A DNA stretch of 29,562 nt from a virus, in the IMG/VR virus record IMGVR_UViG_3300044641_000552, positions 1 through 29,562 of that record. One strand, given 5' to 3'. The translations under genes were made by a program, and so were the position numbers. Positions 1 through 29,562 of the stretch are shown here, piece by piece; position 1 is the first letter of the stretch, and each line of letters begins with the position of its first letter. A model generated the notes under the pieces. The model searched no databases, was not told where the DNA came from, and worked only from the letters and a program-made list of their open reading frames with translations.

Positions 1-155
1 GGGCCGTAGCACTGCTGCAGTTCTGGAAATGCAAGCAGCACACGCTGCTTGTTTTCTGGATCGGCGTGCAGTGTCGCCTCAGCCAAGCGGCGGTAGAAAC
101 CGCCGCCGTGGTGGATAGCTGTCTGCAGCGTCCAATAGGTGTCGTTGGTGGTCAT
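1..155 (-). CDS. Small phage protein of unknown function, C-terminus cut by the window edge
   Basis: Reading leftward from an ATG at 155, 51 codons stay open to the edge of the window, so the C-terminus is missing. The ATG overlaps the TGA of the 41-aa membrane protein (152-154) as ATGA, which implies translational coupling. The visible protein is soluble. It has an FYRRLAEA helix near residue 20, then an acidic AdPEN turn and an FPEL segment. From memory this FYxxLAEA...DPxN...FPEL pattern recurs in short hypothetical proteins of many siphoviruses, whose function I do not know. No catalytic motif is visible. It is the last visible gene of the leftward cluster. Confidence 0.7.
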   Translation of the reverse strand, partial: MTTNDTYWTLQTAIHHGGGFYRRLAEATLHADPENKQRVLLAFPELQQCYG

Positions 156-277
156 GGCTTCAGCTGCTGCTGGCAAGCGTGGTGAGCCTGCACCTGCTGC
201 TTGCCGGTGTCATATGCCATGGCAGCAATGCCAAAGATGATGGCCAGCATTGCGAGTCGGTCGATGGTCTTGATCAT
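152..277 (-). CDS. 41-aa single-pass membrane protein
   Basis: This 41-residue frame is too short for routine gene calling. It starts at ATG 277, directly after the repeated leader ending GAGAACC, and its TGA overlaps the next ATG. Residues about 8-21 (LAMLAIIFGIAAMA) form one hydrophobic segment. A polar Gln- and His-rich tail of about 20 residues follows, with one Cys. The first seven residues carry two positive charges, which favours the N-terminus in the cytoplasm. Size and layout are compatible with a small phage membrane protein such as a spanin-like or holin-accessory peptide. Nothing in the sequence proves a lysis role. Confidence 0.6.
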   Translation of the reverse strand: MIKTIDRLAMLAIIFGIAAMAYDTGKQQVQAHHACQQQLKP

Positions 278-334
278 GGTTCTCGAGTTGGGTTGATGCC
301 GGATTGGGTGCGGCTCCGGCGGGCCGCGTGTGGG

Positions 335-508
335 TCAGCTTGCTAGGCGTTTGGCGCGGGCTGCCATTGCGCCCGCCATGATGTAGGTGTCGTATTCGCG
401 CTGATAGCGGTGGTAATCGGCCATGCTCGGCCACCGCAGTGAAGTGCCGAATTGCTCTTTGCGAAGCTGGGCGCAGTGGAGAATGTTGTGCCAGTCGGAG
501 GCGTTCAT
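335..508 (-). CDS. 57-aa hypothetical protein
   Basis: The frame extends upstream of ATG 508, but that ATG lies directly behind the repeated leader (CCCAAACCAGAGAACC), so 508 is the chosen start. The protein is soluble and rich in His, Tyr, Trp and Arg. It starts with a short helix around DWHNILHCAQLRKEQFG and has a YHRYQREYDTY segment near residue 31, followed by an Ala/Arg-rich C-terminal helix. I do not recognise a family. The conserved start context and its place in a series of small leftward genes are the main support for a real gene. Confidence 0.55.
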   Translation of the reverse strand: MNASDWHNILHCAQLRKEQFGTSLRWPSMADYHRYQREYDTYIMAGAMAARAKRLAS

Positions 509-574
509 GGTTCTCTGGTTTGGGTGGAGGCTCTCGCCTCCTGTCCCCATATCCTACACCATGCGCAGCCCCGC

Positions 575-763
575 TCAACCGTGGGCAGTCACAATCCGTT
601 GCACGCGGCTGCGACTGATGCCCATGTGGTCGGCAATGCGGCGTTGCGTCCAGCCGTAACTGCGCAGCCGCTTGGCGCGTTGCTCGGTGGACTCGGTGGC
701 CCACAGGATGATGATGATCGGCAGGAGTAGCAGCGCTGCGATCAGTGCGAGTGTGGTGCTCAT
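575..763 (-). CDS. 62-aa membrane-anchored helix-turn-helix protein
   Basis: ATG 763 is chosen over an upstream ATG because it follows the repeated leader (CCCCAAACCGAGAATC). Residues about 5-21 (LALIAALLLLPIIIILW) form one strongly hydrophobic helix. A basic linker follows (RAKRLRSY), then a compact helix-turn-helix at about residues 38-58: GWTQRRIADHMGISRSRVQRI. That stretch has the alternation and the glycine turn of HTH_23/sigma-region-4-like domains. The predicted arrangement is an N-terminal anchor with the HTH in the cytoplasm, which the positive charges after the hydrophobic helix support. A membrane-tethered HTH this small is unusual. The target is unknown. It could act on phage or host promoters, or tether DNA to the membrane. 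Confidence 0.65.
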   Translation of the reverse strand: MSTTLALIAALLLLPIIIILWATESTEQRAKRLRSYGWTQRRIADHMGISRSRVQRIVTAHG

Positions 764-934
764 GATTCTCGGTTTGGGGTGTTGCCGGGCCAACCGGCGG
801 TGCAGGCTTACTTAGGCCGTGTTGGGCTCGTGGTGACGCGTCGTGTACCCGGTTCCGCGGCGGTTGAGTTTTGCGAACGGTCCGCCCCGCTCGTGATGCC
901 ACTGTACACCATGCGCCGCCGTGATCAGCCCAGC

Positions 935-1249
935 TCAGTAACGGATCGATACAGTTGCAATGCCGTCGAGCGGCACGCCTAGGCGGTAAGCGGCACCGGC
1001 GCTCAGGTCGAGCGAGTTGCAGTCGCAGCGATCGGTGACTGGCACTGTGAGCGTCCGACTGCCATGCCTGACTGTCACCCGCGTGCCGCATGGCAGCCGC
1101 GGATGCGCCGCTGACACATCCCAGTGGCGATAGGTGCCGCCGCAGTAGGTGATGCGACCGTGGAACCAGCCGTCGTAGACGGTGGCGGTTACCTCCCTGG
1201 CTTGGACTGGTGCGGCCAGCAGCAGTGCGGCAATGATCTTCCACTTCAT
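935..1249 (-). CDS. Secreted RlpA-like double-psi beta-barrel protein
   Basis: Start ATG 1249 follows the repeated leader (CCCGCATCGAGAACC). The first 17 residues (MKWKIIAALLLAAPVQA) form a typical signal peptide ending in an AQA-like cleavage site. The remaining ~87 residues follow the RlpA-like double-psi barrel in order: a Gly/Tyr-rich YDGWFHGR start, D-V-S-A-A-H with LPCGT, a strand TVPVTDRCD, then LDLSAGAAYRLG and a final strand. DPBB proteins of this type bind or cleave peptidoglycan in the periplasm. Cysteines in ITYCGG, LPCGT and DRCDC could form disulphides. In a phage it may help release, wall remodelling or superinfection control. The window shows no other wall-active lysis enzyme, although tail protein K carries an NlpC/P60 domain. 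Confidence 0.8.
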   Translation of the reverse strand: MKWKIIAALLLAAPVQAREVTATVYDGWFHGRITYCGGTYRHWDVSAAHPRLPCGTRVTVRHGSRTLTVPVTDRCDCNSLDLSAGAAYRLGVPLDGIATVSIRY

Positions 1250-1312
1250 GGTTCTCGATGCGGGTAAATACCAAGGCGACCATGCGCCGCCCTGGCCGCC
1301 CACAATGCCACC

Positions 1313-1660
1313 TCAGTCAGTCGTAGTCAACCGTTGCGCATCCTCCACGCTTCTAGCCACACCAGCAATGCCACCAGCAGCCTGCACCGCATCCAACCAC
1401 TGCTGCTGCTCAGGGCGCAGCCTGCCGGTCGCGGTCTTGACCTCAATGCTGGTGAACACTGCCACGGTGGTGCCGACCATCTCTGGCGTCACTGTCACCG
1501 TGCGCCAGCCGATGAGGTCAGCGCTGCCCTTGCATAGGCCGAAAGTCACCGGGCGGCCGTTCTGGTCTTTGAGCGTGCCGGTGTTATTGCGGAACAGCCT
1601 GGTAGCGCCGGTGCTGCAGGTCAGGCGGATGTGTTGCTGGATGGATTGTTCGCTGGGCAC
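1313..1660 (-). CDS. VRR-NUC domain nuclease (PD-(D/E)XK superfamily)
   Basis: This 115-aa protein is essentially one VRR-NUC domain. The catalytic signature is complete: Glu4 in the first helix (SEQSIQ), Asp48 in the GSADLIG motif, and Glu73-Val-Lys75 as the ExK. A QQQWLDAVQAAGG helix and a VARSVEDA end follow, as usual for phage stand-alone VRR-NUC enzymes. These act as structure-specific endonucleases on branched DNA and are thought to resolve replication or recombination intermediates. The start is GTG 1660. No ATG exists between it and the in-frame stop at 1706-1708 of the preceding gene, and residue 4 is already a conserved position. It lies downstream of two helicases, consistent with a DNA-processing operon. 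Confidence 0.85.
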   Translation of the reverse strand: MPSEQSIQQHIRLTCSTGATRLFRNNTGTLKDQNGRPVTFGLCKGSADLIGWRTVTVTPEMVGTTVAVFTSIEVKTATGRLRPEQQQWLDAVQAAGGIAGVARSVEDAQRLTTTD

Positions 1661-1705
1661 TGTGGGAATGCGACTGGCGGCGGCGTGTTGACGCGGACCT
1701 CGGAA

Positions 1706-2128
1706 TCAAGTGGCCGCAGGTGACGGGTTTAGGGTAAGACTTGCGCTAGAAACGATTTTCTCAATGTACTCATCATCAGTCCACCTGTCCCATCTAAAAT
1801 CATCGCGCTTTAGCTGATCAATAATCAAAAGCACAAGAATTTCAGCAACTTTTGCATTGTGCTCATCGGCGGAAAGGCCTAAGCTAATTCGTTGAGAAAA
1901 ACGCCTGCCCAATCCGCTTTTTGGCGGGAGTCTAGCTCTAATTCCAAGTCTTGCGCCGCGTCGCTCGATCGCAATGAATGAACTTTTGATTTTTGGTGAA
2001 TTGTTAATTGCCGAAATCAGCAAATCAAGCGGATTCCCATCTGTTTGCGCCTCGTACCAAGCCTCTACGACTGCAGCGATGGCATCAGGCAGCATCACGC
2101 CTTCTAGATCAATGCAGAACTTGCTCAT
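1706..2128 (-). CDS. Orphan protein resembling the arm-binding domain of cyanobacterial integrases
   Basis: This 140-aa protein starts at ATG 2128, overlapping the helicase TGA as ATGA, with GGAG nine bases upstream. Residues about 55-115 run RRGARLGIRARLPPKSG, then QRISLGLSADEHNAKVAEI, then a helix and FRWDRW. This resembles the three-stranded sheet plus helix (SLGL...N.K.AE...) at the N-terminus of cyanobacterial tyrosine integrases, which binds arm-type att sites. No core-binding domain and no R-H-R-Y catalytic domain follow; the frame ends at 1706 and the next gene is a nuclease. The first ~50 residues are unrecognised. The gene looks richer in A+T than its neighbours, suggesting separate acquisition. 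It may be an integrase remnant or a stand-alone DNA-binding protein. The family call rests on pattern alone. Confidence 0.5.
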   Translation of the reverse strand: MSKFCIDLEGVMLPDAIAAVVEAWYEAQTDGNPLDLLISAINNSPKIKSSFIAIERRGARLGIRARLPPKSGLGRRFSQRISLGLSADEHNAKVAEILVLLIIDQLKRDDFRWDRWTDDEYIEKIVSSASLTLNPSPAAT

Positions 2129-3486
2129 CTAACTTTGCTCCATTGTCCCTTGGTTTGACGAGCGGCCAGGACGTGCTTGGCCCATGCCGCCGGATTTTTG
2201 TAGCCGCGCTGATGGCCGAGGGCGATCAGGTCCTGCAGGGTTTGCGCACCGCCTTGCTCGCGGCGCTTGGCCCGCATGGCCACTTCCACCAACTCCCCAT
2301 CAACCTGCTGCAGCTCCCGCGCCTCGGCAGCGAACATATGCCCACACTCACCGCACTGATTGGCCTGGCTGGCCATGGCGGCAAAGCAGCTGGGGCAAAC
2401 CTTGACCGAGGGTGCCTTCTCCCGATCCCGCTTGCGCTCGCCATCCAAGCTCCACTCGCGCGGCTCCAAGTGATGGCCAAGCCGGAGGGTGTTGCCAACG
2501 TGGTCAAGCACCACTGCAGCAGACTTGCCGGGTGATGGCCGCAAGCAGCGACCAATCATCTGTAGGTGCAGGCTGGTGGATGCAGTGGGGCGCAGCAGGA
2601 TGCAACCGCCGACGCTGGGCACATCCACGCCTTCGCCTATAAGTGCGCATGAGGTGAGCACCTTGATGCGACCAGTGCCTAGCGCCTGCAGCAGGTCACG
2701 CCTTGTGGCGCCATCCATGCTGCCGTCAATGCTGGCGGCTGGGATGCCGGCGCCCATAAACAGCTGAGCCACGGCCTCCGCATGAGCCACTGAGCAGCAA
2801 AAGGCGATCGCCGTCTGACCTGGCAGGTGCTTGCGGTAGTGGCTCAGACAGTCGCCCATGATCGTGCCGACACGATGCTCGGCCTCTTTGGCGTCGAAGT
2901 CACCCATCCGCTTGCGTAGCCCAGTGGTATCGAAGCCCGGCGGTGCTAGCACTCGGGCAGGCGCTAGGTAGCCGTTGTCGGTGAGCCATGCGGCGCTTGG
3001 ACCTTCGACCATCGCCTGGTAGTGCTCGCCAAGGCCGCGGCCGTCGAGCCTGATCGGGGTTGCAGTGACACCCAGCAGGTGGGCTTGGTGGAAATGCTCC
3101 AGTGTGCGCGCCCAGGTGCCGGCATTGCTGTGGTGCGCCTCGTCGATAATTACTAGCTGAAAGAAGTCACGCGGCAGCTTGTGCAGCCTGCGAGCAAGCG
3201 TCTGCACTGATGCCACTTGCACTGCATGGCTGAGATCCATGCTGCGGTTGGCGGCAATCACGCCATGCGGCATCGGCAGACTGCGGCAGGCTTGATCCAG
3301 CAGCTCCTGCCGGTGAACGGCGATCAGCACGCGATTGCCCTTGCGGGCGGCGGAATGGGCGATGTGGCTGAAGATCACCGTCTTGCCGCCGCCAGTCGGC
3401 AGCACTGCCAGCACCTTGCAGTGGCCTAGCTGGTATTGCAGGCGGATGTCGGTGATTAGTTGCTGTTGGTAGGGTCTTAATTGCAT
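2125..3486 (-). CDS. Superfamily-2 DEAD/DEAH helicase with C-terminal zinc ribbon
   Basis: This 453-aa ATPase carries all main SF2 motifs. They are Q-like LRPYQ at residues 3-7, Walker A PTGGGKT at 30-36, DEAH at 115-118, TATP at 141-144, and motif VI QMIGRCLRP at about 309-317. A zinc ribbon follows with Cys364/367 and Cys378/381. It matches the phage and type I/III restriction-like helicase group that translocates on or unwinds double-stranded DNA. ATG 3486 is chosen because AAGGGG lies 10-11 bases upstream; an in-frame TTG at 3495 sits too close to that site. Its start follows the previous stop by one base and its stop overlaps the next ATG. It probably acts in phage replication or recombination. 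Confidence 0.9.
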   Translation of the reverse strand: MQLRPYQQQLITDIRLQYQLGHCKVLAVLPTGGGKTVIFSHIAHSAARKGNRVLIAVHRQELLDQACRSLPMPHGVIAANRSMDLSHAVQVASVQTLARRLHKLPRDFFQLVIIDEAHHSNAGTWARTLEHFHQAHLLGVTATPIRLDGRGLGEHYQAMVEGPSAAWLTDNGYLAPARVLAPPGFDTTGLRKRMGDFDAKEAEHRVGTIMGDCLSHYRKHLPGQTAIAFCCSVAHAEAVAQLFMGAGIPAASIDGSMDGATRRDLLQALGTGRIKVLTSCALIGEGVDVPSVGGCILLRPTASTSLHLQMIGRCLRPSPGKSAAVVLDHVGNTLRLGHHLEPREWSLDGERKRDREKAPSVKVCPSCFAAMASQANQCGECGHMFAAEARELQQVDGELVEVAMRAKRREQGGAQTLQDLIALGHQRGYKNPAAWAKHVLAARQTKGQWSKVR

Positions 3487-3487
3487 A

Positions 3488-3832
3488 TCAAGCAAACCCC
3501 TTAGATTCTGGTTTTGTGTACAGATCTAAATGGTTCCTCCGCAGAGCTTCAACAATTTCTTGCTCACTAATTGGAATTCTTGCATTAGTATCCCCTTTGA
3601 TTATGCTGATCACAATAACAGCTTCTATGCTGTCAGGCGCATTGGGATAAGCCTTGAGCATCTGGATTTCGTTTAGGTCGCGATATGGCCGCCGTACAAA
3701 TGAATTGCATTTATATTTTTTCATTTTTGCAAGATCTTTCTTTAGGATTCGCAAAGCATCTTCTGCGATTTCTGGGTGCAAACGCCCTTGATAGCTTTTG
3801 CCGTCGTAATAGTGGTAAATCTCAGTTGTCAT
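3488..3832 (-). CDS. Hypothetical protein, ~114 aa
   Basis: I do not recognise the family. The protein has an N-terminal YHYYDGKSYQGRLHPEIAED segment, a Lys-rich helix (LKKDLAKMKKYK), then a hydrophobic strand (AVIVISIIKG) and a C-terminal helix (SEQEIVEALRRNHLDLY). This suggests a small alpha/beta fold. ATG 3832 shares its first base with the TGA of the helicase-methylase (3832-3834). A GTG at 3835 directly upstream is also possible. AAGGAG lies 10 bases before the ATG and 7 before the GTG. The gene looks more A+T-rich than the two helicases flanking it, which suggests a late insertion. Confidence 0.7.
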   Translation of the reverse strand: MTTEIYHYYDGKSYQGRLHPEIAEDALRILKKDLAKMKKYKCNSFVRRPYRDLNEIQMLKAYPNAPDSIEAVIVISIIKGDTNARIPISEQEIVEALRRNHLDLYTKPESKGFA

Positions 3833-6090
3833 CACACCAGTACTCCTTGCCGATTGCTGGCCACCTCAGTCAGGTTTTTAGCTGCGCAATTGAAGTAACT
3901 GGGCTTCAGCTCGAAGCCAACAAATCGGCGCTGCATCTGCAGGCTGACGTAGCCCTCGCTGCCGATGCCGGCGAATGGTGACAGCACTAGATCGCCAGGG
4001 TTGCTCCATAGTTGCAGGCCGCGGCGGATCACCTCCAACTGCAGCGGGCAGATGTGGCGCTCGTCCTCATTGGCGCGTGCGCTGCGGTACTGCAGCGTGT
4101 CGGATGGGTTGATGTCCATCCATACGGGGCTGGCGTACCGCTGCCAAATGTTGATCGAGTCCTTGATCGCATCGCCCGTTTTGGCCGGTGCATTCTCGCC
4201 GGCAAACTCAGTGAATGGCCCCGCGCATGGCTCAGGGTTGTCGCCCAGCTTGCGCACTGTTACAAGGTAGTCAGGAATGCCCTGGCGGCTGAGCGCTGAA
4301 TCCTTGCGGACTTGCTTGTGCAGCAGGCCGATTGCCTTGGTGCGCTGCATGGCAGTGACCGGATCCTTCCAGATGCACACCTCGCTATGAAAGACAAAAC
4401 CAGCAGCCTGGAAGATGCGCAGCATATCGCCGCGGAAATCCTTTACGCCAATGAATCCATCGCGTTCCTTGCTGCTGGGCAGATTCATGCAGTGGAAGCT
4501 GATCAACCGGCCCGGCATCAGCACGCGATGCAGCTCCTTGGCTAGGTAGACGAAGTGATCGAAGAACTCCTGGTCGTTGCGGCTGTTGCCCATGTCGCGG
4601 TCGCTGTTCGAGTAGGTGTAGAGCGACGCGAACGGCGGGCTAAAGATGCTGTAGTGGATGGAGTCGCTGTCGAGCTGTTTGATGCTCTCAACGCAGTCGC
4701 CCATGTACAAATCCCAGTTGTCGCCGGTCTTGTGCTCAGTGATGTGCGGCGCCACTTGACGTTGGATCTTTTTGAGTTGTTCCATTGTTTGTTGCTTCAT
4801 GATTTCAACCATTGATTGGGCCATCTGGATGCTGTCCGCCTCTTTGCGGCGGATGTTGTCGATCACGCGGCCTTCCGCCACGTCGTAGATGATGTGAGCG
4901 TTGACGGGCTGCTCTTGGCCAAATCGCCAGCAACGGCGGATGGCTTGATAGAACGCCTCATAGCTGTGGCTCAAGCCAACAAATGCGACATTATGGCAAC
5001 TTTGAAAGTTAAGCCCAAAGCCAAAGATACTGGGCTTGCTAACCAGCACGCGGATCTTGCCATCTTGGAAGTCAATGGCTGACTGCCGCTTGTGGTCATC
5101 GCTATCGCTACCTGACACCTCAACGGCGCCATCAATAGCAGCAGCAAGCGCTTTGGATTCATCATTCAGATTGCACCACACCAACCACTGCTCACCGTTG
5201 CTGTTGGCCAGCTTGGCGGCAGCATCCACGCGGAGGGCGAGGGACGCCTTGCGCACCTTGCGTTGATCGTTCAACGTCCGCGCTTCCATGGCAAATAGCG
5301 CCATTTGGCCGGCATCGTCCGCCACTGCTTCGCGTGGCGTTTCAACAGTGCAGTCTTGAATCTGCAGCGCCGGCAGGATGAAGCTGCCGTCGCCGTAGCC
5401 AAGGTCTGATGGCTTGCGGATCGTTACCGCCCAACTGCAGACCCATTCCCAGAACTTGCTTTTGGCGTGTCCCTTGAGCCGCCACTTGGCGGTGTCGCCG
5501 CCGTCATGCACGAAGAACATGGCCAGCATCTCAGTGCGGGTCATGACGCCGATGAACTCAGCATGGTTGCCGAGCTCCATGTGGTCGTTCGGTGCTGGCG
5601 TGGCGGAGCAGGCCAGCCGGAATGGCGTCTGCATGAACGACTCAATGATCTGGTTGCGGATCTTGCCGGTGTATGCCTTGAGGATGCTGCTCTCATCAAG
5701 CACCACGCCTTGGAATCTGGCCGGGTCAAAGTGGCCGAGCTTCTCGTAGTTGGTGATCGTGATGCCGGGCTGCACCTCAGCATGCGTTGCGGCAAAGCTG
5801 CATTGGATGCCGAACTTGGCGCCCTCGCGCACGGTCTGGTGCGCAACCGCAAGCGGCGCTAGCACCAACACATTGGCACCAGTGTGCTGATGCACCTGAT
5901 GCGCCCACTCCAGCTGCATGGCGGTTTTACCCATGCCGCAGTCAGCCCAAATGCAGAACCTGCCGACACGGCAGGCCATGGTCACGATGTCCCGCTGAAA
6001 CGGAAACAGCGGTGCCGTGAACTGGTCAGGGTCAAAGCCTGCAGGAGCGCAGGCTGTGGATTTGGAGGCTAGGAAGTCTTTGTAAGTCAT
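3832..6090 (-). CDS. Fusion of SNF2-type helicase and beta-class DNA methyltransferase
   Basis: This 752-aa protein has two enzymatic halves. Residues ~25-420 form an SF2/SNF2-like motor: Walker A variant DCGMGKT at 50-56, motif II LDESS at 131-135, SATP at 162-165, and motif VI QAIRRCWRFGQ at 382-392. After a Gln/Lys-rich linker near 430-450, residues ~458-752 form a DNA methyltransferase. Its catalytic SPPF (484-487) precedes the AdoMet-binding FAGIGSEG (706-713). That order, and SPP(F), point to an N4-cytosine or N6-adenine enzyme of the beta type. Phages carry such fusions, presumably to modify their DNA while translocating and so evade restriction. The target sequence is not readable. 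Start ATG 6090 has only a weak ribosome site. The gene opens the leftward operon. Confidence 0.9.
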   Translation of the reverse strand: MTYKDFLASKSTACAPAGFDPDQFTAPLFPFQRDIVTMACRVGRFCIWADCGMGKTAMQLEWAHQVHQHTGANVLVLAPLAVAHQTVREGAKFGIQCSFAATHAEVQPGITITNYEKLGHFDPARFQGVVLDESSILKAYTGKIRNQIIESFMQTPFRLACSATPAPNDHMELGNHAEFIGVMTRTEMLAMFFVHDGGDTAKWRLKGHAKSKFWEWVCSWAVTIRKPSDLGYGDGSFILPALQIQDCTVETPREAVADDAGQMALFAMEARTLNDQRKVRKASLALRVDAAAKLANSNGEQWLVWCNLNDESKALAAAIDGAVEVSGSDSDDHKRQSAIDFQDGKIRVLVSKPSIFGFGLNFQSCHNVAFVGLSHSYEAFYQAIRRCWRFGQEQPVNAHIIYDVAEGRVIDNIRRKEADSIQMAQSMVEIMKQQTMEQLKKIQRQVAPHITEHKTGDNWDLYMGDCVESIKQLDSDSIHYSIFSPPFASLYTYSNSDRDMGNSRNDQEFFDHFVYLAKELHRVLMPGRLISFHCMNLPSSKERDGFIGVKDFRGDMLRIFQAAGFVFHSEVCIWKDPVTAMQRTKAIGLLHKQVRKDSALSRQGIPDYLVTVRKLGDNPEPCAGPFTEFAGENAPAKTGDAIKDSINIWQRYASPVWMDINPSDTLQYRSARANEDERHICPLQLEVIRRGLQLWSNPGDLVLSPFAGIGSEGYVSLQMQRRFVGFELKPSYFNCAAKNLTEVASNRQGVLV

Positions 6091-6105
6091 GGCTGCCGTT
6101 TGGCG

Positions 6106-6139
6106 TTGTCACCGTAGCAACCGTTGCTACGCTTGGCAA
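6106..6139. promoter_or_regulatory. Candidate divergent promoter pair sharing one palindromic operator
   Basis: Positions 6113-6131 read CGTAGCAACCGTTGCTACG, a perfect 9-bp inverted repeat around one central base. Rightward, TTGTCA (6106-6111) and TACGCT (6128-6133) are 16 bases apart. Leftward, TTGCCA (6139-6134) and TACGGT (6116-6111) are 17 bases apart. The -35 boxes are 5/6 matches and the -10 boxes only 3/6, so the promoter call is tentative. The palindrome itself is certain. A dimeric repressor bound here would cover both -10 boxes. The adjacent ribbon-helix-helix protein is the natural candidate. Confidence 0.5.
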
Positions 6140-6156
6140 GCGTCCATCCCAAACTC

Positions 6157-6294
6157 GTGCGCCTCGTCCATCCAACCCATATACGGCTGACGCCAGACCT
6201 ATTGCAGCGGCTTGATTCTTGGCGCGGTGATCGCATGAATCGCGCAACCGCTATCCGATTGCTGCTAGAGCAGGCGCTCAAGGAGATCAAGTGA
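6157..6294 (+). CDS. 45-aa ribbon-helix-helix (CopG/Arc-like) DNA-binding protein
   Basis: This short frame, open from 6118 and without an ATG at its start, reads IRLTPDLLQRLDSWRGD, then MNRATAIRLLLEQALKE. This is the full ribbon-helix-helix pattern: a beta strand, helix A, a turn with Asn-Arg before helix B, and helix B with the RxAIRxLLExAL signature. GTG 6157 is taken as the start, which leaves four to eight residues before the strand. No strong ribosome site is visible. The TGA (6292-6294) overlaps the GTG of the primase (6291) as GTGA, so the two are probably coupled. RHH dimers bind short inverted repeats, and a perfect palindrome lies 26 bases upstream. The likely role is an autoregulatory repressor of both divergent early operons. 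Confidence 0.7.
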   Translation: MRLVHPTHIRLTPDLLQRLDSWRGDRMNRATAIRLLLEQALKEIK

Positions 6295-8360
6295 CCCTTG
6301 CCCAAGAGCTGGACCGCCTGCCCGATGGGTGGGGATACGTTGCCGTCGATGGCCAGAAGCGGCCGTATCAACTCAAGTGGCAAGACAACCCACTAGATAA
6401 AGCCAGCCTGCAGGCAGAACTTGATTCCGGTCGCGCTCGTGCTATTGGCGTGTGCTGTGGCGTGCCATCGGGTGGTTTGCTGTTCCTTGATCACGACGGC
6501 CGCAGCGCTAGCACCATCCTTCGAGACTGGGGTTGCCCCATGTCGTCGTTGCCGCGCTCGTGGACTGTTACCTCCGGTCGTGATGGCAGGTTTCAAGTCA
6601 TCTACCGCGTGCCAGAGGAGTACTGGTCTGGCATCGCCACACGTAAATACAAGTCAGGTGTCACCGACTCCGATGGCAAGCCCGAGCAGGTGGAACTCCG
6701 ATGGACCGGCTGCCAGTCCGTTGTAGCCGGTGCGCACCCAACCACCAGCGGCTACCGCTGGGTAGCCAAATACAGCCCCGAAGATCTCGACCTAGCCGAA
6801 GCGCCGCTTTGCCTGATCGAGCGGATGCTCAAGCCAGTAGCCGAGCCGGTGGTCTTACCACCAGTGGTGCATGGTGCTGACGATGCCGCCAGGGCGCGTT
6901 CTTACCTCGAAGCTTTGGCCAGCAGTCGCGCTGATGACTACGACGACTGGCTAGCCGTTGGCATGGCGCTCCATAGCGTTGGCGATGACGCCTTGCTAGA
7001 CGACTGGGAGCAGTGGTCAGCGCAGTCCGGCAAGCACAAGCCCAGTGATTGCCAGCGCAAATGGCGTAGCTTCAAAAAGTCCGGCATCAGCCTTGGCACC
7101 CTTGGCGACATGGCCAAGAAAGACGGTTGGCGACCCCATCGGCGTGAGCCGCAGCGCAGGGTGGCGACAGGCGGCGGCAGTGGTGACGGCGATGCCAATG
7201 CGCCAATCATCACGAAGCCGGAAAAACTGGAAACCGCAGAGCTGTTGGCGCTGCTGCGCAGCCAGACCGATGAGATCCGCTACAACGTCTTCACCCAGCA
7301 GATCGAAATCAAGGGCAAGGTCATCGATGGCGCCGATCGTTTTTACCTAAAGCTGGCAGAGATGGGTTACAAGGTCGGCAAGGAGCTGGCCATTGACTGC
7401 CTTGTGCAGGTCGCCAACGAAAACCCTTACGACCCCGTAACCGAGTACCTGACCCATTGCGAGCAGCACGTCCAGCCGGCTTACATCGACGGCCTCGCTA
7501 CCGCATACCTTCGCCCAGAGGACCAAGGCGGTGAGGCCACGATCTACGACGAGATGCTTAAGCGCACCTTGATCGGCGCTGTTGCTCGTGCCTTTGATCC
7601 TGGTTTCAAGCATGACACCGCCTGCGTGATCATGGGCGATCAAGGTGCATACAAATCCAGCTTCTGGGGCTGTTTAGGTGGTCCATTTTACTCAGATGCA
7701 TTGGGTGACATCAGCACCAAGGACGATGTAATGGTGCTTCACCGCTCGTGGATCATGGAATGGGCAGAGCTTGATCACATCACCAATCGTAAGCACGCTG
7801 GGCAAGTCAAGGCGTTTTTATCGCAGGCGGTAGATCTACTCCGTGTGCCATATGGCAAGGCCGTTGAAGCATTCCCAAGGCGTGGCATCATTGTTGGCAC
7901 CACTAATAAAACCGCTGGCTTTCTTGTGGATGAAACCGGAAACCGTCGTTTCTGGGTGATACCTACGACCAGGACACAGGTGGATCAAATCAACACTGCG
8001 ATGCTCTTAATGGAGCGTGATGCCATCTGGTCTGCAGCGGTTCATGCCTACCGCAACGGTGAAACCAGCCGCCTTCCTGCAGCCATGGAGCTAGCCGTTC
8101 AGCAAGAAAACGATGCCTACATGATCGAGTCGCCATGGCGTGCCGCCATCCTTTCCTACCTCGCTGAGCGCCGCAGCGCTGACCTGCTGACCTCCGAAGA
8201 GATCCTTGCCAAGGCCATCCAGAAGCCAATGGAGCGCCAGTCCAAGGCCGACCAGATGCAGGTGGCTTCGATCCTGAAGGAGCTGGGTTGGGCGAAACGC
8301 CGCGAATCGACCGGCAAGAGGCGTTGGTACTACCAGTTGGACGGCCAACATGCCGGCTAG
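6291..8360 (+). CDS. Primase-helicase: PrimPol, PriCT-2 and VirE-like ATPase domains
   Basis: This 689-aa replication protein has three parts. Residues ~1-170 fit a PrimPol/bifunctional primase-polymerase domain, with the acidic LDHDG at 66-70 and a GxxxxV loop before it. Residues ~203-280 match PriCT-2, with DDYDDWLAVGMALHS and CQRKWRSF...SLGTL. After a Gly/Asp linker, residues ~320-620 form a VirE-type P-loop ATPase with GDQGAYKSS at 449-457, an acidic WAELD, and the hallmark GNRRFWVI near 550. It should synthesise primers and unwind DNA at the phage fork. Start GTG 6291 overlaps the stop of the ribbon-helix-helix gene. The C-terminal ~70 residues form a winged-helix-like segment (VASILKELGW.KRRE). 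Confidence 0.88.
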   Translation: MTLAQELDRLPDGWGYVAVDGQKRPYQLKWQDNPLDKASLQAELDSGRARAIGVCCGVPSGGLLFLDHDGRSASTILRDWGCPMSSLPRSWTVTSGRDGRFQVIYRVPEEYWSGIATRKYKSGVTDSDGKPEQVELRWTGCQSVVAGAHPTTSGYRWVAKYSPEDLDLAEAPLCLIERMLKPVAEPVVLPPVVHGADDAARARSYLEALASSRADDYDDWLAVGMALHSVGDDALLDDWEQWSAQSGKHKPSDCQRKWRSFKKSGISLGTLGDMAKKDGWRPHRREPQRRVATGGGSGDGDANAPIITKPEKLETAELLALLRSQTDEIRYNVFTQQIEIKGKVIDGADRFYLKLAEMGYKVGKELAIDCLVQVANENPYDPVTEYLTHCEQHVQPAYIDGLATAYLRPEDQGGEATIYDEMLKRTLIGAVARAFDPGFKHDTACVIMGDQGAYKSSFWGCLGGPFYSDALGDISTKDDVMVLHRSWIMEWAELDHITNRKHAGQVKAFLSQAVDLLRVPYGKAVEAFPRRGIIVGTTNKTAGFLVDETGNRRFWVIPTTRTQVDQINTAMLLMERDAIWSAAVHAYRNGETSRLPAAMELAVQQENDAYMIESPWRAAILSYLAERRSADLLTSEEILAKAIQKPMERQSKADQMQVASILKELGWAKRRESTGKRRWYYQLDGQHAG

Positions 8361-8578
8361 ACGGTCAGACGCCTTGCGCTGCAGTCGATCTCAGCCGCCT
8401 AACCAGCGGACCGACCCACTTCCCTTACAGAGTTACCCCGTACTCCCCCCCCACCCCTCTTTTACTTACTTACTACTAGAGGTTGGGAGGTTAGACGGTT
8501 AGGAGAAGCCTTGGCCCGCAAGGGATCTCGCCGTCCCAACCTCAGAACCCTGGTTGGACGTATGCTGCCGCCTCACCC
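8361..8578 (+). other. 218-base noncoding gap with nested inverted repeats
   Basis: No convincing gene is present between the primase and the next start. The gap holds a pyrimidine-rich tract with a C run (about 8420-8475), then an inverted repeat GAGGTTGGGA (8479-8488) and TCCCAACCTC (8534-8543). Inside it lies a smaller hairpin, CCTTG-GCCCG-CAAGG (8509-8523). It could be a replication origin, an operator for the next ribbon-helix-helix protein or an RNA structure. It lacks a T run, so it is not an obvious terminator. Confidence 0.5.
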
Positions 8579-8872
8579 ATGGGACCAATGCAAGAAATCA
8601 AAGTCCGCTTCCAGCCCGAAGACCTCACCGCTCTGGACCAGCAGGCCGCATCGCTCGGCACCAGCCGTGCGCAGTTGATCCGTGACCGTTCCTTAAGCAG
8701 TGGGGTTGCAGGGTTGACCACAGCCGACTACCATCGCCTCGTGTCTGGTGCTGCTGCCCACATGCGTGGTGATCTGTCGCATCGACACGTTGAGCATCTC
8801 GTTGCGTATGTCATCACAAGACTCGATCAGCATTCCCGCCAAGCAGTCGCCGGTGATCAACCGGCTTCATGA
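8579..8872 (+). CDS. Ribbon-helix-helix protein, 97 aa, CopG/MobC-like
   Basis: The N-terminus reads IKVRFQPEDLTALDQQAASLGTSRAQLIRD. This is a ribbon-helix-helix: a beta strand, helix A, a GTSR turn, and helix B. Residues ~45-90 add a second, mostly helical part (TTADYHRLV...HVEHLVAYVITRLDQ), similar in layout to plasmid MobC/relaxosome accessory proteins. It is probably a dimeric DNA-binding regulator or an origin-binding accessory. Either ATG 8579 or ATG 8588 could be used, and neither has a clear ribosome site. It lies just behind the inverted repeats at 8479-8543, a plausible binding site. It is the second RHH gene in this early region. Confidence 0.7.
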   Translation: MGPMQEIKVRFQPEDLTALDQQAASLGTSRAQLIRDRSLSSGVAGLTTADYHRLVSGAAAHMRGDLSHRHVEHLVAYVITRLDQHSRQAVAGDQPAS

Positions 8873-9020
8873 ATCCATCACCCAGGCATTGGCTTACGCC
8901 CATGCCATCCGCGACAACGCACAGGACGACAGCCAACCAATCCCGTTGGAACTCGTCGGTTCTTTTCAAGTTGATTGCGACGCCATCATCAACGCCTTAT
9001 CCGAAGCTGCTGCACAATGA
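8808..9020 (+). CDS. Small hypothetical protein upstream of the sliding clamp
   Basis: The frame from ATG 8808 gives 70 residues. Its TGA overlaps the clamp ATG as ATGA, which supports translation in this frame. The core is helical and polar (RLHESITQALAYAHAIRDN, then an acidic DDSQPIPLELVGSF and a helix DAIINALSEAA). I recognise no family. The first ~20 codons overlap the end of the ribbon-helix-helix gene in another frame. GTG 8853 is an alternative start that would shrink the overlap to 20 bases. It is probably a soluble replication accessory protein, judged only from its neighbours. Confidence 0.6.
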   Translation: MSSQDSISIPAKQSPVINRLHESITQALAYAHAIRDNAQDDSQPIPLELVGSFQVDCDAIINALSEAAAQ

Positions 9021-10063
9021 AATTCACCTGCTCACAGTCCGACCTGTCCCATGCCCTCCGCGCTGTATCCCGCGCTGTAGGTACCGGACGCTCTGGCCAT
9101 CCGATCCTTGCTGGTGTGCTCCTCGCCGCTGATGACGGCGCCGTACGCATCACCGCCTACGACCTCGACCTTGGCATTAGCACCGCCATCACTGCTGCCG
9201 TAGACACCGCTGGCGCGTGCGTGGTGCCTCATCGGCTGCTAGCGGACATCACAGGCCGTCTGGACGCCTCTGAGGCGCTGTCGCTGGCCGTGGACGGTAC
9301 GCGCGTCACGCTGACCGCTGCAGGCGGCTCCTACAGCCTCTCCGTGGCCTCTGCGGATGACTTCCCTGCATTGCCGGTGGTGGATGCCGCTGCAAGCGCT
9401 GCTGTGGACCTCACAGCGCCATTGGCGGCCGTATTGCCAGCTGCTGCCACCGATGCGTCCAAGCAGCTGCTGACTGGCGTGCATGTCACCATCGCAAGCG
9501 GTGCCCTGCGTCTTGAGGCCACAGACGGTCATCGCCTTGCCGTGCGTACCGCCGACACCGATGCCGCAGATCTCGATCTCGTGCTACCTGCGCGCACCCT
9601 GCAGCAGATCCGTCAGCCGGCCACCATTACCGCAGACAAGCACCAGGCCGCTATCGCCCTTGCCGATGGCACCATGATCGTTTCGCGGTTATTGGACGGC
9701 ACCTACCCCAACGTGCAGGCGCTAGTCCCCGCCAGCTATGAGCACACCGCAGTCGTAGACCGCCTTGCAATGCTGTCTGCTCTTGAGCGCGTAGCAGTTA
9801 TCGCCGACAGCCACAACAGTGTCGTCAAGCTCACCGCGAAATCCAAGCGGCTTACCATTGCCGCCGAGGCTGAAGCCAACAGCGGGTCAGAGTCCATTGC
9901 CATGGATGGCACGCTGCCAACCTTGGCCTTCAACGTGCATTACCTCATTGATGCCTTCAAGCATCTAGACGGTGATACTGCTACCATCAGCGGCAACAGC
10001 TCAACTACTCCTGTAGTATTTGAGCCTGGCCTTACACTGGTAATGCCAGTTCAGGTACGCTGA
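9017..10063 (+). CDS. dnaN: DNA polymerase III sliding clamp (beta subunit)
   Basis: The 348-aa product starts MKFTCSQSDLSHALRAVSRAV and contains the three repeated DnaN domains. Typical stretches are HPILAGVLLAA (domain 1), VTIASGALRLEATDGHRLAVR (domain 2), and FNVHYLIDAFKHL followed by a C-terminal TLVMPVQVR (domain 3). The length is close to bacterial clamps (about 366-380 aa). It is not a T4-type clamp. The ring tethers a polymerase to DNA. No polymerase or clamp loader is present here, so it may be loaded by the host complex and serve the host replicase or a distant phage polymerase. ATG 9017 is chosen over the upstream in-frame ATG 8975 because family members begin at MKF and because of the ATGA overlap. 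Confidence 0.93.
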   Translation: MKFTCSQSDLSHALRAVSRAVGTGRSGHPILAGVLLAADDGAVRITAYDLDLGISTAITAAVDTAGACVVPHRLLADITGRLDASEALSLAVDGTRVTLTAAGGSYSLSVASADDFPALPVVDAAASAAVDLTAPLAAVLPAAATDASKQLLTGVHVTIASGALRLEATDGHRLAVRTADTDAADLDLVLPARTLQQIRQPATITADKHQAAIALADGTMIVSRLLDGTYPNVQALVPASYEHTAVVDRLAMLSALERVAVIADSHNSVVKLTAKSKRLTIAAEAEANSGSESIAMDGTLPTLAFNVHYLIDAFKHLDGDTATISGNSSTTPVVFEPGLTLVMPVQVR

Positions 10064-10067
10064 TCAC

Positions 10068-10415
10068 ATGGCACGGTCAAAGACCAAAGAGAAAACTCAC
10101 TACACTCACGAAGAGCTGTTGTGCATTTGGTCTGAACTGGCCGAGATAGTAGCTGCTGGCTCGAACGGCATATCAATCCCAAAGCTCATTATTGAAAAAT
10201 GGGGGGTGTGCCGTCCGACCGCAGATAAGTGGTACGACTGCGCCAAACAGTTGTTGTATCAAACGTGGGATAAGTCAACGCTGGCCGAAATGAAGGCCAA
10301 GCGATTGCAGACGCTTGAGATGACCATTGAGCGTGGAATGCGCACTAACCAACTTGGCTCGGTTATTGGCGCTGTCCGCCTGCAAGCTGAAATGCTTGGC
10401 CTTGTTGGCAAGTGA
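10068..10415 (+). CDS. terS: Small terminase subunit, probable
   Basis: This 115-aa protein sits four bases after the clamp and its stop overlaps the TerL GTG as GTGA. Residues ~15-55 are helical with an ISIPKLIIEKWGVCRPTADKWY segment resembling a DNA-binding HTH. The C-terminal half is a long helix ending in IGAVRLQAEMLGLVGK. A closing helix of the form GAxRLQAELLGL is common in small terminase subunits. TerS recognises the packaging site and feeds DNA to TerL. The assignment rests on the HTH, that ending, size and position directly before TerL. Confidence 0.78.
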   Translation: MARSKTKEKTHYTHEELLCIWSELAEIVAAGSNGISIPKLIIEKWGVCRPTADKWYDCAKQLLYQTWDKSTLAEMKAKRLQTLEMTIERGMRTNQLGSVIGAVRLQAEMLGLVGK

Positions 10416-11758
10416 GCTGCATTGAAGCTGATCTGCTTTTGCGATCAGCATTGCAATTGGATGAATCCAACGAGCTGGATTTAGCCGAGCGCCTAGCCAC
10501 CATCCGCGCAGACCTGCACCCTGGGCAGCTTGCGTTTGTCGATGACACCGCAACGCAGATCCTGGGCATCTCTGCCGGGTATGGCGCCGGCAAGACCAGG
10601 GCGCTATGCGCCAAGGCGGTGATGCTGGCCGCGGCCAATCAAGGCTTTATCGGCGCCGTGATGGAGCCCACCGGCCCATTGATTCGCGATATCTGGCAGA
10701 ACGACTTTGATGATTTCCTAGAGGCGTATGACATCCCATACACCTTCAGAGCTAGTCCGTTGCCGGAATACACGCTGCACCTGCCGCAGGGCGACACCAA
10801 GATCCTTTGCCGGTCGTTTGAGAACTGGTCACGGATTATCGGCCTCAACCTTGCTTGGGTGCTGGCCGATGAGATCGACACGGTGACGCCATCTATCGCC
10901 AACAAGGCATTCCCGAAGATCCTTGGTCGTTTGCGCTCTGGCAATGTCCGGCAGTTTGCCGCGGCCAGCACACCAGAGGGCTTCCGCTGGATGTGGAACA
11001 CGTTTGGCAGTGATGATGCCAAGGCGCGCGCAGATCGGCATCTGATCAAGATGCGCACCGTGGACAACCCGCACCTGCCACCGGACTTTATCGAGCGGCT
11101 GCAGGCCAACTACGATCCAAGCCTCCTCAAGGCATACCTAGACGGTGAATTTGTTAACCTCACCACTGGCCAGGTGTATGACCGCTTTGACCGTAGCAAG
11201 CATGTCTTGGCAGCCATGCCAGACATCAGCAACGAGCCGCTCAGAGTTGGCGTTGACTTTAACGTTGGCAACATGTCAGCCGTCATTGCTATCCGGCAGG
11301 GCAGCACCTTGCTAGTGGTAGATGAGATCTCAGGCGCGCATGACACTGACGCTCTAGCGCAGTCGATCAAATCCAGATATTCAACGCATCGCATCTATGT
11401 TTATCCTGACGCCAGTGGCGGCAACCGCAGCACCAACGCTGCACAAACAGACATCCAGATCCTTGAGTCATATGGCATGTCAAACCAATCGCCACGTAGC
11501 AATCCTCCCGTCCGTGATCGCGTGGCTGCTGTTCAGGCTTTGCTGGAAAACGGCAAAGGCCAAGTCCGGCTGCAGGTGGCAAGCGGCTGCCGCAAGGTGA
11601 TCGAGTGCCTTGAGCTGCAGTCTTACAACGAGAAAGGCGAGCCTGATAAGGATGCAGGCTACGACCACATGAACGATGCGCTTGGCTACATCATCTGGCG
11701 TGAGTTCAACCCATTGCACGCAGGTGCTGGGCGCAGCACGGGCATCAGGCTATATTAA
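10412..11758 (+). CDS. terL: Terminase large subunit
   Basis: This 448-aa packaging motor has a complete ATPase. Walker A is GYGAGKT at 56-62 and Walker B with catalytic Glu is VLADEID at 150-156, followed by the AAASTPEG coupling motif near 184-190. The C-terminal RNase H-like nuclease shows GVDFN (Asp282), YPDASG (Asp333) and DHMNDALGY (Asp422). The protein cuts concatemeric DNA and pumps it into the prohead. Start GTG 10412 overlaps the TerS stop. All active-site residues are in place, so it appears functional. Confidence 0.95.
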   Translation: MSCIEADLLLRSALQLDESNELDLAERLATIRADLHPGQLAFVDDTATQILGISAGYGAGKTRALCAKAVMLAAANQGFIGAVMEPTGPLIRDIWQNDFDDFLEAYDIPYTFRASPLPEYTLHLPQGDTKILCRSFENWSRIIGLNLAWVLADEIDTVTPSIANKAFPKILGRLRSGNVRQFAAASTPEGFRWMWNTFGSDDAKARADRHLIKMRTVDNPHLPPDFIERLQANYDPSLLKAYLDGEFVNLTTGQVYDRFDRSKHVLAAMPDISNEPLRVGVDFNVGNMSAVIAIRQGSTLLVVDEISGAHDTDALAQSIKSRYSTHRIYVYPDASGGNRSTNAAQTDIQILESYGMSNQSPRSNPPVRDRVAAVQALLENGKGQVRLQVASGCRKVIECLELQSYNEKGEPDKDAGYDHMNDALGYIIWREFNPLHAGAGRSTGIRLY

Positions 11759-11782
11759 ATCCGCCATCCATTTACTGCACTC

Positions 11783-12103
11783 ATGCTGACCGGCGCTGAA
11801 CTACTGTCGAAAGTCAAAGAATCTGGGCATCTCAACAAGACCGAGCTGGTCCGTGAATGCGGGTACGTCATCAAGGATCGCGTGGCATTCACGCAGTTCT
11901 ATGAGGCGCTGCTGGAAGCCAAAGGCGTTGACCTAGGCAGCAAGACAGCAAAGCGCGGCCGCGGCCTGACCTACAAGGCAAAGGTGCAATTCAATGGCAA
12001 GCTGCAGATTGGTGACGGCTACCTACGCGAGATGGGTTACGAGCCCGGCGCTGAGTTTGACATCAAGATTGGCCGCAATAGCATCACGCTGATTGCCGCT
12101 TAA
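11783..12103 (+). CDS. AbrB-like regulator of the cyanobacterial (cyAbrB) type
   Basis: The 106-aa product begins LTGAELLSKVKESGHLNKTELVRECGYV. It continues to FTQFYEALLEAKGVDLG, then a basic linker, then KVQFNGKLQIGDGYLREMGYEPGAEFDIKIGRNSITLI. This is the two-part layout of cyanobacterial AbrB proteins: an N-terminal LTGxxLLxKVKELG...SELVRACGYV...FYEALLEAKG region and a C-terminal AbrB swapped-hairpin domain with PGDEFEIKLGRK. These regulators control carbon, nitrogen and stress genes in cyanobacteria. Between TerL and portal it could be a late-gene regulator or could reprogram host transcription. A TATATT at about 11750-11755, just ahead of the gene, may be a -10 box, but no -35 is clear. 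It is the best host clue in the window. Confidence 0.85.
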   Translation: MLTGAELLSKVKESGHLNKTELVRECGYVIKDRVAFTQFYEALLEAKGVDLGSKTAKRGRGLTYKAKVQFNGKLQIGDGYLREMGYEPGAEFDIKIGRNSITLIAA

Positions 12104-12129
12104 ACTGTATTCATGACTGCGCCGCTGTA

Positions 12130-13578
12130 ATGGTCTATTCCGGCTTCAACTACTACGACCGGCCTACGGCAGAGCGTAAGGTCGCCCGTGTGCAGGATGC
12201 AAACTCTGTGTGGTACGCGCAAGAGGCGCATTGGATCCTGATTGAAGACTTGCTGGGCGGGACTTATGAGATGCGTTGCAAGCACCGCCGCTACCTGCCA
12301 CAAGAACCACGCGAGCAGGATGAGTCTTACGACAACCGTCTTGCTCGCAGCGTGGTGCCGCCGTACTACCAACGCCTTGAGCGACTGCTGGCTGGAATGC
12401 TGACCCGCAAGCCGGTGAGGTTGATCGATACCAGTGACACCATCCGTGAACAGTTGTTTGACGTAGACCTCAACGGCAACGACCTCAATGTGTGGACCTA
12501 TGAGACCGCACGCAAGATGGTGCGTTACGGCCATATCGGTACGCTGGTGGACGCACCTGCTGACGGCGGCAGGCCGTATTGGGTGACCTACACTCCACGC
12601 GACATCCTTGGATGGCGCACTGAGGCCAAGGAAGGCAAGCAGCAGCTGACCATGCTGCGCCTGCAGGAGCTGGCCAGCATGCCTGATGGTGAGTACGGCG
12701 AGAAAGTGGTGCAGCAGGTGCGTGTGCTAACGCCTGGCGAGTATCAGATCCACCAGAAGGATGACAAGGGCGACTTCCGCATCGTGGACGAAGGTCGCAC
12801 CAGCCTTAGCGAAATCCCGTTCAGCGTTGCATACGCCAACCGTATCGGCTTTATGGAATCACGGCCGCCGCTGGAGGACATTGCCGAGCTGAATCTGAAA
12901 ACCTATCAGATTCAGTCTGACCTTGATAACCAGCTGCACATTTCAGCGGTGCCAATGCTGGCGTTTTACGGCTTCCCGTCTAGCGCCGAGGAGGTATCAG
13001 CAGGCCCCGGTGAAGCTATTGCATTCCCTGCAGAAGGCCGCGCTGAGTACATCGAACCTGGCGGCACTAGCTTTCAGTATCAATTTCAACGGCTCGAGCA
13101 GCTTTCCTTGCAGATCAATGAGCTTGGCCTGTCGGCAGTGCTAGGCCAGAAGCTGACAGCCGAAACCGCTGAAGCAAAGCGCATCAATCGCAGTCAAGGT
13201 GACAGCACCATGATGGTGATTGCGCAAAATATGCAGGATATGATCGACAATTGCTTGCAGTTCCATGCGCAGTACCTCGGCCAGAATGAAGCCGCCGGCA
13301 GCTGCCATGTGAACCGCGACTTTATGGGTATCCGGCTTGACCCGCAGGAAATCACCAGCCTGCTTGGGCTTTACACTGCTGGCACCATCACCCAAGAAAC
13401 CCTGCTGCAGCAACTGGCTGATGGCGAGGTCTTAGGCGATGACTTTGACGTTGAACAAGAACTGGAGGCCACGGCTAATGCGGGAATGGACCTACAACCT
13501 GCTGGACAGGCTGACCGACTGGCTAGTGGATCTGATGATTATGTTGGAACCGAAGAGGCCACGCCGCCAGGAGCTTGA
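12130..13578 (+). CDS. Portal protein, DUF4055-like
   Basis: The 482-aa protein lies directly in the head module. It has the portal-like early segment VVPPYYQRLERLLAGMLTRKPV (about residues 75-97), a stem and wing region, and a long central helix (DIAELNLKTYQIQSDLDNQLH) near residue 245. The clip/crown side contains LGLSAVLGQKLTAETAEAKRINRSQGDSTM near 330-360, which matches my recollection of DUF4055 phage proteins. The acidic Asp/Glu-rich C-terminus is typical. The portal forms the dodecameric DNA gate and TerL dock. It starts at ATG 12130, 26 bases after the AbrB gene. Confidence 0.85.
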   Translation: MVYSGFNYYDRPTAERKVARVQDANSVWYAQEAHWILIEDLLGGTYEMRCKHRRYLPQEPREQDESYDNRLARSVVPPYYQRLERLLAGMLTRKPVRLIDTSDTIREQLFDVDLNGNDLNVWTYETARKMVRYGHIGTLVDAPADGGRPYWVTYTPRDILGWRTEAKEGKQQLTMLRLQELASMPDGEYGEKVVQQVRVLTPGEYQIHQKDDKGDFRIVDEGRTSLSEIPFSVAYANRIGFMESRPPLEDIAELNLKTYQIQSDLDNQLHISAVPMLAFYGFPSSAEEVSAGPGEAIAFPAEGRAEYIEPGGTSFQYQFQRLEQLSLQINELGLSAVLGQKLTAETAEAKRINRSQGDSTMMVIAQNMQDMIDNCLQFHAQYLGQNEAAGSCHVNRDFMGIRLDPQEITSLLGLYTAGTITQETLLQQLADGEVLGDDFDVEQELEATANAGMDLQPAGQADRLASGSDDYVGTEEATPPGA

Positions 13579-13798
13579 TTATCACGTCAGTGTGCTGCCA
13601 GATGAGATCTTGGCCATCATCCGCATCAGCTGGTACAAGGATGGGAAGCCCGATTCGATTGATGAGGTGGTATTGATGGAAGACGGCCAAGATGGGTATG
13701 ACGCATTTGCGGAAGTCGTGACTAGCGCGCTGCATCGCGGCGCTAATTTAAGCATCCGCTCTGGCTATAGCGCAACAGACTTGGGCATCATGCAATGA
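13478..13798 (+). CDS. Hypothetical head-module protein, 106 aa
   Basis: The frame stays open further upstream, but ATG 13478 is preceded by GGAGG with nine bases of spacing and is the best start. It therefore overlaps the portal C-terminus by 101 bases in another frame. The stop overlaps the MuF start as ATGA. The N-terminal 25 residues form an amphipathic to hydrophobic helix (LLDRLTDWLVDLMIML). A small alpha/beta region follows (VLPDEILAIIRISWYKDGKPDSIDEVVLMEDGQDGYDAFAEVV). I do not recognise a family. It may be a minor head or portal-associated protein. Confidence 0.65.
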   Translation: MREWTYNLLDRLTDWLVDLMIMLEPKRPRRQELDYHVSVLPDEILAIIRISWYKDGKPDSIDEVVLMEDGQDGYDAFAEVVTSALHRGANLSIRSGYSATDLGIMQ

Positions 13799-14985
13799 CA
13801 ACACCAGCCAAGCTATACCGCAACGCGATTGATTTGAATCGCTATAGCAATAGCGTGGCTCGGCGTGTCATCAATGCATATAACGACATCATCATCGATG
13901 CAGTTAATCAACTGCGCACCATTGATGATTTGGCAGCGCCTGTCAAGGCTGCCAGGTTGCGCGCCATCTTGGCGCAACTCAGGGATTCACTGGCTGGATG
14001 GGCAGGTGATGCAACAGAGCTAACGGCAACAGAGCTGCAGGGCTTGGCCGAGCTGCAGTCTGAATTTGTAGCCGAAGAGCTACGCAAGGCGTTGCCGGCT
14101 GGTGCGCGCACAGCGGTCAATACCGTGGAAATCAGCCCGCAGTTTGCGCAAAGCGTGGTCACGACAGACCCGACGCAAATCAACGTAGTCGCACTATCAG
14201 ACGACTTATTCGCAGCAGTGCAAGGCGCACCGCAGACATTCAGCCTCACCGCTGCGCAAGGTGCCACTATCACACTGCCCAATGGCGAGGTAGTTAGCAA
14301 AGCGTTCAGAGGCATTGCCGTTGATCAAGCTGAGCGATTTTCGCAGGTGGTACGGCAAGGGTTGCTGACAGGCGAAACCACGCCAGACATCGCCAAGCGC
14401 TTGATTGGCAGTTTGCAATTTGGCGAGCAGGCCAGGACCGTAGGGCAGCTCGTGGCAGCAGGCGGCCAAGCGACGGCCGTGGCCGATAACCAAGTCATGG
14501 CCCTAGTGCGCACCAGCATCAACCAAGTGGCCAACAGCGCCAGCCAGCAGGTGTACGAGGCCAATCAAGACATCACCAAGAAATATCGCTACGTTGCCAC
14601 GCTTGATACCCGCACCAGCGCAATCTGTCGTGCATTAGATGGCCGCGAGTTTGAATACGGCAAAGGGCCAATGCCGCCGCAACATTTCAACTGCCGCTCG
14701 ACCACGGTGCCCATCATTGACTCCGACATCCTGCCACCGTCTACTACCGCAACCCGCGCTAGCAAGGATGGCCAAGTGCCAATCAACCAAAGCTATGGCG
14801 AGTGGCTAGCCAATCAACCACGCAGCGTGCAGGCTGAAGCATTAGGGCCAGAAAAGGTGCCGTACTTCAACCGGCTTGCCAATAAGTACGGCCCACGCGA
14901 TGCGATTGCAAAGCTAGTCCGTGATGACGGCTCAGAGTTAACCTTAGAGCAGCTACGTAAACGATATGGACCTGCCAAGCCTTAG
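13795..14985 (+). CDS. MuF/SPP1 gp7-like minor head morphogenesis protein
   Basis: The 396-aa protein has a helical N-terminal two-thirds and the hallmark MuF C-terminal domain at about residues 265-305. That domain reads TLDTRTSAICRALDGREF, then GPMPPQHFNCRSTTVPI, where the DxRT-C and PPxHxNCRS pattern is diagnostic. Members of this family are minor head proteins made right after the portal. They are ejected or help capsid assembly. The ATG overlaps the preceding stop as ATGA. The last ~90 residues (YGEWLANQ...YFNRLANKYG) also match the usual extension. Six cysteine and histidine positions are compatible with the family's fold. Confidence 0.88.
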   Translation: MTTPAKLYRNAIDLNRYSNSVARRVINAYNDIIIDAVNQLRTIDDLAAPVKAARLRAILAQLRDSLAGWAGDATELTATELQGLAELQSEFVAEELRKALPAGARTAVNTVEISPQFAQSVVTTDPTQINVVALSDDLFAAVQGAPQTFSLTAAQGATITLPNGEVVSKAFRGIAVDQAERFSQVVRQGLLTGETTPDIAKRLIGSLQFGEQARTVGQLVAAGGQATAVADNQVMALVRTSINQVANSASQQVYEANQDITKKYRYVATLDTRTSAICRALDGREFEYGKGPMPPQHFNCRSTTVPIIDSDILPPSTTATRASKDGQVPINQSYGEWLANQPRSVQAEALGPEKVPYFNRLANKYGPRDAIAKLVRDDGSELTLEQLRKRYGPAKP

Positions 14986-15268
14986 GCATTTTCAAAATGG
15001 CCTGATCGTCAGTGATCCTGTTGAAGCCTGCGTTGACGGCAATTGGATTGCTGCAGTGTTGTGCCAGCGTGATGACGGCAGCCAATACTGGGCAGCACCT
15101 GATATGGCTAAGCTTGCATCAGTAACTGAGTGGCGCGATGCCGTTAAAGAAGGGCAAGTCACAGGCTGCAGTATCAGCCAACATCAAGACCGAGATGAAA
15201 AAGGGCAAACCGCAAAAGCAAGCCGTGGCAATCGCGCTGTCAAAAGCCGGAAAAGCAAGGAAGCGTAA
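14966..15268 (+). CDS. Small hypothetical protein overlapping the next gene in another frame
   Basis: Starting at ATG 14966 inside the MuF gene end, this 100-aa frame encodes a compact, protein-like N-terminus: [19 protein letters not shown], then [18 protein letters not shown], then a helix ([14 protein letters not shown]). The C-terminal ~40 residues are Ser/Lys/Arg-rich and low in complexity. They lie opposite the overlapping 44-aa frame (15138-15272) and may be constrained by it. I recognise no family. The first two-thirds look real. The basic tail could be a by-product of dual coding. Confidence 0.6.
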
Positions 15269-15272
15269 GTGA
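15138..15272 (+). CDS. 44-aa basic phage protein, MPLKKG...[15 protein letters not shown] type
   Basis: This very short frame encodes [17 protein letters not shown] followed by [19 protein letters not shown] and a basic tail. The start (MPLKKGxSxxxxxxNI) and the [13 protein letters not shown] helix are hallmarks of a widespread family of tiny phage head-region proteins, as I recall it. It overlaps the preceding gene by 131 bases in another frame. Its TGA shares its last base with the next ATG (TGATG). The function is unknown. The high charge suggests binding to DNA or to capsid parts. Confidence 0.75.
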
Positions 15273-15442
15273 TGGCCAAGAAACCCGGTCTTTACGCCAA
15301 CATCCACGCCAAGCGCGAGCGCATTGAGCATGGCAGCAAGGAACGCATGGCACGCAAGGGCGAAGAAGGCAGGCCATCTGCCGCTGCGTTCAAGGCTGCG
15401 GCCAAGACTGCCAAGAAACGCAAGCCAAAGGGCAAAAAATGA
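15272..15442 (+). CDS. 56-aa basic phage protein, [15 protein letters not shown] type
   Basis: The frame opens with ATG 15272, touching the previous stop, and reads [18 protein letters not shown], then a Gly/Ser stretch, RKGEEGRPSAAAFKAAAKT and a Lys-rich end. The LYANIHAKRxRI start and the P(S/T)AxAFKxAAKTAKK end are typical of a tiny phage protein found beside the previous one in other head modules, as I recall. It is nearly one-third Lys plus Arg. The stop overlaps the next ATG as ATGA. The function is not known. Confidence 0.75.
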   Translation: MAKKPGLYANIHAKRERIEHGSKERMARKGEEGRPSAAAFKAAAKTAKKRKPKGKK

Positions 15443-15711
15443 TCACCTATCGTGGTGAGCAGTTTGAGGGTTACAACAAGCCCAAACGAACTCCCAGCAA
15501 TCCCAGCAAATCACATGCCGTCTTAGCCAAGGAAGGCGACACCATCAAGTTGATTAGGTTCGGTCAGCAGGGCGTATCTGGCTCACCAGCGCGAACAGGA
15601 GAATCAGCAGCAGACAAGGCCAGAAGGGCATCATTTAAAGCGCGCCATGCAGCCAATATCGCAAAGGGCAAGCTTAGCGCTGCCTATTGGGCTGACAAAG
15701 TAAAGTGGTGA
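15439..15711 (+). CDS. Conserved phage protein, 90 aa, KPKRTPxxPSKSHAVLAKEGD type
   Basis: This 90-aa protein begins MITYRGEQFEGYNKPKRTP and continues with KSHAVLAKEGDTIKLIRFGQQGV. It then has a flexible stretch and the strongly patterned end SFKARHAANIAKGKLSAAYWADKVKW. I recognise this as a conserved family of unknown function in tailed phages. The end RHxxNIxKGKxSAAYWADKVKW is distinctive. It sits between small basic proteins and the scaffold, so a role in head assembly or the virion is plausible. The ATG overlaps the preceding stop as ATGA. Confidence 0.78.
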   Translation: MITYRGEQFEGYNKPKRTPSNPSKSHAVLAKEGDTIKLIRFGQQGVSGSPARTGESAADKARRASFKARHAANIAKGKLSAAYWADKVKW

Positions 15712-15718
15712 CGCACTC

Positions 15719-15733
15719 TATCCCTGCGGGATA
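15719..15733 (+). promoter_or_regulatory. Hairpin holding the ribosome-binding site of the scaffold gene
   Basis: TATCCC-TGC-GGGATA is a perfect 6-bp stem with a 3-base loop, ending three bases before the scaffold ATG (15737). The only Shine-Dalgarno-like bases (GGGA) lie in the 3' arm, so folding would hide them. It could tie scaffold translation to ribosome traffic from the gene upstream. Confidence 0.5.
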
Positions 15734-15736
15734 CGC

Positions 15737-16408
15737 ATGTCCGACGAAAACCAGATCCAGGAGCCTGCGGCAACTGGTGACACTGAAGCGCTGCAACGTA
15801 GCGTCGAAGCGCTAGAACGCAAGAATCAAGAATTGATCGCCGAGCTGCGGTCAGCCAAGAAGTCACCGAAGCTACCCGATGGCGTCAACATCGACGAGCT
15901 GCTTGATTTCAAGCGCAAAGCCGAACAGGCCGAACTTGAGCAACAAGGAAAATACTCCGAAGCAAGGCAAGCTCTGGAGCAGCAGTACCGCGAGGCGACG
16001 GCGCAGAAGGACCAGCGCATCGCAGAACTCGAGTCCCGTGTTCGTGAGTTGGAGCTGGTCACACCAGCCGTGACCGCATTGGCGGACATCGTGCATGACC
16101 CCGACTTGGTGCTCAAGACCAAGCTGAGCAGTGATCAGATTGAGCGTGACCCTGATGGCACGGTGGTAGTCGTCGATGGCTACCAGCGCACACCTGTTAG
16201 CGAATGGGCCAAGACGCTACCCGCCTGGATGCAAAAGCAACCCAAGCCACAGGGTAGTGGCGCACCATCAGGCCGCAGCAGTGGTGAGCTGCCATTAGGC
16301 GTCAAGAATCCATTTGTGCGGGAATCATTCAACCTGACCGAACAATCACGGTTGTTCCGTACAGATCGGGATATGTACGATCGGCTAAAAGCTGCTGCAA
16401 GGCGTTAA
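15737..16408 (+). CDS. Capsid scaffolding protein, probable
   Basis: This 223-aa protein directly precedes the capsid gene. Residues ~15-45 and ~60-115 are strongly charged coiled-coil helices (EALQRSVEALERKNQELIAEL and a Glu/Gln/Arg-rich stretch). The acidic N-terminus and a Pro/Gly/Ser-rich linker near 170-190 precede a C-terminal helix with NLTEQSRLFRTDRDMYDRLKAAA. A rod-like charged protein with a small C-terminal helix-turn-helix that binds the coat is the standard scaffold design. This family is a frequent neighbour of this capsid type. No protease motif is visible. A hairpin over the ribosome site may limit or couple its translation. Confidence 0.8.
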   Translation: MSDENQIQEPAATGDTEALQRSVEALERKNQELIAELRSAKKSPKLPDGVNIDELLDFKRKAEQAELEQQGKYSEARQALEQQYREATAQKDQRIAELESRVRELELVTPAVTALADIVHDPDLVLKTKLSSDQIERDPDGTVVVVDGYQRTPVSEWAKTLPAWMQKQPKPQGSGAPSGRSSGELPLGVKNPFVRESFNLTEQSRLFRTDRDMYDRLKAAARR

Positions 16409-16478
16409 GCTATCTGCAACCGGCTGCGCTGGTGCCAGGGCTGCGCCCACACCGTAAACCATTTCCCCGAGATGAATC

Positions 16479-17501
16479 ATGGCGACTCTTCGCTCTGACA
16501 TCATCATCCCAGAGATTTTCACGCCTTACGTCATTGAGCAAACCACCCTGCGTGATGCCTTCCTGGCATCCGGTGTGGTGCAGCCCATGGCTGAGCTGAA
16601 CGCTACCGAGGGTGGTGACTACATCAACGTCCCCTTCTGGAAGGCCAACCTGTCTGGCGACTTCGAAGTGCTGACCGATAGCACCTCGCTGACGCCTGGC
16701 AAGATCACTGCCGATAAGCAAGTTGGCGTGATCCTGCACCGTGGCCGCGCCTTTGAGGCCCGTGACCTTGCGGCCCTCGCTGCTGGCGCTGACCCCATGG
16801 CTGCTATCGGCGCCAAGGTTGCTTCCTATGTGGCTAACCAGCGCCAGAAGGACCTGATCAAAACGCTGGAAGGCGTGTTTGGCGGTCTGACCTCCAACAC
16901 CGGCGCTGCTTTTGCTCCGCTGTCGTTTGACCTGAGCGGCATGACCGCCCTCGGCCCCCGCCAAGTGGCCAAGGCTCGTGCGCTGCTGGGTGATCAAGGC
17001 GACAAGCTCACCGCTGTTGCCATGCACTCTGCGGTCTATTACGACCTCGTAGAGCGCAAGGCCATCGATTACGTGACCAATACCGAAGCACGCGGTGGCG
17101 GCACTGTTGCCACTACTGGCATCGCTCCTGTGTTTGCAGGCAGCATCGCTGGTGCTTACGGCAGCGACAATTCCGTGCCCACTTACATGGGCCTGCGTGT
17201 GATCGTTTCGGACGACCTGGTGCCTACCAGCACCAACTACCCCGTCTATTTCTTCACCCAAGGCGCTATCGCCAGCGGTGAGCAAATGGCGATGCAGACC
17301 GAAACTGATCGTGACATCCTCGCCAAGAGCGATGCCATGTCCATCGACCTGCACTACTGCTACCACCCCGTGGGCGCTAAGTGGGCCGTCACGACCCCCA
17401 ACCCGACCCAAGCTCAGCTTGCCACCATCGGCAACTGGACCAAGGTGTACGAAACCAAGAACCTTGGTATCGTCCGTGGCACCGTCACTTCTAACTTCTG
17501 A
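16479..17501 (+). CDS. Major capsid protein
   Basis: The 340-aa product lies behind the scaffold and before the presumed decoration protein. It starts SDIIIPEIFTPYVIEQT and has N-arm-like residues followed by GGDYINVPFWKANLSGD. It continues with a long spine helix (DPMAAIGAKVASYVANQRQKDLI, about residues 105-130), and VAMHSAVYYDLVERKAIDYV and MGLRVIVSDDLVP. These match the HK97-fold coat proteins that begin with a PEIF.PYV segment. Third codon positions favour C and G strongly, as expected of the most highly made protein. That bias also creates a long meaningless antisense frame. The ribosome site is only a weak GAG near -11. No capsid maturation protease is seen nearby. Confidence 0.9.
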   Translation: MATLRSDIIIPEIFTPYVIEQTTLRDAFLASGVVQPMAELNATEGGDYINVPFWKANLSGDFEVLTDSTSLTPGKITADKQVGVILHRGRAFEARDLAALAAGADPMAAIGAKVASYVANQRQKDLIKTLEGVFGGLTSNTGAAFAPLSFDLSGMTALGPRQVAKARALLGDQGDKLTAVAMHSAVYYDLVERKAIDYVTNTEARGGGTVATTGIAPVFAGSIAGAYGSDNSVPTYMGLRVIVSDDLVPTSTNYPVYFFTQGAIASGEQMAMQTETDRDILAKSDAMSIDLHYCYHPVGAKWAVTTPNPTQAQLATIGNWTKVYETKNLGIVRGTVTSNF

Positions 17502-17512
17502 GGTAACTAACC

Positions 17513-17914
17513 ATGGCACAACCCTCCCAGTTTGAAATCAGCACTGAGCAGTACATCACTGCCAGTCATTTCATCGCCTCTTCTGTGGCTGACGTGCAGT
17601 TCTTCACCGCTCCGGTGAAGTGCGAGGTGGTTGCAGTGCGCGAGATCCACACTGTTGCTGGCACCGATGGCAGTGCCGTCACCGGTACCATCCGCCGGTG
17701 CCAAGGCACTGAAGCTGCTACCGCCGGCGATGACCTCCTCGGCGATACCAAGCTCGACCTCAAGGGCACTGCCCTGACCGAGCAGGCTCCTGCCCTGACC
17801 GCCACTAATGGCAACTTGGTGCTGGAAGCCGGGAACCGCTTGGCACTTGACGTGACAGGCACCACCACTTCCCTAGCTGGTGTGATCCTGACCGTGCTGC
17901 TCAAGCGCGTCTGA
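17513..17914 (+). CDS. Probable head decoration or structural protein, 133 aa
   Basis: It lies 11 bases after the capsid gene, with GAGG nine bases before ATG 17513. The codon bias is similarly strong, so it should be made in large amounts. The protein is almost all beta strand and Thr/Ala/Val-rich: FFTAPVKCEVVAVREIHTVAG, a TIRRCQGT strand, and LVLEAGNRLALDVTGTTTSLAGVILTVLLKRV. The pattern fits a jelly-roll or beta-sandwich virion protein. Position and abundance suggest a decoration or head-stabilising protein. I cannot name the family with certainty. Confidence 0.65.
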   Translation: MAQPSQFEISTEQYITASHFIASSVADVQFFTAPVKCEVVAVREIHTVAGTDGSAVTGTIRRCQGTEAATAGDDLLGDTKLDLKGTALTEQAPALTATNGNLVLEAGNRLALDVTGTTTSLAGVILTVLLKRV

Positions 17915-18090
17915 TGGGGCTGTTCGCTTTCCGGCGACTGCGTGATCAAGAGGCTGCCTCTTTGGAGGTGGCCTCATTTTCTATTGCAGAGCCAATGCCT
18001 ACACTAGATGTAACGGAGCCTGACGATGGCAATCACGATCATCGCAACGCCAAACGCGGCAGACGCAAACTCATATCTGACGTTGGCTGA
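17914..18090 (+). CDS. 58-aa hypothetical protein after the decoration gene
   Basis: The ATG (17914-17916) shares its A with the preceding TGA (TGATG). The frame encodes MGLFAFRRLRDQEAASLEVAS, then an acidic Pro-containing linker (EPMPTLDVTEPDDGN), then a basic tail (RNAKRGRRK). I recall short phage proteins with the same MGLFAxRR..E.EAAS.EVAS start in the same genome slot, which supports it. The last 65 bases overlap the next gene in another frame. A terminator-like hairpin (17950-17975) lies inside it. The function is unknown. Confidence 0.6.
   Translation: MGLFAFRRLRDQEAASLEVASFSIAEPMPTLDVTEPDDGNHDHRNAKRGRRKLISDVG
17950..17980 (+). terminator. Possible intrinsic terminator inside an open frame
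   Basis: GAGGC-TG-CCTC-TTTG-GAGG-TG-GCCTC forms a stem of 5 plus 4 pairs with a symmetric TG/TG internal loop, followed by ATTTTCT. It lies just behind the capsid and decoration genes, where many phages reduce downstream transcription. The weak T run and the coding frame through it make this uncertain. Confidence 0.4.
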
Positions 18091-18589
18091 TGCGCAGGCC
18101 ATCATTGATGGCATGGTGCTAGATGCTGACGTGACAGCTTGGGCTGCCGCAACCACGGACAACAAAAACCGTGCGTTGTATTCCGCTGCGCAGAGGCTAG
18201 ATCGTGAACGTTTTCTTGGTGCTCGCTCTACTGATACCCAGTCAATGCAATGGCCGCGAACTGGTGTTCGCAAGCCCGATACCTATATCAATACCTACGC
18301 GGTGGGATTTCCGTTTCGCATTACCACCGACTACTTTGCCGACAACGAAATCCCAGATCAAATCAAGCGCGCGCAGGTGGTGCTGGCCGTTTACCTTAAC
18401 AACAACCCAGACGGCCTTGGCCTTAGCGGGCTGGAAGACTACAAAAACGTCAAAATCGGCAGCCTAGACGTGACGCCTAACCTTGGCTATGGCGCCGTCG
18501 GCGTTGACAAGGTACCGCCGATCATGGAGCGCTATTTGACAGGGCTTAGAATCAGTGGACCGGGTAACGTTGCGATCAAACGGAGCTGA
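18026..18589 (+). CDS. Head-tail connector protein, DnaT-like family
   Basis: The 187-aa protein starts with NSYLTLADAQAIIDGM and a DKNRALYSAAQRLDRERFLG-like helix, followed by QSMQWPRTGVRKPD and a long helix IPDQIKRAQVVLAVYLNN. It ends with a YGAVGVDKVPPIMERYLTGL segment. This is the pattern of phage proteins annotated as DnaT-like ssDNA-binding. They sit in the neck module and resemble head-completion adaptors (gp6/gp15-like). The WPRTG motif and the position after the capsid favour a structural connector role over primosome work. The start is ATG 18026, inside the end of the small preceding gene. Confidence 0.8.
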   Translation: MAITIIATPNAADANSYLTLADAQAIIDGMVLDADVTAWAAATTDNKNRALYSAAQRLDRERFLGARSTDTQSMQWPRTGVRKPDTYINTYAVGFPFRITTDYFADNEIPDQIKRAQVVLAVYLNNNPDGLGLSGLEDYKNVKIGSLDVTPNLGYGAVGVDKVPPIMERYLTGLRISGPGNVAIKRS

Positions 18590-18591
18590 CC

Positions 18592-18822
18592 ATGGATCGG
18601 TCTTACAGCATCGGTTTTGAGTACATCGACGATACCGCTGCGCATGCCGGCCGCTTCTGGCAGATCTACGCCGTGGCTGATGCAGTAATCGCCAGCGCTG
18701 TGATCGAGAACCAAACTGGCAATACGTTTGCATCAGTGCCGCTCAAGGCGGGCGATTCGGTCTTTGGTGTGTTTACCAGTGTTACTCTTGCCTCCGGCAA
18801 AGTTGTTGCATACAAGGTATGA
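18592..18822 (+). CDS. Small virion-module protein, first copy of a tandem paralogous pair
   Basis: It starts two bases after the connector stop. The 76-aa protein has GFEYIDDTAAHAGRFWQIY, a GNTF turn, then AGDSVFGVFTSVTLASGKVVAYKV. The next gene encodes a protein with the same order of landmarks: IxDT, GR-F/W, GNT, GVFTS, VAYK. It is all beta strand and probably a small jelly-roll-like domain. Such proteins are frequent in the head-neck region of tailed phages, and I do not know the function. It may be a decoration or capsid-surface protein. It keeps Phe-Trp where its paralog has Trp-Cys. Confidence 0.7.
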   Translation: MDRSYSIGFEYIDDTAAHAGRFWQIYAVADAVIASAVIENQTGNTFASVPLKAGDSVFGVFTSVTLASGKVVAYKV

Positions 18823-19073
18823 ACATGAGCGACTCCAACGTTTTAGGCATTGACTACGGCAAAGGCGGAACGTTTATTGGCGACACCACAACGCGAACCG
18901 GCCGCTGGTGCGCAATTCACTTTACGACTAATACACATATTGATACTATTGTTTCGGCGAACTACGACGGCAATACACTGTCAGGCCAGTCATTCTCAGC
19001 GGCCACAACTTTATACGGAGTTTTTACCAGCATTAAACTACAAAACGGCCACTGCGTTGCATATAAACTCTGA
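18819..19073 (+). CDS. Small virion-module protein, second copy of a tandem paralogous pair
   Basis: The ATG overlaps the preceding TGA (ATGA); an ATG two codons on is also possible. The 84-aa protein reads GGTFIGDTTTRTGRWCAIHF, then YDGNTLSG, then LYGVFTSIKLQNGHCVAYKL. It aligns end to end with the 76-aa protein before it. The copy is visibly richer in A+T (18920-18970) than its neighbour, so the two have diverged for long or had different origins. The stop overlaps the next start by one base. It is a predicted beta-rich virion protein of unknown function. Confidence 0.72.
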   Translation: MNMSDSNVLGIDYGKGGTFIGDTTTRTGRWCAIHFTTNTHIDTIVSANYDGNTLSGQSFSAATTLYGVFTSIKLQNGHCVAYKL

Positions 19074-19429
19074 TGTCTTTAGCTAACCCGCTACGCAAGG
19101 TTGCCAGCAAGCTGATGGCACGATTTGGCGGTGAGGCGACCATCCGCCGTGTCACGATGGGCAGCTACAACCCAACAACTGGCACTGCTGCTGAAACCAC
19201 TACAGACACCACAGTGCGTGGTGTGCTGGAGGATGTCAGCCTGCGTGAGGTGAACGACCTTATCCAAGCTGGCGACAAACGGTTAATGATTGCAGCGGTT
19301 GATTTGGCCAGCGCACCGACTACAGCCGATCGCGTCATCATTGCGGGTCGTGCGCTGCAGGTGATTGAGGTGCGGACCATTGAGCAGGACAACACCGCCA
19401 TCACATACGAGCTAATCCTGAGGGACTGA
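19073..19429 (+). CDS. Head-tail joining (head closure) protein, probable
   Basis: This 118-aa protein begins with a basic helix (LRKVASKLMARFGGEATIRRVT) followed by strands: TVRGVLEDVSLREVNDLIQAGDKRLMIAAVDL, then DRVIIAGRALQVIEVRTIEQDNTAITYELILRD. The segment with GDKRLMIAA, then DRVxIxGxxxxVxxVxxI and a closing Y-x-L-x-L-R is usual for head-closure/stopper proteins of the gp16/gpFII type. It lies between the connector and the gp10-like neck protein, the expected slot. It starts and ends on one-base overlaps with its neighbours. Confidence 0.75.
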   Translation: MSLANPLRKVASKLMARFGGEATIRRVTMGSYNPTTGTAAETTTDTTVRGVLEDVSLREVNDLIQAGDKRLMIAAVDLASAPTTADRVIIAGRALQVIEVRTIEQDNTAITYELILRD

Positions 19430-19839
19430 TGGCACGCGCCATTCGCGTTGGTGATATTGGCGATTACGCCAGTCAGCAGATGGAGAAGTTGCTGCGTGCG
19501 TCGGTGCTGGAAACTGACAGCCTTCTAAAGCACGCCAGCCCAGTTGATACCGGCCGCTTCCGTGCTAGCTGGCAAGTGGGTGAAAATGCAACCTCTCCAC
19601 CACCGGATTATTCGGGCAACGAGGATGGGCCAAATGCAAACATCCCGCCAATGGTAAAAATAAATTATCAAAATGAGCGCATTGGCAACGTTTATTCAAT
19701 CCACAACAACCTGCCATATGCCGAGCCGCTAGCCAATGGCCATAGCAAGCAAGCGCCTGCAGGATGGGTCCAAGGCGTCGCCAAAGACGTGCAAGGGCGC
19801 GTCAGAATTGCTGCAGACAAGATCGGCAGGGAATCATGA
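19429..19839 (+). CDS. HK97 gp10-like neck or tail-completion protein
   Basis: The 136-aa protein shows the gp10-like pattern. A helix of alternating hydrophobic and charged residues leads to SPVDTGRFRASW (about residues 37-48). A loop follows, then VYSIHNNLPYAEPLANGHSKQAPAGWV (about 88-114). VDTGxxRxSW and N.xPYAxxLExGHSxQAP are the family's conserved segments. It completes the neck or tail after DNA packaging. It begins at the A shared with the preceding TGA, and its own stop overlaps the next ATG. Confidence 0.85.
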   Translation: MARAIRVGDIGDYASQQMEKLLRASVLETDSLLKHASPVDTGRFRASWQVGENATSPPPDYSGNEDGPNANIPPMVKINYQNERIGNVYSIHNNLPYAEPLANGHSKQAPAGWVQGVAKDVQGRVRIAADKIGRES

Positions 19840-20258
19840 GCAGCACCATCAATGATGTCCGCGCTGCCATTGAAGGGCGCATTGCTACGCAAATGGCAAT
19901 TGCGCCGGCGTATCCTGTGAGCTATCAGAACGTGCCATTTACGCCGCCAAACAACAGCCCGTGGCTGCAGGCATTCATCCGCTTTGGCGACAACGCTTAC
20001 GCCACGCTCCTGCCTACAGGTGGCGCAGGGTTTAACCGCCACAATGGCGTGTTGACCGTGAACATTTTTACGCCCATCGGTACTGGCACTGCAGCCAACT
20101 TCACCATTGCCGAGCGGCTTAAGGACTTGTTTGATCGCGTGACCGTATCAGGCATCATCTTTGACCCAGTATCTGGCCCGGCGCAGGTAACGCCTGCTGC
20201 GCCACAGCCGTATTACCAGACCCAATTGACCGCAACGTTTGAAGCCTATTTAGACTGA
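19836..20258 (+). CDS. Tail terminator-like protein, DUF4128 type
   Basis: Start ATG 19836 overlaps the preceding TGA as ATGA, which rules out the longer upstream frame. The 140-aa protein starts with a helix (TINDVRAAIEGRIATQM), then FTPPNNSPWLQAFIRFGD, a strand HNGVLTVNIFTPIGTG, a helix FTIAERLKDLFDR and the closing strand YYQTQLTATFEAYL. This alpha/beta order with WLxxxIxxG and GxxxVxIF.P is that of tail terminators of the lambda U/DUF4128 group. The ring caps the tail tube and joins it to the head. It sits directly ahead of the tail tube gene. Confidence 0.8.
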   Translation: MSSTINDVRAAIEGRIATQMAIAPAYPVSYQNVPFTPPNNSPWLQAFIRFGDNAYATLLPTGGAGFNRHNGVLTVNIFTPIGTGTAANFTIAERLKDLFDRVTVSGIIFDPVSGPAQVTPAAPQPYYQTQLTATFEAYLD

Positions 20259-20281
20259 GCGCAGCCACTACCGTTCACAAC

Positions 20282-21040
20282 ATGGCTGTTACTGTTCTGT
20301 CCGGTACGTCCGGCGCCCTCTACTACAAACCCGCCGGCACTAACGGCAACTTCCCCGAGTCTGGCGTTAATGCCAGCACGGATGTTATCACCGTTCAGCC
20401 GTACCTGAATTTCAAGGCTGGCGATCCGGTCAAGTTCCGCGTCATCAACAGCCAGACTGGCGGATCCGGCACTGGCACGCTGCCGTCTCCCATTGATGCA
20501 GCCACCACCTACTACGTGCTGTCCTACACGGCTGCCACTGGTGCGCTGACCGTCTCCACGTCCGCTGGTGGCACCATCCTTGCCATCACTGACGACGGCA
20601 CGGCAGTGGCACCCAACGAGTTTGAGGTGTACTACGCCGATTTTGCTGCCGTTGGGCAAGTGCAGTCTTGGTCTTTTGAGATCAGCCGCGCTGAGATTGA
20701 CGTGACCACCATCGGCCAAGCAGCTGGGCAGTATGCACCCTTCCGTGCCTACATCCCTGGTTTTGCCGACGGCAATGGCACTGCCACCGTCTACGTGACC
20801 AACGAAGACGCTGCACTGTCTAACCGCATGGTGGAAGACGTGCTGCAGCGTCAGCAGGTGGGTTGCGCCTTCAAGCTGTACACCGACAAGCAGGGGACTG
20901 AGGCGCTGAGCCGCAGTATTGCCATGGATGCAGTGTTGACCTCGGCCAGCCTGAACGCCAACCCTGACGATGCCCAACAGGTAGAAATTGCCTTCCGTCC
21001 AGCTGGCGTGCCGACGTTTGATTTCAGTACCAGCGCCTGA
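20282..21040 (+). CDS. Major tail tube protein
   Basis: The 252-aa product is beta-rich and Ala/Thr-rich, with strong C- and G-ending codon bias like that of the capsid gene. Residues ~35-115 hold an inserted beta domain (FKAGDPVKFRV, then DAATTYYVLSYTAATGALTVSTSAGG). The rest has the tube hallmarks: QVQSWSFEISRAEIDVTTIG, then YIPGFADGNGTATVYVTNED, and a C-terminal AEVNTA-like counterpart SASLNANPDDAQQVEIAFRPAG. The EIxxxEIDVTTxG segment is conserved in siphovirus tail tubes. A strong terminator follows, consistent with high-level expression. It starts 23 bases after the terminator-protein gene. Confidence 0.88.
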   Translation: MAVTVLSGTSGALYYKPAGTNGNFPESGVNASTDVITVQPYLNFKAGDPVKFRVINSQTGGSGTGTLPSPIDAATTYYVLSYTAATGALTVSTSAGGTILAITDDGTAVAPNEFEVYYADFAAVGQVQSWSFEISRAEIDVTTIGQAAGQYAPFRAYIPGFADGNGTATVYVTNEDAALSNRMVEDVLQRQQVGCAFKLYTDKQGTEALSRSIAMDAVLTSASLNANPDDAQQVEIAFRPAGVPTFDFSTSA

Positions 21041-21049
21041 TAGCAAATT

Positions 21050-21075
21050 GCCCCGGCTTGCGCTGGGGCTTTTTT
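21050..21075 (+). terminator. Intrinsic terminator after the tail tube gene
   Basis: GCCCCGGC-TTGC-GCTGGGGC forms an 8-bp stem with one G-U pair and a 4-base loop, followed at once by six T. It begins ten bases after the tail tube stop codon. It should reduce transcription into the chaperone and tape measure genes, which are needed in small amounts. Confidence 0.88.
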
Positions 21076-21107
21076 GTGTTTAGAGTACATCTAACTCACC
21101 AGTTTTT

Positions 21108-21464
21108 ATGGGATCCGCGCTTGCACGCCTCAAGAAAGCAGCCAACCTGACGCCAACCAAGCGGGTTGTAACACTAACCGATGGCAGCGTTTTTGAGTTT
21201 TACTCCGCGCCATTGACCATGGCCGAACGCGAGCGGGCGGAGAACATGCCTGGCGGCAACAATACCAATGGCTTTGCACTGAACTTGCTAGTTACCAAGG
21301 CCATGGACGACACCGGCAAGCGCTTGTTCGCGGCTGGCGAGATTGCCGAACTCAAGGAAGAGGTGCTAGATGCTGACCTGCAAGGCATGATGCTGGCGAT
21401 CATCACCAATCCAGAGGATGCAGATCAGCTGGACATGAAAAGCATTAAAGAAGGAGCTAAGTAA
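21108..21464 (+). CDS. Tail assembly chaperone, short form (gpG-like)
   Basis: This 118-aa protein lies between the tail tube and the tape measure, the fixed slot of tail assembly chaperones. It contains an N-terminal RVVTLTDGSVFEFYSAPLTMAERERAE with a Gly/Asn loop. Helical stretches follow (FALNLLVTKAMDDTGKRLFAAGEIAELKEEVLDADLQGMMLAI), ending DMKSIKEGAK. Such proteins coat the unfolded tape measure while the tube is built. The gene is followed without a start codon by a second open segment in the +1 frame, which suggests a frameshifted longer product. ATG 21108 follows a T-rich leader without a clear Shine-Dalgarno. Confidence 0.82.
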   Translation: MGSALARLKKAANLTPTKRVVTLTDGSVFEFYSAPLTMAERERAENMPGGNNTNGFALNLLVTKAMDDTGKRLFAAGEIAELKEEVLDADLQGMMLAIITNPEDADQLDMKSIKEGAK

Positions 21465-21624
21465 AGACAATCTGCTACTGCTGCAGCTTGGCGTTGCAAA
21501 GGAGCTTGGCTATAGCTTGGCTAGGCTCAATCAAGAGGTGACGCTAGAGGAGCTGCTCATCTGGAGCAGCTACTTTGAGCTTCAAAACGAGGAGCAGGAG
21601 CGTAGAATGAAGCAAAGGCGGTAG
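21439..21624 (+). CDS. Frameshift extension of the tail chaperone (GT-like), +1 frame
   Basis: This open segment in the +1 frame relative to the short chaperone has no ATG at its start. It reads through LLLLQLGVAKELGYSLARLNQEV, TLEELLIWSSYFELQNEEQE and a basic end. The VAKELG, TLEEL and W..YFxL.NEEQE landmarks match the T part of G-GT chaperones as I know it. The frame first opens at 21439, so the switch must occur between about 21438 and 21464. AAAA at 21438-21441 lets tRNA-Lys re-pair fully after a +1 slip. AAAG at 21447-21450 allows re-pairing with one wobble. The fused product would be about 170 aa. The stop is TAG 21622-21624, nine bases before the tape measure. Confidence 0.75.
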   Translation, partial: KALKKELSKDNLLLLQLGVAKELGYSLARLNQEVTLEELLIWSSYFELQNEEQERRMKQRR

Positions 21625-21633
21625 GGTTGCGCT

Positions 21634-24423
21634 GTGTCTGTCGTCGCTAATGTTGCGATTAACGTTGACAGCCGCAATGCTGTCAGCAAACTGCGCGAAG
21701 TGCAGGCGCAGGCAGGCGCGACAGAGAAGGCATTTGGTGCGCTGCAGTCCGCTTTAGGCGCCTTGGGCGCTGGCTTTGCGCTGACTAAGGTTATTGCAGA
21801 TGTTAAAGAATTAGATACCAATCTGCGGCGTCTAAGCACTGTCGGCGTTGATGTAGGCAAGATCAGTCCAGCTCTTTCAAAGCTAAGTGCTGAGCTAGGC
21901 GGTGTCGCAAGCAAAGCTGAATTAGCGGCAGCCTCGTATCAAGCGGCATCCGCAGGTTTTAGTGATACTGCGGGAAATGTCAATATCCTGCGCGCTGCAA
22001 CCAAGGCTGCCGTTGGCGGCCTGGCTGATACGCAAGCTGTAACCGAAGTCTTGGTAAAGACTTTGAACAGTTATGGAATGTCTGGCAGCCAAGCCATACA
22101 AGTAACTGACAGCATTTCTAAAGCAGTAGAGCTTGGCAATCAGGAATGGTCGGATTACACTAGCCAGTTAGGTCGTGTTGCATCTATTGCAGCGCTTGCT
22201 GGTGTCAGCCTTGATGAAGTCAATACATTTATTGCCGCTGCTACCAAGAATGGCGCCACGGCTGAAATTGCATTTACTGGCCTTGGCGCAACCCTGAACA
22301 CACTGCTACAACCTACCAAGGAAAGCCAAGAGGCAGCAGCGCAATTAGGCATTCAATGGAACTACAGCGGCCTGCAAGCAAAAGGCTTTACAGGGCTAAT
22401 GGCCGAATTGGCTGTAGCCATTAACAAAGACAAAGAGGCGTCTGCGCGGTTACTTGGCAGTCAAGAAGCCATGCGTGGCGCGTTTGCCGCTGCGTCTAAA
22501 AATGGCGCCGACTTTAAGAATATCCTTGAACAAATTGGCGACGCATCTGGTAAAACAGACGCTGACTTTCAAACCATGAAAGGCAGCCTTGAAAATACAC
22601 TCAAGGCATTAGACACGGCATTCAAAAATCTTAGCGAAGCATTAGGCAAAGCCTTTGGGCCAACACTTGTCATTGTTATTCAAGACATCACCAAAGGCGT
22701 AAATGCTTTTGCCGGTGCAATGAATGCCGTGCCGCAACCTGTAATGGACGCAGCCGGTGCGGCAGCAAAGGCAGTGGCTCAAATGCTGCTACTTAAAAAA
22801 GCCATTGAGGCCATCATTGCATTGCGGCTTGGCATTGCCGCAATGTTTGCTGCTACTGCAACAGGCGCGGCGACTGCTGCCACTGCAGCATCTGGCCTGA
22901 GTATGAACATGCGATATTTGCAAGGTTCTATGGCGGCGGCGCAAACGCAGGCCACTGGACTAGTTGGTGTACTTAGAAGCATCGCAGCATTTGGCCTCAT
23001 CACAGTCGGCATCAATCTTGCCGTTAGCGGCCTACAGCAAGTTATTGCAGCCAACTTGGAAATTGCAAGGTTGCGTGGCGAGCGGCAGGCCGGTGGAGCT
23101 GCGGCAATTTATCAAGGCTCAGCACCGCTCGAATCCAAACAAACTGCACAATCCACGCTTGCTGCCATACAAAAAGAGCGCCAGCGGCTCAACTCTGCCG
23201 GAACAATTGCCGCGGGAATGCTTGGCCCTCTAGCGCCACTTGTTGGCGGCATGTCACCAGGCGCTAGGGCTGATCGCTTGGGTGTATTGCGTGAACGCGA
23301 GCTACGTGCTGCCGGAACAGCTGCGCTACCCACCCGCGTGGCACCCAATTCCATGGGTACGCAAGTCGGCGACATGGTAGGTGGCGGCGGCGGCGGCGGA
23401 GATGCCGGTGGAGCGAAGAAAGGCAAAACAGATGCCGAGCGCGAAGCCGAAAAGAGAGAGCGCGAAGCAAAACGCGCCGCAAAGGCAGCAGCTCAAGAAG
23501 CCGCAAGGGTCAAAGATGTCATCCGCGATAGGTTGGCAGAAGGCCAATTTATGCGTCTTAAGTCGGAGATGCAAGACAGAATTGCAAATGCAGAAATTGC
23601 TGGCGACAAAATGCTGGCAGCGCGATTGAATGGCGCACAGCATGAACTGGACATTCAATACCAATATGCGCAAGAGTTAGCAAAAGAAAAAGACATAGAC
23701 GCTCAAAGGGCAATTATCTTTGAAGGCCAAGTCGCCTTGGTCGCCAATCAGCGCGAGGTTCAGCGAGAACTGAATAAACTGCAACAGCAAAACGACCAAG
23801 ACAGGCTTGCATCGCTGCAAAAAGCCATTGAAAAACAATATGAACTCAATACCGCCGTCCAAAATCAACTGCGGCTTGCCGATGGTGTTGCCAATACACT
23901 GGGCGAAGGATTGGGATCAGCCTTTAATGCCTTGATTGCTGGCGCGCAAGGATGGGAAAAGAGTCTGCAGCAAATTGCGTCTGGTGTTCTTCTTGATATT
24001 GCCAATCAACTAATTAGGATCTTTGTCATTGAGCAGGCAATCAATGCCATCAAGACATTCTTGACACCGTTTAGCTTGTCAACGCCATTGGGTGCCGGCG
24101 GTGGAAAGGTTGGCAAGTTTGGCACGCTTGGGCCAAATTACGGTATCCCGCAACGCGCCAAAGGTGGCCCGGTATCCAGCGGCCAAACCTACATGGTCGG
24201 CGAGCGTGGCCCTGAACTGTTCGTGCCTGGCCGCAGCGGGTCCATCGTGCCCAACGACAAGCTGGGCAGCGGCGGCAGCACCAGCGTTGTAGTGAACGTC
24301 GATGCCAGCGGCAGTAAAGTAGAAGGCAACGACCAACAGGGCAACCAACTGGGCCGCGTCATTGCTGCCGCCGTCCAGCAAGAACTCATCAAACAAAAAC
24401 GTCCTGGAGGCTTGCTGGTGTAA
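21634..24423 (+). CDS. Tail tape measure protein
   Basis: The 929-aa protein fixes tail length and later enters the cell envelope. Residues ~1-330 match the TP901-type core, with GVDVGKISPALSKLSAELGGVASKAELAAASYQAASAGF and alternating helices. A long hydrophobic, Ala-rich stretch lies at about 365-475. A Gly run near 583-590 leads into a charged coiled coil (Lys/Glu/Arg, ~595-770). The C-terminus has the common YMVGERGPELFVPGRSG (about residue 853-869) and SIVPN motif. Start GTG 21634 follows the chaperone extension by nine bases. No muramidase domain is visible. From this size a tail of roughly 130-140 nm is expected by the usual proportionality. Confidence 0.93.
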   Translation: MSVVANVAINVDSRNAVSKLREVQAQAGATEKAFGALQSALGALGAGFALTKVIADVKELDTNLRRLSTVGVDVGKISPALSKLSAELGGVASKAELAAASYQAASAGFSDTAGNVNILRAATKAAVGGLADTQAVTEVLVKTLNSYGMSGSQAIQVTDSISKAVELGNQEWSDYTSQLGRVASIAALAGVSLDEVNTFIAAATKNGATAEIAFTGLGATLNTLLQPTKESQEAAAQLGIQWNYSGLQAKGFTGLMAELAVAINKDKEASARLLGSQEAMRGAFAAASKNGADFKNILEQIGDASGKTDADFQTMKGSLENTLKALDTAFKNLSEALGKAFGPTLVIVIQDITKGVNAFAGAMNAVPQPVMDAAGAAAKAVAQMLLLKKAIEAIIALRLGIAAMFAATATGAATAATAASGLSMNMRYLQGSMAAAQTQATGLVGVLRSIAAFGLITVGINLAVSGLQQVIAANLEIARLRGERQAGGAAAIYQGSAPLESKQTAQSTLAAIQKERQRLNSAGTIAAGMLGPLAPLVGGMSPGARADRLGVLRERELRAAGTAALPTRVAPNSMGTQVGDMVGGGGGGGDAGGAKKGKTDAEREAEKREREAKRAAKAAAQEAARVKDVIRDRLAEGQFMRLKSEMQDRIANAEIAGDKMLAARLNGAQHELDIQYQYAQELAKEKDIDAQRAIIFEGQVALVANQREVQRELNKLQQQNDQDRLASLQKAIEKQYELNTAVQNQLRLADGVANTLGEGLGSAFNALIAGAQGWEKSLQQIASGVLLDIANQLIRIFVIEQAINAIKTFLTPFSLSTPLGAGGGKVGKFGTLGPNYGIPQRAKGGPVSSGQTYMVGERGPELFVPGRSGSIVPNDKLGSGGSTSVVVNVDASGSKVEGNDQQGNQLGRVIAAAVQQELIKQKRPGGLLV

Positions 24424-24764
24424 TGGCTACCTTTCCCAACTACAAACCGACCTATTCGGCCACCAAAAGCAGCCAGCCAAAGATTCGCACCACGCAATTT
24501 GGCGACGGTTACCAGCAGCGCATCACTTTTGGCCTCAATCAAAACCCGAAAGAATGGCGGCTTACGTTTAGCGTCAGTGACGACGACGCCAACATCATCG
24601 AAGCGTTCCTAGATGCACGGGCTGCAGATGCAGCATCGTTTGACTGGACGCCACCAGGCGAAGCCACAAGCTACAAATGGATTTGCCCTAATTGGACCCG
24701 CGAGTTATTTGAATTTGAGCGCAGCAAAATTGACGTTACGTTTATGCAGGTATTTGAGCCGTGA
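24423..24764 (+). CDS. Minor tail protein M-like
   Basis: This 113-aa protein starts at the last A of the tape measure TAA (TAATG). It contains PKIRTTQFGDGYQQRITFGLNQNPKEWRLTFS, then a helix, FDWTPPG, and KWICPNWTRE with a closing beta strand. The segment with FGDGYxQR...G and FxWTPP..... is typical for the lambda M/phage minor tail protein group located after the tape measure. It helps form the distal tail tip. The stop overlaps the L-like gene as GTGA. Confidence is high from both motif and gene order. Confidence 0.9.
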   Translation: MATFPNYKPTYSATKSSQPKIRTTQFGDGYQQRITFGLNQNPKEWRLTFSVSDDDANIIEAFLDARAADAASFDWTPPGEATSYKWICPNWTRELFEFERSKIDVTFMQVFEP

Positions 24765-25441
24765 CCGTACCTGTTTCTGACCTCCAGGCGATCGCGCCCA
24801 GTGCCGTCATTGAGCTGTTCGAGCTGGAGCTGAACGTGACGCAGCATGGCGTGGCGGACACCTATCGCTTCCACGCTGGCACCAGCCTGAACAGCAACGG
24901 CGTTTTGACCTGGAACGCCGAGGAGTACCTGCGCTTCCCGATCGAGGCCGAGGGCTTCGAGTACAGCGGCAACGGCCAGCTGCCACGGCCGAAGATGCGG
25001 GTAAGCAACATCATGGGCACCATCACAGCGCTGCTGCTCAGCCTGCCGGATGGACTGGAGGGCGCGAAGGTGACCCGCATCCGCACCTTGGCCCGCTACA
25101 TCGACGGCGCCAATTTTCCCGGCGGCACAAACCCCTACGGCACGCCAGACCCGACCGCGGAGTTTCCGCGTGAGATCTACTACGTAGACCGGAAGGTGGC
25201 AGAGACGCGCGACGTGGTGGAGTTCGAGCTGGCTGCATCGTTCGACTTGGCCGGAGTGCGGGCACCGAAGCGGCAGTGCATCTCGAACATCTGCCAGTGG
25301 GTCTACAAATCGACGGAGTGCAGCTACACCGGTGGGATACCCACCTGCGACAAGACGCTCGATGCCTGCAAGGCGCATTTCGGCGCGACCGCCGAGCTGC
25401 CGTTTGGGTCCTTCCCGGGCGTGGGTACGTTCTTCGCATGA
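24761..25441 (+). CDS. Minor tail protein L-like, with C-terminal metal-cluster cysteines
   Basis: The 226-aa protein starts at GTG 24761. It has [19 protein letters not shown] and [28 protein letters not shown], the usual N-terminal part of lambda L-like proteins. Cysteines at 173, 178, 187, 196 and 203 form the C-terminal cluster region. Lambda gpL holds a 4Fe-4S cluster with four such cysteines. One Cys here is extra, so which four bind is unclear. The protein joins the tail tube to the tip. It is flanked by M-like and K-like genes, as in lambda, with overlapping start and stop signals. Confidence 0.9.
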
Positions 25442-26169
25442 CCATAACCTGGCGCATCGCAGCACTGGACCATGCCAAGGTCGAGGATCCACGCGAAGCC
25501 TGCGGTTTGTTGCTGGTGGTCAAAGGCCGTGAGCGCTACTGGCCATGTCGAAATCTCTGCACTGGCACTGATCAGTTCATCCTTGACCCGGACGACTATG
25601 CAGCGGCAGAGGACACCGGCGAGATCATTGCGGTAGTGCATTCGCATCCGATGACACCACCCGTACCGAGCCAGCCGGATCTCATGGGTTGCGAAGTAAG
25701 CGGCTTGCCATGGCACATCGTCAACCCAAAAACCGAAGCGTGGGGCACCTGCGAACCCTCGGGCTATAAAGCCCCCTTGATTGGTCGGCAGTGGACATGG
25801 GGAATTAGCGACTGTTGGACACTGGCGCGTGACTGGTACGCAGAGCACGGCTTAAACCTCCCGGATTGGGAGCGCCCCTTAACGCCAGAGCAATTCGAGA
25901 CCGCGCCAATGTTTGACGACTGCTGGGCCACGGCAGGCTTTCGCGAACTGGAAGACGAGGAAGAGTTGCAGAAGGGCGACTTTTTACTTATGAACATCAG
26001 TGGCAAGGGCTTAAACCACTGCGGCGTCTACATCGGCGACTGCCTGGTACTACATCACATTCGCGGACGCCTAAGTAGCCGCGATCTTTATGGTGGTGGG
26101 GGCTGGCTACAAAAATGCACAGGTCGTAGACTGCGCCATCCCGACCTCGTTACCATAGATAGAGGCTGA
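25438..26169 (+). CDS. Tail tip peptidase K-like: JAB/MPN plus NlpC/P60
   Basis: The start is ATG 25438, overlapping the L-like TGA; the longer upstream frame is disregarded. The 243-aa protein has two domains. Residues ~1-110 form a JAB/MPN metalloprotease with a complete JAMM motif: His68-x-His70-x7-Ser78-x2-Asp81. Residues ~115-243 form an NlpC/P60 peptidase with catalytic Cys126 ([11 protein letters not shown]) and His194 (NHCGVYIGD). This is the lambda K arrangement. It processes tail proteins and may open peptidoglycan during entry. All main active-site residues are in place. Confidence 0.93.
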
Positions 26170-26177
26170 GCTGGGCC

Positions 26178-26786
26178 ATGTTGCGTAAGATCCGCGTTTA
26201 CGGCCGACTCGCCAAGTTCCTCAGCCGGCGTGTATTTGAGGCAGATGTCGCCAGTGCTGCCGAGGCAATGCGGTTCCTGCTGGCCAACTTCCCGCAGCTG
26301 GAGAAGCACATGGCCGACCAGCACTACCGGGTCAGCGTCGGCAGCTATGACCTGGATGAAAGCGAGCTGCAGGATCCTGCCGGCCAGCAGCAGATCAAGA
26401 TCGTACCCGTGCTCGCAGGTGCTGGTGCCACAGGTCGGATTATTGCGGGCGTGGGCTTAATTGCCGCAGCTTTCTTTACGGGTGGCGCAACTATTGGCCT
26501 ATTAGGTCTTGCGGCTCCCGTTGCCGTTAGCACCGTGCTTGCTGGTATCGGCGCCACCCTGGTACTTGGCGGCGTAGCGCAACTGCTCACGCCGGTGCCA
26601 AAAATTGGCCCAACGCTTGGAGCCACTGGGTCAGACACCAACCAAGACCCGCGCAAGTCCTACAGCTTCTCCGGCATCCAGCAGACCAGCCGCCAGGGCG
26701 TGCCCGTGCCCGTGGTCTACGGCGAGACGCTGGTGGGCTCGGTGGTGATCTCGGCCGGCGTTGACACCGTGCAGGTGGCGGGATGA
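26178..26786 (+). CDS. Tail assembly protein I-like
   Basis: The 202-aa protein begins with MLRKIRVYGRLAKFLSRRVFEADVASAAEAMRFL, an ubiquitin-like beta-grasp region (residues ~1-80). A long hydrophobic, Gly/Ala-rich segment follows (~85-135: IIAGVGLIAAAFFTGGATIGLLGLAAPVAV), and then LLTPVP, YSFSGIQQTSRQGVPVPVVYGETLVGSVVIS. This is the lambda I layout found between K and J. It assists tip assembly and is not a virion component in lambda. Start ATG 26178 lies nine bases after the K-like stop. Its TGA overlaps the J-like ATG. Confidence 0.92.
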   Translation: MLRKIRVYGRLAKFLSRRVFEADVASAAEAMRFLLANFPQLEKHMADQHYRVSVGSYDLDESELQDPAGQQQIKIVPVLAGAGATGRIIAGVGLIAAAFFTGGATIGLLGLAAPVAVSTVLAGIGATLVLGGVAQLLTPVPKIGPTLGATGSDTNQDPRKSYSFSGIQQTSRQGVPVPVVYGETLVGSVVISAGVDTVQVAG

Positions 26787-29562
26787 GCAGGATCGTCGGC
26801 GCAGGTGGTGGCGGTGGTGGCGGCAAGGGCGGCGGCGGTGGCAGCACCAGCCAGCCGCAACGCACCCCAACAGAGGCCGCCGACAACCTCAACAGCGCGC
26901 AGTATGCGCAGCTGCTGGATCTGATCAGCGAGGGCGAGATCGAGGGCCTGAAGGCCGGCGCGCAGTCGATCTTTCTCAACAACACGCCGCTGCAGAACGC
27001 CAACGGCACCTACAACTTCCAGAACGTCACCGTCTACACCCGCAACGGCACGCAGGATCAGGCCTTCATCCCTGGATCGGCTGACATTGAGGACGAGAAG
27101 CCGGTGGGCGTGCAGGTGTCGCAGGCCACGCCGGTCACACAAACGATCAGCGCCCCCAATGTGGACGCGGCGCGGATCACCATCACAGTGCCGCAGCTGC
27201 AGGAGTTCACCAATCAAGGCGACGTGAACGGCACCGACGTGCGCCTACAGATTGCCGTGCAGTACGGCGGCGGCGGCTACACCACGGTGATCGATGACAC
27301 GATCGCCGGCCGCACCGCCGACACCTATCAGCGCGACTACCTGGTGGGGCTCGCCACCACGCCGGCCGACATCCGCGTGACCCGGATCACGCCGGACAGC
27401 AGCAGCGCCAAGCTGGCCAACGCCTTCACCTGGTCCACCTACACCGAGATCACCTACGCCAAGCTGCGCTACCCCAACAGCGCGCTGATCGGCCTGCGGG
27501 TGGACGCTGAGCAGTTTTCGAGCATCCCGAGCCGCACCTACCTGATCCGCGGCATCAAGGTGCGCATCCCGTCGAACGCGACGGTGGACACCACCAACGG
27601 CCGGCTGGTCTACGCGGGCATTTGGAACGGCACACTCGGCGCGGCGCAGTGGTGCTCCGATCCGGCGTGGATCCTGTGGGACCTGCTCACCTCCACGCGC
27701 TACGGCTTCGGCGATCACGTCAAGGCAGCGCAGCTCGACAAGTGGGCGTTCTATGCCGCGAGCCAGTACGCTTCGACGCTGGTTCCTGACGGTTTTGGCG
27801 GTTTTGAGCCGCGCTTCTCCTGCAACATCAACATCCAGACGGCCGAGGAGGCCTACAAGCTGATCAACGACATGTGCTCGGTGTTCCGAGCCATGCCGTA
27901 CTGGAGCACCGGCGCGCTGACGATCAGCCAGGACCGGCCGGCGGACTCGGCCTACCTGTTCACGCTGGCCAACGTCTCAGAGGAAGGCTTCAGCTACCAA
28001 GGCAGCAGCCGCAAGACCCGGCCGACCGTGGCGGTGGTCAGCTACTTGGACCTGGACAGCCGGGACATCGCCTACGAGGTGGTCGAGGACCAGGCCGCGA
28101 TCGCGAAGCACGGCGTGGTGACCACGCAGATCAGCGCCTTCGCCTGCACCTCCCGCGGCCAAGCCAGCAGGATCGGCGAGTGGCTGCTGTACTCGGAGCA
28201 GTACGAAGGCGAGGTGGTCAGCTTCACCGCCTCGATCGATGCCGGCGTGGTGGTGCGGCCGGGGCAGATCATCGAGATCAGTGACCCGGTGAAGACCGGC
28301 TCACGGCGCGGCGGCCGCATCACGGCAGCCACCACCACCACGGTAACCGTTGACGACGCCAGCGAGCTTGCAGCTGGTGAAGCCGCCACCCTCTCGGTGA
28401 TCCTCCCCAATGGCACGGTGCAGAGCAGCGCGGTGACGGCGATTGTCGGCAACGTGGTCAGCTTGGCAACACCGCTGGCCGCAGCACCCAACGCGAACAG
28501 CGTGTGGCTCTACCAGACTTCGAATATCCAGACCTCGACCTGGCGCGTGCTCAGCGTGCAGGAGCAGGACGGCGCCAAATACGCGATCAGCGCGCTGGCC
28601 TACAACGCGTCGAAATACGACTACATCGAGCGCGGCGCGGCGCTGCAGCCGCGGGACATCACCGACCTCAACATCATCCCGGCGGCGCCCACCAACCTGC
28701 AGGCCGTCGAGACGCTCTATGAGCTGAATGGCCGCGCGCTGGCCAAGCTGATCGTCAGCTGGCGGCCGGTGGTTGGCGTCAATGAGTATCGGGTGCGCTG
28801 GCGGCCGCAGAACGGCAACTGGACCAGCACCACACAGGCGCGCCCTGACTACGAGATCCTCGACACCACCGCCGGCGTCTATGAGGTGCAGGTCTATAGC
28901 CTCAACGCAGCGCTGCGGCAATCGGTGGAGCCGGCCAAGCTGACGGTGCAAGCCTTCGGCAAGACCGCACCACCCGAGAGCGTCGCCGGCCTGTCGCTGA
29001 TCCCGATCGACAACGCCAGCGCCATCCTCAGCTGGGATCGCTCCCCCGAGCTTGACGTGGTGCTCGGCGGCAAGGTGCTGATCCGCCACAACGTGGCACT
29101 GACCGGCGCCATCTGGGAGGAAAGCCAAGAGATCGTGGCCGCTGCAGCCGGCAGCCAGACGCAGAAGCAGGTGCCGCTGCTCGAGGGCTCCTATCTGGTC
29201 AAGTTCGAGGATGACGGCGGCCGCCGGTCTCTGGTGGCCACCAGCGTGGTGGCCGATCTGCCAACACCGCAGCCGCGGCAGCTGGTGCAGACCTACGCGG
29301 AGGAGCTGGAAAGCCCGCCCTTCAACGGCAATTACACCGACATGTTCTATGTCACCAGCCTGGCCGAAGCGGGCGGGGCTGGCGGCATCATGCTCAGCAG
29401 CGGGCTCGCGGTGGACGCGATGGCCACAGACGGCGACTGGGATGCGCTGGCCTCGATCGACAGCGTGGGCGGCGTGCTGCCGGCGGGCGAATACGAGTTC
29501 GGATCTACCTATGCCTTCCCCGGCGTCTTTGACTGCAACATGCGCCGGCGGCTGGTCACCCT
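26783..29562 (+). CDS. Tail tip attachment protein J-like, cut by the right window edge
   Basis: The frame opens at ATG 26783 (ATGA overlap) and runs at least 926 codons to the edge without a stop. The first ~25 residues are Gly-rich with Lys breaks, as in many J proteins. YAQLLDLISEGEIEGL (about residue 40) is a J hallmark, followed by FLNNTPLQN and tip-ring domains. Two fibronectin-III-like repeats begin near residues 635 (PTNLQAVET) and 730 (PESVAGLSL). J sits at the distal tip, binds the host receptor and decides host range in its C-terminus, which is not in view. GC looks higher here than in the left part of the window. Confidence 0.93.
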   Translation, partial: MSRIVGAGGGGGGGKGGGGGSTSQPQRTPTEAADNLNSAQYAQLLDLISEGEIEGLKAGAQSIFLNNTPLQNANGTYNFQNVTVYTRNGTQDQAFIPGSADIEDEKPVGVQVSQATPVTQTISAPNVDAARITITVPQLQEFTNQGDVNGTDVRLQIAVQYGGGGYTTVIDDTIAGRTADTYQRDYLVGLATTPADIRVTRITPDSSSAKLANAFTWSTYTEITYAKLRYPNSALIGLRVDAEQFSSIPSRTYLIRGIKVRIPSNATVDTTNGRLVYAGIWNGTLGAAQWCSDPAWILWDLLTSTRYGFGDHVKAAQLDKWAFYAASQYASTLVPDGFGGFEPRFSCNINIQTAEEAYKLINDMCSVFRAMPYWSTGALTISQDRPADSAYLFTLANVSEEGFSYQGSSRKTRPTVAVVSYLDLDSRDIAYEVVEDQAAIAKHGVVTTQISAFACTSRGQASRIGEWLLYSEQYEGEVVSFTASIDAGVVVRPGQIIEISDPVKTGSRRGGRITAATTTTVTVDDASELAAGEAATLSVILPNGTVQSSAVTAIVGNVVSLATPLAAAPNANSVWLYQTSNIQTSTWRVLSVQEQDGAKYAISALAYNASKYDYIERGAALQPRDITDLNIIPAAPTNLQAVETLYELNGRALAKLIVSWRPVVGVNEYRVRWRPQNGNWTSTTQARPDYEILDTTAGVYEVQVYSLNAALRQSVEPAKLTVQAFGKTAPPESVAGLSLIPIDNASAILSWDRSPELDVVLGGKVLIRHNVALTGAIWEESQEIVAAAAGSQTQKQVPLLEGSYLVKFEDDGGRRSLVATSVVADLPTPQPRQLVQTYAEELESPPFNGNYTDMFYVTSLAEAGGAGGIMLSSGLAVDAMATDGDWDALASIDSVGGVLPAGEYEFGSTYAFPGVFDCNMRRRLVT

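Follow-up and report, generated by a model that had tools for sequence, protein, structure and literature searches.

Introduction

Arc and Mnt of phage P22 are small ribbon-helix-helix (RHH) repressors that read DNA with a β-strand and bind over a promoter as cooperating dimers. A different arrangement is found in the Cluster A mycobacteriophages, which are temperate and have many dispersed repressor sites. Outside phages, CopG represses its own promoter in the copG-repB operon of plasmid pMV158, and it blocks the establishment of cognate, but not of unrelated, plasmids (PMC5717011). Its target is a 13-bp symmetric element, according to the work of del Solar (1990) as cited in PMC5717011. In the relBE operon of Escherichia coli, the RHH autorepressor RelB places its dimers on one face of the DNA, over hexad half-sites with a fixed spacing (PMC2812701). 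For the Cluster A mycobacteriophages, close relatives are reported to differ in repressor and operator specificity (PMC6550527).

Here, we analyzed a 29.6-kb virus record (IMGVR_UViG_3300044641_000552), whose whole length of 29,562 nucleotides is called the window below. Its nearest annotated relatives are the Synechococcus phages S-CBS3 and S-LBS1, and the hosts of the viruses that share the switch described here are most likely cyanobacteria. Similar to CopG, the RHH protein of the window is 45 amino acids long, is encoded by the first gene of its operon, and is followed by the gene for a replication protein (PMC5717011); its sequence similarity to CopG is, however, very weak. We propose that, in more than 100 related viral sequences, this tiny repressor probably binds a dyad and silences two divergently oriented sets of early replication genes.

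Results

A dyad lies within two overlapping promoter-like sequences

The dyad is located between a leftward helicase-methylase gene and a small rightward RHH frame, which is followed by a primase gene (Table 1). An earlier note on this DNA had described a perfect 19-bp palindrome inside overlapping back-to-back promoter-like sequences. The palindrome is present, as two 9-bp arms around one unpaired central base, and the hexamers and their spacings are exactly as that note gave them: TTGTCA-N16-TACGCT rightward and TTGCCA-N17-TACGGT leftward, antiparallel and fully overlapping. The presence of a replication gene within the RHH-primase operon was confirmed, and the dyad sits between the -35 and the -10 of that operon.

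Taken from the window alone, the dyad and the promoter matches are unconvincing. Approximately 1.35 dyads with arms of at least 9 bp and a spacer of 0–7 bases are expected by chance in the window (~0.4 for a spacer of at most one base), each -10 box matches TATAAT at 3 of 6 positions only, and a consensus promoter scan found no promoter at the dyad. Moreover, TACG at both ends of the dyad is one fact rather than two, since the dyad is symmetric. The earlier note had also advised a search for further copies of the palindrome, and there is none in the window: GTAGCAN5TGCTAC, allowing up to three mismatches, gave 11 matches versus 14.6 expected. A search with the exact palindrome matched only two close relatives, too few for judgement.

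Table 1. Features of the dyad region and the adjoining genes; positions are those of the window.
Feature	Position	Strand	Basis
Candidate operator dyad, CGTAGCAAC-C-GTTGCTACG	6113–6131		Read in sequence; per-position conservation and pairing in relatives
Conserved half-sites GTAGC and GCTAC	6114–6118 and 6126–6130		Position-wise comparison of relatives
Unconserved 7-bp spacer	6119–6125		Position-wise comparison of relatives
Rightward -35-like TTGTCA (relatives: TTGCAA/TTGCCA/TTGACA)	6106–6111	+	TTG at 16/17 spacing in 48/60 homologous segments
Rightward -10-like TACGCT (relatives: TANRNT)	6128–6133	+	TAnnnT in 60/60 segments
Leftward -35-like TTGCCA (relatives: TTGCAC/TTGCAA/TTGACA)	6134–6139	-	Plus-strand CAA in 56/60 segments, same column in 53
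Leftward -10-like TACGGT	6111–6116	-	Minus-strand TAnnnT in 59/60 segments
45-aa RHH protein, proposed autorepressor	6157–6294	+	Alignment; PHROG 4738; weak Pfam RHH_1; two predicted helices
SF2 helicase-DNA methylase fusion, gene 1 of leftward operon	3832–6090	-	Pfam Helicase_C, ResIII, N6_N4_Mtase
Primase/VapE-type replication protein, gene 2 of rightward operon, overlaps RHH stop	6291–8360	+	Pfam PriCT_2 (7e-20), VapE-like (3.5e-60)

An alignment of the family members places the GTG start of the RHH frame opposite an ATG in many relatives; a longer frame, from TTG 6124, would start inside the dyad. The best family match of the protein is the transcriptional repressor family PHROG 4738 (E = 1.3e-7). 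Matches to Pfam RHH_1 were weak and confined to 9 of the 46 members (best E = 0.0038), and the protein of the window matched RHH_3 at E = 0.13. Alignment of the family to CopG by hhalign was collinear, but with a probability of 7% (E = 0.005). A sequence search of the PDB returned no convincing RHH homologue (NikR at E = 0.54), and a Foldseek search of the PDB with the monomer model gave no significant match. The AlphaFold2 monomer (pLDDT 82.7) has helices at residues 13–23 and 29–44, as expected for an RHH protein, in which the strand forms only in the dimer. We regard the protein as probably CopG/Arc-like, although its membership of that family is weak by sequence.

The window encodes other candidate regulators. 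Between the primase and sliding clamp genes (8579–8872, plus strand) lies another RHH-type frame, which is NikA-like (Pfam E = 3.7e-5), and no operator of the dyad type was found near it. An AbrB-like transcription regulator (PF14250, E = 3.5e-21) is encoded between the terminase and portal genes (11783–12103, plus strand), and a small HTH-type frame (575–793, minus strand) matches several PHROG transcription regulators. The portal gene itself contains a 10-bp inverted repeat with a 7-base spacer (12889–12915).

The element recurs at the same place in related viruses

Relatives were collected from IMG/VR with primase and methylase protein queries, that is, without use of the dyad, yielding 160 loci. 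Adding 65 loci, for which the phage S-H1 RHH protein served as the query, gave a larger sample with 103 distinct RHH/operator pairs. Residue and base counts refer to this motif-blind sample; loci L166–L244, which had been retrieved with a motif fixing G at ±8, were left out.

Nearly all of the 160 loci have a related element at the position of the window dyad. All four TA/T marks of the -10-like boxes (TAnnnT on both strands) were found in 99 of the 103 distinct pairs, versus 1 of 681 random places; the four exceptions comprise two pairs with a different left flank and two with a relocated RHH gene. Across 60 distinct segments, T-7 A-6 and T+6 A+7 are invariant, T+11 is present in all 60 and A-11 in 59, and positions ±8 to ±10 are variable. 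TTG-type -35 elements flank both sides in the relatives (L092 has TTGACA on both), and are less strictly kept than the dyad core and the TAnnnT boxes. It is this same-place recurrence of core, TAnnnT boxes, and TTG elements in approximately 100 distinct relatives that gives the dyad its significance.

Base pairing across the relatives is kept at 83–100% at ±4 to ±8, 35–57% at ±1 to ±3, and 17–50% at ±9 and ±10. The inner seven bases are not conserved, hence the full 19-bp perfection in the window is partly luck, and the pairing profile defines the conserved site as two half-sites of ~5 bp, about one helical turn apart. The 19-bp palindrome of the earlier note thus holds as a dyad but not as the site: the conserved symmetry is GTAGC-N7-GCTAC, and perfection over the full length is incidental. 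That note had also envisaged one bound dimer, whereas half-sites about one helical turn apart suggest two side-by-side RHH dimers (compare RelB).

The position of the operator is fixed, 58–61 nt (49–50 nt in one class) upstream of the β-strand codon. A motif scan of viral contigs retrieved 112 stretches, and the RHH gene was found at +70/71 nt in nearly all new loci examined, among them loci with an unrelated Zn-ribbon/Toprim primase as the next gene. In 257 Gb of bacterial genomes the same scan gave 24 scattered matches, near chance, of which one, probably in a misbinned phage, had the RHH gene. A contig filed under a beta-proteobacterium MAG (L296) carries the operator together with an RHH gene, and is probably a misbinned phage contig. 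Each of the 14 long contigs with the exact common motif has a single operator copy; the other 10 long contigs are without an exact match to it. Small RHH-like frames also lie at the corresponding divergent point of S-LBS1 and S-CBS3, but no TAGC dyad was seen there by eye.

The half-site follows a β-strand residue of the RHH protein

We compared the reading residue of the RHH β-strand with the base at ±8. Arg goes with G on both sides (51/51 pairs), Leu with T/A (23/23 pairs), and Gln with C on the right side (25/25 pairs), and the half-site base agrees with the β-strand residue in 99 of 99 pairs. The outer CTTG/CAAG elements are independent of RHH class, as expected of -35 elements. In the isolate phage S-H1, helices of the Gln/Leu class are combined with an Arg strand, and the operator belongs to the Arg class; this mixed protein separates the effect of the strand from overall relatedness. 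By this comparative test, the β-strand residues appear to determine the operator sequence, with a small number of independent specificity changes, since the residue/base classes are few. The natural RHH/operator pairs number roughly one hundred and fall into several specificity classes, which suffices for testing a one-residue rule (Arg/Leu/Gln versus ±8).

The operator and the RHH gene appear to be exchanged as a cassette

A maximum-likelihood tree of 56 primase rows requires a minimum of 16 changes of RHH class, close to the 16.7 of shuffled labels, and the operator agrees with the RHH class at every tip that has an adjacent dyad. L007 and L011 have primases 97–98% identical to that of the window, yet a different RHH class. 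Because the operator and the RHH gene are ~60 nt apart, their joint transfer is expected and explains much of the concordance on the tree. The tree therefore speaks for a mobile unit, and it is the residue/base match, together with S-H1, that carries the claim of recognition. Collectively, these comparisons suggest that the RHH gene and its operator change in step and move from virus to virus as a single cassette.

The operator-RHH unit precedes two unrelated primases and different left genes. In L211, L169, L222, and L298 the unit stands before an unrelated Zn-ribbon/Toprim primase; in S-H1 (L298), the RHH frame is unannotated and the left gene encodes an HNH endonuclease. In L209, L079, and L081 the helicase-methylase, RHH, and primase genes all run in one direction. 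The dyad of L209 and L079 lies at the head of this co-directional run, at its promoter, ~2.3 kb upstream of the RHH gene.

Other readings of the dyad

If the rightward promoter alone were real, the RHH protein would autoregulate the RHH-primase operon, and the leftward -10 and -35 would be by-products of operator symmetry. On average, the rightward -35 is the slightly better of the two, and control of copG-repB by CopG is a one-directional precedent (PMC5717011). In addition, the T of the minus-strand -10 is often the last base of the rightward -35: where the rightward spacer is 16 nt, the A/T at -11 belongs to both elements, hence evidence for one promoter is in part evidence for the other. 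The A at -11 is, however, kept where the rightward spacer is 17 nt. Furthermore, the right CAAG, which would be the leftward -35, equals or exceeds the left TTG in conservation and is independent of RHH class, several relatives have TTGACA on the right, and in most relatives the leftward start codon keeps a conserved distance of 32–42 nt to the centre of the dyad (32 nt to the helicase-methylase ATG in the window). On balance, we consider a solely rightward promoter unlikely.

Alternatively, the dyad might act as a DNA or RNA hairpin beside the primase gene, as an origin, a primase recognition site, or a terminator. The dyad does adjoin replication genes, and its single-stranded DNA is predicted to fold at -11.7 kcal/mol (z = -2.7), but conservation of pairing is lacking at ±1 to ±3, ±9 (50%), and ±10 (17%), while ±6, ±7, and ±11 are almost fixed. 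Such a profile disfavours a hairpin and is consistent with RHH dimers lying side by side. The dyad also has no T tract, in L209 and L079 it is found at the promoter and not next to the primase, and its half-sites track the RHH residue. We rejected the hairpin or terminator reading for its unconserved pairing and absent T tract, and regard it as extremely improbable. A host factor or another phage regulator might instead read the dyad, the RHH gene being merely adjacent, given that binding by the RHH protein is a prediction and that the phage also encodes an AbrB-like and an HTH protein. Nevertheless, a different reader would leave unexplained why the half-site agrees with the β-strand residue in every pair, including the mixed protein of S-H1. 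A host regulator or host site was rejected because the motif is at chance level in bacterial genomes, and we judge a reader other than the RHH protein very unlikely.

Discussion

We conclude that the dyad is very probably the operator of a CopG/Arc-like RHH autorepressor, placed over two overlapping antiparallel promoters so that both early operons can be shut. The earlier note's proposal of an RHH operator over divergent early promoters is strongly supported at the level of sequence comparison, by the TAnnnT boxes on both strands, by the TTG-type -35 elements on both sides, and by the half-sites that track the β-strand residue. The rightward promoter would drive the RHH gene and the primase gene, with transcription expected to start near 6140, and the leftward promoter would drive the helicase-methylase and other left genes, with a start near 6104. 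Since the antiparallel promoters share the same DNA, polymerase could occupy only one of them at a time. The RHH protein would dimerize, most likely with two dimers on the two GTAGC half-sites, thereby blocking both -10 elements. Since its gene is the first of the rightward operon, the protein should hold down its own production, together with that of the primase and the output of the leftward operon. Early replication functions might then be expressed as a burst, followed by shutoff as the RHH protein builds up.

Control of lysogeny is an unlikely role for the switch in this phage group, since 23 long related contigs, which may be incomplete, and S-H1 yielded no tyrosine/serine recombinase, integrase, resolvase, or ParA-type ATPase. 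S-LBS1 does have an integrase, and its intergenic region showed no dyad of this kind. It is conceivable, though doubtful, that the operator-RHH cassette is a specificity-switching determinant of immunity or incompatibility (heteroimmunity) in these apparently lytic cyanophages. If so, the repressor of a first phage would act on a co-infecting phage of the same operator class and shut its early replication operons, and selection for escape would drive the frequent cassette swapping and the diversification of β-strand and half-site. Among open-access papers naming both ribbon-helix-helix proteins and cyanophages, none was evidently on such a regulator. In S-H1, which grows on Synechococcus WH 7803, the switch, its timing, and any immunity effect are directly testable in a cultured phage.

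Several comparisons with known systems can be drawn. As in the Cluster A mycobacteriophages, close relatives differ in repressor and operator class, but the locus has one site per genome and no detected integrase. Like Arc and Mnt of P22, the proposed repressor would be a small phage-encoded RHH protein; unlike in P22, no integration genes were found in the relatives of the window. The RHH protein resembles RelB as a proposed autorepressor with half-sites about one turn apart, but its partner is a primase, with no toxin gene between the two, unlike in relBE. By contrast to CopG, its operator would cover two divergent promoters, the partner is a phage primase, and the half-site varies by class. 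Hence, compared with CopG and Arc, what appears to be new is the two-promoter layout, the class-specific half-sites, and the swapping of the cassette.
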